DNA from: Serratia plymuthica
Lineage (GTDB): Bacteria > Pseudomonadota > Gammaproteobacteria > Enterobacterales > Enterobacteriaceae
Direction: 5' to 3'
Assembly (NCBI RefSeq): GCF_018336935.1
Contig: NZ_CP068771.1
Location: 558,001 to 622,000 of the forward strand
DNA: 64,000 bases
In this document: one piece after another, positions 1 to 64,000 of the stretch
Position numbering within the stretch: the stretch's first letter is position 1
Layout: every line of letters starts with the position of its first letter
Notes under the pieces: model-generated
The model's input: only the letters and a program-made list of their open reading frames with translations
Database searches by the model: none
Told to the model about the DNA's origin: nothing
Position numbers and translations under genes: made by a program

Positions 1-867
1 GCGCCGCTGGCGGGCATTCTGTTTATCATTGAGGAAATGCGCCCACAGTTCCGCTACAACCTGCTCTCGATTAAAGCGGTGTTTATCGGCGTGATCATGT
101 CGAGCGTCGTGTTTCAGCTGTTCAATGGCGAACACTCGGTGATTGAAGTCGGCAAGCTTTCCTCTGCGCCGATCAACACACTCTGGCTGTATCTGGTGCT
201 GGGTGCCGTGTTCGGTGCCGTGGGGGTGATGTTTAACGCCCTGATTTTTCGCACTCAAGATCTTTTCGCCCGTCTCCACGGCGGGAAGATGCGTAATATC
301 CTGATGATTGGCGGGCTGCTCGGCGGTACGTGCGGCATTCTGGGGCTGATCCAGCCGCAAGCGGCGGGGGGCGGTTTTGGTTTGATCCCCATTGCTGCCG
401 CCGGCAATTACAGCGTCGGTATGCTGCTGTTTATTTTCATCACCCGGGTGATCACCACGCTGCTGTGCTTCGGTTCCGGCGCGCCGGGTGGGATCTTTGC
501 GCCAATGTTAGCGCTGGGCACGCTGTTTGGCACCGCTTTTGGCCTGGCCGGTGCACACCTGTTTCCACAGTACGGCATTGAGGCCGGTACTTTCGCCATT
601 GCCGGAATGGGCGCGTTGTTTGCCGCCACGGTGCGCGCACCCTTGACCGGGATCGTGCTGGTGCTGGAGATGACCGATAATTACCAGCTCATACTGCCAA
701 TGATCATTACCTGCCTTGGTGCTACGCTGGTGGCGCAGTTCCTCGGGGGCAAGCCGTTGTATTCGTCGATCTTGATCCGTACGTTGCGGCGGCAGGAAGA
801 GCTGCAGGCGCGTGAGGCGGCAGATAAAACAGGTAAAGAAAATACAACAAATGCGGTGAATACTTGA
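1..867 (+). CDS. clcA: H+/Cl- exchange transporter ClcA (3' part, start outside window)
   Basis: C-terminal 288 residues of a CLC-family antiporter, open from base 1. ClcA exchanges chloride for protons across the inner membrane and supports extreme acid resistance. The fragment starts with [12 protein letters not shown] and shows repeated hydrophobic helices, the [11 protein letters not shown] segment that holds the conserved GxFxP anion-site motif, and a second [11 protein letters not shown] helix repeat. The gating-glutamate motif (GREGP type) lies upstream and cannot be checked. The last 30 residues are charged and cytoplasmic. Being next to erpA matches the E. coli order. The family call is firm; the protein is incomplete only because the window cuts it. 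Confidence 0.93.
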
Positions 868-956
868 ACGCAACACTCAGGTATTGGATAATCAAAAACA
901 TTAATCAGACTGCCATTGTAGCGGCCTGATGCAGAACAATGTTGGGAGTAAAGAGT

Positions 957-1301
957 ATGAGTGATGAAACAGCACTGCCCCTGCAATTTACCGAGGCAGC
1001 AGCAAGCAAGGTTAAAGTCTTGATTGCTGACGAAGAAAATCCGAATCTGAAGTTGCGGGTTTATATTACCGGTGGCGGCTGCAGCGGATTCCAGTACGGC
1101 TTCACTTTTGACGACAAGGTCAATGACGGCGATATGACCATCGAGAAGCAGGGCGTTGCGCTGGTGGTTGACCCAATGAGCCTGCAATATCTGGTGGGCG
1201 GTTCGGTCGATTATACCGAAGGGCTGGAAGGTTCACGTTTCGTGGTAACCAACCCTAACGCCAAAACCACCTGCGGCTGCGGTTCTTCGTTCAGCGTCTG
1301 A
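957..1301 (+). CDS. erpA: Iron-sulfur cluster insertion protein ErpA
   Basis: A-type Fe-S carrier of 114 residues, the usual length, that passes clusters to apo-proteins such as the isoprenoid enzymes IspG and IspH. The three cluster cysteines are at C42 (GGGCSGFQ), C106 and C108 (TCGCGSSF), the same numbers as in E. coli. I start it at ATG 957, preceded by GGGAG at 944-948; an in-frame upstream ATG at 939 would add six residues not found in the family. It stands alone between clcA and a strong terminator. Confidence 0.97.
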
Positions 1302-1320
1302 TCCCGCCGGCAGCAGCATA

Positions 1321-1356
1321 AAACCCGCCAACCTCACCGGTTTGCGGGTTTTTTTA
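1321..1356 (+). terminator. Rho-independent terminator of erpA
   Basis: AAACCCGC at 1321-1328 pairs with GCGGGTTT at 1344-1351. An inner AACC/GGTT pairing extends the stem, and a T run follows to 1355. It lies 20 bases after the erpA stop, between erpA and the converging TRIC gene. Confidence 0.9.
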
Positions 1357-1407
1357 TGGCTGCCATTTCGCTCTGGCCCGAGCCGGGTTTGCTTCGGCCG
1401 GCAGCCG

Positions 1408-2022
1408 CTATTGTTCGAGGATAAACGCCGGTAGTTTCAGGTGCCAGCGAATGGCCGCCAGCCGGATCGCCAGCGTGATGCCCATGCCAAGCATCATCGC
1501 CTGCTGCAGCGGCATACCGAAGGTGGCGAAGGCGGTCGCGTGCACGATGCCGCCGACAATACAGGCGGTGGCATAGATCTCGGTTCGCAGGATCATCGGA
1601 ATTTCCCGTGCCAGCACGTCACGGATAATGCCGCCGCCAACCCCGGTAATGACGCCCATGCAGACCGCCACCAGCGGGCCGGTATCGGCGGCGAAGGCTT
1701 TATTGACGCCGATGCCGACGAACACCGCCAGCCCGACGGCATCCAGCACCGGCAGGATCCACTTCGGCAGGCGTCGCGGCTGGCGTACCAGCAACAGCGT
1801 CAGCACGCAGGTTATCATCGCCACCACCAGATCGGTCGGATCTTTCACCCAAAATACCGGGCCATTGGCCAGCGCCATATCGCGAATGGTACCGCCGCCG
1901 ACCGCCGTGACCACGCCGAGCACCAACACGCCGAACGGATCCATGCGCAGTTTGCCGGCCAGCAATACGCCGGAAATAGCAAACACCGCAGTACCGAGAA
2001 TATCCAGCCAAAACACCAGCAT
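1408..2022 (-). CDS. Trimeric intracellular cation channel (TRIC/UPF0126) family protein, YadS-like
   Basis: Inner-membrane protein of 204 residues made of two similar halves, each with a glycine-rich VTAVGGGTIRD / ITGVGGGIIRD motif, as in bacterial TRIC channels. About seven membrane helices are visible. Bacterial TRIC proteins form trimers and conduct monovalent cations; the physiological role in enterics is unknown. I start it at ATG 2022, which overlaps the btuF stop codon by one base (TGATG), so it is probably translated coupled to btuF. The 40-residue in-frame upstream extension is btuF sequence in another frame. The order mtnN-btuF-this gene matches E. coli. Confidence 0.9.
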   Translation of the reverse strand: MLVFWLDILGTAVFAISGVLLAGKLRMDPFGVLVLGVVTAVGGGTIRDMALANGPVFWVKDPTDLVVAMITCVLTLLLVRQPRRLPKWILPVLDAVGLAVFVGIGVNKAFAADTGPLVAVCMGVITGVGGGIIRDVLAREIPMILRTEIYATACIVGGIVHATAFATFGMPLQQAMMLGMGITLAIRLAAIRWHLKLPAFILEQ

Positions 2023-2828
2023 CAGGGAAGCTCCGCCAGTTGGCTGCACAGTTGCTGCGCGGCCAGCATGATGCGCGGGCCGGCGCGGTTGAACCAGTCG
2101 CCGTTCAGCGCAATCACCGGTACTTGCAGTTGCGGTGCCCAAAAGGCCTTCACGCTGGCAATCTCTTTTGCGTCGCCGGTAATCACTACGGCCTGTGGTT
2201 GGCGGGCCAGCACCTGCTCACGGCTGATTTGCGGCCATGGCATGCGGCTGTCGGCAAAGATATTCTCCGCTCCACACAGCGACAGTACCTGGCTTTGCAG
2301 GGTGGCGCCGGAGCTGGTGAACAGCGGCTGGGTGCCAAACTGCAACAATACCCGGCGCGGCCGGTTGTGCGGGTATTTTGCTTTCAGCGCGGCAATCTGT
2401 CGGCGTAGGGTGCCCGCAGCCTGGTGCGCCTGCTCCGGATGCGGGCTGTATTTGGCCAGGTCATCCAGCGACTGGGCGATGTCATCGAGCGTGGTGGCAT
2501 CCGCATAAAAAATCGGGATGCCGAAGGCGGCGAGCTGGTCCAGCACCCGCTGCGGATTGCCGCCGCGCCAGGCGAGGATCAGATCCGGCTTCAGCGCCAG
2601 CACCCGCTCGATGTTGATCCCCTGCCAGGAAGCCACCTGTTCCAGCTTCTTGGCCGCCGGCGGGTAATCGGAAAAGGCACTGACTGCCAGCAGGGTATCG
2701 CCCATGCCGGCGGCATAGGCAAGTTCGGTGGTATTGGGCGCCAGACTGATCACGCGTTGAGCGGCACCGGCAGGCAGCGCCACCCAGAGCGCGAGCAGCC
2801 ACAGCAGGGCTGAAAAGCAGGGCTTCAC
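2022..2828 (-). CDS. btuF: Vitamin B12 ABC transporter periplasmic binding protein BtuF
   Basis: 268-residue class III periplasmic binding protein that captures cobalamin and hands it to the BtuCD importer. It has a signal peptide (about residues 1-22, cleavage near AGA|AQ), then [17 protein letters not shown], the family's N-terminal domain start, and a long-helix-linked two-lobe sequence. The start is a GTG at 2828; the nearby ATG at 2830 runs straight into a stop. It begins one base after the mtnN stop, so the two are co-transcribed. btuC and btuD are not nearby, as in other enterics. Confidence 0.93.
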
Positions 2829-2829
2829 A

Positions 2830-3531
2830 TCAACCGCGCTTGGCCAGGGTTTGCAGCATCGCGTTGACCATCAGCGTTGATTGCTTGGCGGCCACGACCA
2901 GGAACTCGTCAAAGCTCATGTGCGATTCACTGTCGGCAACGTCAGAGATGGCGCGAACCACCACAAAGGGCGTGCCGAACAGGTGGCAAACGTGGCCGAC
3001 GGCGGCGGCTTCCATTTCAACCGCGGCAACGCTTGGGAAGGTGGTGCGGATGCGTTCCAGCGGTTCTGCGCCGTTAATGAAGGCGTCGCCGCTGCAGATC
3101 AGGCCGCGCACCGCGTTCAGATCCAATTGCTTGATGCAGCTTTCCGCCAGCGCGATCAGCGCTTCGTCCGCCACAAACGCCGCCGGGCAGCCTGCCATCT
3201 GGCCTGGCTCGTAACCAAAGGCGGTGACGTCGGCGTCGTGATAGCGCACTTCTTCGGAAACCACGATATCGCCCACTTTCAGCGTGGCGGCCAGGCCACC
3301 GGCGGAACCGGTATTGATCACCAGGTCCGGCTTGCAGTGTTCCAGCAGCAGGGTGGTGCCCATTGCCGCAGAAACTTTACCGATACCGGATTTCAGCAGC
3401 GCCACGTCAACGCCGCCGATCTGGCCGGTATAGATTTCACAACCCGCGCGTTGAATGGTCTGACGGTTTTCAATTTGTTCGCGCAGCAGAGTAACTTCCT
3501 GCTCCATGGCGCCGATGATGCCTACTTTCAT
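2830..3531 (-). CDS. mtnN: 5'-methylthioadenosine/S-adenosylhomocysteine nucleosidase
   Basis: 233-residue nucleosidase that cleaves adenine from methylthioadenosine, S-adenosylhomocysteine and 5'-deoxyadenosine. It removes product inhibitors of methylation and feeds autoinducer-2 synthesis. The catalytic residues E12, E174 (VEMEAAA) and D197 (ISDVAD) fall at the E. coli positions. I start it at ATG 3531 (MKVGIIGAM). The longer reading frame to 3588 adds 19 residues unlike the family. It is the first gene of the leftward unit mtnN-btuF-TRIC and is divergent from dgt. Confidence 0.96.
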
Positions 3532-3660
3532 AAATAACACTCGCTGATTGGGTGTGGGAATTGCGCCATAGTCTATCATGGCTCTCATAGAGAGATAATC
3601 CGTTGCATATGCCCGCGGGAATTGTTATCACGGGGGCTGGGCGCAACGGAGGAGAAACAG

Positions 3661-5178
3661 ATGTCCGGGATCGACTTTAAGCAAAAAATCAGCTTCCAGC
3701 GGCCTTTCAGTAAGCCTATTGAGGCCGAGGAAGAATATGACATCGTGCGGCAGTTTGAGAGCGATCGCGGGCGTATCGTCAATTCGGCCGCCATTCGCCG
3801 CCTGCAGCAAAAAACCCAGGTATTCCCTCTGGAGCGCAACGCCGCGGTGCGCAGCCGTCTGACGCACTCGATGGAGGTGCAGCAGGTCGGGCGGCACATT
3901 GCCAAGGAGATCCTCAACCGTTTCAAACAGGAACGGCGGATCGACGCGCTCGGCCTGAGCAAACTGCTCGATCCTTTTGAAAGCATAGTTGAAATGGCCT
4001 GCCTGATGCATGACATCGGCAACCCGCCGTTCGGGCATTTCGGCGAGTCGGCGATTAACGACTGGTTTTCCCAGAGGCTCGATCCCGCCAGTTGCGGGAG
4101 CGAGCCCGCCAGCAACGATCGTTGCCAGATCGGCGTGCTGCGCCTGCACGAAGGCGAAGGCGATCTCAACCGCCTGCGCAGCCGCATCCGCCACGATCTC
4201 AGCCATTTCGAGGGCAATGCCCAGGCGATTAGGCTGGTGCATACGTTACTGAAGCTCAACCTGACCTATGCGCAGGTGGGCTGCATTCTGAAATATACCC
4301 GTCCGGCGTACTGGGCGAGCGAGATCCCCGCCAGCCACAGCTACCTGATGAAAAAACCGGGCTTTTATCTGGCGGAAGAGGCGTTTGTCGATCGCTTGCG
4401 GCGCGAGTTGAATATGGGCGAGTTCGATCGCTTCCCGCTGACTTATATCATGGAGGCGGCGGACGATATTTCTTACTGCGTCGCCGATCTGGAAGACGCG
4501 GTGGAAAAAAACATTTTCACCGTTGAACAACTTTATCAGCATTTAACCCAGGAATGGGGCGAGGTATCGCCGGGCGATTTGTTTGATAAAACCGTGGCCA
4601 GCGCGTTTCGCAAGATTGACCGCGGCGGCGCGCGGCGCAGCAGCGAAGATCAGTTCTTCATGTATTTGCGGGTGTTCACCGTGGCGAGGCTGGTGCCGCA
4701 TGCGGCGCAGCGTTTTATTGATAATCTGGATGCGGTTTATCAGGGCAACTTTAATCAGGCATTGCTGGAAGACTCCAGCCCCGCGTACCAACTGCTGAAG
4801 ATCTTCAAGAATGTGGCCTTCAAGCACGTGTTCAACCATCCGGAAGTGGAGCAGCTTGAACTGCAGGGCTACCGGGTGATCAGCGGCTTGCTGGACATCT
4901 ACAGCCCCTTGCTGGCGATGCAGCTGGCGGATTTTACCCGGCTGGTGCGGGAAGACAGCCATCGCGCTTACCCGATCGAAACGCGGCTGTTCCACAAACT
5001 TTCCACCAAACATCGGTTGGCGTATGTCGAAGCGGTTGAAGGGTTGCAGCACCTGTCGCCGGAGCAACTGGCGATCCGGGAATACTATTTCCGCGCACGT
5101 TTGCTGCAAGATTATATCAGCGGTATGACCGATCTTTATGCCTACGACGAATATAGAAAATTAATGGCAGCAGAATAA
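3661..5178 (+). CDS. dgt: Deoxyguanosinetriphosphate triphosphohydrolase
   Basis: 505-residue HD-superfamily dGTPase that hydrolyses dGTP to deoxyguanosine and tripolyphosphate in the cytoplasm. The metal ligands are H69 (LTHSMEV) and H117-D118 ([13 protein letters not shown]), matching E. coli numbering. The C-terminal motif [12 protein letters not shown] is also typical. ATG 3661 is preceded by GGAGGAGAAA, a strong ribosome site; the upstream in-frame ATG at 3622 is not supported. Divergent from mtnN and upstream of degP, as in E. coli. Confidence 0.96.
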
Positions 5179-5189
5179 TTCATTCAGCT

Positions 5190-5314
5190 ATAGCCGTCAT
5201 ACTTGAATCTGCCTCCGCGTTGGCTGCGTCCGCGCACCCCAGTCACTTAGTTTACTGAGCTCCTGGGGATTTACGGTCTGCCGCCTTGAGGCCGCTCCAA
5301 TTATTTAGGGTATA
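5190..5314 (+). repeat. ERIC-type intergenic repeat, copy 1
   Basis: About 125 bases with the ERIC core: CACCCCAGTCACTTA, then GAGCTCCTGGGGAT, the two arms of the imperfect central palindrome, flanked by GCGTTGGCTGCG on the left and a CCAATTATTTAGGG end on the right. Length and core match the enterobacterial repetitive intergenic consensus as I remember it. It fills most of the dgt-degP gap and ends about 50 bases before the degP CpxR/sigma-E promoter region. Confidence 0.85.
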
Positions 5315-5364
5315 ATAATTATTAATTTAAGTATTTGACTTGACGATGCAGTGAATATTTCGAG

Positions 5365-5398
5365 TTTTGTAAAGACGGACAATATTTGTTTACTATTA
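5365..5398 (+). promoter_or_regulatory. Probable CpxR-binding region of degP
   Basis: TTTTGTAAAGACGGACAAT followed by TTTAC resembles the E. coli degP upstream region that binds phosphorylated CpxR, as I remember it. It lies about 15-50 bases upstream of the sigma-E -35 element. The second GTAAA half-site is not perfect, so this is an inference from position and similarity. Confidence 0.55.
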
Positions 5399-5413
5399 CC
5401 AATAACCTGAGTC

Positions 5414-5441
5414 GGAACTTCGGGTTATTAATAAGCTCTGA
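5414..5441 (+). promoter_or_regulatory. Sigma-E (RpoE) promoter of degP
   Basis: GGAACTT at 5414-5420, a 16-base spacer, then TCTGA at 5437-5441. This fits the RpoE consensus (GGAACTT, about 16 bases, TCTGA/TCAAA) closely. It is about 53 bases before the degP start codon. Confidence 0.85.
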
Positions 5442-5493
5442 CTATGCACAAAGAACGCAATACTTTCTGAACGACTTTATAAGAGACACACAG

Positions 5494-6924
5494 ATGAAAA
5501 AAACCGCATTAGTTCTTAGCGCCCTGGCTTTCAGTATTGGTATGGCAATGGGCCCGATGACGGCCGGTGCCGCAGAAACCGCCTCTTCAAGCTCTCAACA
5601 GCTGCCTAGCCTGGCGCCGATGCTGGAAAAAGTGATGCCTTCCGTGGTGAGCATTAACGTTGAAGGCAGCACCACCGTCAACGCGCAGAAGATGCCGCCG
5701 CAGTTCCAGCAGTTCTTTGGCGAAGATTCGCCTTTCTGCCAGGACGGTTCGCCGTTCCAGGCTTCGCCGATGTGTCAGGGCGGTGGGCCGGGGGCGCCTG
5801 GCCAGGGCACCCAGGAAAAATTCCAGGCTCTGGGCGCCGGTGTGGTGATTGACGCAGCCAAAGGCTATGTGGTGACCAATAACCACGTGGTAGATAACGC
5901 CAATAAAATTCAGGTGCAGCTGAGCGACGGCCGCAAGTTTGACGCCAAGGTGATAGGCAAGGATCCGCGTTCCGATATCGCGCTGATCCAACTGAAAGAC
6001 TTTAAAAACCTGACGGCAATCAAGATGGCGGATTCCGAGCAATTGCGCGTCGGCGATTACACCGTGGCGATCGGCAACCCGTATGGATTAGGCGAAACCG
6101 CGACTTCCGGCATCGTTTCCGCGTTGGGCCGCAGTGGGTTGAATATCGAGAACTACGAGAACTTTATCCAGACCGATGCGGCGATTAACCGCGGTAACTC
6201 CGGTGGCGCGCTGGTTAACCTGAACGGCGAATTGATCGGCATTAACACCGCGATCCTGGCACCGGACGGCGGCAACATCGGCATTGGTTTCGCCATCCCG
6301 AGCAACATGGTGAAAAACCTGACGGCGCAGATGGTTGAGTTCGGCCAGGTGAAACGCGGCGAGCTGGGCATTATGGGCACCGAGTTGAACTCCGAACTGG
6401 CGAAAGCGATGAAGGTGGACGCCCAGCGCGGCGCCTTTGTCAGCCAGGTGATGCCGAAATCCTCCGCCGCCAAGGCGGGCATCAAGGCCGGTGACGTTAT
6501 CGTCACCATGAACGGTAAAGCCATCTCCAGCTTTGCCTCGTTCCGTGCGGAAATCGGCACGCTGCCGGTCGGCAGCAAGATGTCGCTGGGCATCATCCGC
6601 GACGGCAAACCGGTGACCGTGGACGTCACGCTGGAGCAAAGCGCCCAGACTCAGGTTGAGTCCGGCAATATCTACACCGGCATTGAAGGGGCCGAGCTGA
6701 GCAATGCCCAGATCGGCAGCCAGAAAGGCGTGAAGGTGGATAACGTCAAGGCCGGCAGCGCCGCTGCGCGCATCGGCCTGAAAAAAGGCGATATTATCCT
6801 TGGCGTTAACCAGCAGCCTATCCAGAATCTGGGCGAACTGCGCAAAATTCTCGACAGCAAGCCGTCGGTGCTGGCGTTGAACATCCAGCGCGGCGATACC
6901 CAGTTGTATCTGTTGATGCAGTAA
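5494..6924 (+). CDS. degP: Periplasmic serine endoprotease/chaperone DegP
   Basis: 476-residue HtrA protease that degrades or refolds damaged envelope proteins. It has a signal peptide to about residue 26, a trypsin-like domain with the triad H131 (TNNHVVD), D161 (RSDIAL) and S236 (RGNSGGAL), identical to E. coli precursor numbering, and two PDZ domains (about 283-375 and 390-470). The Q/P/G-rich LA loop contains the cysteine pair C82 and C94. ATG 5494 is the first codon giving a proper signal peptide; the longer reading frame runs into the promoter. It is controlled by a clear sigma-E promoter and probably CpxR. Confidence 0.97.
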   Translation: MKKTALVLSALAFSIGMAMGPMTAGAAETASSSSQQLPSLAPMLEKVMPSVVSINVEGSTTVNAQKMPPQFQQFFGEDSPFCQDGSPFQASPMCQGGGPGAPGQGTQEKFQALGAGVVIDAAKGYVVTNNHVVDNANKIQVQLSDGRKFDAKVIGKDPRSDIALIQLKDFKNLTAIKMADSEQLRVGDYTVAIGNPYGLGETATSGIVSALGRSGLNIENYENFIQTDAAINRGNSGGALVNLNGELIGINTAILAPDGGNIGIGFAIPSNMVKNLTAQMVEFGQVKRGELGIMGTELNSELAKAMKVDAQRGAFVSQVMPKSSAAKAGIKAGDVIVTMNGKAISSFASFRAEIGTLPVGSKMSLGIIRDGKPVTVDVTLEQSAQTQVESGNIYTGIEGAELSNAQIGSQKGVKVDNVKAGSAAARIGLKKGDIILGVNQQPIQNLGELRKILDSKPSVLALNIQRGDTQLYLLMQ

Positions 6925-6946
6925 TTTCTACCCGCTCTCCGCTCTC

Positions 6947-6972
6947 AAGGCACGCCACGGCGTGCCTTTTTT
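6947..6972 (+). terminator. Rho-independent terminator of degP
   Basis: AAGGCACGC (6947-6955) pairs with GCGTGCCTT (6960-6968) around a CACG loop, followed by a T run to 6972, 22 bases after the degP stop. Confidence 0.92.
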
Positions 6973-7132
6973 ACGCAGGTAAAGGGGGCGTTTTGCGACA
7001 ACGCCAACCGCCGTGCAGGGCAGTGGGCTGGTTGCGACGGTTCTCAGCGTACGGGCCTGCTATTATCAGATATCAGCCCCGGCGAAAGTGAAGCCGACAA
7101 TAGGCCTGTGCAGTCGAGGAAACGGACCGTAT

Positions 7133-8272
7133 ATGAAAATAGTGATCGCGCCGGACTCATACAAAGAAAGTCTGTCGGCACTGGAAGTGGCGACCCAGAT
7201 TGAAGCGGGTTTTCGCGAGATATTTCCTGATGCCGAGTACATCAAACTGCCGGTAGCCGACGGTGGGGAAGGTACGGTGGAGGCGATGGTTGCCGCCACC
7301 GGCGGGCGTAAAGTGGATGTCGACGTCACCGGGCCGCTGGGCGCCAAGGTGCGGGCCTTTTTCGGCCTGTCCGGCGATGAGCAGAGCGCCTTTATCGAGA
7401 TGGCCGCCGCCAGCGGGTTGGAACTGGTGCCGGGGCGGCAACGCAACCCGCTGAACACCACCTCTTATGGCACCGGCGAACTGATCCGTTCGGCGCTGGA
7501 TCACGGCGTAAAACATTGCATCATCGGCATCGGCGGCAGCGCCACCAACGACGGCGGCGCCGGCATGGTGCAGGCGCTGGGGGCGAGGCTGCTGGATAAG
7601 AACGGCGATGACATTGGCTTTGGCGGTGCGCAGTTGGAACACCTTGCCGCCATCGATCTCAGCGGACTGGATGCGCGCATTGCCCAGTGCAAGTTTGAGG
7701 TCGCTTGCGACGTCACTAACCCGTTAACCGGCAAAGAGGGCGCTTCGGCGATTTTCGGCCCGCAGAAAGGGGCTACGCCGCAGATGGTGGCGCAGCTTGA
7801 TCGCTGCCTGCTGCACTATGCGCAGGTGATTGCGCAGGATATGGCGATTGAGGTGGGCGGGGTGCCCGGTGCGGGCGCGGCCGGTGGCATGGGAGCGGCG
7901 CTGTTGGCGTTCTGCCATGCCGATCTGCGTCAGGGGATTGAGATCGTCACCGAAGCGTTGGGGCTGGACGCATTGGTGCGCGACGCGACGCTGGTGATCA
8001 CCGGCGAAGGGCGCATCGACAGCCAGAGTATCAACGGCAAGGTGCCTATCGGCGTGGCGCGCGTCGCCAAGCGCTACAACAAGCCGGTGATCGGCATCGC
8101 CGGCAGCCTGACGGCCGACGTTGGCGTGGTGCATCAGCACGGGCTGGATGCGGTGTTCAGCGTGCTGTACAGCATCTGCACGCTCGAGGAAGCGCTGGAA
8201 AATGCCGCCGACAACGTGCGCATGACCGCACGCAATATTGCGGCGACCATCAGGCTGTCGCAGCAGATATAG
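7133..8272 (+). CDS. Glycerate 2-kinase (GarK/GlxK family)
   Basis: 379-residue glycerate kinase of the GarK/GlxK type, which phosphorylates D-glycerate at the end of glucarate/galactarate or glyoxylate breakdown. The N-terminus MKIVIAPDSYKESLSA, the GIGGSATNDGGAGM loop and the late LVITGEGRIDSQS motif are typical. ATG 7133 follows GAGGAAA at 7116-7122. It is alone between the degP terminator and the converging barA, with no carbon-catabolic neighbours, so the source of its substrate here cannot be told. I cannot separate GarK from GlxK by eye. Confidence 0.9.
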   Translation: MKIVIAPDSYKESLSALEVATQIEAGFREIFPDAEYIKLPVADGGEGTVEAMVAATGGRKVDVDVTGPLGAKVRAFFGLSGDEQSAFIEMAAASGLELVPGRQRNPLNTTSYGTGELIRSALDHGVKHCIIGIGGSATNDGGAGMVQALGARLLDKNGDDIGFGGAQLEHLAAIDLSGLDARIAQCKFEVACDVTNPLTGKEGASAIFGPQKGATPQMVAQLDRCLLHYAQVIAQDMAIEVGGVPGAGAAGGMGAALLAFCHADLRQGIEIVTEALGLDALVRDATLVITGEGRIDSQSINGKVPIGVARVAKRYNKPVIGIAGSLTADVGVVHQHGLDAVFSVLYSICTLEEALENAADNVRMTARNIAATIRLSQQI

Positions 8273-8301
8273 GCTCCGCTAAGCCTGCTGAGGGGCAACC
8301 C

Positions 8302-11028
8302 TCAGCTTGTCGCCGGGCGATCGCTCTCCAGATGGCTGCGGGCTGCCTGGCTCACCAGTTCGATCTCATCGAGCAGTTCCAGCCATTCCGGTTCCAGCTC
8401 CTCGTTGCCGACGCCCTTGCGCAACTGCTGTTCAAGATAGAAGCACAACTGCTTCAGGCGCGGCACGCCACTGTAGCTGCAACTGCCGTGCAATTTATGG
8501 ATCAAATCGAGAATGCTGTCGTCTGGGGTGCCGTCCAGCACCGCCTGCACCCGTTCGCTGACTTGCGGCAGGAAGTCGAGCAACATATGCAGCAGGTCGT
8601 GCGCCAAATCCTGTTTGTTCGCTGCCTGGCGCAACGCCAGCGGCCAGTCTAACGACAGCAAGGGCTCGACGGCCGGTTCGCCGCTGTAATAACGGGCCAA
8701 CACGCGGGTCAGCATGGCTTCATCAATCGGCTTGGCCAGATAATCATCCATTCCCGCTTGCAACAAATGCTCACGCTCGCCGCTCACCGCATGCGCGGTA
8801 ACCGCGACGATCGGCGTAGAGTTGTGGTGCGGCAGTTGGCGGATCAGTTCGCTGGTGCGGATACCGTCGATATTCGGCATTTGGATATCCATCAGGATCA
8901 GATCCAGAACGTTATCGCGCGCCAGCGCCAGCGCTTCTTCCCCACTTTCGCACAGCAGGGTTTTTTCCACCTGCTCGGCCAACAAGGTGCCTATCAGCTT
9001 CAGGTTGGCCGGGTTGTCGTCGACAGCCATCACCGTCAGCGGCAGGCGTTTGCGTTCCGGCGCGGCGAGCAGGCGCAGTGGAGTTTCCATGCGCAGCAAC
9101 GGGAACAGGCGGTTGCTGGTGATCGGTTTGATCAGGCAGCCGATAGCGCCCTGTTGTTTAAGCTGTTCGGCGTTGATCTGCGACTGGCAGGGCAGCGCCA
9201 GAATCACCCGACCGGCGATATTCAGCGCCGTTTTCAGCTTGCTTTCGTGCTGTGCCAGGTTATCGCGGAACGGGATCGGCACTCCCACCAGCAGGAAGTC
9301 GTAATCCTTTTTCGGTAACTGCGCCAGCGTAGGCGAATGGGTGATCACCAGCGAGGTCACGCTCAGCATATTGAGCGTGGCTTCCGCCGCCATCGGGTTG
9401 GCTTCGATATACCCCAGCGTCTTGCCGCGCAGGTCCGGCAGGCTTGGCGGCAGCGACAGCATGCCTTCGTGCAACTCAAGCGTGATATGGAACCAGAAGG
9501 TCGAACCGCGGTTCAACTGGCTGTGGAAGCAGATATCGCCGCCCATCTCTTTCACCAGTTTTTGGGTGATCACCAGCCCCAGGCCGGTGCCGCCGTGGCG
9601 GCGTGAAATGCTGGCGTCCGCCTGACGGAACGCCTGGAACAGCTGCGACTGCTGCCGTTCGGAGATGCCGATGCCTGTGTCGTGGATTTGCACTTCAAGC
9701 TCGACCTGGTGATCTTGCAGGCCACGCAACTCGACGCGGATATCGATGTTGCCGGTTTCGGTAAATTTGATCGCGTTGCCCAGCAGATTGGTGATGATCT
9801 GTTGCAGCCGCAACGAGTCGCCGATCACTTGCTCCGGCACGTCGTTATGCACGTCCAGCGTCAGTTCCAGCCCTTTCTCGTGGGCGCTGGGCGCCAGCAA
9901 CACAATCACTTCGTCCAGCGTTTCACGCAGCGAGAACGGAATGTGTTCCAGCACCAGCTTGCCGGCTTCCAGCTTGGAGAAGTCCAGCACGTCGTTGATG
10001 ATGGTCAACAGGTTGTTGGCCGAGCGTTCGATGGTTTGCAGATAATCGGTTTGGGTGACGCTCATCTCGGTTTTCAGCATCTGCCGCGTAAAGCCAATCA
10101 CGCCGTTGAGCGGGGTGCGCAGCTCATGCGACATGTTCGCCAGAAACTCGGATTTGATGCGCGCCGCTTCCTGAGCGCGTTTTTTCGCCAGATCCAGCTC
10201 GACGTTCTGGATCTCCATCTGCTCCAGCGTTTCACGCAGGTCTGAGGTGGCCTGATCGATATTCTGTTGCATCTCTTCGTGATAGGCGGTCAACGACATC
10301 GCCATCGAGTTGATGCCGTTCTTCAACATGTGCAGTTCGCCGAGCATAAAGCCTTCGACGCGGCTGTCGAGCTGGCCGCGGCGGATGCGGTCAACGGTGT
10401 TCACCATATTGCGGATCGGGCCGGTAACGTCGCGCATCAGACGGTAGGCGAACAGAATGGCGATGCACATGCACAGCAACAGCAGCAGGGTGGAGATGAA
10501 CACCTCCTTATACTGTTGCAACCGCACCGATTGCAGATCCAGTTCGATCGCCACATAACCCAGATTATTGTCCTGCGGGACCGGGTCGGTGGCATTTTGA
10601 TCCGGGTATTGGCTTTCCGACAGGATCGGCGTACGCAGGATCAATGAGTTGCCGCGCCGCGTCAGCATCAGGTCTGTGGGGATTGGCACACCTTTCGGCA
10701 GCTGCAATTGGGCAAAATTGTGATGATAATTGGAGGTGACAAACAGATTATTCTGCGCATCGAACACCGTAATTGAACGCACAATATCTGAATGACGGCG
10801 GTGCAACAGGCTGACCAACTGCCTGACCGACTCGCGGCTGCGGAATGTCATGCCGTACTCGCTGGCCACCGCCAGGGGTTCGATAATACTGGCGCCGGCG
10901 TCAACCAACTGTTCTTGCAGCTCATTGTAACGGTGTACCACGAAGAAGGTGCTGAGCAGCAGACCAATCAACAGCGTTGGGGCCAGAATCAGGATCATCA
11001 TGCGCGCACGCAAGCTGTATTTGGTCAT
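8302..11028 (-). CDS. barA: Hybrid sensor histidine kinase BarA
   Basis: 908-residue inner-membrane tripartite kinase that phosphorylates UvrY and so drives the Csr small RNAs, linking metabolism to secondary physiology. Order: membrane helix about 10-32, periplasmic sensor about 33-175, second helix about 176-196, HAMP about 197-250, dimerisation domain with H301 ([10 protein letters not shown]), ATPase domain to about 520 (GTGLGL), receiver with D714 (ILMDIQMP) and K766, and an Hpt domain with H847 (HKLHGSC). All phosphorelay residues are present. Divergent from rlmD across 67 bases, as in E. coli. Confidence 0.96.
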
Positions 11029-11095
11029 GGGATTCCAATGTGGGAGAATTGCCGGACACTCACTACTTTAATGAACCAGCACTCAATCGACAAAT

Positions 11096-12445
11096 ATGGC
11101 GCAATTCTACTCTCCCAAACGCCGCGTGACGACCCGGCAAAGCCTACAAATATTAACCGTAACGGTGAGCGACCTCGATCCCTTTGGCCAGGGCGTGGCG
11201 CGCCACAACGGCAAAGCGGTGTTTGTGCCGGGAGTGTTGCCGGGCGAGCAGGCGGAAATCCAGCTGACGGAAGAAAAAAGCAAGTTTGCCAAAGGCCGGT
11301 TGAAACGCCTGTTGAGCCGCAGCCCGCAACGTGTGGAACCGCGTTGCCCGCACTTTGGCGTGTGCGGCGGTTGCCAACAGCAGCACGCGGACGAAAGCCT
11401 GCAACAGCAGAGCAAATCTGCCGCACTGGTGCGCATGATCGCCCGCGAAACCGGCGTTACGCCGCAGCAGGAGCCGGTGATCGCCGGCCCGCAATACGGG
11501 TACCGTCGCCGCGCCCGTTTGGGGTTGATGTGGCAACCCAAACAGCAACAATTGGTGATGGGGTTTCGCCAGGCGGCTTCCAGCGATCTGGTGCCGGTGA
11601 CGCAGTGCCCGGTCCTTCATCCCGAGCTGGAACATTTGCTGACGCCGCTGCGCGCCTGCCTGAATGGGCTGCACGCCGCCCGGCGTCTGGGGCATGCGGA
11701 GTTGGTGCAGGCAGACAATGGCCCGGTGTTGGTTTTGCGGCATCTGGACGCGTTGAAAGATGACGATCTCCAGGCATTGCAGGCCTTCGCGCAGCAAAAA
11801 AACGTAACTATTTATTTGGCGCCGGACAGCGACAGGGTCGAAAAACTGTGCGGCGAAACGCCGTATTATCAGGTCGACGGGCTACGCTTAGACTTCAGCC
11901 CGCGCGACTTTATTCAGGTCAATGACACAGTAAATCAGCAAATGGTGGCCCAGGCCCTTGAATGGCTCGACATTCAGCCCAATGATCGGGTATTGGATCT
12001 GTTCTGCGGCATGGGCAATTTTACCCTGCCGCTGGCGCGACGCGCCGCTGCGGTGGTGGGGATAGAAGGTGTTGCCACGCTGGTAGCGAATGGGCAATAT
12101 AATGCACATAAGAATAAACTGAATAATGCCGCCTTCTTCCATGAAAATCTGGAAGACGACGTTGAGCGGCAACCTTGGGCAGCACAAGGATTTGATAAAG
12201 TGATGCTGGACCCTGCCCGTGCGGGTGCGGCCGGCGTGATGTCACATATTGTAAAACTGGCGCCAGAGCGGGTGGTTTACGTTTCTTGTAATCCCACCAC
12301 GCTGGCACGCGACAGCAAAATATTGCTGGACGCCGGTTATCGTCTTGCACGTGTGCGAATGTTGGATATGTTTCCGCATACGGGGCATCTTGAGTCAATG
12401 GCGCTGTTTATTAACGACAACACGCCTGGGGTCGCTGCAAAGTAG
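11096..12445 (+). CDS. rlmD: 23S rRNA (uracil(1939)-C(5))-methyltransferase RlmD
   Basis: 449-residue RumA-type RNA methyltransferase that makes m5U1939 in 23S rRNA using S-adenosylmethionine. An N-terminal TRAM domain (about 15-75) is followed by the 4Fe-4S cysteines C84, C90 and C93 ([11 protein letters not shown]) plus a later cysteine in TQCPVLHP. The methyltransferase domain holds the SAM motif [10 protein letters not shown] and the catalytic cysteine in [12 protein letters not shown]. It is about 16 residues longer than E. coli RlmD. Nine bases separate it from relA, so they are probably co-transcribed. Confidence 0.95.
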
Positions 12446-12454
12446 GGAGAGGGT

Positions 12455-14686
12455 ATGGTTGCGGTAAGAAGTGCACATCTGAACACGGCTGGCGAATTTG
12501 CTCTCGACGAGTGGATTGCCAGCTTGGGGCTACCTAACCCGCAGTCATGTGAGCGATTAGCCGCAACCTGGCGCTACTGTGAGCAACAGACCCAGAACCA
12601 CCCCGACGCGCCGCTGCTGTTGTGGCGCGGGCTGGAAATGGTGGAAATCCTCTCTACGCTAAGCATGGACAACGACAGTATGCGCGCCGCGCTGCTGTTC
12701 CCGTTGGTGGACGCCGGCATCGTGCCGGAGGAAACCCTGACCGAAGAGTTTGGCAAGGGCATCACCTATCTGGTGCACGGCGTGCGCGATATGGACGCCA
12801 TCCGCCAACTGAAAGCCACCCAGAACGACTCCATGGCCTCCGAACAGGTCGACAACGTGCGCCGCATGCTGTTGGCGATGGTGGAGGATTTCCGCTGCGT
12901 GGTGATCAAGCTGGCGGAGCGTATCGCCCACCTGCGTGAAGTGAAGGATGCGCCGGAAGACGAGCGCGTGCTGGCGGCAAAAGAGTGTTCGAATATCTAT
13001 GCGCCGCTGGCCAACCGCCTCGGCATCGGGCAACTGAAATGGGAACTGGAGGATTTCTGCTTCCGTTACCTGCACCCGGATGAATACAAGCGTATCGCCA
13101 AGCTGCTGCACGAACGCCGCATCGATCGCGAACAGTTTATCGACGACTTCGTCGCCTCGCTGCGTAATGCGATGGGCGACGAGGGCATCAAAGCGGATAT
13201 CTACGGCCGCCCGAAACATATTTACAGCATCTGGCGCAAAATGCAGAAGAAGGCGTTGGCCTTTGACGAGCTGTTTGACGTGCGCGCGGTGCGTGTGGTG
13301 GTCGAACGCTTGCAAGATTGCTATGCGGCGCTGGGGATTGTGCACACCCACTTCCGCCATCTGCCTGATGAGTTCGACGACTACGTCGCCAACCCGAAAC
13401 CCAACGGCTATCAGTCGATCCACACCGTGGTGCTGGGCCCGCGCGGCAAAACGCTCGAAATCCAGATCCGTACCCGCCAGATGCATGAAGACGCGGAACT
13501 GGGCGTGGCCGCGCACTGGAAATACAAAGAAGGTGCGGTAGCGACGGTACGCTCCGGCTACGAAGAACGTATCGCCTGGCTGCGCAAGCTGATCGCCTGG
13601 CAGGAGGAGATGGCGGACTCCGGCGAGATGCTCGACGAGGTACGCAGCCAGGTATTCGACGATCGGGTGTACGTGTTTACCCCGAAAGGCGATGTGGTGG
13701 ATCTGCCGGCCGGCTCCACGCCGCTCGACTTTGCCTATCATATCCACAGCGACGTCGGCCACCGCTGCATCGGCGCCAAGATTGGCGGGCGTATCGTGCC
13801 GTTTACCTATCAGCTGCGGATGGGCGATCAGATTGAAATCATCACCCAGAAGCAACCGAACCCGAGCCGCGACTGGCTGAACCCGAACCTGGGCTATGTC
13901 ACCACCAGCCGTGGCCGCTCCAAGATCCATAACTGGTTCCGCAAGCAGGATCGCGACAAGAACATCCTCGCCGGCCGCCAGATGCTGGACAGCGAGCTGG
14001 AGCACCTTGGCATCAGCCTGAAAGAAGCCGAGAAGCTGCTGATCCCGCGTTACAACATGAATTCGCTGGATGAAATACTGGCGGCGATTGGCGGCGGCGA
14101 TATCCGTCTGAATCAGATGGTGAACTTCCTGCAAGGCAAGTTCAACAAGCCGAGCGCCGAGGAACAGGATCGCGAAGCGTTGCGCCAACTGGTGCAGCAT
14201 AAAGCGCCGCCGGTGAGCCGCAGCAAGGACAACGGCCGGGTAGTGGTGGAAGGGGTAGGCAACCTGATGCATCACATCGCCCGCTGCTGCCAGCCGATCC
14301 CGGGCGACGATATTGTCGGCTTTATCACCCAGGGGCGCGGTATCTCCATCCACCGTGCGGACTGCGATCAGTTGGTGGATTTGCAGTCGCACGCGCCGGA
14401 ACGCATCGTTGACGCGGTGTGGGGCGAAAGCTATTCCAGCGGTTATTCGTTGGTGGTGCGGGTAATGGCCAACGATCGCAGCGGCCTGCTGCGCGACATC
14501 ACCACCATTCTGGCCAATGAAAAGGTCAACGTGCTGGGCGTGGCCAGCCGGAGCGACACCAAAAAGCAGCTGGCGACCATCGACATGGACATTGAAATCT
14601 ACAACCAGCAGGTGCTGGGCCGGGTGTTGGCCAAACTTAATCAACTGCCGGACGTGATTGACGCCAAGCGCCTGCACGGCAGCTAA
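12455..14686 (+). CDS. relA: (p)ppGpp synthetase RelA
   Basis: 743-residue ribosome-associated ppGpp synthetase that senses uncharged tRNA in amino-acid starvation. Domains in order: degenerate hydrolase domain (the HD pair is absent; sequence reads FPLVDAG), synthetase (about 200-380, with GRPKHIYSIWRKM and NPKPNGYQSIH), TGS (about 405-470), zinc-finger/helical region (HHIARCCQPIPGD) and ACT (about 665-740). This matches RelA rather than the bifunctional SpoT. A ribosome site, AGGGAGAGGG, directly precedes ATG 12455. Confidence 0.97.
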   Translation: MVAVRSAHLNTAGEFALDEWIASLGLPNPQSCERLAATWRYCEQQTQNHPDAPLLLWRGLEMVEILSTLSMDNDSMRAALLFPLVDAGIVPEETLTEEFGKGITYLVHGVRDMDAIRQLKATQNDSMASEQVDNVRRMLLAMVEDFRCVVIKLAERIAHLREVKDAPEDERVLAAKECSNIYAPLANRLGIGQLKWELEDFCFRYLHPDEYKRIAKLLHERRIDREQFIDDFVASLRNAMGDEGIKADIYGRPKHIYSIWRKMQKKALAFDELFDVRAVRVVVERLQDCYAALGIVHTHFRHLPDEFDDYVANPKPNGYQSIHTVVLGPRGKTLEIQIRTRQMHEDAELGVAAHWKYKEGAVATVRSGYEERIAWLRKLIAWQEEMADSGEMLDEVRSQVFDDRVYVFTPKGDVVDLPAGSTPLDFAYHIHSDVGHRCIGAKIGGRIVPFTYQLRMGDQIEIITQKQPNPSRDWLNPNLGYVTTSRGRSKIHNWFRKQDRDKNILAGRQMLDSELEHLGISLKEAEKLLIPRYNMNSLDEILAAIGGGDIRLNQMVNFLQGKFNKPSAEEQDREALRQLVQHKAPPVSRSKDNGRVVVEGVGNLMHHIARCCQPIPGDDIVGFITQGRGISIHRADCDQLVDLQSHAPERIVDAVWGESYSSGYSLVVRVMANDRSGLLRDITTILANEKVNVLGVASRSDTKKQLATIDMDIEIYNQQVLGRVLAKLNQLPDVIDAKRLHGS

Positions 14687-14697
14687 GTACCCGGCGT

Positions 14698-14745
14698 CTT
14701 TCAAACCGCATCGGCGTTGGCTGCAAGCGAACACCGATGCGGTCC
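14698..14745. repeat. Large hairpin in the relA-mazG gap, ERIC-end-like
   Basis: ACCGCATCGG at 14705-14714 pairs perfectly with CCGATGCGGT at 14734-14743, with a further GTT/AAC pairing inside. The loop side carries GCGTTGGCTGC, an 11-base string also present in ERIC copy 1. There is no T run, so it is not a simple terminator. It may be a degenerate ERIC end; that is a guess. Confidence 0.45.
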
Positions 14746-14813
14746 TGAAATCCGTTGGCGACTCATCCGGCGGACGCGCAAATGCGTACCCATTCTTTCT
14801 CAGAGATCTTTTT

Positions 14814-15608
14814 ATGACCCAATCCTCCCCGCTGCAGCGCCTGCTGAACATCATGAAAACGCTGCGCGACCCGCAGAACGGTTGCCCATGGGACCGCAAG
14901 CAAACCTTCGCCACCATCGCGCCTTACACGCTGGAAGAAACCTACGAAGTGCTGGACGCCATTGAGCGTCAGGATTACGCCGATCTGCGCGATGAGTTGG
15001 GCGATCTGCTGTTCCAGGTGGTGTTTTACGCCCAGATGGGCCAGGAGCAGGGGCTGTTCGACTTCGATGAGGTGTGCAACGCCATCAGCGACAAGCTGGA
15101 GCGCCGCCACCCGCATATCTTCGGCGATGCCGATGCGGCGGATAGCGAAGCGGTATCGGCCCGCTGGGAGCAGTTGAAGGCCGGCGAACGCGCCGAGAAG
15201 GCGCTGCATTCTGCGCTGGACGATATCCCGCAGGCATTGCCGGCACTGATGAAGGCGCACAAAATCCAGAAGCGTTGCGCCTCGGTCGGTTTCGACTGGC
15301 ATACCCTGGGGCCGGTACTGGACAAGGTGTACGAAGAGATCGACGAAGTGATGCATGAAGCCAGGCAAGCGGTGGTCGACGAGCAGAAGCTGGAAGAGGA
15401 AATCGGCGATCTGCTGTTCGCGACGGTGAATTTATCGCGCCATCTCGGGCACAAGGCGGAAAACGCGCTGCAGGCGGCCAACCGCAAGTTCGAGCGCCGT
15501 TTCCGGCAGGTGGAAGAGATTGTCAAACAGCGCGGGATGCAGATGGAAGAGGCTACGCTGGAGCAGATGGAAGAGGCGTGGCAACAGGTTAAACGTCAGG
15601 AAAACTAA
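14814..15608 (+). CDS. mazG: Nucleoside triphosphate pyrophosphohydrolase MazG
   Basis: 264-residue tandem MazG-domain enzyme that hydrolyses NTPs to NMP and pyrophosphate and lowers ppGpp in E. coli. Both halves show the EExxE-type metal motifs (LEETYEVLDAIE with DLRDELGDLL, and VYEEIDEVMHE with LEEEIGDLL). CPWDRKQT and the KIQKRCASVGFDW linker are typical. The start ATG 14814 follows the 127-base gap after relA. In E. coli mazEF lies between relA and mazG; no toxin-antitoxin pair is present here. Confidence 0.96.
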   Translation: MTQSSPLQRLLNIMKTLRDPQNGCPWDRKQTFATIAPYTLEETYEVLDAIERQDYADLRDELGDLLFQVVFYAQMGQEQGLFDFDEVCNAISDKLERRHPHIFGDADAADSEAVSARWEQLKAGERAEKALHSALDDIPQALPALMKAHKIQKRCASVGFDWHTLGPVLDKVYEEIDEVMHEARQAVVDEQKLEEEIGDLLFATVNLSRHLGHKAENALQAANRKFERRFRQVEEIVKQRGMQMEEATLEQMEEAWQQVKRQEN

Positions 15609-17624
<2,016 letters not shown>

Positions 17625-17636
17625 AATATTTGGTAA

Positions 17637-19001
<1,365 letters not shown>

Positions 19002-19025
19002 TAACGGCTTGGTTCGTTGCTAAAT

Positions 19026-19050
19026 AAAAACCCGCTGCGGCGGGTTTTTT
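19026..19050 (+). terminator. Rho-independent terminator of eno
   Basis: AAAACCCGC and GCGGGTTTT pair around a TGCG loop with six Ts at the end, about 25 bases after the eno stop. Confidence 0.94.
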
Positions 19051-19207
19051 ATTGCCATTTATTCAGCATTCATCATTTACGGGAGTAATAGTGGGTTATT
19101 TATGTTGAGTTAATATTTTCTCGCTGCCCTGTGGGCGGCTGGATGAGGGCTTGATGCGGAGCAGGACCGTGATTGTCGGCGGTGAGCCGGCGATGTCATT
19201 CCGCCAT

Positions 19208-19236
19208 AAAATGGCCCTTTCATGGCGAAAGGGCCG
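19208..19236 (-). terminator. Terminator at the end of the hut operon
   Basis: On the minus strand GGCCCTTTC and GAAAGGGCC (19227-19235 and 19213-19221) form a 9-bp stem followed by ATTTTA. It starts six bases after the stop of the HutH paralog, which supports that gene as the last one of the leftward unit. Confidence 0.75.
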
Positions 19237-19241
19237 TAAGT

Positions 19242-20765
19242 TCAAGCCAGGTCTGGGGCGATTTCGTACAACACGCCTTGATCGGCAATCAACGCCGCGC
19301 TGGCGGCGATATCCGGCGCCAGCCAGCGATCCTGATGATAAGGCGCGACGCTTTGCCGCAGCCGTTGCCAGGCGCGCCCGGTTCCGGTGCCGAAACGGTA
19401 TTGCGTAAGGAATTCAAACGCCTGCGCCGCCAGCAGGTACTCAATCGCCAGGATCTGGTTAACATTGGCCAGCGCCTTATGCAGCCGCAGCGCCGCCCCG
19501 GTGCCCATGCTGAGGTGATCTTCCTGCAACGCCGAGGTCACGTAGTTGTCCACCACGCAGGGCTGAGCCAACTGGCGATTCTCCGCGCACAGCGCAGCCG
19601 CCACGTATTGGGCTATCATCATGCCGGAGTTGACCCCCGGCTCGCTGACCAAAAATGCCGGCAATCCGCTGACCAGCGGATTGATCAAACGATCGATGCG
19701 CCGTTCGGCGATACCGCCCAGTTCAGCGATGGCGATAGCCAGCAAATCGGCGGCCATGGCTACTGATTCGCCGTGCGGATTGGCTTGCGACATGACGCGA
19801 TAATTGTCCGGCGTACCGAGCAGCAGGGGGTTGTCGGTAGCACCGTTCAGCTCGGTTTCAATTTGCCGTTCGGCATGAGCGATCTGATCCCGGCAGGCGC
19901 CATGTACCTGTGGGATCGAACGGATGCTCAGAGCATCCTGAGTCCGAATACCCTCGCTGGCGGCTATCATCTCGCTGCCGTTCAAGAGCATCCGCAAGTT
20001 ACTGCCCACTCGTTGCATGCCTGGGTGCGGTTTGAGCGCTAAAATTTCGGTGTCGAAGGCGGCGATTTGCCCGCCCAACGCCTCAAAGCTCATTGCTCCC
20101 AACACGTCGGCCCAACGGGCCAGCCGCCAGACATCGGCCAGCGCCAGGCAGCTCAATCCGGTCATGCAGGGCGTGCCGTTAACCAGGCACAGACCGTCTT
20201 TGGCGCCGAGCGGTGGCGGCACGATACCTTCCTCGGCCAACGCCTGCGCAGCGGCGACGATTTGCCCGCGATAGCTGACTTCACCCAGGCCGATCAATGT
20301 GATGCCGATGTGCGCCATATGGGTCAGGTAGCCGACCGAGCCCTGCGCCGGCACCTGTGGCGTAATGCCGCGGTTAAGCAGCGCCAGCAGCGCTTCTACC
20401 ACCGGCCGCTGAATGCCGGACTTGCCGTGGCTGTAGTTGACGATGGCGCAACAGATAATGGCGCGGGTCTGGTCGTCGCTCAGTGGCGCGCCAACTCCGC
20501 AGGCGTGGCTCATCAACGTATTGCGCGACAGCTGCGTCAGCTGTTTGCCATGCAACGCCTGATTGCACAACGCGCCGAGTCCGGTATTGACGCCATAGGC
20601 GCGTTGTTCGCCGGCGACGATTTGCCGCACGATAGCCTGAGCGTTCTCGATCCGCGCCCAGGCGGCGTCAGACAGGCTTATCGGCGCCCGGTGGCGAGCC
20701 ACTGCCACTACGTCCTGCCAGCGTAGCGGTTGGCAATCGATCACTACTGAAGAGGGATAATGCAT
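19242..20765 (-). CDS. HutH-like aromatic amino acid lyase paralog lacking the MIO triad
   Basis: 507-residue member of the histidine/phenylalanine ammonia-lyase family. The fold signature is kept: Y57 (YGVNTGLG), H87 (SHACGVGAPL), N196 (LVNGTP), R282 and E415 (LQEDHLSM). However, the Ala-Ser-Gly that cyclises to the electrophilic MIO cofactor ([11 protein letters not shown] in HutH) is replaced by GSVGYLTHMAH, i.e. Y146-L147-T148, codons at 20322-20330. The active-site Tyr of the QDPYSLR motif is Leu (L279), and the Phe of GNFH is Pro (P330). An ordinary ammonia-lyase reaction is therefore unlikely. ATG 20765 follows the ABC ATPase gene by 10 bases, so it is co-expressed with the transporter. 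Possible roles are a ligand-binding or regulatory pseudoenzyme or a different chemistry; unknown. Confidence 0.88.
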   Translation of the reverse strand: MHYPSSVVIDCQPLRWQDVVAVARHRAPISLSDAAWARIENAQAIVRQIVAGEQRAYGVNTGLGALCNQALHGKQLTQLSRNTLMSHACGVGAPLSDDQTRAIICCAIVNYSHGKSGIQRPVVEALLALLNRGITPQVPAQGSVGYLTHMAHIGITLIGLGEVSYRGQIVAAAQALAEEGIVPPPLGAKDGLCLVNGTPCMTGLSCLALADVWRLARWADVLGAMSFEALGGQIAAFDTEILALKPHPGMQRVGSNLRMLLNGSEMIAASEGIRTQDALSIRSIPQVHGACRDQIAHAERQIETELNGATDNPLLLGTPDNYRVMSQANPHGESVAMAADLLAIAIAELGGIAERRIDRLINPLVSGLPAFLVSEPGVNSGMMIAQYVAAALCAENRQLAQPCVVDNYVTSALQEDHLSMGTGAALRLHKALANVNQILAIEYLLAAQAFEFLTQYRFGTGTGRAWQRLRQSVAPYHQDRWLAPDIAASAALIADQGVLYEIAPDLA

Positions 20766-20775
20766 AGCGGTATCC

Positions 20776-21633
20776 TCAGGCGCGCGCCACGATTGTCGGG
20801 CGAGGCTTCTGCACGTTTTCATCCAGCGCCAGGCGGCGCTGCACGAAGCGGTTGACGTACTCATCGGCCGGGTTATTAAGAATATCCTGCGGCGTGCCGA
20901 CCTGAATCAGTTTGCCGTCTTTCAGGATCGCAATCCGGTTGCCGATCCGCACCGCTTCATCCAGATCGTGAGTGATAAACACTAACGTCTTGTTAAGCTC
21001 TTTTTGCAGCGCCAGCAGTTGATCCTGCATTTCGGCGCGGATTAGCGGATCGAGTGCGCTGAAGGCTTCGTCCAGCAAAATGATGTCGGTATCGGTCGCC
21101 AGTGCGCGCGCCAGACCGACGCGTTGCCGCATGCCGCCGGATAGCTGGTGCGGGTAAGATTTCTCATACCCCTTCAGCCCGACGGTATTAATCCAGTGCT
21201 GCGCACGCTCCTGATACACTTCTTTCTTTTCGCCCCGGACTTTCAGGCCGTAGCCCACATTGTCCAGCACCGTCTTGTGCGGTAGCAGGCCGAAACTCTG
21301 AAACACCATGCTGATTTTGTGGCGGCGGAAGTGCTCGAGCCGTTTTTCGTCGTAACGCAGGATGTCTTCGCCGTCCACCAGGATCTGGCCGCTGGTGGGA
21401 TCGATCAGGCGGTTGAAATGACGCACCAGCGTGGATTTTCCCGATCCGGACAGGCCCATGATCACAAATATCTCGCCGGCTTCGATCGACATCGACAGAT
21501 CGTGCACACCCACCACGCAGTCGGTCGCCGTCTGCACTTCCTGTTTGGTCTTACCCTGCTGGCTCATTGCCAGCGCCGCAGCAGTTTTGTGGCCGAAGAT
21601 TTTGTAAACGTTTTTGATTTCGATTTTGTTCAT
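20776..21633 (-). CDS. ABC transporter ATP-binding protein, ProV/HutV type
   Basis: 285-residue ATPase of the quaternary-amine uptake group. Walker [10 protein letters not shown], signature LSGGMRQRVGLARAL, Walker B ILLDEAFSALDPL, and the H-loop THDLDEA are intact. An N-terminal insert (about residues 18-40) is typical of ProV/HutV. It lacks the C-terminal CBS domains of full ProV. It sits five bases after the permease gene and powers the importer made with the next two genes upstream. Its place in a hut cluster suggests histidine (HutXWV), but glycine betaine or proline cannot be excluded from sequence. Confidence 0.88.
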   Translation of the reverse strand: MNKIEIKNVYKIFGHKTAAALAMSQQGKTKQEVQTATDCVVGVHDLSMSIEAGEIFVIMGLSGSGKSTLVRHFNRLIDPTSGQILVDGEDILRYDEKRLEHFRRHKISMVFQSFGLLPHKTVLDNVGYGLKVRGEKKEVYQERAQHWINTVGLKGYEKSYPHQLSGGMRQRVGLARALATDTDIILLDEAFSALDPLIRAEMQDQLLALQKELNKTLVFITHDLDEAVRIGNRIAILKDGKLIQVGTPQDILNNPADEYVNRFVQRRLALDENVQKPRPTIVARA

Positions 21634-21638
21634 CGGAA

Positions 21639-22484
21639 TTACCTCGCAACGGCGGAACGGCCATAGGCCTGAGTGATGCGATCAATGACCACCGCCAGGA
21701 TAACGATCGCCAGCCCGGCTTCGAGCCCCAGCCCCACGTTCAGCGTCTGAATGCCCACCAGCACGTCTTCGCCCAGGCCGCGTGCGCCGATCATCGAGGC
21801 GACGACCACCATCGACAGCGACATCATGGTGGTCTGGTTGATGCCGGCCATGATGCTTGGCAGCGCCAGCGGCAACTGCACGCCGAACAGTTTCTGCCAA
21901 CTGTTGGCGCCAAAGGCGGTGACGGACTCCATCACTTCCTTATCCACCTGGCGGATCCCCAAATCGGTCAGGCGGATCAGCGGCGGCGTGGCGTAGATCA
22001 CCGTCGCCAGGATTGCCGGCACCTTGCCCAGGCCGAACAGCATCAGCACCGGGATCAAGTACACGAAGCTTGGCATGGTTTGCATCACATCCATCAGCGG
22101 CATCATTATCGCCCGCACACGGTTGCTGCGCGCCGACAGTATGCCCAGCGGAATGCCGATAATCACCGCCAGCAGCGTGGCGACCAGCACCAGCGCCAGG
22201 GTTTGCATCAATTTGTCCCACATGCCTGCGGTGCCGACCAGCAACAGCAGGCCGACAATCACTACCGTCGGCAGCCAGCGCCGGGTGGCATGCCAGGCCA
22301 ACAGGCCGACGAGCGCCAACATCAGCCACCACGGCGTGGCGCGCAGCAGGCTCTCAAGGTGGATCACCGCCCACAGCAGGGTATCGGAGATCTTGCGGAA
22401 CATGTCGCCATATTGGGTGACCAGCGCATCGACCCAGCCGTTGATCCAATCGGCGATGGAGAAGGTAAAGCGTTCTGGAAACAT
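21639..22484 (-). CDS. ABC transporter permease, ProW/HutW type
   Basis: 281-residue inner-membrane permease with about six to seven helices. The coupling motif is in the region GANSWQKLFGVQLPLALPSIMAGINQT, which fits the EAA loop, and SMVVVASMIGARGLGEDV is the usual ProW-type end. An amphipathic N-terminal stretch of about 50 residues precedes the first helix, shorter than E. coli ProW. It lies between the binding-protein and ATPase genes in the same direction. The substrate is inferred only from the hut context. Confidence 0.87.
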   Translation of the reverse strand: MFPERFTFSIADWINGWVDALVTQYGDMFRKISDTLLWAVIHLESLLRATPWWLMLALVGLLAWHATRRWLPTVVIVGLLLLVGTAGMWDKLMQTLALVLVATLLAVIIGIPLGILSARSNRVRAIMMPLMDVMQTMPSFVYLIPVLMLFGLGKVPAILATVIYATPPLIRLTDLGIRQVDKEVMESVTAFGANSWQKLFGVQLPLALPSIMAGINQTTMMSLSMVVVASMIGARGLGEDVLVGIQTLNVGLGLEAGLAIVILAVVIDRITQAYGRSAVAR

Positions 22485-22552
22485 AAGTTTTGCCCCTGTT
22501 TGGCCCGAGGCGCATCAGGCCCCGGGTTGGTGTTTACTAAAATCAAAAGCGG

Positions 22553-23518
22553 TTACAAAGAGGCCTGAATTTTTTTCGCCGCGTCTTCGCTGACCCACTG
22601 TTTCCAGATATCCGGGTGCTGTTTGAAGAACTCCAGCGCCAGCTTCTGCGAGCTGATGCGTTCCTTGCTCATGCGCGCCAGATTCTGATTGACCAGATCG
22701 AGCGGCAGATTCACTTTTGCCAACATTTGCACCAGTTCAGGCGCCTGCTGGTTAAACACGCTGGAAATCCCGACTTTGATGTGGATGTTCTTGTCCACGC
22801 CGGGCTCGTCCAGTTTCACCAGATCGAGCTGGCCCATCAGCGGGGTTGGCGACCAGTAGTAGAACAAAATAGGTTCGCCGCGGCGGTAGCTGGAAAGAAT
22901 GGCGGTATCGAGTGCGGGGCCAGTGCCGGGGCGGAAGTTGGTGAACTTATCCTCCAGTTTGAATTTTTTCAGGATGGCGGTGTTATCCAGCTCGCAGGTC
23001 CAGCCTGCCGGGCAATTGTAGAAGCGGCCTTTGTCAGGCTCTTCCTGATCGCGGAAAAGCTGCACGTATTTGGCGAGATCCGGGATGCTTTTCAGATCCG
23101 GTGCCAGGGGTTTCAGTTTGCGTTTGGCGTCGCCTTCAATCACGTAACGCGGCACATACCAGCCTTCGACTGCGCCAACAATAGGCGCGCCGACGCTGAC
23201 AGCCTTGCCGGCTTTCTCTGCTTTGTTCCAGACTTCGCTGCGGCCAATCCACTCTTCGGCGAACACCTGAATGTCATTGGTGCCGATCGCCTGCTCCATG
23301 GTGATAGAGTTACCCGGCAGCGCGTCGGTTTTACAATCGTAGCCCTTTTGCAGCACATATTGCATGACGTCGGTCAGCAGCATGCCGCTTTCCCAGTTCA
23401 GTCCGGCGAACTTGACCGGTTTACCAGATTCGCACCAACCTGCGGCGCGCGCGGAAAGGCTGCCTGTCATCAGCCCGAGCGCGATTAAGGGGATCCATAG
23501 TTTATGTCGTGTTTGCAT
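22553..23518 (-). CDS. ABC transporter periplasmic binding protein, ProX/HutX type
   Basis: 321-residue OpuAC-domain binding protein. A signal peptide is visible (about 1-25, SARA|AG). The mature part begins GWCESGKPVKFAGLNWESG, typical of the HutX/ProX group. Paired cysteines occur near the N-terminus (WCES, YDCK) and in CPAGWTCE, probably disulfides in the periplasm. The YYWSPTPLMG segment provides aromatic residues of the kind used to bind cationic ligands. It is the first gene of the ABC set, 53 bases after the permease gene with a hairpin in between. Confidence 0.87.
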   Translation of the reverse strand: MQTRHKLWIPLIALGLMTGSLSARAAGWCESGKPVKFAGLNWESGMLLTDVMQYVLQKGYDCKTDALPGNSITMEQAIGTNDIQVFAEEWIGRSEVWNKAEKAGKAVSVGAPIVGAVEGWYVPRYVIEGDAKRKLKPLAPDLKSIPDLAKYVQLFRDQEEPDKGRFYNCPAGWTCELDNTAILKKFKLEDKFTNFRPGTGPALDTAILSSYRRGEPILFYYWSPTPLMGQLDLVKLDEPGVDKNIHIKVGISSVFNQQAPELVQMLAKVNLPLDLVNQNLARMSKERISSQKLALEFFKQHPDIWKQWVSEDAAKKIQASL

Positions 23519-23544
23519 CGTGATACTCCACGTTTAATGACGAA

Positions 23545-23565
23545 GAGCCCGGGAACGGCGGGCTC
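23545..23565 (-). other. Intercistronic hairpin before the binding-protein gene
   Basis: GAGCCCG and CGGGCTC form a 7-bp stem between the amino-acid permease and the ABC binding-protein gene. There is no T run on the minus strand, so it probably tunes mRNA stability rather than ending transcription. Confidence 0.5.
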
Positions 23566-23571
23566 GTGGGT

Positions 23572-24963
23572 TTAATACTGCGGTGAGGTCGTGACGGGTG
23601 AACCCCCGCCTTTTTTACGCACCCACAACCAGTATGCCAGGGTAAGGAAAGCCACCCACACCAGCCCGACGTACAGGGCGATGCGGCTATCCTCGAAGTA
23701 ACCGAGCAGGCCGATGACGAACAGCATGAACACCGTCGCCAGCGCCGGCGCTATCGGCCACCAGGGAACCGGGAAACTCAGTTTGCTGACTTCCTGTGGC
23801 GTCAGCGTACGGCGCATGGCTGCCTGCGACAGCAGGATCATCAGCCACACCCAGACGGTCGCGAAGGTGGCGATGGAGGCGATGATCATAAACACCTGTT
23901 TTGGTATCAGGTAGTTAAGCACCACGCCCAACAGCAGGGCGACAGACATCACCAGCACCGTCATCCAGGGCACGCCGTTGGCGGTCAGTTTGGAGAAGCT
24001 TTTCGGTGCCTGACCATCCTGCGCCATGCCGTACATCATGCGGCCGGCGCCGAAGATGTCGCTGTTGATGGCGGAAATGGCGGCGGTGATCACCACCACG
24101 TTCAGCACGTTGGCGGCGGAGCTGATGCCCAGATTGCTGAAGATCTCCACAAACGGGCTGCCGTTCTGGCCGATGCTGTTCCACGGATAGATGGCCATCA
24201 GCACCAGCAGCGTCAGCACATAGAACAGCAGGATGCGCACCGGCACGGCATTGATCGCTTTCGGCAGCACCTTCGCAGGGTCTTTCGCCTCGCTGGCGGT
24301 GATGCCGATGATTTCAATGCCGCCGAAAGCGAACATCACTACCGCCAACGAGGCGATCACGCCGCCGATGCCGTTTGGCATAAAGCCGCCGTGCTGCCAC
24401 AGATTGCTAAAGCCGGTGGCGTGCTGGGTCTGGCCGAAACCAAACAGCATCACCGCTGCGCCGCCGACGATCATCGCTACGATAGCCGCGACCTTGATCA
24501 GCGACAGCCAGAACTCCATTTCGCCGAACACTTTCACGCTGCACAGGTTGAGCGCGCCGATAAACATGATAATGCTGAGCACCCACACCCACTGGGCGAC
24601 GTCCGGGAACCACAGCCCCATATAGATGCCGAAGGCGGTGACGTCCGCCAGGGCGACGATCACCATTTCGAAGGTATAGGTCCAGCCGGTGAGGAAACCG
24701 GCCAGCGGGCCAAGATAGTGGCTGGCGTAGTGGCCGAATGAACCTGAGACCGGTTGATGCACCGCCATTTCGCCCAGCGCGCGCATCACCATAAACACCG
24801 CCGCGCCGCCGACCAGATAGGCCAGCAGCACGGCCGGGCCGGCCAGTTGGATCGCCCCGGCGGAGCCGTAGAACAGGCCGGTGCCGATGGCGGAACCGAG
24901 CGCCATAAAGCGGATATGCCGCGCGTTTAATCCGCGTCTGAGTTGTGTTGTTTCGTTACGCAT
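23572..24963 (-). CDS. APC-family amino acid permease, HutT/ProY type
   Basis: 463-residue, 12-helix proton-coupled permease of the amino-acid transporter family, very similar to ProY/HutT. It contains [21 protein letters not shown] (first helix motif), [19 protein letters not shown] and a long [20 protein letters not shown] 24963 gives the standard [12 protein letters not shown] start; the 27-residue upstream extension has no family match. Being directly after hutH it is most likely the histidine (or urocanate) permease, but the specificity is inferred from context. Confidence 0.9.
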
Positions 24964-25073
24964 GTTGCTTCCCGTTGAGTTTTTATTGCCGAACAGGCAC
25001 GCGCTATCCGCACCGGGTGGAACGCATCCGGCGGGACAGAACAAACTGCGTGGTATAACCCTTGTTTACTCGA

Positions 25074-25098
25074 AGTCGCCGCGTTGTTAGCGGCGACT
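25074..25098 (-). other. Hairpin between hutH and the amino-acid permease gene
   Basis: AGTCGCCGC and GCGGCGACT form a perfect 9-bp stem with a 7-base loop in the 161-base gap. No T run follows on either strand, so it may be a processing or stability element allowing different expression of enzymes and transporters. Confidence 0.55.
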
Positions 25099-25124
25099 CC
25101 GACGACGTTGGGTAGAGGTTTTAT

Positions 25125-26660
25125 TTATGCCTGGCTAGGCAGCAGCGCTGCTGGCATCAGCGATGTCAGATGACCTGCCGCCAACAGCAGGCTGGCGGCT
25201 TCAATGTCGGGGGCGAAGAAACGATCCTTGTCGTAGTAGCTGACATGTTCACGCAGCGTGCGGCGTGCCTGCTCCAGGGCTTCCGACGTTTTCAGGCCTT
25301 TGCGCAGATCCAGCCCCTGACAGGCGGCCAGCCACTCGACGGCTAAAATGCCGCGCACGTTATCCGCCATTTCCCACAGGCGGCGGCCTGCGGCAGGCGC
25401 CATGGAGACATGGTCTTCCTGGTTGGCGGAGGTCGGGATGCTGTCGACGCTGGCCGGGTGGGCCAACGCCTTGTTCTCGCTGGTCAGCGCTGCGGCGGTC
25501 ACCTGGGCGATCATAAAGCCGGAGTTCACCCCGCCGTTGTCCACCAGGAATGGCGGCAACTGCGACATGTGCTTATCCATCATCAGCGAGATACGGCGCT
25601 CGGACAGCGAGCCGATTTCGGCAAACGCCAGCGCCAGGTTGTCGGCGGCCATGGCGACCGGTTCGGCATGGAAGTTACCGCCGGACAGCACGTCGCCCTG
25701 CTCGGCGAACACCAGCGGGTTATCGGACACCGCGTTGGCTTCGATCTCCAGCACTTCGCTGGCCTGGCGGATCTGCGTCAGGCAGGCGCCCATGACCTGC
25801 GGCTGGCAGCGCAGGGAATAAGGATCCTGCACTTTCTCGCAGTTGCGATGCGAATCGGACACTTCGCTGCGCTCGCCGAGCAGGTGGCGATAGGCTGCGG
25901 CGGCGTCGATCTGGCCACGTTGGCCGCGCACCTCATGGATACGCGCGTCAAATGGGCTGCGTGACCCCAGAGCGGCTTCCACCGTCAGGCTGCCGGTGAC
26001 CGTGGCCGCAGCGTACAGATCTTCCGCGTCGAACAGGCCGCGCAGGGCAAAGGCGGCGGAAACCTGGGTGCCGTTCAGCAGCGCCAGGCCCTCTTTGGCG
26101 GCCAGCGTCAGCGGCTTCAGGCCCGCTTTGGCCAGCGCATCGGTGGCAGGCAGCCATTCGCCCTGATAACGGGCCTTGCCTTCACCCAGCAGCACCAGGC
26201 TCATGTGAGCCAGCGGCGCTAGGTCACCGGAGGCGCCAACGGAGCCTTTCAGTGGAATGTGCGGATACACTTCTGCGTTCACCAGCGCTATCAGCGCCTG
26301 GATCACTTCCAGGCGGATGCCGGAAAAACCGCGCGACAGACTGTTGATTTTCAGCACCATAATCAGGCGCACCAGGTTGTCGTCGGTCGGGGCGCCCACG
26401 CCGGCGGCGTGAGACAGCACGATCGAACGCTGCAGGTTTTCCAGATCTTCACGGGCGATACGGGTAGACGCCAGCAGGCCGAAACCGGTATTGATGCCGT
26501 AAGTGGTGCGGTTTTCTTCAACGATGCGCTCTACGCAGGCGACGCTTTGCTGAATGGCGGCATAGGCGCTGTCGTCAAGCTGAAGGCGAACCGGATGTTG
26601 ATAAACCTCACGCAGTTGCGAAAGCCGAAGTTGGCCTGGGCGAATAGTCAGCGCTTTCAT
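25125..26660 (-). CDS. hutH: Histidine ammonia-lyase
   Basis: 511-residue histidase that deaminates histidine to urocanate. It has the full MIO triad A143-S144-G145 ([12 protein letters not shown]), Y54 (TYGINTGFG), H84 (SHAAGVGAP), N196 (LLNGTQ), the [11 protein letters not shown] motif and NQEDHVSM. It is thus a complete contrast to the paralog at the operon end. ATG 26660 overlaps the hutU stop by four bases (ATGA), so translation is coupled. The reading frame extending to 26720 is hutU sequence in another frame. Confidence 0.97.
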
Positions 26661-28348
26661 GCTTTGTCTCCTTGGGTGGCGGCGACCATCGGCAGGTTCA
26701 GGCCCTGCTCGCGGGCACATTCGATGGCGATGTCGTAACCGGCATCGGCATGGCGCATGACGCCGGTGGCCGGGTCGTTATGCAAGACGCGGGCGATGCG
26801 CTCGGCGGCTTCATCGGTACCGTCACAAACGATGACCATGCCGGAATGCTGCGAGAAGCCCATGCCGACGCCACCGCCGTGGTGCAGAGAAACCCAGGTC
26901 GCGCCGCTGGCGGTATTCAGCAGGGCGTTAAGCAGCGGCCAGTCGGAGACGGCGTCTGAACCGTCTTTCATCGATTCGGTTTCGCGGTTCGGGCTTGAGA
27001 CCGAGCCGGAGTCCAGGTGGTCGCGGCCAATCACGATCGGCGCAGACAGTTCACCGCTGCGTACCATCTCGTTGAACGCCAGGCCCAGCTTGGCGCGCTG
27101 GCCCAGACCGACCCAGCAGATACGCGCCGGCAGCCCCTGGAAGCTGATGCGCTCGCGCGCCATATCCAGCCAGTGGTGCAGATGCTCGTCATCCGGGATC
27201 AGCTCTTTAACTTTAGCGTCGGTTTTGTAGATGTCCTGCGGATCGCCGGACAGTGCGGCCCAGCGGAACGGGCCGACGCCGCGGCAGAACAGCGGGCGAA
27301 TATAGGCCGGCACGAAGCCCGGGAAGTCGAAGGCGTTGCTGACGCCCATTTCTTTCGCCATCTGGCGGATATTGTTGCCGTAGTCGAAGGTCGGCACGCC
27401 CATCTTCTGGAAGGCCAGCATGGCTTCCACGTGTTCGGCCATCGATTGCTTGGCGGCGATGACCACCTGCGCAGGTTCGGTCTGCGCGCGCTGGCGGTAT
27501 TCTTCCCAGCTCCAGCCCTTCGGCAGGTAGCCGTTCAACGGGTCATGGGCGCTGGTCTGGTCGGTGACCATGTCAGGACGCACGCCGCGGCGCACCAGTT
27601 CAGGCAGGATATCCGCCGCGTTGCCGCACAGGGCGATAGAGATGGCTTTGCCTTCTGCGGTGTATTTCTTGAGGCGCGCCAGCGCGTCGTCCAGATCCTT
27701 GGCTTGTTCATCGACGTAGCGGGTTTTCAGACGGAAATCGATGCGGCTCTGCTGGCATTCGATGTTCAGCGAGCTGGCACCGGCCAGTGTGGCGGCCAGC
27801 GGCTGAGCGCCGCCCATGCCGCCCAGACCGGCGGTCAGTACCCAGCGGCCTTTCAGGCTGCCGTCGTAATGCTGGCGGCCGGCTTCCACGAAGGTCTCGT
27901 AAGTCCCCTGGACGATGCCCTGGCTGCCGATGTAGATCCAGCTGCCGGCGGTCATCTGGCCGTACATGGCCAGGCCTTTGGCATCCAGTTCGTTAAAGTG
28001 TTCCCAGGTGGCCCAATGTGGCACCAGGTTGGAGTTGGCGATCAGCACGCGCGGCGCGTTGCTGTGGGTTTTAAATACGCCGACCGGCTTGCCGGATTGC
28101 ACCAGCAGCGTTTCGTCGTCTTCCAGCGTTTTCAGGGTGGCGACAATTTTGTCGTAGCAATCCCAGTCACGCGCGGCGCGACCAATACCGCCGTACACCA
28201 CCAGTTCATGCGGGTTTTCCGCTACTTCAGGATCGAGGTTGTTCATCAGCATGCGCAGCGGCGCTTCGGTCAGCCAGCTTTTTGCATTTAATTGTGTGCC
28301 GCGTGGCGCGCGTACATCGACATGGCGAACTTTGTTATTTGCAGTCAC
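26657..28348 (-). CDS. hutU: Urocanate hydratase
   Basis: 563-residue urocanase, which hydrates urocanate to imidazolonepropionate with tightly bound NAD+. The glycine-rich [12 protein letters not shown] loop and the catalytic cysteine C411 (PARICWVG) are present. I chose the GTG at 28348: it is preceded by GAGGAAA with good spacing and gives the usual family length, whereas the upstream ATG at 28384 has no ribosome site. It is the first gene of the leftward hut operon. A probable HutC operator lies about 95 bases upstream. Confidence 0.95.
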
Positions 28349-28434
28349 AGCATTTTCCTCAAACAGTATCGGTGCAGATTCCATAACGCGGTGGGGTTAA
28401 TCACCACGCCATAATAATGCGTAGGGTTTATTAA

Positions 28435-28463
28435 CATATACTTGTATGTACAAGCATATGCAA
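28435..28463 (-). promoter_or_regulatory. hutU promoter with HutC-type operator
   Basis: The palindrome CTTGTATGTACAAG (28441-28454), extended by ATAT on both sides, matches the operator type of GntR/HutC regulators of hut genes. On the minus strand it fills the 17-base spacer between TTGCAT (-35-like, 28458-28463) and TATATG (-10-like, 28435-28440), so a bound repressor would block the promoter. The palindrome is seen directly; the regulator is inferred, and hutC is not in the window. Confidence 0.7.
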
Positions 28464-28689
28464 CACTGACCAGTGAATGCCTTAAATGGCATAAGAGAAA
28501 GTTATTTTTGTTAATTATCAGTTGGATGAATTTGTTTTTGGTGTTTGGGTCATTAGGTTGACGCAGGAGAACAGTGAGCTATTCAACAAAAATGAATTAA
28601 AAATGGGTCATTTTTGAGTGTTAAATCACAATAATTTTACATGCTCATTACAAGTTGGCGGCGGTGATAAAAAAGTCATATCGATGAAA

Positions 28690-28743
28690 GCAAAATGCCC
28701 GCCACTCTGGGACATAGGGAGGTATCCCATAATGGCGGGCATT
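28690..28743 (-). terminator. Terminator of the MFS transporter gene
   Basis: AATGCCCGCCA and TGGCGGGCATT (28694-28704 and 28733-28743) pair over 11 bp, with an inner GGGA/TCCC pairing. TTTTG follows on the minus strand. It starts a few bases after the MFS stop codon. Confidence 0.75.
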
Positions 28744-28747
28744 AACC

Positions 28748-30085
28748 TTATGCTGCCGGCTGCAGCACCGTTTTTCGGGTCATTTTGAATACCGTTGCGA
28801 TGGCGGCGATCAGGGCCGGTACGCACAGGAACATCAGGATGCTTTGCACTTCCCAGTGCATGGCAAGCAATTGCGCGCCCATCATGGTGCCCGCAACGCC
28901 GCCAAAACGGCCGATGCCTTGCATCCAGGCGATACCGGTGGCGCGGCTGTGGGTGGGGTAAAAGGTGGCGGCCAGCGTTTGCAGGCCCGATTGCGCGCCG
29001 TTCATGGTGATGCCCATCAGGAAGATAAAGGCACCCAGCAGCACGATATGGCTGTCCTCGGTCGCCATTGCCACAATCAACAGGGCGGTAATGACAAAAC
29101 CGCTCGACACCACTTTATGGGCGTTCCAGCGGTCCATCAGCCAGCCGGCCGCCAGAATGCCGAGGGTGCCACCGAAGGTGAACAACGAGGTCAGAATGGC
29201 CGACTGTTCAAGCGGGTAACCCAGCCCCTGCATCAGGATCGGCATCCAGCTCAGCAGCACGTAATAAATCACCAGCCCCATGAAGTAGGTCAGCCACAGC
29301 ATCAGTGTGCCGGCCAGATAAGGGCGGGTGAACAGCAGGCCGACGCTGGTTTTTGACTGCGCCAGCTTCTCTTCATACAGGTAGAAACGCGTGACGTTAT
29401 CGATATTCTGGCTGACGAAGCGCTGGGCGATGCGTCTGATTTTCATCGCATCCTTGCCGCGGTTCACCATGTACTTCACCGATTCCGGCAGGAACAGGAT
29501 CAGCAATAGCGTCAGGATCAGAGGAGCTATTGCTCCCAGCAGCAGCACGCTGTGCCAGCCATAGGTCGGGATCAGCCACGATGAGATGGCGCCACCACCG
29601 GCGGCACCCAGCGGGAAGCCGCAATACATGGTGTTAATTGCCATCGAGCGGCAGCGCTGCGGCGCATATTCGGAAATGAGCGTGATGGCGTTCGGCATCG
29701 CCGCACCCAGGCCCAGCCCGGTCAGAAAGCGCCACAGCGTCAGGCTGTTGAGCGAACCGGCATAGGCGGTGGCCAGGCTGGACAGGCCGAAGAACAGGCA
29801 CGAAAACACCAACACCCGCTTGCGGCCGATGCGATCGGAGATCGGCCCGGCCACCAGCGCGCCGAGTGACAGCCCCAGCAGCGCGGCGCTCAGCACCGGA
29901 CCGAGATCCTGTTTCACAATTCCCCAATCTTTGGCGACCGAAGGGGCGATATAACCCATTGCCGCAGTGTCAAAACCATCAATGGCAAGGATCAGGAATC
30001 CCAAAATGATCAAGGTCCAATGAAACAGCGAGAATTTGCTGTCGTCGATGGCCTGCTGAATATTCAACTCGGTGGAATGAGCCAT
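28748..30085 (-). CDS. MFS transporter, aromatic acid:H+ symporter (AAHS) family
   Basis: 445-residue, 12-helix major-facilitator carrier. The first-helix motif LAIDGFDTAAMGYIAPSVA and the loop GPISDRIGRKRVLV are hallmarks of PcaK/MhpT-type aromatic acid symporters. ATG 30085 follows AGAGGG; 27 further in-frame codons upstream are not supported. No aromatic catabolism genes are nearby. Its promoter carries the same TGTATRTACA palindrome as hutU, so an imidazole compound such as urocanate is a possible substrate; this is an inference. Confidence 0.88.
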   Translation of the reverse strand: MAHSTELNIQQAIDDSKFSLFHWTLIILGFLILAIDGFDTAAMGYIAPSVAKDWGIVKQDLGPVLSAALLGLSLGALVAGPISDRIGRKRVLVFSCLFFGLSSLATAYAGSLNSLTLWRFLTGLGLGAAMPNAITLISEYAPQRCRSMAINTMYCGFPLGAAGGGAISSWLIPTYGWHSVLLLGAIAPLILTLLLILFLPESVKYMVNRGKDAMKIRRIAQRFVSQNIDNVTRFYLYEEKLAQSKTSVGLLFTRPYLAGTLMLWLTYFMGLVIYYVLLSWMPILMQGLGYPLEQSAILTSLFTFGGTLGILAAGWLMDRWNAHKVVSSGFVITALLIVAMATEDSHIVLLGAFIFLMGITMNGAQSGLQTLAATFYPTHSRATGIAWMQGIGRFGGVAGTMMGAQLLAMHWEVQSILMFLCVPALIAAIATVFKMTRKTVLQPAA

Positions 30086-30408
30086 GGCACCCTCTAAACG
30101 CAGATGTGATATTGGTGGATGCACTGCCGGAACTGATGTCCGACTTGTGCTTGCCTGTATATACATCTGCGCCGCAACGATTTATGTCAAATATATTTGT
30201 CTGATTTGTTATCTGCATGTTGTTTTTACGCCGCAGGATGCATCGCCAATGTGGCGGCTGACGAGGATAAACGTAATAAATGAAGCAGATAGACGGTGGG
30301 ATAGGCTGGGCCATGGCGAGAAGATAAAATTTAATACAATTTAGCCGGTTTGGTTGCCGGGCCGTAATCTGAGATAATCGCTTTTTCCCTATCCTGATTG
30401 AGAAACCG
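30086..30408. other. Divergent promoter region between the MFS gene and queE
   Basis: 323 bases without a gene. It contains the MFS operator and -35 described separately, and on the queE side an AT-rich stretch before GATTGAGAAACCG, the presumed queE ribosome site region. I see no riboswitch-like structure. Confidence 0.6.
30156..30190 (-). promoter_or_regulatory. MFS promoter with TGTATATACA palindrome
   Basis: A perfect 10-bp palindrome TGTATATACA (30156-30165) lies about 19 bases downstream, on the minus strand, of a consensus -35 TTGACA (30185-30190), and so would cover the -10. The 10-mer matches the core of the hutU operator (TGTATGTACA) except at one base. Confidence 0.55.
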
Positions 30409-31080
30409 ATGCAGTACCCGATTAATGAAATGTTCCAAACCTTGCAGGGCGAAGGCTTTTTTACCGGCGTTCCGGCCATTTTTATCCGCCTGCAGGGCTG
30501 CCCGGTAGGATGCAGCTGGTGCGATACCAAACATACCTGGGAAAAGGAAGCCAATCGGGAAGTGGATATGCAGCGGATCCTGGTCAAAACCGAGGAGAGC
30601 GATGCCTGGGGCAGCGCCAGTGCGGAACAACTGCTTGCGGTTATCCGTCAGCAGGGCTATACCGCTCGTCACGTGGTGATCACCGGCGGCGAGCCGTGCA
30701 TTTACGATTTGACCCCGCTGACCCAACTGCTGGAAGACAACGGCTATGGCTGCCAGATTGAAACCAGCGGTACTCATGAGGTTCGGTGCTCGGCGAAAAC
30801 CTGGGTGACGGTTTCCCCCAAGGTGAATATGCGCGGCGGCATGAAGGTGCTGGATCAGGCTTTGCAGCGTGCAGACGAGGTGAAGCATCCGGTTGGACGC
30901 GAGCGTGATATTGAAGCGCTGGATGCGCTATTGGCGACGTTGCATGATGAAAAGCCGCGGATTATCGCGTTGCAGCCCATCAGTCAAAAGGAAGAGGCGA
31001 CTCGGCTGTGCATTGAAACCTGCATTGCGCGCAACTGGCGCTTGTCGATGCAGACGCATAAGTATTTGAATATTGCTTAA
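30409..31080 (+). CDS. queE: 7-carboxy-7-deazaguanine synthase QueE
   Basis: 223-residue radical SAM enzyme that contracts 6-carboxytetrahydropterin to 7-carboxy-7-deazaguanine, a step to queuosine in tRNA. The cluster motif is GCPVGCSWCDTKHTW, and TGGEPCIYDL is the SAM-binding glycine motif. The N-terminal YPINEMFQTLQGEG is typical of the enterobacterial form. Its product pathway partner queD lies just beyond an ERIC repeat on the opposite strand. Confidence 0.95.
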   Translation: MQYPINEMFQTLQGEGFFTGVPAIFIRLQGCPVGCSWCDTKHTWEKEANREVDMQRILVKTEESDAWGSASAEQLLAVIRQQGYTARHVVITGGEPCIYDLTPLTQLLEDNGYGCQIETSGTHEVRCSAKTWVTVSPKVNMRGGMKVLDQALQRADEVKHPVGRERDIEALDALLATLHDEKPRIIALQPISQKEEATRLCIETCIARNWRLSMQTHKYLNIA

Positions 31081-31097
31081 CAACGGTTAAATCCGAT

Positions 31098-31216
31098 CTC
31101 CAAAATAATTGGAGTGGCATCAAGGCGGCCGGCAAACGAAGCCCGATGAGCTGACATGAGTCAGCGATTCGGGTGAGTGAGCGCAGCCAACACCGATGCC
31201 ACTTCAGGTATGAAGG
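31098..31216 (-). repeat. ERIC-type intergenic repeat, copy 2 (inverted)
   Basis: Read on the minus strand it follows copy 1: TCATACCTGAAG, GTGTTGGCTGCGCTCACTCACCC, a diverged central palindrome, then GCCGCCTTGATGCCACTCCAATTATTT. It fills the queE-queD gap between the two converging genes. Confidence 0.75.
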
Positions 31217-31219
31217 AGA

Positions 31220-31579
31220 TCAACCCTTATAGACGCATCCCGCGCTGCAGGTTTCCTTCAGCATGACCGCACTCAGTTCCGGCAACTGAGGTTTAAGCTG
31301 CTGCCAGATCCAGGCGGCGAGCACTTCGCTGGTGGGATTTTCCAATCCTGGAATATCGTTCAGATAATGGTGATCCAAGCGCTCCCAAATTGGCGAGAAC
31401 ACGGCTTTAAGCTCGGCGAAATCCATCACCCATCCGGTGTGCGCATCCACTTCACCGGTCACTTCCAGACGCACCATAAACGAATGCCCATGCAGACGGC
31501 CGCATTTATGGCCCTCCGGCACATGCGGCAAGCGGTGTGCGGCTTCAAACTGAAAATCTTTAAACAGCGTGGTTGCCAT
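31220..31579 (-). CDS. queD: 6-carboxytetrahydropterin synthase QueD
   Basis: 119-residue homolog of pyruvoyl-tetrahydropterin synthase that makes 6-carboxytetrahydropterin from dihydroneopterin triphosphate, the step before QueE. The zinc histidines are in FEAAHRL and RLHGHSF, the catalytic cysteine is in HKCGRLHGH, and the Asp-His pair is in LDHHYLND. The C-terminus [11 protein letters not shown] is typical. It converges on queE and is flanked on both sides by ERIC elements. Confidence 0.95.
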
Positions 31580-31834
31580 TATTACGGCCTCATTGACTCA
31601 AAAACCGCCGCATAGTACCGGAAAGCGTGCCTGCTTGCCATTTATACTGCTTTAGTCTGGCCGCGCGCCGTTAAACCGGCGTTAACACTTTTTTTGTTTG
31701 GTCCGCGTTGTACCTATCGAATGGGGTAATCAGCGGTAAATGCGATTCATTCAAAAGTCGCCAAAAAAACCGATTTGTTTTCAAAAGGATAAAAATCGCT
31801 CTTTAGCGTTTTAACCACTATCCCTTACCAGAAA

Positions 31835-31925
31835 AACCGCTTAGTCATTTTGGTTATTATTTATTGCTATCCCTTATTTAATCGTTGCTATTGTGCTCGG
31901 TAACCTTACAAACTCTCCTGATCTT
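31835..31925 (+). promoter_or_regulatory. Candidate cysJIH promoter/CysB activation region
   Basis: AT-rich sequence with repeated TTATT/TTTAAT runs (GGTTATTATTTATTGCTA, TTTAATCGTTGCTATTGTG) upstream of cysJ, where CysB-dependent promoters lie in enterics. TATTGT could serve as a -10. CysB sites are poorly conserved and cannot be fixed by eye. Confidence 0.3.
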
Positions 31926-31989
31926 TTCAGGACCCCAGACTGAACGAAAAGACAGCGACTGACATTGGCGCGCACCTGGCTGGATAGGT

Positions 31990-32116
31990 GCCATACCCGT
32001 TGCCTTTCAAACTGCAGCGTTGTTACCTGCACTCGCTCACCCCGTGACTTAGCTCAGTAAGCGCCTGGGGTGAGCGAGTTGGCCGCCTGGCTGCACTTGA
32101 AATTCATAGGCTATAA
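31990..32116 (+). repeat. ERIC-type intergenic repeat, copy 3
   Basis: About 127 bases in the same direction as copy 1. The centre CTCGCTCACCCC, GTGACTTAGCTCAGTAAGCGCC, GGGGTGAGCGAG is a strong palindrome. The outer arms TTTCAAACTGCAGCG and CTGCACTTGAAATTC also pair, as in full ERIC elements. It ends 20 bases before the cysJ start and would form a large hairpin in the leader RNA. Confidence 0.8.
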
Positions 32117-32136
32117 GTAAGGAAATAAGTACTGCG

Positions 32137-33936
32137 ATGACGACTCAGGCTCCTCCAACATCTTTGCTCCCGCTGACGCCCGAACAGCTGGCGCGCTTGC
32201 AGGCGGCGATTGGTGAATATTCACCGACGCAGCTGGCGTGGCTGTCAGGCTATTTCTGGGGAATGGTTAACCAACAACCTGGAGCCGTAGCCATTGCGCC
32301 GGCTGCATCCGCTGCCGCCAGCATTACGATAATTTCTGCGTCCCAGACCGGCAATGCGCGCCGCCTGGCGGAGCAACTGCGTGACGATCTGCTGGCCGCC
32401 AAACTGAGCGTCACGCTGGTGAACGCCGGCGACTACAAGTTCAAGCAGATCGCCCAGGAGCGTCTGCTGGTGATCGTCGCCTCCACGCAGGGGGAGGGCG
32501 AGCCGGCGGAAGAGGCGGTTGCGCTGCATAAATTCCTGTTCTCGAAAAAAGCGCCCAAGCTTAACGAGACGGCGTTTGCGGTCTTCGGGCTGGGAGACAC
32601 TTCCTACGAGAACTTCTGTCAGTCCGGTAAAGACTTCGACGGCAAGCTGGCCGAGCTGGGCGCCGAACGCCTGGTGGAGCGCATTGACGCCGATGTGGAG
32701 TACCAGGAACTGGCCGTAGCCTGGCGCAAGCAGGTCGTGGATGTGCTGAAAGCGCGTGCGCCGGCGGAAAACGCCGCACCGGGCGTGCTGGCGAGTGGTG
32801 CGGTCGACCTGCTCGACAGCAGCCCGTACAGCAAAGAACAGCCGCTGACTGCACAACTGGCCGTGAAGCAAAAAATTACCGGCCGCGGCTCCGATAAAGA
32901 CGTGCGCCACATCGAGATCGATCTCGGTGATTCCGGCCTGCGCTACAAACCGGGCGATGCGCTGGGCGTATGGTTCGATAACGATCCCGCGCTGGTGGAC
33001 GAACTGGTTCAGCTGCTGTGGCTGAAGGGGGATGAGCCGGTAGAAGTGGAAGGCAAGACCTTGCCGCTGGCTGAAGCGTTGCGCAGCCACTTCGAGCTGA
33101 CGCAAAACACCACGCCGATTGTCGATAAATATGCCGCGCTGTCGCGTGACGAGAAATTGATTGGCCTGTTGGCGGATAAAGCCGCGTTGCAGCATTACGC
33201 GCACAATACGCCGATCGTCGACATGGTGCGCCAGGCCCCGGCGGATCTCAGCGCCGAGCAGTTGATTGGCCTGCTGCGCCCGCTGACGCCGCGTCTGTAT
33301 TCCATCGCCTCCTCGCAGGCTGAGACCGAAAACGAAGTGCACGTTACCGTTGGCGTCGTACGTTACGACATCGATGGCCGCGCCCGCGCCGGCGGCGCTT
33401 CCAGCTTCCTGGCCGATCGCCTGGAAGAGGACGGCGACGTACGGGTTTTCATTGAGCATAACGACAACTTCCGCCTGCCTGCCAACCCGGAAACTCCGGT
33501 GATCATGATCGGTCCCGGTACCGGCATTGCCCCGTTCCGTGCCTTTATGCAACAGCGCGACGTTGAGGGTGCGAGCGGCAAGAACTGGTTGTTCTTCGGC
33601 AATCCGCATTTTACTGAAGATTTCCTGTATCAGGTTGAATGGCAGCGCTATGTCAAAGACGGCCTGTTGACCCGCATCGATTTGGCCTGGTCGCGTGACC
33701 AGCAGCATAAGGTTTACGTACAAGACAAACTGCGCGAACAGGGCGCGGAAGTGTGGCGCTGGATCCAGGAAGGCGCGCACATTTACGTCTGTGGAGATGC
33801 GAACCGCATGGCGAAAGACGTGGAAAACACATTACTGGAACTGGTGGCCGAGCACGGTGGCATGGATACCGAGCTGGCGGATGAATTTTTAAGCGAGCTG
33901 CGCCTTGAGCGCCGTTATCAGCGAGATGTTTACTGA
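32137..33936 (+). CDS. cysJ: Assimilatory sulfite reductase (NADPH) flavoprotein subunit CysJ
   Basis: 599-residue diflavin reductase that passes electrons from NADPH via FAD and FMN to CysI. An N-terminal flavodoxin domain (about 64-205, [14 protein letters not shown]) is followed by a connecting domain and a ferredoxin-reductase-like FAD/NADPH domain ([25 protein letters not shown], and the terminal [12 protein letters not shown]). It is the first gene of cysJIH. Its stop overlaps the cysI start by one base (TGATG). Confidence 0.97.
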
Positions 33937-35651
33937 TGAGTGATAAACACCCGGGGCCTCTGGTGGTCGAAGGCAAATTGGCCGATGCCGAGCGTTTGAA
34001 GAAAGAAAGCAACTTCCTGCGCGGTACCATCGCCGAAGATTTGAAGGACGGCCTGACCGGCGGTTTCAACGGCGACAACTTCTTGCTGATCCGTTTCCAC
34101 GGCATGTACCAGCAGGACGACCGCGATATCCGCGCCGAGCGCGCCGAGCAGAAGCTGGAACCGCGTCATGCGATGATGCTGCGCTGCCGTTTGCCGGGGG
34201 GCATTATTTCCCCGCAGCAATGGCTGGGCATCGATAAGTTCGCGCAGGAAAGCACGCTGTACGGCAGCATTCGCATCACCAACCGTCAGACCTTCCAGTT
34301 CCACGGTATTGTGAAGGGCAACGTCAAGCCGGTGCACCAATTGCTGAACCGCTTGGGGTTGGACGCGCTGGCTACCGCCAACGACGTGAACCGCAACGTG
34401 CTTTGCACCTCGAACCCGGTGGAGTCCGAGCTGCATCAGGAAGCCTACGAGTGGGCGAAGAAGATCTCCGAGCATCTGCTGCCGCGTACCCGCGCTTATG
34501 CGGAAGTGTGGTTGGATCAGGAAAAAGTGGCGACCACCGACGAAGAGCCGATCCTCGGCGCCACCTATCTGCCGCGCAAGTTCAAGACTACGGTGGTGAT
34601 CCCGCCGCAGAATGACGTCGATCTGCACGCCAATGACATGAACTTTGTGGCGATCGCCAGGAACGGCAAGCTGGTGGGCTTTAACCTGCTGGTGGGTGGT
34701 GGCCTGTCGATTGAACACGGCAACAAAAAGACCTATGCGCGCCAGGCCAGCGAGTTCGGTTACATTCCGCTGGAGCACACGCTGGCGGTAGCCGAAGCGG
34801 TGGTGACCACCCAGCGCGACTGGGGTAATCGTACCGATCGCAAGAACGCCAAAACCAAATACACGCTGGAACGCGTCGGTGTGGATACCTTCCGCGCCGA
34901 AGTGGAAAAACGCGCCGGCATTACCTTTGAACCTATCCGCCCGTACGAATTCACCGGCCGTGGCGATCGTATCGGTTGGGTAAAAGGCATCGATAATCAA
35001 TGGCACCTGACGCTGTTTATTGAAAACGGCCGCCTGCTGGACTATCCGGGCCGCCCGCTGAAAACCGGCGTTGCCGAGATTGCCCGCATCCACAAGGGGG
35101 ATTTCCGTCTGACCGCCAATCAGAACCTGATCGTCGCCGGCGTGCCGGAAAGCGAGAAGGCGAAGATCGAAGCCCTGGCGCGCGATCATGGCCTGATCGA
35201 CGACGGGATCAGCGAGCAGCGTAAAAACTCGATGGCCTGCGTGTCGTATCCTACCTGCCCGCTGGCGATGGCGGAGGCCGAGCGCTTCCTGCCGGAGTTC
35301 GTCACCAAGGTGGAAGGGATCATGCACCGGCACGGCGTGGGTGACGAACACATCGTGCTACGCATCACCGGCTGCCCGAACGGCTGCGGCCGCGCGTTGC
35401 TGGCGGAGCTGGGCCTGGTGGGCAAGGCGGTAGGTCGCTATAACCTGCATCTGGGCGGCAACCGCGAAGGGACGCGCATTCCGCGCATGTACCGTGAAAA
35501 TATCAATGAAGAAGAAATCCTCAAGGAGATCGACCAACTGGTTGGCCGCTGGGCGACAGAGCGCACCGCGGGCGAAGGCTTTGGCGATTTCACCATCCGC
35601 GCGGGCATTGTCAGGCCGGTTGTGGATCCGGCGCAGGATTTCTGGGACTGA
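33936..35651 (+). CDS. cysI: Assimilatory sulfite reductase (NADPH) hemoprotein subunit CysI
   Basis: 571-residue siroheme/4Fe-4S subunit that reduces sulfite to sulfide with six electrons. The four cluster cysteines are C435 and C441 ([11 protein letters not shown]) and C480 and C484 ([10 protein letters not shown]), one residue later than in E. coli. Two sulfite-reductase ferredoxin-like halves are visible, with siroheme-binding arginines in [15 protein letters not shown]. It needs siroheme, which cysG downstream provides. Confidence 0.97.
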
Positions 35652-35656
35652 TGCGG

Positions 35657-35682
35657 TTTGGCCCTTCTGCGGAAGGGCCAAA
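35657..35682 (+). other. Intercistronic hairpin between cysI and cysH
   Basis: A perfect 11-bp stem, TTTGGCCCTTC with GAAGGGCCAAA, around TGCG. No T run follows (CGGCGCGG), so it is more likely a 3' mRNA stabiliser for cysJI than a terminator. Confidence 0.6.
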
Positions 35683-35719
35683 CGGCGCGGTAGTATTCAA
35701 GAATCAGGAGGCAGGCAAC

Positions 35720-36454
35720 ATGGCTGAATTCGATCTGGCGGCGCTGAATGCGTTGCCCAAGTCCGGACAGGCGCTGAAGCTGGGGGCCGTAAACGGTCAA
35801 CTGGAAGCCCTTTCCGCCGAGCAACGTGTGGAATGGGCGCTGGAACATCTGCCCGGCGAGTTTGTGCTTTCTTCAAGCTTTGGCATTCAGGCGGCGGTGT
35901 GTCTGCATCTGGTCACCCGGATCAAGCCGGATATCCCGGTGATCCTTACCGATACCGGTTATCTGTTCCCGGAAACCTATCAGTTTATCGATCAACTGGT
36001 CGACAAGCTCAAGTTGAACCTGCAGGTGTTCCGTGCCGAGCAGTCGCCCGCCTGGCAGGAGGCGCGCTATGGCAAGCTGTGGGAGCAGGGCGTAGAAGGT
36101 ATCGAGAAATACAACCAGATCAACAAGGTTGAACCAATGAACCGTGCGCTGGAGACCCTCGGCGGGCAGACCTGGTTCGCCGGCCTGCGCCGCGAGCAAT
36201 CCGGCAGCCGCGCCAACTTGCCGGTGCTGGCGGTGCAACGTGGCGTATTCAAAATCCTGCCGATTATCGACTGGGATAACCGCAAGATTTATCAGTACCT
36301 GACCGATCACGGCCTGAGTTACCACCCGCTATGGGAGCAAGGCTATCTGTCGGTCGGGGATACCCACACCACGCAGAAATGGGAGCCGGGCATGAGCGAA
36401 GAAGAAACCCGTTTCTTCGGCCTCAAGCGCGAGTGCGGTCTGCACGAAGGTTAA
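35720..36454 (+). CDS. cysH: Phosphoadenosine phosphosulfate reductase
   Basis: 244-residue thioredoxin-dependent reductase turning PAPS into sulfite and PAP. The PP-loop-type motif [13 protein letters not shown], the [13 protein letters not shown] segment, and the C-terminal catalytic cysteine in KRECGLHEG are present. It lacks the extra cysteine pairs of APS reductases, so it is the PAPS type. I start at ATG 35720, after CAGGAGG; the longer frame covers the hairpin after cysI. Last gene of cysJIH, with a terminator after it. Confidence 0.97.
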
Positions 36455-36474
36455 GTGTGCTGCTGATTCGTTCC

Positions 36475-36505
36475 AGGCCCGGCAAAATTTGTCGGGCCTT
36501 GTTAT
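36475..36505. terminator. Terminator between cysH and iap
   Basis: AGGCCCG (36475-36481) pairs with CGGGCCT (36493-36499), followed by TTGTTATTT. The genes on either side converge, so it may serve both. Confidence 0.65.
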
Positions 36506-36517
36506 TTCTGTTGGGCA

Positions 36518-37588
36518 TTACTTTTTCTGCGCTTTAACCGGGTGCGCCTGTGCCAGTTCTTTGATTAGCGGCAGCAGAATCTGCACGCTCTCGCGGCTGC
36601 GTTTGTCGATCCGGCCCGGCAGATAACGCTCCAGATACTGCAGGTTGTCGTACTGCGGGCGGTGCCAGGTCATGCCTTGCGGGAAATGGGGGCTGACGGC
36701 GCGCTGCTGGTAGCCGTCTTTATCACCCAGCGACCAGTTGGTGGCTTCGACCGAAAGCACCGGAATACCTGCGCTATCAAACACCTCTTGATCTGAGCAA
36801 CAGCCGGTGCCTTTCGGCCATTGTTTGCCGCCAGGATTAGCGGCGGCGGCGATGCCGTAACGGTGGGCGATATCCAGTGCACGATCGCGGCTCTGTTTGG
36901 CTATCTTCTTCGGCGTATTGCGGCCGGCATTGAAGTACAGGCGATCGCCGGTCACCAGGCTGTCGAGGTTAATCACCAGCACGGTATTGTGTTTTTCTTC
37001 CGCGCTCATGCGCTGCAGGTAGTTTTGCGCGCCCAGAGAGCCGATCTCCTCGGCGCTGGTGGCGACAAAACGCAGGCCGTAAGCGGTGGGGATGTGCTTT
37101 AGGCGTTCCGCCAATTCCAGCATCACGCCAACGCCTGAGGCGTTGTCGTCGACGCCTTGCAGCGTCAACCCGCCGAGGTTGTTGTCCAGATCGGCATCGC
37201 TTTGCGGGGTGTAAGTGTCAAAATGCGCCACGATCAAGATTTGTTTCGGGCTGCTGCCATTTTTTGCGGCGATCACCGAGCTGGCGGTGACGTTATTCCA
37301 GTTCTTTTTGCCGTCTTTGCTGGTGTAGAGATAGCGGGTGTTGAAGCTGCGGATATCGCTTTGATAGCCCATCTTGCCGAACTGCTGTTTGAGGTAGTCT
37401 GCGGTGAGCAATTCCGCCGGGCTACCCGCCATGCGACCGGGGAAATAGGTGGCGATATGGCGAATCTGCTCGGCGGCGAATTTCCCCACAGGGGCTTCTT
37501 TCACTGACGGGATAGCGGCCGAAACGCTGAAAACGGCGCCGAGCGCCGCCATCAGCAGGCTCGTCTTCAGGTAAACGCGGGAAAACAT
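36518..37588 (-). CDS. iap: Aminopeptidase Iap (alkaline phosphatase isozyme conversion)
   Basis: 356-residue periplasmic M28-family zinc aminopeptidase that trims N-terminal arginine from alkaline phosphatase in E. coli. It has a signal peptide (about 1-25), then metal-site motifs in order: VAHFDTYTP, GVDDNASGVG, SAEEIGSLG, INLDSL and a late CCSDQEVF region. In E. coli the CRISPR-cas locus lies between cysH and iap; here the two genes are only 63 bases apart and there is no CRISPR. Confidence 0.93.
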   Translation of the reverse strand: MFSRVYLKTSLLMAALGAVFSVSAAIPSVKEAPVGKFAAEQIRHIATYFPGRMAGSPAELLTADYLKQQFGKMGYQSDIRSFNTRYLYTSKDGKKNWNNVTASSVIAAKNGSSPKQILIVAHFDTYTPQSDADLDNNLGGLTLQGVDDNASGVGVMLELAERLKHIPTAYGLRFVATSAEEIGSLGAQNYLQRMSAEEKHNTVLVINLDSLVTGDRLYFNAGRNTPKKIAKQSRDRALDIAHRYGIAAAANPGGKQWPKGTGCCSDQEVFDSAGIPVLSVEATNWSLGDKDGYQQRAVSPHFPQGMTWHRPQYDNLQYLERYLPGRIDKRSRESVQILLPLIKELAQAHPVKAQKK

Positions 37589-37759
37589 ACCGAAAAATCC
37601 TTCTTTGATATCGGCGATACCGATGATTTTTTTGCGGTGACCAGTATGAGACGACAGGCGGCATTACACAATTTCTTCGGCTCCTAATTTTGGTGCCGGC
37701 GCGCAAACTTTTAGCCCGGTTATCTCCCCTTGAACCCTGCAATGCGGCCTATATTCCAT

Positions 37760-37816
37760 AAAGGAACTATTAATTCCTTTTCGTCATTTCAGAGGCCAAA
37801 TCTCAGCCCGTATAGT
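37760..37816 (+). promoter_or_regulatory. Candidate cysG promoter with inverted repeat
   Basis: AAAGGAA (37760-37766) and TTCCTTT (37774-37780) form a perfect inverted repeat with a 7-base spacer. TATAGT at 37811-37816 is a plausible -10, 35 bases before the cysG start. The position is right for CysB activation of cysG-DNC, but this is not proven by sequence. Confidence 0.35.
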
Positions 37817-37850
37817 CACCCTATCATTCTGCATATATGAAAAGGCTGTT

Positions 37851-39281
37851 GTGGACTATCTACCAATATTTGCCGACCTGAAACAACGCCCGGTGCTGGT
37901 CGTTGGCGGCGGCGAAGTGGCTGCGCGCAAAGTTGAACTTCTCATGCGTGCCGGGGCTGAAATACGGATAGTTGCGCAGTCGCTCTCACCGGAACTTGAA
38001 CATCAGCGTCAGCAGGGACATATCCGCTGGCTGGGGCAGGCTTTTGCCGCGCAACAGCTGGACGATGTTTTCCTGGTGATTGCCGCGACCGATGACGGCG
38101 CGCTGAACGCCGAGGTGTTTAGCGAGGCGGATAAACGCCGGGTGCTGGCCAACGTGGTCGACGATCAGCCGCGCTGCTCGTTTATCTTCCCGTCGATTAT
38201 CGATCGCTCGCCGCTGGTGGTGGCTGTCTCTTCAAGCGGCCAGGCGCCGGTATTGGCGCGCATGTTGCGCGAAAAGCTCGAAGCGCTGCTGCCTGCCAGC
38301 CTGGGGCAGATGGCGGAAGTGGCCGGGCGTTGGCGCGGCCAGGTGAAGCAACGGCTGAGTTCGATCGGCGAGCGCCGTCGCTTTTGGGAGAAAACCTTCG
38401 GCGGCCGATTCTCCACGCTGGTGGCCAATGGCCAGCAGGCGCAGGCGGAGCGGCAGTTGGAACAGGACTTACAGCAGTTTGCACTGGGCAGCGAAGGCAC
38501 CCAGGGTGAGATTGCGCTGGTGGGCGCAGGCCCTGGCGACGTGGGGTTGCTGACCCTGCGTGGGCTGCAGGTGATGCAGCAGGCCGATGTGGTGCTGTAT
38601 GACCATTTGGTTAGCGATGAAATCCTGGATTTGGTGCGTCGCGACGCCGAACGCATCTGCGTGGGCAAACGCGCCGGGGCGCACTCGGTTATTCAGGAAG
38701 AAACCAACCGTCTGTTGGTGGAACTGGCGCAACAGGGCAAACGTGTGGTGCGCTTGAAGGGGGGCGATCCCTTTATCTTTGGCCGCGGTGGCGAAGAGTT
38801 GCAGGTGGCCGCCGCTGCAGGCATTCCATTCCAGGTGGTACCGGGCGTAACCGCCGCTGCCGGGGCGACGGCCTATGCCGGCATCCCGCTGACGCACCGT
38901 GACCATGCGCAGAGCGTTACCTTTATTACCGGCCACTGTCGCCCCGACGGCGACGGGCTGGATTGGGCCGATCTGGCGCGTGCGCGGCAGACTCTGGCTA
39001 TCTACATGGGCACCATGAAGGCGGCGGATATCAGCCAGCGTCTGATTGCCCACGGCCGCGCGGCCAGTACGCCGGTCGCGGTGATCAGCCGCGGTACGCG
39101 AGCGGACCAACAGGTGCGGATCGGTACCTTGCAACAACTCGAACAATTGGCTCAACAGGCACCGTTACCGGCGCTGCTGGTGATCGGCGAAGTGGTGGAA
39201 CTGCATCACCAAATCGCCTGGTTTGGGCATCAACCGCAGACGGAAGGGGTATCACGCCCAGCCGTCGTGAATTTGGCTTAA
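37851..39281 (+). CDS. cysG: Siroheme synthase CysG
   Basis: 476-residue trifunctional enzyme making siroheme from uroporphyrinogen III. The N-terminal half (about 1-205) is the NAD-dependent dehydrogenase/ferrochelatase ([16 protein letters not shown]). The C-terminal half (about 215-455) is the SAM methyltransferase ([39 protein letters not shown]). The start is GTG 37851. It lies nine bases before cysD, so siroheme synthesis is in one operon with sulfate activation; in E. coli cysG is instead with nirBDC. Confidence 0.96.
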
Positions 39282-39290
39282 GGATCTGTT

Positions 39291-40199
39291 ATGGACGAAA
39301 AACGACTCACTCATTTGCGGCAATTGGAGGCGGAGAGTATCCATATCATCCGTGAAGTCGCCGCTGAATTCGGCAATCCGGTGATGCTCTATTCCATCGG
39401 TAAAGACTCTTCCGTGATGCTGCACCTGGCGCGCAAGGCGTTCTATCCGGGCACGTTGCCGTTCCCGCTGTTGCATGTGGATACCGGCTGGAAATTCCGC
39501 GAAATGTACGAATTCCGTGACCGCACGGCGAAAGAATACGGTTTTGAACTGCTGATACACAAAAACCCGGAAGGCGTGGCGATGGGGATTAACCCGTTCG
39601 TGCACGGCAGCGCCAAGCACACCGATATCATGAAAACCGAAGGTCTGAAGCAGGCGCTGAACAAGTACGGTTTTGACGCCGCCTTTGGCGGGGCGCGCCG
39701 TGACGAAGAGAAATCGCGCGCCAAAGAGCGCATCTATTCCTTCCGCGACCGCTTCCACCGCTGGGACCCGAAAAACCAGCGCCCGGAGCTGTGGCACAAC
39801 TACAACGGTCAGATCAACAAGGGTGAGAGCATTCGCGTGTTCCCGTTGTCGAACTGGACCGAGCTGGATATCTGGCAATATATCTTCCTGGAAAAAATCG
39901 ACATCGTGCCGCTGTACCTGGCCGCACCGCGTCCGGTGGTAGAGCGTGACGGCATGTTGCTGATGGTGGACGACGATCGCATCGATCTGCAGCCGGGCGA
40001 AGAGATCAGCCAGCGTATGGTGCGTTTCCGCACCCTGGGCTGCTGGCCGCTGACAGGCGCGGTGGAGTCGGAGGCGGAGACGCTGCCGGAGATCATCGAA
40101 GAGATGTTGGTATCCACCACCAGTGAGCGCCAGGGACGGATGATCGACCGCGATCAGTCCGGCTCGATGGAGCTGAAGAAGCGTCAAGGGTATTTCTAA
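39291..40199 (+). CDS. cysD: Sulfate adenylyltransferase subunit 2 (CysD)
   Basis: 302-residue catalytic subunit of ATP sulfurylase, forming adenosine 5'-phosphosulfate with CysN. The PP-loop is [16 protein letters not shown], and [16 protein letters not shown] and the C-terminal [15 protein letters not shown] are typical of CysD. It follows cysG by 9 bases and precedes cysN by 11, in a tight operon. Confidence 0.97.
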
Positions 40200-40210
40200 G
40201 GAGCCGCCGG

Positions 40211-41638
40211 ATGAACAATGCAATTGCACAACAAATCGCTGAACAGGGCGGAGTCGAGTCTTACCTGCACGCACAGCAACATAAAAGCCTGCTGCGCTTT
40301 CTGACCTGCGGCAGCGTCGACGATGGCAAAAGCACCCTGATCGGCCGCCTGCTGCACGATACTCGCCAGATCTACGAAGATCAGCTGTCTACGCTGCACA
40401 GTGACAGCAAGCGTATCGGCACCCAGGGCGAGAAGCTCGATCTGGCGCTGCTGGTGGACGGCCTGCAGGCCGAGCGCGAGCAGGGCATCACTATCGACGT
40501 GGCCTATCGTTATTTCTCGACCGAAAAACGCAAATTTATCATCGCCGACACCCCGGGGCATGAGCAGTACACCCGCAATATGGCGACCGGCGCTTCCACC
40601 TGCGATCTGGCGATCCTGCTGATCGACGCGCGCAAAGGGGTATTGGATCAAACCCGCCGGCACAGCTTTATCGCTACGCTGCTGGGGATCCGTCACCTGG
40701 TGGTGGCAGTCAACAAAATGGATCTGGTGGACTATAAAGAGTCGGTGTTCGAGCAGTTTAAACAGGATTACCTGACCTTTGCACAACAGTTGCCGAACGA
40801 TCTGGACATCAAATTTGTGCCGCTGTCGGCGCTCGACGGCGACAACGTCGCGACCGAAAGCGCGCATATGCCTTGGTACAGCGGCCCGACGCTGCTGCAG
40901 GTATTGGAAACCGTGGATGTGATCAGCGAGCGTGAAGCGCAGCCGCTGCGCTTCCCGGTGCAATACGTCAACCGACCGAATCTGGATTTCCGCGGCTACG
41001 CGGGCACGCTGTCGGCCGGTGTGGTGCGTGTGGGCCAACGCGTGAAGGTACTGCCTTCCGGCGTGGAATCCACCGTAGCGCGCATCGTCACCTTTGATGG
41101 CGACTTGCAGGAGGCGGTACCGGGTGAAGCCATTACGCTGGTGCTGAAAGACGAAGTGGACATCAGCCGTGGCGATCTGCTGGTCGATGCCGGGGAAACC
41201 CTGCAGGCGGCGCAAAGCGCGCTGGTCGACGTGGTGTGGATGGCTGAGAAGCCGCTGCTGCCGGGCCAAAGCTATGACATCAAAGTCGCGGGTAAAAAGA
41301 CCCGTGCGCGCGTGGAAGGCATCCGCCACCAGGTAGAAATCAACTCGTTGGCGCAGCATCAGGCGGATACCCTGCCGTTGAACGGCATCGGTTTGGTGGA
41401 GCTGACCTTCGACGAGCCGCTGGTGCTGGACAGCTATCAGCGCAACCATGATACCGGTGGGCTGATCTTTATCGATCGCCTGAGCAACGTTACGGTCGGC
41501 GCCGGCTTGATCCGCGAAACCTTGCAAGGCGCGCAGGCGCCGGCGGGGGAGCATAGCGCGTTCGAGCTGGAACTGAACGCCCTGGTGCGCAAGCACTTCC
41601 CGCATTGGGGTGCGCGCGACCTGCTTGGGGGCAAATAA
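40211..41638 (+). CDS. cysN: Sulfate adenylyltransferase subunit 1 (CysN)
   Basis: 475-residue GTPase subunit that couples GTP hydrolysis to APS formation by CysD. The G motifs are [15 protein letters not shown] (P-loop), DTPGHEQY (G3) and NKMD (G4), followed by EF-Tu-like domains 2 and 3. No C-terminal APS kinase domain is fused; that is the separate cysC. It has a GGAG ribosome site before ATG 40211. Confidence 0.97.
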
Positions 41639-41639
41639 C

Positions 41640-42269
41640 GTGACCGAGGATCAACAACGGCCTACCGGGCCGGATGATGACAATGTGGTCTGGCATCCGC
41701 ATGCGGTAGCGCGTGCGGATCGCGAAGCCCGCAACGGCCATAAAGGCGTGGTGCTGTGGTTTACCGGGCTGTCCGGCTCGGGAAAATCCACCGTTGCCGG
41801 CGCGCTGGAGCAGGCGCTGCACGCGCTTGGCGTCAGCACCTATTTGCTGGACGGCGATAACGTGCGTCATGGCCTGTGCCGCGATCTGGGTTTCTCCGAT
41901 GACGATCGGCGTGAGAATATTCGCCGCGTGGGCGAAGTGGCGAAGCTGATGGTGGATGCCGGGTTGGTGGTGCTGACCGCATTTATTTCCCCACATCGCG
42001 CCGAACGGCAAATGGTGCGTGAATTGCTCGATAGCGATCGTTTTATCGAGGTGTTTGTCGATACCCCGTTGGCGATTTGCGAAGCGCGCGATCCTAAGGG
42101 ATTGTACAAAAAAGCGCGTGCCGGCGAGCTGCGTAATTTCACCGGGATCGACTCGGTTTACGAGGCGCCGCAACAGCCGGATATTCACCTTGATGGCCAA
42201 CAATTGGTAACAAATTTGATTGCGCAATTGTTAGACGTGTTGCGTGGTCGGGCTATTATCAAACCCTGA
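41640..42269 (+). CDS. cysC: Adenylyl-sulfate kinase
   Basis: 209-residue APS kinase that phosphorylates APS to PAPS for CysH. The P-loop is [29 protein letters not shown] and the lid [11 protein letters not shown] are typical. I start at GTG 41640, one base after the cysN stop, with GGGGG upstream. An alternative ATG at 41610 would overlap cysN by 29 bases. Last gene of the cysG-D-N-C operon, followed by a strong terminator. Confidence 0.95.
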
Positions 42270-42273
42270 ATTC

Positions 42274-42310
42274 AAAAAAGCGTGTGGCGTTTTTGCGCCA
42301 TACGCTTTTT
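42274..42310 (+). terminator. Rho-independent terminator of cysGDNC
   Basis: AAAAAGCGT plus TGGCG pair with CGCCA plus ACGCTTTTT around a T-rich loop, ending in five Ts. It starts five bases after the cysC stop. Confidence 0.93.
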
Positions 42311-42354
42311 ACGCTAAGCTCGCCGCAGAGCGCGCCGAATAACCAGGGATTACT

Positions 42355-42672
42355 ATGCAAAATGTCTCGCCTGTCTTGATCGACTCTACGCTTGAAAAAG
42401 AGGAACCCTCGTATTCTTTCCTGGGCGGCGTCTGCGGCTTTGTTTTTTACTGGCTGGCGTTCGCGGTGCCGTTTCTGGTTTACGGCTCTAATACCCTGTT
42501 TTTTCTGCTGTACACCTGGCCGTTCTTCCTGGCCCTGATGCCGGTTTCGGTGCTGATTGGCATTACGCTCAGCATGCTGCTGCGCGGCAGGCTCCTCTTG
42601 ACGCTGTTGTTGACCGGCGCCATCGTGCTGTGTCTATTCTGGCTGGTATTCAGTTTTCTGACCGGCTGGTGA
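42355..42672 (+). CDS. DUF3561 family membrane protein, YgbE-like
   Basis: 105-residue inner-membrane protein of unknown function with three hydrophobic helices (about 25-45, 48-72 and 78-101) and a charged N-terminus. It has the EEPSYSFLGGVCGFVFYWLAF start typical of YgbE. In E. coli ygbE sits between cysC and ftsB; here it is still beside cysC but separated from ftsB by an ABC transporter. No catalytic motif is visible. Confidence 0.85.
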   Translation: MQNVSPVLIDSTLEKEEPSYSFLGGVCGFVFYWLAFAVPFLVYGSNTLFFLLYTWPFFLALMPVSVLIGITLSMLLRGRLLLTLLLTGAIVLCLFWLVFSFLTGW

Positions 42673-42724
42673 AAGAGCGGACGCAGTAACCTGCGCCCGC
42701 AACATTGCAAAGCCATGCCGAAGG

Positions 42725-43447
42725 TTACAAAACTTTGCTTAGAAAAGCCTGAGTACGCGGATTGGCAGGATTGCTGAAAATCTGCTGTGGAGTGCCTTCT
42801 TCCTGAATGATCCCCTGATCGATAAACAACACCCGATCGGCCACTTCGCGGGCAAAGCCCATCTCATGAGTGACCACCACCATTGTCATGCCTTCGTGTG
42901 CCAACGACTTCATTACCGCCAATACTTCACCGACCAGCTCGGGATCCAGTGCGGAGGTGGGTTCGTCGAACAGCATGATTTTCGGTTCCATCGCCAGCGC
43001 CCGGGCAATAGCTACCCGTTGCTGTTGGCCGCCAGACAGGCTGCTGGGGTAGGCGTCAATCTTGTCCAACAGGCCCACCTTACGTAACAGCGTTTCTGCA
43101 TGAAGGATGGCGTCGGCGCGTGACCGTTTTTTCACCCCCATTGGTGCCATAATGATGTTTTCCAGCACCGTCATATGCGGGAACAGATTAAAGCGTTGAA
43201 ACACCATACCCACGCTCTCACGCATTTTATTGAGATCGGTTTTCTGGCTGTGTATGGCAAATCCGTTAACCAGAACCTCGCCGCCGGAAAGCGTCTCCAG
43301 TGCATTGATACAGCGCAGAAAGGTGCTTTTGCCGGAACCGGACGGGCCGATGACGCAGACCACTTCGTTGGCCTCGATCTCGCAGGAGATGCCACGCAGT
43401 ACGTGGCTTTCGCCGAATTGTTTTTGCAGGTTATGTACGCGAATCAC
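42725..43447 (-). CDS. Polar amino acid ABC transporter ATP-binding protein
   Basis: 240-residue GlnQ/HisP-type ATPase. Walker [10 protein letters not shown], signature [15 protein letters not shown], Walker [15 protein letters not shown] and the H-loop VVTHEMGFA are intact. The start is a GTG at 43447 inside the permease gene (17-base overlap), implying coupled translation. It serves the permease and binding protein encoded upstream. Substrate probably a polar or basic amino acid; not determinable by eye. Confidence 0.92.
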
Positions 43448-44195
43448 TTTTCCCGAACCTCTTTTCCATGTGTTGCACCATCAGCGAAAGCAGGAAGGTG
43501 AGGACCCAATAGACTAGCGAAATGGTCAGGTAGGGTTCCCAATAGGTGGCATAGGCACCGGACACCGTGCGAGCGGCATAGGCCAGATCGGCCAGACCGA
43601 TGGCGGAGGCCAGCGAGGAATCCTTGACGATGGCAATGGCGTTGTTGCCCAGCGGTGGCAGCATGCGACGGAATGCCTGCGGGAGGATAACCTTGCGCAT
43701 GGTTTTGCCGTAGCTCATGCCCAGCGAGCGCGAAGCTTCCATCTGGCCGCGATCGATTGACTGAATGCCGGCACGGAAGATTTCTGAAACATAGGCACCG
43801 GCGTTGAGCGTAATCGCCACGACGCAAGAGAGAAACGCGCCGTAGTCGGAGCGCAGAGCACGTGCGAAGTCACTGCTCATCAGGCCGTTAGTCACCAGCA
43901 AGCCGTCACGCGGGTTGATAAATAGCGGTACCAGGGCGAAGTGCACCACCATGATCTGCACAAACAGCGGGGTGCCACGGAAGGCGCTGATATAAATGCG
44001 CACTGGCCATTGTACGCCGTAATGCAGTATCGGTTTCCAGATGCCGTGCGGCGCTTGCGCCAGACGGCCTAACCCAAGGAGTAATCCCCAGGTGGTGCCC
44101 AGTATCACGCAGATAATGGTGCATTTGATGGTCATCCAGGCACCTTCCATAAACAGCGGAGCGTACTCCTGGATAATCTCCCAACGGAAATTCAA
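43431..44195 (-). CDS. Polar amino acid ABC transporter permease
   Basis: 254-residue HisM/GlnP-type permease with about five helices. The EAA loop reads [32 protein letters not shown]. The reading starts at TTG 44195, preceded by a strong AAGAAGGA site; the next Met is 15 residues in and has none. Only one permease gene is present, so it probably acts as a homodimer. A 171-base gap with a hairpin separates it from the binding-protein gene. Confidence 0.9.
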
Positions 44196-44366
44196 GGTCG
44201 GATCCTTCTTAAAAAATGTTCAGGCTACTGCGCGTCGTCGTCTTGGGATTGGGCAGTGCTCGCCATCCTCATGGACTGCGTGCCCACTCCGGTGGCTGTG
44301 CGCTGTCCGCACCCAATATGACTTAGCTCGTTACGCCTGCCGATCGGCAGGTTGGCATCAGTTGAT
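44196..44366. other. Gap between binding-protein and permease genes with palindrome
   Basis: It contains the perfect palindrome CCTGCCGATCGGCAGG (44336-44351) just after the binding-protein stop on the minus strand, and TGACTTAGCTC, an 11-base string shared with ERIC copy 3, suggesting a degenerate ERIC. The structure may favour more binding protein than permease, as in other importers. Confidence 0.4.
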
Positions 44367-45137
44367 TCACTCGGCAGGCAGTGTGGGTACGTTGCTGTCA
44401 AACCAGGTCTGGTAAATTTTGGCGTAGGTGCCGTCGGCGATGATTTTCTTCAGGCCTGCGTTGATTTTACCGCGCAGTTCATCATTGCCTTTGGCAACGG
44501 CGATACCGAAATATTGACGTTCGAATTTAGCGTCGGACACCAGCTTGAACTCTTTTTCCGGGTGGGTTTTGATGTAGAACTTGGCCACGCCGACGTCGCC
44601 CACGGCTGCGCCGATGCCGTCTTCATACAGCTCCTGCAACAGCAATGGGGTATTGTCAAAGCGCTTGATGGCGGTGCTGTTTTTACCCAGTACGTCCGAC
44701 ACTACGATGTCGCCGGTGCTGGAGTTCACGACACCGACCTTCAGCGCTTTCAGCGCGGCGATGGAGTTCACAGGAGAGTCTTTGGGGACCACGATAGTTT
44801 GCTCGGCCGGGAAGTAAGGTTCAGAAAAATCAACCATTTGCTTGCGTTTTTCAGTAATGGTGATGCCGGAGATAATGATGTCGCGATCGCCGGAATTCAG
44901 CGTGGCGAAGATGCCTTCCCACGGCGTATTCACCAGCTTGACCTGGAAGCCTTCAGCCTTGGCTACGGCCTTGATGATATCAATATCAAAACCTTCCAGC
45001 TGTTTGCTGCTGTTTTCGAATTCGAATGGGCGGTAGGTGCCGCCGGAGCCGACGACGTAAGTGGGTTCGGCTGCCAGGGCAGAGGCCGACAGGGTGGCGG
45101 CCAGGCAGGCGCCAATCAGAACTAAGCGTTTTAACAT
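44367..45137 (-). CDS. Polar amino acid ABC transporter substrate-binding protein
   Basis: 256-residue family 3 periplasmic binding protein with a signal peptide (about 1-22, SALA|AEP). It has the GTYRPFEFENSSKQLEGFDIDI ligand-lobe start, SGITITEKRKQMVDFSEPYF, and a C-terminal ADGTYAKIYQTWF. I start at ATG 45137 with GGGGA upstream; the GTG just before it is too close to that site. A 10-bp inverted repeat lies about 40-60 bases upstream. Ligand unknown; the sequence is near the glutamine/histidine/arginine binders. Confidence 0.9.
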   Translation of the reverse strand: MLKRLVLIGACLAATLSASALAAEPTYVVGSGGTYRPFEFENSSKQLEGFDIDIIKAVAKAEGFQVKLVNTPWEGIFATLNSGDRDIIISGITITEKRKQMVDFSEPYFPAEQTIVVPKDSPVNSIAALKALKVGVVNSSTGDIVVSDVLGKNSTAIKRFDNTPLLLQELYEDGIGAAVGDVGVAKFYIKTHPEKEFKLVSDAKFERQYFGIAVAKGNDELRGKINAGLKKIIADGTYAKIYQTWFDSNVPTLPAE

Positions 45138-45543
45138 CACTATCCCCGGTAATTAAAAGTTATCTATTGGATTTATTTATGCACTACCAGTGCATAAAAA
45201 TAATTCTTAATGAATAGAAATACAACCTTTACCTGGGTGTGTGATTTCAGATGGCGTTAAATATGCACTTTTTGTACGTGGTTGGTGGATGTGTTGGTGA
45301 AATAAGAGGGCAGCCAGTTTTTCTTGCTGCATAACCGATAAAAAGGTTGAGAGAGGGATTGCGGAGGTGCCGACCGCTGTCTGATCGGGTGAAAGTGGTT
45401 TTTTTTGCCGCTTTCGGCGCGAATTTAGGTTATAAACTCAGTAAATTCTCATCCTTACTCTGAATTTGGCGGTGAATGCCGCTCTCAGTGTGGAGTCCAA
45501 CGAAAAGTTGTGGGATGATTGGTCGGTTTTTCAGGGGGCGGAG
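45138..45543. other. Divergent region between the ABC transporter and ftsB
   Basis: 406 bases without a supported gene. The left part holds a 23-base inverted repeat near the transporter start; the right part should carry the ftsB-ispD-ispF-truD promoter. The upstream in-frame extension of ftsB (from 45466) lacks similarity to FtsB and a ribosome site. Confidence 0.6.
45176..45198. promoter_or_regulatory. Inverted repeat upstream of the amino-acid ABC transporter
   Basis: TTTATGCACT (45176-45185) and AGTGCATAAA (45189-45198) form a perfect 10-bp inverted repeat with a 3-base centre, 39-61 bases upstream of the binding-protein start. It looks like an operator; the regulator is unknown. NtrC sites have a similar GCAC/GTGC but a longer spacing. 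Confidence 0.45.
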
Positions 45544-45864
45544 ATGGGAAAACTTACGCTGCTATTGCTGGCATTGCTCGGATGGCTACAGTATTCACTG
45601 TGGCTGGGTAAAAATGGTGTTCACGATTACGTGCGGGTCAATGAAGACGTTGCGCTCCAACAGGGCAGCAATGCTAAATTGAAAGCGCGCAACGATCAGT
45701 TGTTTGCCGAAATCGACGATTTGAACGGTGGTCAGGAAGCGATCGAAGAGCGTGCGCGCAATGAACTGAGCATGATTAAGCCCGGTGAAACCTTCTATCG
45801 TCTGGTTCCAGATCAATCAAGACGCAACGCGACGTCCTCCTCGCAAAATAACGTACAAAAGTAA
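45544..45864 (+). CDS. ftsB: Cell division protein FtsB
   Basis: 106-residue bitopic membrane protein that joins FtsL and FtsQ in the divisome. One helix (about 4-21, [17 protein letters not shown]) is followed by a periplasmic coiled coil (about 30-70, [21 protein letters not shown]). The start at ATG 45544 (MGKLTL) is the family start. It begins the ftsB-ispD-ispF-truD run; ispD follows after three bases. Confidence 0.96.
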
Positions 45865-45867
45865 CGA

Positions 45868-46575
45868 ATGAATCACTCTGCAGGCACCTTCCCCTCGGTG
45901 ATTGCCGTCTTGCCCGCTGCCGGTGTCGGCAGCCGCATGCAGGCTGATTGCCCGAAGCAATATCTAACCATCGGTAAGCAAACCATTCTCGAACACGCGA
46001 TCCATGCGCTGCTGCGTCATCCGCGCATTCCGCAGGTGATTGTGGCGATCGGCCCTGACGATCGGCAGTTCTGCCAATTACCTATTGCCCAGGATCCTCG
46101 TGTACGAGTGACCGTTGGCGGCCGCCAACGCGCCGATTCGGTGATGGCCGGGTTGCAACTGGCCGGTGAGGCAGAGTGGGTATTGGTGCATGACGCCGCA
46201 CGCCCCTGCTTGCATGCGGAAGATCTCGATCGTCTGCTGGCGATCACTGAACACAGCAAAGTTGGCGGCATTCTGGCGGCACCGGTGCGCGACACCATGA
46301 AGCGCGGGGAGCCCGGTCAGGAAACTATCTCTCACACCGTTGAACGTCAGGACCTGTGGCATGCGCTTACGCCGCAACTCTTCCCGCTGCAATTGCTCAA
46401 ACTTTGTTTGCAGCGCGCGCTGGACGAGGGCGCGGCGGTCACCGATGAAGCCTCTGCGCTGGAGCATTGCGGTTATCACCCGCAGCTGATCGCAGGACGT
46501 TCGGACAATATTAAAGTCACGCGGCCGGAAGATTTGGCGCTGGCGGCGTTTTATTTAACCCAGTTGGACGATTAA
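45868..46575 (+). CDS. ispD: 2-C-methyl-D-erythritol 4-phosphate cytidylyltransferase
   Basis: 235-residue MEP-pathway enzyme that attaches CMP to methylerythritol phosphate. The nucleotide motif is [27 protein letters not shown] and the C-terminal [13 protein letters not shown] are typical. It follows ftsB by three bases and precedes ispF by ten, as in E. coli, so the genes are co-transcribed. Confidence 0.97.
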
Positions 46576-46585
46576 GGAGCGCATC

Positions 46586-47059
46586 ATGCGTATCGGTCAC
46601 GGTTTTGATGTACATAAATTTGGCGGCGAAGGGCCGCTGGTGATCGGTGGTGTTCGCATCCCTTATGAGAAAGGTTTGCTGGCCCACTCGGACGGCGACG
46701 TGGCCCTGCATGCGGCGACCGATGCTCTGCTGGGGGCGGCGGCGCTTGGGGATATCGGCAAGCTGTTCCCGGATACCGATCCGGCTTTCAAAGGCGCCGA
46801 CAGCCGTGAATTGCTGCGTGAAGCCTGGAGGCGCATTCGCGCCAAAGGCTACCGCCTGGGGAACCTGGATATCACCATTATTGCCCAGGCGCCCAAAATG
46901 GCGCCGCATATTCCGCAGATGCGTATTTTCCTGGCGGAAGACCTGCAGTGCCATATGGACGACGTTAACGTTAAAGCCACGACCACCGAACAGCTTGGTT
47001 TTACCGGGCGTGGCGAGGGCATTGCCTGCGAAGCGGTTGCCTTGTTGATCAAGGAATAA
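46586..47059 (+). CDS. ispF: 2-C-methyl-D-erythritol 2,4-cyclodiphosphate synthase
   Basis: 157-residue zinc enzyme forming the cyclodiphosphate of the MEP isoprenoid pathway. The metal ligands D8 and H10 (RIGHGFDVH) and the later H42 region ([10 protein letters not shown]) are present, as is [16 protein letters not shown] at the end. It is three bases upstream of truD. An AAGGAG ribosome site precedes ATG 46586. Confidence 0.97.
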
Positions 47060-47062
47060 CGC

Positions 47063-48109
47063 ATGGATATGGCTAATTTGACCTGGCTGTACGGCCAGCC
47101 GCAAAGCACCGGGGTGCTGAAAGCCAGCCCGGAAGATTTCGTGGTGGTGGAAGATCTGGGCTTTGAGCCGGACGGAGAAGGCGAACATGTGCTGGTGAAC
47201 ATCCGCAAGAACGGATGTAACACCCAGTTTGTTGCCGATTATCTGGCGCGTTTCGCCGGCATTCACGCCCGCTCGGTCAGTTACGCCGGCCTGAAAGATC
47301 GCCATGCGGTGACCGAACAGTGGTTCTGCCTGCATCTGCCGGGCAAAGAAACGCCCGATTTCAGCCAGTTCTCGCTGGAGGGCTGCGAAGTGCTGGCCAG
47401 TGCCCGGCATCTGCGAAAAATGCGTATCGGCACGCTGAAAGGCAACGCTTTTACTCTGGTGCTGCGCCAGATCTCCGATCGTCAGGATGTCGAACAGCGC
47501 CTGCAGGCCATTGCGGCGGGCGGCGTGCCGAACTACTTCGGCAGCCAGCGTTTTGGTCGCGGTGGCAATAACCTGGTCATGGCGCGCCGCTGGGCGAATG
47601 ATGAGATCCGGGTTAAAGAACGCAGCAAGCGCAGTTTTTACCTTTCCGCCAGCCGCAGCGCGCTGTTTAACCTGATCGCCAGCCGGCGCCTGGCCAATCA
47701 ACAGCACCGCACTGTGCTGGAAGGGGATGCGCTGCAACTGACTGGCCGCGGCAGTTGGTTTGTCGCCAAACCGGATGAACTGGCTGAGTTGCAGCAGCGA
47801 TTGGATGCCGGTGAATTGTTGATTACCGCACCGTTGCCGGGCGACGGCGAACCGGGTACCGCCGGGGAAGCGTTGGATTTTGAACGGCAATGTTTGGCGG
47901 AACAGCCGGAGCTGATGGCGTTGTTAAAGCGTGAGCGCGTTGATCCGGCCCGTCGTGCGCTGCTGCTGCAGCCGCAAAAGATGCAGTGGAATTGGTGGGA
48001 TGACGCTACCGTCGAATTGCGCTTTTGGCTGCCGGCCGGCAGTTTTGCCACCAGCGTGGTGCGCGAAATCATGCGGCTGGATAGCGGTGACGCGGACATT
48101 GGCGAATAA
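47063..48109 (+). CDS. truD: tRNA pseudouridine(13) synthase TruD
   Basis: 348-residue pseudouridine synthase acting on U13 of tRNA-Glu. The catalytic aspartate is D79 in [15 protein letters not shown]. The typical [14 protein letters not shown] and a C-terminal [13 protein letters not shown] are present. In E. coli surE follows directly; here a terminator and an inverted acyltransferase gene intervene. Confidence 0.96.
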
Positions 48110-48110
48110 T

Positions 48111-48138
48111 AAAAAAACCTGCGGATGCAGGTTTTTTT
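48111..48138. terminator. Bidirectional terminator between truD and the acyltransferase
   Basis: AAAAAAACCTGC and GCAGGTTTTTTT pair around GGAT. The A run on one side and the T run on the other allow it to end both converging transcripts. Confidence 0.93.
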
Positions 48139-48148
48139 ATCTGATGCC

Positions 48149-49261
48149 TTAGCGTGGCGTGGTGAACGATTCTTCGGTTTTTAACTTTATCTCTTTCACG
48201 TCGGTTAGTGGGCCGCCGGAAAAACGTTTCTTTAACCATTCGTAACAGGGTTTCTCAAAAAAGCGATGAGTGAACTGTGACAAGATTAACGTCAGGGTGA
48301 TAAAGACCATTAGTTTTATTGCAAATGGTAAATCCAGCGGGGCGAACACCCCTCCCATAACCAGAATAATGGGAGTATGTATAAGGTAAACAGAATAGCT
48401 GATATCACCAAACCAGACCGGAACTCGGCTGCCAATCACCTGATGAAACCATGAATTTAACGTTGCCAGGCTTAAAATAAGCAACGCGATAAGCGGGATT
48501 GGCAAGAAGCTTAATTTTCCAATCGGGTTTTTTTGATAAACCAAGTACACGACGGCTGCGAAAAGAATGAAATCAAGACAGCCAATAATAGATTTCTGCC
48601 CACGACTGAGTTCTATCTGCCGCATGCCTTGGGCCATACGACAAACGGCAACCCCCAGTGCGACCCCGGCGATGCATCTGACAAAACCGGCGGTGACGGC
48701 ACCATACATCATTTCATGACCGACCATCAGTGAACCGAAAGCCGTATATAAAACGGTGTAGCACATTAAAGCGATAAATAGCAGTTGATTGGTTTTTGCA
48801 CGGCGGATAAACCAGGGGACCAGAAAGACGGAAACCCAAAACTCGGCGGATATTGACCAGCTTGGGTCATTCCAGCTCCAGTTGTTGACAAAGCCCATGT
48901 TCTGCAAGAGAAAAATATTGGCGATGCCAGAAAAAAGCGGTTCATTAAAGGGCAATGTGCGTTGCGTCAACAGATAAATGATACCAACGACGGCCATGGT
49001 GACGATGTGCAGTGGATACATGCGCGCAAAGCGATAGAAGATAAATTTTCTATCGCTCATCGCCCCTGACGATAGGGCTTGGCCATAAACATGAGTCAGC
49101 ACAAACCCCGAAAGGATAAAAAAGAAATCCACGGAGATGTATGCGTTTTGGAATGGATAGTCACGCCAGCCAAACTGGCTACCAAAAAAATGACTTAATG
49201 CCACTGTTAACGCAAAAAAACCGCGTAAACCGTCCAAATATTTTAGTCTTGCTAAAGGCAT
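48149..49261 (-). CDS. Acyltransferase 3 (OafA/YrhL-type) membrane protein
   Basis: 370-residue integral membrane acyltransferase with about ten helices. It starts LKYLDGLRGFFALTVALSHFFGS, with the conserved Arg and His of the family, and has SVDFFFILSGFVLTHVY and FGDISYSVYLIHTP. Such proteins O-acetylate lipopolysaccharide, capsule or other glycans at the inner membrane; the acceptor here is unknown. It is visibly more AT-rich than its neighbours and lies against the direction of the truD/surE genes, which suggests an insertion. Confidence 0.9.
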   Translation of the reverse strand: MPLARLKYLDGLRGFFALTVALSHFFGSQFGWRDYPFQNAYISVDFFFILSGFVLTHVYGQALSSGAMSDRKFIFYRFARMYPLHIVTMAVVGIIYLLTQRTLPFNEPLFSGIANIFLLQNMGFVNNWSWNDPSWSISAEFWVSVFLVPWFIRRAKTNQLLFIALMCYTVLYTAFGSLMVGHEMMYGAVTAGFVRCIAGVALGVAVCRMAQGMRQIELSRGQKSIIGCLDFILFAAVVYLVYQKNPIGKLSFLPIPLIALLILSLATLNSWFHQVIGSRVPVWFGDISYSVYLIHTPIILVMGGVFAPLDLPFAIKLMVFITLTLILSQFTHRFFEKPCYEWLKKRFSGGPLTDVKEIKLKTEESFTTPR

Positions 49262-49543
49262 TGAGAGGGATAAACCTTGAAATAATTGTTTCGTGATAAT
49301 ACGAAATTGCGACTGAAGTGTCAGGTTTTCGTAAGGAATGTGTGATTTGCGTCTAGGGGTTGCTTAGGCAAGGTGCCGTGAGCGCAGAACGGTGTTTCCC
49401 TTTGGTTACTGGACACACCGGGGGGAGTAAACATAATATCTGCTGGTCAAGTGCCGCCTTTTGGGCGGTCATTCCGAGTATGTAAATGCCAGGCTGCGTT
49501 AAACGCTGCATGGGTGAGAGAGATAAAAAGAAGACAACCTCTT

Positions 49544-50305
49544 ATGCGGATATTGCTGAGTAATGACGACGGAGTTACCGCCCCAGGTATTCAGATGCTG
49601 GCGGCGGCTCTGCGAGAATTCGCTGAGGTGCAGGTTGTGGCGCCCGACCGTAACCGCAGCGGTTCTTCCAATGCGCTGACGCTGGAATCGCCGCTGCGCA
49701 CCCTGACATTGCCCAATGGTGACATTGCCGTGCAACAGGGCACGCCGACCGACTGCGTGTATCTGGGAGTGAATGCCTTGATGCAGCCTGCGCCGGACAT
49801 TGTGGTTTCCGGCATCAACGCCGGGCCCAATCTTGGCGATGACGTTATCTATTCCGGCACCGTAGCCGCCGCCATGGAAGGGCGCCATCTGGGCTTGCCC
49901 GCATTGGCGGTGTCGTTGAACGGCCATCAGCATTACGCGACTGCGGCGGCAATCACCTGCCGCGTGCTGCGCGCGTTACAGCGTGAACCGTTGCGAACGG
50001 GGAAAATTCTGAATATTAACGTGCCGGATTTGCCGCTGGACCAGATCAAAGGCATTCGCGTAACCCGCTGCGGCAGCCGCCACCCGGCGGACAAAGTGTT
50101 CTGCCAGCAGGATCCGCGTGGGCAAAACCTCTATTGGATCGGGCCACCGGGTGATAAGTTTGATGCCGGGCCGGACACTGATTTCGCCGCGGTGGAGCAA
50201 GGGTATGTGGCGATTACGCCCTTACAGGTGGATTTAACCGCCTATGCAGCCCAGGACGTGGTAAAAACGTGGTTAACCAAAGCAGGGGTTGGCGGGGAAT
50301 GGTGA
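49544..50305 (+). CDS. surE: 5'/3'-nucleotidase SurE
   Basis: 253-residue survival protein, a metal-dependent nucleotidase and exopolyphosphatase. The metal pair D8-D9 is in [12 protein letters not shown], and [25 protein letters not shown] is the family signature. I start at ATG 49544; the frame reaching 49451 adds 31 residues unlike SurE. It overlaps pcm by 7 bases. First gene of surE-pcm-nlpD-rpoS. Confidence 0.97.
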
Positions 50306-50925
50306 ACAAGCGTATGCAAACATTGCTGACGCAGCTGCGTCAGCAGGGGATCCAGGAAGAACGGTTGCTGCAAGCGATAGAAGCGGTGCCGCGTGAACGC
50401 TTTGTTGACGAAGCGCTTGAACACAAAGCCTATGAAAATACTGCGCTGCCCATCGGCTCCGGCCAAACCATTTCCCAACCTTATATGGTTGCGCGAATGA
50501 CCGAACTGTTAAATCTGACGCCCACTTCAAGAGTATTGGAAATCGGCACAGGTTCCGGTTATCAAACCGCTATTCTGGCGCATCTGGTACAGCATGTCTG
50601 TTCCGTCGAACGCATCAAAGGGCTGCAATGGCAGGCCAAACGCCGTTTGAAACAGCTCGATCTTCACAATGTCTCTACACGTCATGGCGACGGCTGGCAG
50701 GGTTGGGCGTCGCGCGGTCCGTTTGATGCCATCATTGTGACTGCGGCGCCGCCAGAAATCCCGCCGGCGCTGTTGGAACAACTGGATGACGGCGGCATTC
50801 TCGTGCTGCCGGTGGGAGAACAGGCCCAAACCCTCAAACGTATTCAACGTCAGGGCAATGATTTTGTCATCGATACCGTCGAGGCGGTGCGTTTTGTACC
50901 GCTGGTGAAGGGCGAACTGGCCTAA
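50299..50925 (+). CDS. pcm: Protein-L-isoaspartate O-methyltransferase
   Basis: 208-residue repair enzyme that methylates isoaspartyl residues in aged proteins. The SAM motif is [18 protein letters not shown], followed by post-motifs [11 protein letters not shown] and [13 protein letters not shown] 50299 gives the family length and a 7-base overlap with surE; an upstream in-frame ATG at 50269 would overlap more. Confidence 0.97.
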
Positions 50926-51232
50926 GGATTGTCTGAATTTTAGGCGCAAAATGAAATCTGTTGCACTTTCATCACCTCTGGTTAAGGTTTTAGCGTTTCA
51001 ATAAAGTTAATTTTCAATACAATTGCCTTTCTGCGTAGTTGTCTTATGGTGCGGCACCGCCAATGTGGTTAGCATTGGCGCGCTGTTTTGAGGCTCCGGC
51101 AGGAGATTTCCTGGCATTCAGGGATCGGCCGCGGGCACCTTTCATCGCAGAAACTGAGAGAGTGGTAAAAGCTCAGCTACGATGTAAAGGGTATTTTGGA
51201 TATATCGCTGATATTGCTGTCATGGGGGAAGC
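50926..51232. other. pcm-nlpD intergenic region
   Basis: 307 bases without a convincing gene. A hairpin CGCCAATG / CATTGGCG (51058-51065 and 51073-51080) with TTTT a few bases later may end the pcm transcript, and the nlpD promoter should lie downstream of it. A 65-codon reading frame here (51039-51236) has no ribosome site or recognisable features. Confidence 0.55.
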
Positions 51233-52237
51233 ATGAGCACGGGAAGCCCAATGATTACTTTACGCCGGGTTGCGGTGTGTACGATGGTTAGTTTGTGGTT
51301 GGCGGGTTGTACGAATGATGCATCGACATCAGCCCCTATCAGTAGTGTGGGCGGTGGCGGCGCCGCTGCATCCGGCAACGCCGGAGCAAACGCAAGCCCT
51401 GAAGGGCGCATCGTTTACAACCGCAGTTACAATTCAATTCCCAAAGGGAGCTACAGCGGTAATACCTACACGGTAAAACGTGGCGATACGTTATTTTACA
51501 TCGCGTGGATCACCGGGAACGATTTCCGTGACCTGGCGCAACGTAATAATATTCCTGAGCCTTACAGTTTGAATGTGGGTCAAAGCATTCAACTTGGTAA
51601 TGGTTCTGCCAACGGAAACGGCGGCATGCTGGCGGCGACAGACGCAACGCGCGGCGGTGTTCCGAAGCCGCCGTCCACTACGCAGATACAAACTGCAACG
51701 GTTGATTCTCCATCAACTAACGCGTATTCTGATAACTCGGGTAAACAGAATGTAGGTAAAATGTTACCTACAGCAGGTGCAGTAGCGGCAACCACCGCGG
51801 CAGCGCCTGTTACCGCGCCGGTTGTTGCTCCACCAGTGAGCAGCACCGTCAGTAACAGCTCGCCAGTGAGTACCTGGAGATGGCCGACTGACGGTAAGAT
51901 CATTGATAACTTTTCCTCATCAGAAGGTGGGAATAAAGGTGTCGATATCGCCGGGTCTCGTGGGCAGCCTATCTTCGCTACCGCCGATGGTCGCGTAGTG
52001 TACGCAGGCAATGCTTTACGGGGTTACGGTAATCTTATCATCATCAAACACAATGATGATTACCTGAGCGCCTACGCTCACAACGACACAATGCTGGTCC
52101 GGGAACAACAAGAAGTGAAGGCGGGTCAAAAAATAGCAACCATGGGTAGCACCGGAACCAGTTCAGTACGTTTGCATTTTGAAATTCGTTACAAGGGGAA
52201 ATCCGTAAACCCGCTGCGTTTTCTTCCGCAGCGATAG
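51233..52237 (+). CDS. nlpD: Murein hydrolase activator NlpD
   Basis: 334-residue outer-membrane lipoprotein that activates the amidase AmiC during cell separation. The lipobox LAGC ends at C26. A LysM domain (about 82-126, [15 protein letters not shown]) and a C-terminal LytM domain (about 220-330) follow. The LytM metal residues are degenerate ([15 protein letters not shown]), as expected for an activator. It is about 45 residues shorter than E. coli NlpD because the Q/P-rich linker before LysM is short. In E. coli the main rpoS promoter lies inside nlpD; I did not pinpoint it here. Confidence 0.95.
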
Positions 52238-52291
52238 ATTGGGCAGAATACGCTGATATTCTGCTCGCGGTATCACGGGTAGGAGCAGCAT

Positions 52292-53290
52292 ATGAACCAA
52301 AATACGCTGAAAGTTAACGAGTTGCAGGATGAGGCAGATTTCGACGAGAACGCAACGGAAGCGGAATCATTCGACGAAAAAGCACTGGTCGAAGAAGAGG
52401 CCAGTGAGAGTGATCTAGCAGAAGAAGAGTTGTTGTCTCAAGGCGTTACCCAACGCGTATTGGATGCGACGCAGCTCTATCTGGGCGAAATCGGTTATTC
52501 CCCGCTGCTTACCGCAGAGGAAGAAGTTTATTTTGCGCGGCGTGCACTGCGCGGTGACGTGCCGTCCCGCCGCCGAATGATCGAAAGCAACCTGCGGCTG
52601 GTGGTGAAAATCGCCCGCCGCTACAGTAATCGCGGCCTGGCGCTGCTGGATCTGATTGAAGAGGGTAACCTCGGCCTGATCCGCGCAGTGGAAAAGTTTG
52701 ACCCGGAACGCGGTTTCCGTTTCTCTACTTACGCAACCTGGTGGATCCGTCAGACGATTGAACGGGCGATAATGAACCAAACTCGAACCATTCGTTTGCC
52801 TATCCACATCGTTAAAGAACTGAATGTCTATTTGCGCACCGCGCGTGAACTTTCTCACAAACTGGATCATGAACCGAGCGCTGAAGAGATTGCAGAGCAA
52901 CTCGACAAGCCGGTCGATGACGTCAGCCGTATGCTGCGTCTGAACGAACGTATCACTTCTGTCGATACGCCGTTGGGCGGGGATTCAGAGAAAGCGTTGC
53001 TGGACATTCTGGCTGACGAGAAAGACAACGGCCCGGAAGACACCACGCAAGACGATGACATGAAACAGAGCATCGTTAAGTGGCTGTTCGAACTGAACGC
53101 CAAGCAGCGCGAAGTGCTGGCTCGTCGTTTCGGCCTGTTGGGTTATGAAGCGGCGACGCTCGAAGATGTGGGCCGTGAAATTGGCCTGACTCGCGAACGC
53201 GTTCGCCAGATCCAGGTTGAAGGTTTGCGTCGCCTGCGTGAAATTCTGCAGTTGCAGGGCCTGAGCATTGAGGCGCTGTTCCGCGAATAA
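52292..53290 (+). CDS. rpoS: RNA polymerase sigma factor RpoS
   Basis: 332-residue stationary-phase sigma factor. Region 1.2 to 2 includes FARRALRGD and the core-binding [18 protein letters not shown]; region 2.4 is [20 protein letters not shown]; region 4.2 ends [27 protein letters not shown]. The ClpXP/RssB determinant near [20 protein letters not shown] is conserved. The frame is intact. An AGGAGCAG site precedes ATG 52292. Confidence 0.98.
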
Positions 53291-53316
53291 CGTCGGCAGT
53301 TGAATCGCATCAAAAT

Positions 53317-53348
53317 AAAAACGGTGAGCATAATGCTCACCGTTTTTT
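53317..53348. terminator. Bidirectional terminator between rpoS and mutS
   Basis: AAAAACGGTGAGC pairs with GCTCACCGTTTTT, with seven Ts after it. It is the only sequence between rpoS and the converging mutS. Confidence 0.92.
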
Positions 53349-53370
53349 TATGCCTGTAGCGCAGGCGGAT

Positions 53371-55926
53371 TTACACCATTTTCTTCAGACGGTAAAGCCA
53401 CTCCAGCGCCTGCCGTGGCGACAGAGAGTCCGGATCAAGTGCTTCTAGCGCTTCTACCGCCGGGGACGTTTCCTCATTCAGCAGCGTCATCTGGGTGGCG
53501 TCAACGGTACCGGAGGCGGTATGGCTGGAGATGGCTTCCAGCTCACGCAGTTTCTGGCGCGCGCGTTTGATCACCTCACGCGGCACGCCTGCCAGCGCCG
53601 CAACCGCCAGACCATAGCTTTTACTTGCGGCCCCGTCCTGCACGCTGTGCATGAAGGCGATGGTGTCGCCATGTTCCAGCGCATCCAGGTGAACGTTGAC
53701 CACGCCTTCCATTTTCTCGGGCAGGGTAGTCAGTTCGAAGTAATGGGTAGCGAACAACGTCATGGCCTTAATGCGGTTGGCCAGATTTTCCGCGCAGGCC
53801 CAGGCCAGGGACAAGCCGTCGTAGGTCGAGGTGCCGCGACCGATTTCATCCATCAATACCAGGCTGTGCTCGGTGGCGTTGTGCAGAATATTGGCGGTTT
53901 CGGTCATTTCCACCATGAAAGTGGAGCGGCCAGAGGCCAGGTCGTCTGCCGCGCCAACGCGGGTAAAGATACGGTCCACCGGGCCGATAACGGCCTTGGC
54001 TGCCGGCACGTAGCTACCGATGTGCGCCATCAGCACAATCAGCGCCGTTTGACGCATATAGGTACTTTTACCGCCCATATTGGGGCCGGTAATGATCAGC
54101 ATTCGACGCTGAGGCGACAGCGACAGCGGGTTGGCGATAAACGGCTCGCTCAGCACCTGCTCCACCACCGGGTGTCTGCCTTCGGCAATGCGTACGCCCG
54201 GCTGTTCGCTCATGGTCGGGCAGGCGTAGTTCAGCGTTTCCGCACGCTCCGCCAGGTTAGCCAGCACGTCCAGTTCAGCCAGCGCACCGGCGCTTTGCTG
54301 CAATTCCCCGAGGTGCGGCAGCAGCAAGTCGAACAGCTCTTCATACAGGCCTTTCTCGATCGCCAGCGCTTTGCCTTTGGAGGTCAGGACCTTGTCTTCA
54401 TACTCTTTCAGTTCGGGAATAATATAGCGTTCGGCGTTTTTCAGCGTCTGGCGACGCACGTAGTGGATCGGCACCAGATGGCTTTGTCCGCGGCTGACCT
54501 GGATATAATAGCCGTGCACGCCGTTGAACCCCACCTTCAACGTATCCAGCCCCAGCCTTTCGCGTTCGCGGATCTCCAGACGTTCCAGATAGTCGCTGGC
54601 GCCGTCGGCCAATGCGCGCCACTCATCGAGCTCGCTGTTATAACCGGGGGCGATGACGCCGCCGTCACGCACCAGCACAGGCGGGGCTTCAACGACCGCT
54701 CGTTCCAGCAGATCCTGCAGTTCATCAAACTGGCCGACTTGCGACAGCAGATGTTGCACATGCGGAGTTTCCACACCCTGGAGCAGAGCGTGAATATCCG
54801 GCAACTGCTGGAACGCATGGCGCATGCGCGCCAAATCGCGCGGACGGGCACTACGCAACGCCAGACGCGCCAGTATGCGCTCCAGATCGCCCACCTGCCG
54901 CAGCGAAGGCTGCAGATCGGCATACAAATCCTGCAGTGCGCCAATCGCCTGCTGGCGGTTGTTCAACACCTTGATGTCGCGGGTCGGCATATGCAGCCAA
55001 CGCTTGAGCATACGGCTGCCCATCGCCGTTGCGGTGCAATCGAGAATGGCCGCCAGCGTATTTTCACTGCCGCCAGACAGGTTCTGGGTCAGTTCAAGGT
55101 TACGCCGCGTTGCGGCATCCATGATGATGCCGTCTTGCTGACGCTCCATGGTGATGCCACGGATATGCGGCAATGCCGTGCGCTGAGTATCCTTGACGTA
55201 CTGCAACAGGCAGCCTGCGGCGCGCAATGCCTGATGAGCCTGTTCCACGCCGAAACCGGTGAGATCGCGGGTGCCGAACTGCAGGTTAAGCTGCTGGCGT
55301 GCGGTATCGGGTTCAAACTCCCACAATGGACGACGGCGCAGGCCGTGGCGCTTCTCGATAAGCGCCATATGTTCAAAGGTTTCCGGATAAAGCAGCTCGG
55401 CGGGATTGGTGCGCTGCAACTCGGCCGCCATGGTTTCAACGTCTTCCGGTTCAGCGACGCGAAAACGGCCTGAACTGATGTCCAGCGTGGCGTAGCCGAA
55501 ACCGCGCGCGTCCTGCCAGATCGCTGCCAACAGGTTATCCTGGCGTTCCTGCAGCAGCGCCTCGTCGGTAATGGTGCCCGGCGTGACGATACGCACGACC
55601 TTGCGTTCGACCGGGCCTTTGCTGGTGGCCGGATCGCCGATTTGTTCGCAAATGGCGACGGACTCGCCGAGCTGAACCAGCTTGGCAAGGTAGTTTTCGA
55701 TCGCGTGGTGCGGCACGCCGGCCATTGGGATCGGCTCACCCGCTGAAGCGCCGCGTTTGGTCAGCGAAATATCCAGCAGTTGGGAAGCGCGTTTGGCGTC
55801 ATCGTAGAACAACTCATAGAAATCGCCCATGCGGTAGAACAGCAGAATTTCGGGGTGCTGCGCCTTGAGGCGCAGGTATTGCTGCATCATCGGCGTATGC
55901 GAATCGAGCTTGTCGGTGCTATTCAT
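53371..55926 (-). CDS. mutS: DNA mismatch repair protein MutS
   Basis: 851-residue mismatch-recognition ATPase that recruits MutL. The mismatch-wedge F36 and E38 are in [10 protein letters not shown]. The ABC ATPase has Walker [14 protein letters not shown] and Walker [16 protein letters not shown] with the FATHYFELT switch. The C-terminal tetramer tail ends [11 protein letters not shown]. The frame is intact, so no mutator phenotype is predicted. It lies directly against rpoS without the variable DNA seen between these genes in E. coli strains. Confidence 0.98.
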
Positions 55927-56241
55927 AAGATTACTGTTTCCAATCCATTGAATTTAAATTTAATTGTGATTTTGATTGTCGTCATTCGCTATCGCATCGC
56001 CTCACAAAACATCACGGGATTGGCGATTGCCGGGCAACGCCGATCCATTAATCAAAGGGCCAAACGGCGCAGTGTAACACCCAGACCTTTTACTGAAGCT
56101 TATACTAGCCCAGCGGGCAATCGGCTGTCACAGGTAAAAATTGGAAGCTTTACGCAAAGCGGGTTTGCAACGCGGGGAAGATGTTGCAGCCGTCATATCG
56201 GCGTTTTTTATTGCAAACTGCCGCTGGGGGCGGCAGCGGCG
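55927..56241. other. Region upstream of mutS and downstream of the SMP-30-like gene
   Basis: 315 bases without a gene. It holds the mutS promoter side and, next to the SMP-30-like stop, a 7-bp hairpin GCCGCTG / CAGCGGC (56220-56240) that may be a weak terminator on the minus strand. A GCTTATACTAGCCC string near 56100 resembles a -10 region. Nothing else is supportable. Confidence 0.5.
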
Positions 56242-57249
56242 TTAGTGAGCGGTGGATGTGGATAAGGGCAGGGGAAGTTGGTAGACGCGGAAGCTGTCGG
56301 GCACTTCGGTTTCATGCCCGGGCAGCAGGCGGTGACGAATGCGCGATTCGGTGACCAGGGCGCAGCCCTGCGGCGTGATGTCCAAATTAACCGGCGACTC
56401 CATGCCTTCGCGAAGGATCTCGATCTTGTGCATGCCGGCCGCGCCCGGCGCGGCAATGCGCAGGATCCTGCCCTGGCCGCTGCTGATGCCATTTTCGAGC
56501 ACGATCAGTGCGCCGTCCGGCGCCAGCCCCATGCCGTCCGGGTTTTCGATGGTGCGCGGCAACAATATCTCGGACAGCACCGGCTGGGCATCGCCATAGC
56601 TGAGAGTATAGAGCCTGCCGGTGCCGAAATTGGCGATCGCCATCCGTTTGTCGTCGAGGATCACGATGCCGGCTGCACCGAGGCCGCTGGGGGCCGTCAG
56701 TCTGCTGTCGCGATACAGCGTCTGAAATGCCGGATCGTCCGGCCGCAGCCGCAGGATACCGCCGCCTTTGGTTTCCGTCAGGTAGACCGTACCCTCTGCG
56801 TCGAGCACGATATCGTTGCCCATTTCGCCTTCCGGCAGCGGCAGGCTGCGGTTGAGCGTGGCATCCGCGACGTTCAGGGCGTAAACGCGGTTGGCGCGGG
56901 CTTTCCCCGCCGACAGGAAGTCCGGCGAATTTCCCCACAGCAGCCCGCGCCGTTCGTCCAGTCTCAGAGCGTTTGAAGCGAACACCGTATCGGTGCCGGG
57001 AAAGAAGGTTTGCCAATCTTGGTTCGGGCGTTTGCGCAGCACGCGGCCGCTGGTAATCAGCCCTACATACAGGGTGCCGTCGGATGCGCGGGCTATGCCG
57101 TTAGGGTAGAGCGCTCCCGGCGGCAATGTCATGCTGGTGGCGACGCAGGGGGCCTGGTTGGCCAGCGCGGAAATGGCCGGGGCCGCAATGGCCAGCAGCA
57201 AGGCCAACAGGGACGCCCGTGCGGGGGAAGGTGTTATCGCGTATGGCAT
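56242..57249 (-). CDS. Exported SMP-30/gluconolactonase-like beta-propeller protein
   Basis: 335-residue protein with a signal peptide (about 1-30, hydrophobic core LLALLLAIAAPAISALA). It then has repeated propeller strands with D/N-G turns: LYPNGIARASDGTLYVG, GNDIVLDAEGTVYLTE, NPDGMGLAPDGALIVLENG. This resembles the SMP-30/lactonase or NHL group. The metal-binding Glu/Asn/Asp set is plausible but not certain. It is the last gene of the SDR-AKR-propeller unit. A periplasmic lactonase role is a guess. Confidence 0.75.
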   Translation of the reverse strand: MPYAITPSPARASLLALLLAIAAPAISALANQAPCVATSMTLPPGALYPNGIARASDGTLYVGLITSGRVLRKRPNQDWQTFFPGTDTVFASNALRLDERRGLLWGNSPDFLSAGKARANRVYALNVADATLNRSLPLPEGEMGNDIVLDAEGTVYLTETKGGGILRLRPDDPAFQTLYRDSRLTAPSGLGAAGIVILDDKRMAIANFGTGRLYTLSYGDAQPVLSEILLPRTIENPDGMGLAPDGALIVLENGISSGQGRILRIAAPGAAGMHKIEILREGMESPVNLDITPQGCALVTESRIRHRLLPGHETEVPDSFRVYQLPLPLSTSTAH

Positions 57250-57303
57250 CCAGTCTCTCCTTTGTTGAGGGGAAGTTACGGGCGCTTTTCCACCGGGCGG
57301 AAA

Positions 57304-58280
57304 TTACCAACGGCGGGTGGGCATGTGCTGTTGCATTGGCGCTTCGAGCGCCGCCATGTCGTCATCCGACAGGTTGAGGGAAAGCGCCGCGACGGCATCC
57401 TGCAGGTGATGCGGTCGCGACATGCCGACCAATGCCGAAGCCACGCCTTTTCTGGCCAGCAGCCAGGCGAGCGCGATTTGCGCCGGCGCTACGCCGCGGG
57501 CGGCAGCCAACGCCTCGACCGCCGCGATGGATTGTTCCACTTCACTGCGCCCGCCATACCACAGCGGGGCCTGTTCGTCGGTCTGGGCGCGCAGCGTGGC
57601 GGATTTTTTGGCACCCGCCAGCAGGCCGCGCGCCAAAGGGGACCAGGGCGTCAGGCCAATGCCTTCCTCCTGGCACAGCGGGATTAACTCTTCCTCATCT
57701 TCACGCGTCACCAGGTTGTATTGGCTCTGCATCGAAATAAACGCCGCCAATCGGTTATGGCGCTGAAAATCCAACATTTTCATAAAGCGCCAGGCGTGCA
57801 TAGAGGAGGCGCCGAGGTAACGGATCTTGCCCGCACGCACCAGAGTGTCGAGCGTTTCGGCCGTCTCTTCGAGCGGTGTTTCGCTATCGAAGCGGTGCAG
57901 TACGAACAGGTCGATATAGTCCGTCCCCAATCGTTGCAGCGACGCTTCCACGCTATGAATGAGATGTTTGCGCGACAGGCCCCGGCCGTTGGGGGATTCG
58001 TCCATCGGAAAGAACGCCTTGGTGGCGATCACCATCTCTTCTCTTCGCGGCGGGCAAAATCGCGCAATGCGCGGCCGACGATGCGTTCGCTTTCGCCCGC
58101 CGAGTAGATATTGGCGGTATCGAAAAAGTTAATGCCGGCTTCCAGCGCCTGTTGGATGAAAGGGCGAGCCTGCTCTTCTTTCAGCACCCAGGGGCGCCAG
58201 GCGGGATCGCCGTAGGTCATGCAGCCCAGGCAGAGCCGGGAAACCTTCAGGCCGCTGTGGCCGAGGCGAACATAGTTCAT
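57304..58280 (-). pseudogene. Aldo/keto reductase (YajO-like), frameshifted
   Basis: The first part (58280 to 58029, 83 codons) encodes the AKR N-terminus with D54 and Y59 (FFDTANIYS), then ends REEKRW-stop. The second part (58035 to 57304, 243 codons) continues MVIATKAFF with the catalytic Lys and the His of VLHRFD. Together they make a normal 323-residue YajO-like enzyme. The break is an exact 5-base tandem duplication (CTCTT twice on the plus strand, 58036-58045); removing one copy restores ...RREEMVIATK. Because Lys and His are in the second frame, neither piece alone can be active. A sequencing error cannot be excluded. Confidence 0.85.
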
Positions 58281-58291
58281 TATGCGTCTCC

Positions 58292-59092
58292 TCAGCGGAT
58301 GCCGGCGATGGTGTAGCCGCCATCCACCAGCAGACTTTGGCCGGTGACAAAACGGGCTTCGTCCGTTGCAAGCCAGACCGCCACATCGCCGATGTCTTCC
58401 GGTTGTCCCATGCGCCCGACGGGGGTGTGTTCGATAAACGGCGCGAAAGCGCTGACATCGGCGACGCTGCTGTGCGCCATCGGTGTTTCGATGATACCGG
58501 GATTAATGTTGTTGATGCGGATGCCCTGGCGTCCGTATTCAAGTGCCACTGCGGGGATTAACGCGTCAATCGCCCCTTTGCTGGCGGAGTAGCTCGACGA
58601 GCCGGCGAGCGCCCCGTGGGTGAGCCAGGAAGAGGTGTTGATGATGACGCCGGCGGAATTTTGCGTAAGGAAAGTCTCTATCTCGTATTTGATCGCCAGC
58701 CACACTCCCCTGAGATTGACGGCGATCACCTGGTCGAAATCCGCACTGCTTTGTTGAGTGATGGGTGAAAAATTCCCAAGTATGCCGGCGTTGTTGAAGG
58801 CGACGTCGAGCCTTCCATAATGGGTGATTACCGCAGCGATCAGCCGACGGATATCCTCTTCAAGCGAAACATCGGCCACCACAGGCAGGGCTTCTCCGCC
58901 CGCGGCGATGATTTCGCCGGCGGTGGCTTCGATCTCTGCCGAACGGCGCCCCGCCAACGCCACTCTAGCGCCTTCGCGGGCATAGGCCAGCGCCGCGGCG
59001 CGTCCGATGCCTGTGCCGCCGCCGGTCACCAGGACCACCTTTCCTTCCAAACGTTTTTGCGGGATGTGAACTGAATCAGTATGCGTAGTCAT
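58292..59092 (-). CDS. SDR family oxidoreductase
   Basis: 266-residue short-chain dehydrogenase/reductase. The cofactor loop is TGGGTGIG (23-30) with R49-R50 after the second strand, which favours NADP(H). The NNAG motif is at 100-103, and the catalytic Ser (154-155 region), Y168 and K172 are present. The C-terminus GQSLLVDGGYTIAG is typical. It is the first gene of the leftward unit and precedes the aldo-keto reductase by 11 bases. Substrate unknown. Divergent from a LysR regulator across 106 bases, which probably controls it. Confidence 0.9.
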   Translation of the reverse strand: MTTHTDSVHIPQKRLEGKVVLVTGGGTGIGRAAALAYAREGARVALAGRRSAEIEATAGEIIAAGGEALPVVADVSLEEDIRRLIAAVITHYGRLDVAFNNAGILGNFSPITQQSSADFDQVIAVNLRGVWLAIKYEIETFLTQNSAGVIINTSSWLTHGALAGSSSYSASKGAIDALIPAVALEYGRQGIRINNINPGIIETPMAHSSVADVSAFAPFIEHTPVGRMGQPEDIGDVAVWLATDEARFVTGQSLLVDGGYTIAGIR

Positions 59093-59198
59093 GATATGGA
59101 CTCTGGGTTATTGATCACACCGCCATGCTATGTTGTTGCCAAAAAGATAACTATCCGTTAAAAATTCATTTCACTGTTAAATTATTTATATCAATCCG

Positions 59199-60092
59199 AT
59201 GAAGAAACTCGAATTGTCCGGCCTGGCGGCTTTCGTCGCGATCGCCAATGAACGCAGCTTCAGGCGCGCCGCCGCCCGGCTTGGCGTTACCCCGCCAACC
59301 CTCAGCCACACTATGCGTGAGCTGGAAGAGCAGGTCGGCCTGCGGTTACTGAATCGAACCACGCGCAACGTTTCGCCGACCGAAGCCGGCGAGCATCTGT
59401 TGGCCAGACTGGCGCCCGCGTTTACCGATATCGACGCTGCACTGGAAAGTCTGAACACCTTTCGCGAGCAGCCGCGCGGGCTGGTGCGGATCAATGCTCC
59501 CCGTTCGGCGATCGAGCTGGTCCTGTTGCCACATTTGGGGCGATTGGCCCGCGATTTTCCCGGAATTACGCTGGAGGTTGTGGCGCAGGAGGGGTTCGCC
59601 AACATCGTCGAACTGGGATTTGACGCCGGCATCCGGCTGGGAGAAGACCTGCACAACGACATGCGGGCGGTGCGAGTGTCGCCGGATCTGCGGCTGGCCA
59701 TTGTCGCGACCCCGGAATACTTCCAACGCCATGGGAAGCCAGATACGCCCGGCGATTTGTTAAATCATCGCTGCATCGGATGGCGCAAGATCTCTTCCGG
59801 CGAACTCTATAAATGGGAGTTTCGCCGGGGAGACAAGGTCGTTTCCGTTGCGGTAAATAGCCCGTTGATACTCGATGACGGCCGGCTGATGTTGCAGGCG
59901 GCGTTAGAGAATGTCGGTATTGCCTTCGCCATCGAGAACGAGGCGGCGGAGCACCTTGCCGCCGGGCGCCTGGAACGGGTGCTGGCGGACTGGTGCCCGT
60001 CATTCCCGGGTTTCTATCTGTATTATCCCAACCGTAGAAACCATCCGGTCGCTTTAACGACGGTAATAGATATGCTGCGTTTCCCCGGCTGA
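59199..60092 (+). CDS. LysR family transcriptional regulator
   Basis: 297-residue LysR regulator. A winged HTH (about 1-62, FRRAAARLGVTPPTLSHTMRELEEQVG) is followed by a linker helix and an effector domain (about 90-290, VRINAPRSAIELVLLPHL). This CrgA/DsdC-like subgroup often regulates a divergent oxidoreductase gene, and the SDR gene lies opposite. The effector is unknown. No terminator is obvious in the following 470 bases. Confidence 0.92.
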   Translation: MKKLELSGLAAFVAIANERSFRRAAARLGVTPPTLSHTMRELEEQVGLRLLNRTTRNVSPTEAGEHLLARLAPAFTDIDAALESLNTFREQPRGLVRINAPRSAIELVLLPHLGRLARDFPGITLEVVAQEGFANIVELGFDAGIRLGEDLHNDMRAVRVSPDLRLAIVATPEYFQRHGKPDTPGDLLNHRCIGWRKISSGELYKWEFRRGDKVVSVAVNSPLILDDGRLMLQAALENVGIAFAIENEAAEHLAAGRLERVLADWCPSFPGFYLYYPNRRNHPVALTTVIDMLRFPG

Positions 60093-60562
60093 AATCGCTG
60101 CATTGCAGCCGGGCGCGTTCCCCTCTTGTCCCTTTCTCCGCCGGCGGAATTTGCTCCCCTCCTGTGCCTGGATCTAATCAAGGGTGCACTATTTTACTTT
60201 CGTCTGTCTGTTGCCGGCCCTGATGCGCCAAAAGTTATCCATAAATACCCTGCGTGTTTTTAACTTATTGTTTATAATTGTTATTTATTTTATCCAGATG
60301 ACTTTGACGAGTTTTAAAGGGTTATTTGAGAGGTCGGTCACACTATTTTTTTATGTGAAATGTGAAGAGGGTCAAGCCGGCAGGTCAAGGATAGACGATT
60401 CTATCGGCCAGTGGCTTACCGGTCTGCTTCACCGTCTCCGTATACTGTCGGCAACCAGGGCAACGTAACGGAAACTTCATAAGGAATGTGCGTGAGGCAA
60501 TCTTGATTGCATCTGGCATACAAATGACACGGGGTTTTTTTGATTATCTTGAGGGGCTTGGT
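60093..60562. other. Regulatory region upstream of the PTS operon
   Basis: 470 bases. A 94-codon reading frame (60184-60468) has no ribosome site and unlikely composition, so I do not call it a gene. The right half holds a possible CRP site and a TATACT -10, consistent with a carbon-regulated operon. Confidence 0.55.
60361..60446 (+). promoter_or_regulatory. Candidate CRP site and promoter of the PTS operon
   Basis: TGTGA, six bases, TCAAG at 60361-60376 matches eight of ten core CRP positions. TATACT at 60441-60446 is a good -10, with only a weak -35 (TTACCG at 60416-60421, spacing 19). chb-type operons are CRP-dependent in E. coli, but this site is weak and rather far upstream. Confidence 0.35.
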
Positions 60563-60880
60563 ATGGAAAAGAAAAAAATCTATCTGTTTTGTTCTGCCGG
60601 TATGTCCACTTCTCTGCTGGTTTCCAAAATGAAAGCGCAAGCGGAGAAGTACGAGGTGCCGGTGATCATTGCCGCTTATCCCGAAGCTCTGGCTGCGGAG
60701 AAAGGCGCCGAGGCAGATGTGATCCTGCTGGGGCCACAGATCGCCTACACGCTTGCCGAAGTGCAGAAACAGTTGCCGCATAAGCCGGTCGAAGTGATCG
60801 ATTCCGTTTTGTACGGCAAACTCGATGGCCTTGGCGTGCTGAAGGCGGCGGTTGCCACAATAAAAAAAGCTAACCAATAA
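60563..60880 (+). CDS. PTS N,N'-diacetylchitobiose/cellobiose EIIB component
   Basis: 105-residue cytoplasmic EIIB of the lactose/cellobiose (Lac) family. The phosphorylated cysteine is C10 in [27 protein letters not shown] and [13 protein letters not shown] are close to E. coli ChbB. ATG 60563 follows GAGGGG. It transfers phosphate from EIIA to the incoming sugar with the EIIC gene 11 bases downstream. No EIIA gene is in the visible part of the operon. Confidence 0.93.
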
Positions 60881-60891
60881 GGGGCGTTGCC

Positions 60892-62253
60892 GTGAATACG
60901 TTAATTGCCTCGTTGGAAAAGGTCATTCTGCCTTTTGCCGTGAAAATTGGTAAGCAACCCCATGTTAATGCCATCAAAAACGGGTTTATCCGGTTGATGC
61001 CGCTGACGCTGACCGGGGCGATGTTCGTTCTGATCAACAACGTGTTTCTCAGCTTCGGTGAGGGATCGTTCTTCTTCTCGCTGGGAGTGCGGCTGGATGC
61101 ATCCACCATTGAAACGCTGAACGGCCTGAAAAGCATCGGCGGCAGCGTTTATAACGGCACCCTGGGGATCATGTCCCTGATGACGCCCTTTTTCATCAGT
61201 ATGGCTTTGGCTGAGGAAAGAAAGGTTGATCCGCTGGCAGCCGCGTTGCTGGCCGTTGCCGCCTTTATGACCCTGACGCCGTTCAGTGTGGGTGAAGCCT
61301 ACGCCGTAGGCGCGAACTGGCTGGGGGGAGCCAACATCATTTCCGGTATGGTGATCGGCCTGGTGGTGGCGGAGATGTTTGCCTTTGTGGTGCGGCGCAA
61401 TTGGGTGATCAGCCTGCCGGACAGCGTGCCTTCTTCGGTATCACGCTCTTTCTCCGCATTGATCCCCGGCTTTCTTATCCTGTCGATTATGGGCGTGCTG
61501 GCCTATTGCCTGACGCTGTGGGGCACCAACTTCCACCAAATCATTATGGACAGCATCTCGGCTCCGCTGGCGAAAATGGGCAGCGTAGTGGGTTGGGTGT
61601 ATGTGATGTTCTCTTCGCTGCTGTGGTTCTTCGGGGTACATGGCTCGATGGCGCTGGCGGCGCTGGACAGCGGCATCATGACGCCATTCGCGCTGGAAAA
61701 CGTGGAGCTTTACAACAAGTACGGTTCCGTCGAGGCGGCGGTTGCTGCGGGCAAAGAGTTCCATATGTGGGCGAAACCCTTTGTGGACTCCTATATCTAC
61801 CTGGGTGGGACCGGCTCGACGCTGGGGCTGATTATCGCCATCTTTATCGCCTCACGCCGCGAAGACTATCGTCAGGTTGCCAAGCTGGCTACCCCGTCGG
61901 GCATCTTCCAGATCAATGAACCTATCCTGTTTGGCCTGCCGGTGATTATGAACCCGGTGATGTTTATTCCGTTCATCCTGGTGCAACCGGTATTGACGAT
62001 TATCACCACCGTGGCCTATTACACCGGGATGATCCCGCCCATCACCAACATTGCGCCATGGACCATGCCGGTCGGGCTGGGGGCGTTCTTCAACACCAAC
62101 GGCAGCATCGTCGCCATGTTGCTGAGTTTCTTCAACCTGGGCGTTGCTACCTTGATTTACCTGCCGTTTGTAATGATTTCCAACAAGGCGCAAAGCCAGA
62201 TCGATCAGGCGACCGAGAGCGAAGAAGATATCGCCAAGGCGCTGAAATTCTAA
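60892..62253 (+). CDS. PTS N,N'-diacetylchitobiose/cellobiose EIIC permease
   Basis: 453-residue inner-membrane EIIC of the Lac family with about ten helices. It contains the [14 protein letters not shown] motif and the [19 protein letters not shown] loop, whose Glu is important for sugar binding and transport. The start is GTG 60892, after AAGGGGC. The sequence is near ChbC. Substrate is probably a beta-linked disaccharide such as chitobiose or cellobiose. Confidence 0.92.
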
Positions 62254-62301
62254 CTGTCGGAATGGGGCAGCGCCTGCTGCCCCGGTTTTAGGGGCGTTTG
62301 G

Positions 62302-63687
62302 ATGAAATATCACTTTGCTGACGATTTCTGGTGGGGAAGCGCCACGTCTGCGCCGCAGTCTGAAGGGGCTTCTGCGCGGGATGGCAAAAGCCGCAACATC
62401 TTCGATTACTGGCATGAAATCGCCCCCGAACGTTTTCATCATCAGGTTGGCCCCGCTGACGCGTCCACGTTTTATGACAATTTCCGCGACGATATCCTGC
62501 TGTTAAAAACGCTCGGGCATAACACCTTCAGAACGTCCATCTCCTGGTCCCGGTTGATCCCGCAGGGCGATGGCGAAGTGAACCCTAAAGCGGTCGCCTT
62601 CTATAATGCGCTGATTGATAGCCTGTTAGCGCAAGGCATCACGCCATTTATCAATCTCTACCATTTCGATATGCCGCTGTGCATGCAGCAGAAAGGCGGC
62701 TGGGAAAGCAGGGCGGTGGTCGAAGCCTATGCTCGCTACGCCAAGACTTGCTTCACCCTGTTCGGCGACAGAGTCACCCACTGGTTCACGTTCAATGAGC
62801 CGATTGTGCCGGTTGAAGCGGGCTATCTGAACGACCTGCACTATCCGTGCGTGGTCGATTTCAAAAGGGCCGTCGTGGTGGCTTACCACAGCGTTCTGGC
62901 GCACGCCAAAGCGGTGAGTCATTTCAGGGCGCTGGGCAACGAGGGCACGATAGGCATTATTTTGAACCTGAGCCCGACCTATCCCCGGTCGACCCGCCAG
63001 GAAGACCTCGTGGCGGCCAACTATGCGGATCTGTTGCTGAACAAGAGTTTCCTCGATCCAGTGACAAAAGGGCGTTATCCGCAAGAATTGGTGGATTTGC
63101 TGAAAGCCAACGGATTGCAACCTCAGACCGAGCCCGAGGATGCACAGCTGATTGCCGACGGGGTTGTGGATATCCTGGGCGTCAATTATTACCAGCCTCG
63201 CAGGGTTAAAGCGAAAGAAGGCTTCCGGGCCACCGATAGGGTGACGATGCCGGAAGATCTGTTCAGCTACTATGAGATGCCGGGCCGAAAGATTAACCCG
63301 CACCGGGGCTGGGAGATCTACGAAAAAGGGCTGTATGACATTCTGATGGATCTGAAGGAAAACTACGGCAATATTCCCTGCTATATTTCAGAAAATGGCA
63401 TGGGTGTAGAGGGGGAGGGAGCGTTTATCGGCGCTTCCGGCCGGGTGGAGGATGACTATCGCATCGACTTTATACGCGATCATCTCAAATGGCTGCATCA
63501 GGCGCTGGCAGAGGGGTCTCAGTGCAAAGGGTATCATTTATGGACCTTTATTGACTGTTGGTCCTGGCTCAATGCCTATAAGAATCGCTACGGGCTGGTC
63601 AGACTGGATCGGGAAAGCCAACGGCGCACGCTTAAAAAGAGTGGCTACTGGTTTGCCGAAACGGCCAGACAAAACGGTTTCGACTAA
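62302..63687 (+). CDS. GH1 6-phospho-beta-glucosidase
   Basis: 461-residue family 1 glycoside hydrolase that would cleave the phosphorylated disaccharide imported by the PTS. The acid/base is E166 (WFTFNEP) and the nucleophile E364 (YISENGMG). The C-terminal [13 protein letters not shown] carries the Ser/Lys/Tyr-type phosphate-recognition motif of phospho-glucosidases. In E. coli chb the hydrolase is ChbF (family 4); here a GH1 enzyme takes that place, which leans toward cellobiose or aryl-glucosides as substrate. Confidence 0.92.
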
Positions 63688-63700
63688 TGGGAGCGGCGCG

Positions 63701-64000
63701 GTGACTGATAATCAGGTTTCGCTGAATGCGAACGACGTTAAGCTGATTCGGGAGCAGGATTTTTTTAACTGCAAAGACTTTCATCTGTTTATCTATAACA
63801 AGGTGGAGAGCGCGACCGGGCTGCATCAGCATGACTACTATGAGTTCACCATCGTCCTGAGCGGTAAATGCTATCAGGAGATCAACGGCAAGCGGGTGCT
63901 GCTGGAGCGGGGAGACTTTGTTTTTATCCCTATTGGCTCACGCCACCAGAGCTTTTATGAGTTTGGTGCCGCGAAAATTTTCAACGTGGCGGTCGGCAAG
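63701..64000 (+). CDS. chbR: AraC-family regulator, ChbR-like (5' part, runs off the window)
   Basis: The first 100 codons of a ChbR-type regulator, starting at GTG 63701 after GGGAG. The cupin-like sensing domain shows [30 protein letters not shown] and [10 protein letters not shown], very close to E. coli ChbR. The DNA-binding AraC half lies beyond the window. It is 13 bases after the GH1 gene, so regulator and hydrolase are in one transcript. In E. coli chbR is inside the operon too. A dual activator/repressor role is expected from the family. Confidence 0.88.

Follow-up and report, generated by a model that had tools for sequence, protein, structure and literature searches.

A MIO-free histidase paralog at the end of a Serratia plymuthica hut operon, and its probable role as a hercynine trimethylamine-lyase

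The hut operon of Serratia plymuthica raises the question of what a histidase-like protein may do that lacks the Ala-Ser-Gly (ASG) tripeptide of the MIO electrophile and that is encoded together with a true histidase and an importer. The operon was analyzed in a window of 64,000 nucleotides (the whole stretch under study; contig NZ_CP068771.1, positions 558,001 to 622,000), and the following features were found:

19213..19235, minus strand: terminator-like hairpin directly after H2, at the operon end, found by a consensus scan
19242..20765, minus strand: H2, our label for the MIO-less HutH paralog (HutH1-like), 507 aa, predicted hercynine trimethylamine-lyase
20310..20342, minus strand: the motif GSVGYLTHMAH (H2 residues 142-152), with Y146 in place of the Ala-Ser-Gly-Asp of HutH
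20776..21633, minus strand: hutV, ATPase of a betaine/proline/choline-class ABC importer (TIGR01186, 359.5 bits, cut-off 326.6)
21639..22484, minus strand: hutW, permease of the ChoW/ProW type (TIGR03416, 295.2 bits, under the cut-off of 363)
22553..23518, minus strand: hutX, substrate-binding protein, the conserved onium box of which has four Trp (W42, W90, W173, W222) as well as Y220 and E118
23572..24963, minus strand: hutT-like amino-acid permease gene, nearest model ProY (NF007876, 667.7 bits, under the cut-off of 736)
25125..26660, minus strand: true hutH, histidase with intact ASG (TIGR01225, 748.9 bits, cut-off 539.15)
26657..28384, minus strand: hutU, urocanate hydratase (TIGR01228, 1025.3 bits, cut-off 375)

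On the minus strand the operon has the order hutU-hutH-hutT-like permease gene-hutX-hutW-hutV-H2. The H2 reading frame is intact and starts with the ATG at 20765; an alternative start (ATG at 20864, 540 aa) would run into hutV and was judged less likely. The gene begins 10 bases past hutV and is followed by the hairpin, and thus it ends the operon right after a HutXWV-type importer, as the earlier note on this DNA had proposed. The operon lies downstream of a putative eno and before putative cysJ/cysI genes. The host genome is a single contig of 5.46 Mb, and the nearest named database matches to H2 are Serratia plymuthica proteins (95%). It contains three PF00221 genes. Besides H2 and the true hutH there is a close homolog of admH (C1:6151-7578, plus strand; also found in L003), the product of which reached 1097.7 bits to PDB 3unv and carries the motif GSLGTSGDLG. 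AdmH is the aminomutase of andrimid biosynthesis. Upstream of hutU the window encodes an MFS transporter (28748-30166, minus strand), which is conserved among the Serratia loci and has PcaK as its nearest model, under the cut-off of the latter; it is a possible urocanate carrier.

The alignment of H2 with the true HutH that its own operon encodes (GSVGY---LTHMAH) verified that H2 is an intact HutH paralog without Ala-Ser-Gly. One Tyr stands for ASGD, and therefore three residues have been lost, which is more than a substitution. Eighty H2 loci from other genomes were compared, which had been chosen from a genome scan by more than 60% identity, are 65-91% identical to H2 over the aligned residues, and include Serratia, Pseudomonas, Pantoea, Raoultella, Enterobacter, Erwinia, Brenneria and Sodalis. 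All 80 have GSVGY-L[TS]HMAH, as do the best 120 of 7352 database matches, among which is the window's own protein, and by both results a random scatter of the MIO loss among relatives was ruled out. Three plasmid copies from Rhizobium and Burkholderia, with 49-51% identity, read GS[AV]GY-LTH. When sequences were sorted by best match, GS[VA]GYL was found in 85 of the 86 closest to H2 (GSIGE in the remaining one), and ASG in 40 of the 46 closest to HutH (GSIGC in three, GSVGYLAV in two, GSLGTSG in one). The tripeptide that cyclizes to MIO in HutH is thus absent from the H2 of the window and of all 80 loci. Annotation by PF00221 and TIGR01225 nevertheless names such MIO-less proteins histidases, and H2 itself, with 542.5 bits, is accepted by the hutH equivalog model TIGR01225 (cut-off 539.15) by a margin of 3 bits.

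The dN/dS values of H2 were 0.05-0.14 versus ten Serratia and Pseudomonas relatives, so that the selection on H2 postulated in the earlier note was borne out. The control values were 0.03-0.16 for the true HutH (nine relatives, after the out-of-frame L009 row had been dropped) and 0.015-0.13 for HutV, and from this comparison it is clear that H2 is under purifying selection, which is slightly weaker within Serratia. A sequencing error or gene decay as the origin of the ASG loss was ruled out by these values and the conservation at 80 of 80 loci. At L009 (Serratia rubidaea NCTC12971) the matches to hutH, hutT and hutW are fragmented and that to hutX is 59% only, which looks like an assembly error rather than decay. 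The L063 copy, 67% identical and taken from a record titled Chryseobacterium, has almost the gene order of L061 (Enterobacteriaceae); the record may be mistitled, or its contig may be foreign.

In the phylogenetic tree the 34 H2 rows formed one clade with an SH-aLRT of 100, separate from the HutH and the ergothionase-like rows, in a tree with long-branch warnings for, among others, the ergothionase rows, the T3 rows (see below) and the outgroup. The motif of the window is thus conserved across a whole clade. The predicted structure of H2, a monomer model, had a pLDDT of 90.7 and a pTM of 0.92, residues 141-150 and 401-420 being among its less certain parts. It has the full-length HAL fold (Foldseek TM 0.92 to 1eb4) and matches the Pseudomonas putida histidase and the Treponema denticola ergothionase. 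H2 and its relatives are thus a real and conserved branch within the histidase family, one that is free of MIO.

Four positions outside the loop are of importance for the substrate question:

19929..19931, minus strand: L279, at the position of HAL Tyr280, from the alignment
19776..19778, minus strand: P330, at the position of HAL Phe329, from the alignment
19605..19607, minus strand: Y387, invariant in the H2 clade
19521..19523, minus strand: E415, kept glutamate, equivalent to HAL E414 and ergothionase E411

Residues were counted in 83 H2 rows (77 of the 80 loci plus four loci on plasmids, the window itself and the copy from its own genome), 34 HutH rows and five ergothionase-like rows; because this same motif had served to assign the rows to their groups, the counts for Y146 and ASG hold by construction. 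Y57, H87, N196, R282, M383 and E415 were kept in 83 of 83 H2 rows, residues whose histidase equivalents serve as the base and hold the imidazole and the carboxylate. In contrast to P. putida HutH (PDB 1b8f), H2 has no MIO sequence and has L279 for Tyr280, P330 for Phe329 and Y387 for a Val. At the Tyr280 position Leu was found in 81 H2 rows (Met in two) and in all five ergothionase-like rows, versus Tyr in 34/34 HutH rows; at the Phe329 position Pro was found in 80 of 83 H2 rows versus Phe in all HutH rows. Residue 387 is Tyr in every H2 row, Val in 34 of 34 HutH rows and Lys in 5/5 ergothionase-like rows, and residue 67 is Cys in 71 of 83 H2 rows and Lys in four of the five ergothionase-like ones. 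The kept residues and both exchanges reported from the first inspection of the sequence were therefore confirmed by the alignment. Judged from sequence, the amine- or MIO-facing side of the pocket appears to have been rebuilt in a conserved way by Y146, L279, P330 and Y387. The kept and changed residues, together with the missing ergothionase lysines, point to a substrate that resembles histidine at the ring and the carboxylate, differs at the amine and contains no sulfur, and hercynine (histidine betaine) fits these features.

The H2 clade is mostly located beside importer genes and genes for histidine breakdown. By the cut-off used, an importer gene was present at 77 of the 80 loci. The earlier note had proposed to check whether the clade always neighbors hutXWV, and this did not hold: a HutX-type importer was found at 35 loci, and an unrelated importer of the octopine/nopaline type at 42, the latter count being defined by similarity to one searched binding protein. 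Both kinds are intermixed in the tree, L026 and L030 sitting among HutXWV-linked Pseudomonas, which suggests that the same substrate is taken for both, presumably a quaternary amine with the structure of an amino acid. The closest solved relative of HutX is the DMSP-binding protein DmpX (7yle). Its HutX counterparts W42, W90, W173, W222 and Y220 and the Glu of the box were invariant in 41/41 HutX rows (the window and 40 HutX-like open reading frames from 35 loci, five of these being second copies), and the carboxylate-binding positions Thr64 and Ala153 of DmpX are occupied by Ser (37 of 41) and Thr (41 of 41). In PMC10030565 the ligand box of DmpX is given as Trp35, Trp84, Trp152, Trp202, Tyr200 and Glu113, and aromatic boxes are described as the way in which binding proteins hold quaternary amines. 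A point against a betaine as the substrate is that in SBW25, according to PMC8871633, HutXWV participates in histidine uptake. Another is the second importer type, for which the one binding protein that was searched has nopaline- and octopine-binding proteins as its nearest relatives. Such proteins are not known as betaine binders. In the eight aligned binding proteins of this type no clear betaine signature was found; W236 and E240 were invariant (8/8), and all eight kept the Asp that binds the alpha-ammonium group in HisJ-type proteins.

At least one hut gene was found near H2 at 65 of the 80 loci, and hutU itself at 39, within fetched stretches of at most 9 kb on each side; no hut gene was seen there at the other 15 loci, some of which lie on short contigs. 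All 45 H2-bearing genomes that were searched (from 47 loci) contained hutU, and two of three plasmid records with H2 carry hutU themselves. In a sample drawn evenly across the order, hutU was present in 157 of 295 genomes and H2 in five (E <= 1e-120), all five with hutU; the excess of hutU in H2 genomes (45/45 versus 157/295) is a count that ignores relatedness. In the host genome hutI and hutC are located about 1.3 Mb from the H2 operon, and therefore the further breakdown of urocanate is probable. A second HutU-family protein is encoded in G299, the genome of L004 (C10:158444-160045), its 686 bits to TIGR01228 being far under the true HutU.

Taken together, H2 is very likely an active MIO-free lyase for an N-modified histidine, and, as far as sequence can indicate, it is probably a hercynine trimethylamine-lyase that makes urocanate for HutU. 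The betaine would be imported through HutXWV, and H2 would convert hercynine to urocanate and trimethylamine. The beta proton would be abstracted by Tyr57, the carboxylate would be held by R282 and the imidazole by H87, M383 and E415, and, from the alignment, Y146, L279, P330 and Y387 would form a pocket for the N-trimethyl group. Since trimethylamine leaves far more readily than ammonia, a MIO electrophile would presumably be dispensable. HutU would then take over the urocanate and feed it into ordinary histidine breakdown. If this is true, soil and plant bacteria would have a new route to use hercynine, the precursor of ergothioneine, with the release of trimethylamine. A literature search, mostly of open-licence papers and hence weak evidence of novelty, yielded no paper on hercynine breakdown or hercynine lyase activity by such an enzyme.

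The proposal would also bear on Pseudomonas fluorescens SBW25, in which hutH1 follows hutXWV, the place that H2 has in many Pseudomonas loci. From gene order and genus, H2 is inferred to be the counterpart of Pseudomonas HutH1. According to PMC8871633, HutH1 is called a histidase and is yet dispensable for growth on histidine. The absence of MIO from the Pseudomonas copies that follow hutXWV would explain this, and there is thus a testable reason why a second "histidase" gene sits with hutXWV and is not needed on histidine.

The other readings have to be weighed against hercynine cleavage. H2 might serve the hut pathway as an active lyase without MIO, but with another N-modified histidine as its substrate, e.g., N-dimethylhistidine or a histidine opine such as histopine, from which it would release urocanate and the corresponding amine. 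The kept histidine side and altered amine side of the pocket would suit such a substrate, as would the nopaline/octopine-type importers at 42 of 80 loci and the presence of HutU in all 45 genomes searched. However, on chemical grounds secondary and tertiary amines are expected to be poor leaving groups when MIO is absent, and the HutX box suits a fully methylated onium group, and thus this reading is regarded as unlikely.

The earlier note had left open a MIO-independent reaction or a pseudoenzyme with histidine or urocanate as its ligand, by which transport or HutH would be controlled. The first of these is favored here, whereas the second, in which HutH might be regulated through mixed tetramers, appears improbable. 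The MIO is indeed lost, and importer genes are present at 77 of the 80 loci. But the catalytic Tyr57 and the checked substrate-side residues are invariant, while base and ligand residues would not be expected to be kept in a pseudoenzyme, Tyr280 and Phe329 are replaced in a conserved way, and Y146 and Y387 are new invariant residues. In addition, ergothionase is an active MIO-free lyase of this fold, some H2 loci have no true hutH in the fetched stretch, and the gene of a related lyase without MIO has as neighbors a CoA-transferase and an enoyl-CoA hydratase gene, the products of which could use an unsaturated acid formed by the lyase.

PMC13405746 describes ergothionase as releasing trimethylamine without MIO. 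An identity of H2 with this enzyme, which converts ergothioneine to thiourocanate and trimethylamine, was considered. H2 and the T. denticola ergothionase (PDB 6s7j/6s7q) have in common the fold, the absence of MIO, Leu at the Tyr280 position and the equivalents of Tyr53 and Glu411. In contrast, the ergothionase site SSIGEGDI is one residue shorter than that of HAL and GSVGY is three shorter, and the enzyme for the sulfur-containing substrate has K63 and K383 (6s7j numbering), which are replaced in H2 by C67 and Y387. To judge from their conservation, both lysines probably have a catalytic role. Both recur in three lyases (L096-L098) within 19.9-kb stretches around thiourocanate hydratases above the cut-off; at a fourth such cluster (L099) no lyase homolog was found in 19.9 kb. 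The fifth ergothionase-like row, from Brenneria, has the second lysine only. Furthermore, the clades are separate in the tree, with the long-branch warnings mentioned, and the sole TIGR01228 match in the host genome is urocanate hydratase, with 693.6 bits versus a cut-off of 930 for thiourocanate hydratase (NF058530). On the residues, the clade and the missing second enzyme, the ergothionase identity was rejected as highly improbable. An ordinary histidase with some other electrophile, or a back-up histidase of low activity, is hardly credible, as the 3 bits by which H2 passes the NCBIfam hutH model stand against a clade-wide absence of the MIO tripeptide and the loss of Tyr280 and Phe329.

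Beyond the H2 clade, MIO-less lyases with GSVGY make up a larger lineage, which occurs in Pseudomonas, rhizobia and Bacilli. A second MIO-less paralog, T3 (GSVGYLAVEGHL), is encoded directly upstream of H2 at L030 (7050-8591, plus strand) and L040 (6993-8585, plus strand). Like H2 it has the equivalents of Y146 and Y387 and the same three-residue loss; it differs in that it is only 36-37% identical and that both Pseudomonas T3 rows retain Tyr280 and Phe329. T3 and the H2 clade were joined with an SH-aLRT of only 80. Among 120 listed relatives of T3 (Pseudomonas, Rhizobium, Ensifer, Paraburkholderia, Bacillaceae and others), 104 had GS[VI]GY, while in 16 the motif was not found by a motif search; those that bear a name are annotated as histidine ammonia-lyase, HAL/PAL/TAL or aromatic lyase. 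No hut enzyme gene was noted beside T3 at the four loci that were looked at. A wider proposal, which we hold with slightly less than even confidence, is that bacterial "HutH" annotations hide a large MIO-free GSVGY lineage, the members of which cleave quaternary amines off the betaines of amino acids. Its hut-linked branch would be a hercynine trimethylamine-lyase and would, with HutXWV as its betaine importer, open a pathway from hercynine to glutamate, and the sister branches would act on other betaines. An activity of the lyase fold without its built-in cofactor in more than one clade would be of mechanistic interest.

In Brenneria (L047:13361-19131, minus strand) a further MIO-less lyase with GSIGEADLAP and a Lys at the 387 position adjoins an OsmF-like betaine-class importer and a gene of the ornithine cyclodeaminase family. 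On an Agrobacterium plasmid (L105:3503-11430, plus strand) a MIO-less GSVGY lyase gene is flanked on one side by an ABC importer and on the other by genes for a CoA transferase, a 3-hydroxyacyl-CoA dehydrogenase and an enoyl-CoA hydratase. The CoA-type genes next to it suggest that GSVGY proteins make unsaturated acids in a lyase-like manner, and the cassette is a possible betaine pathway.
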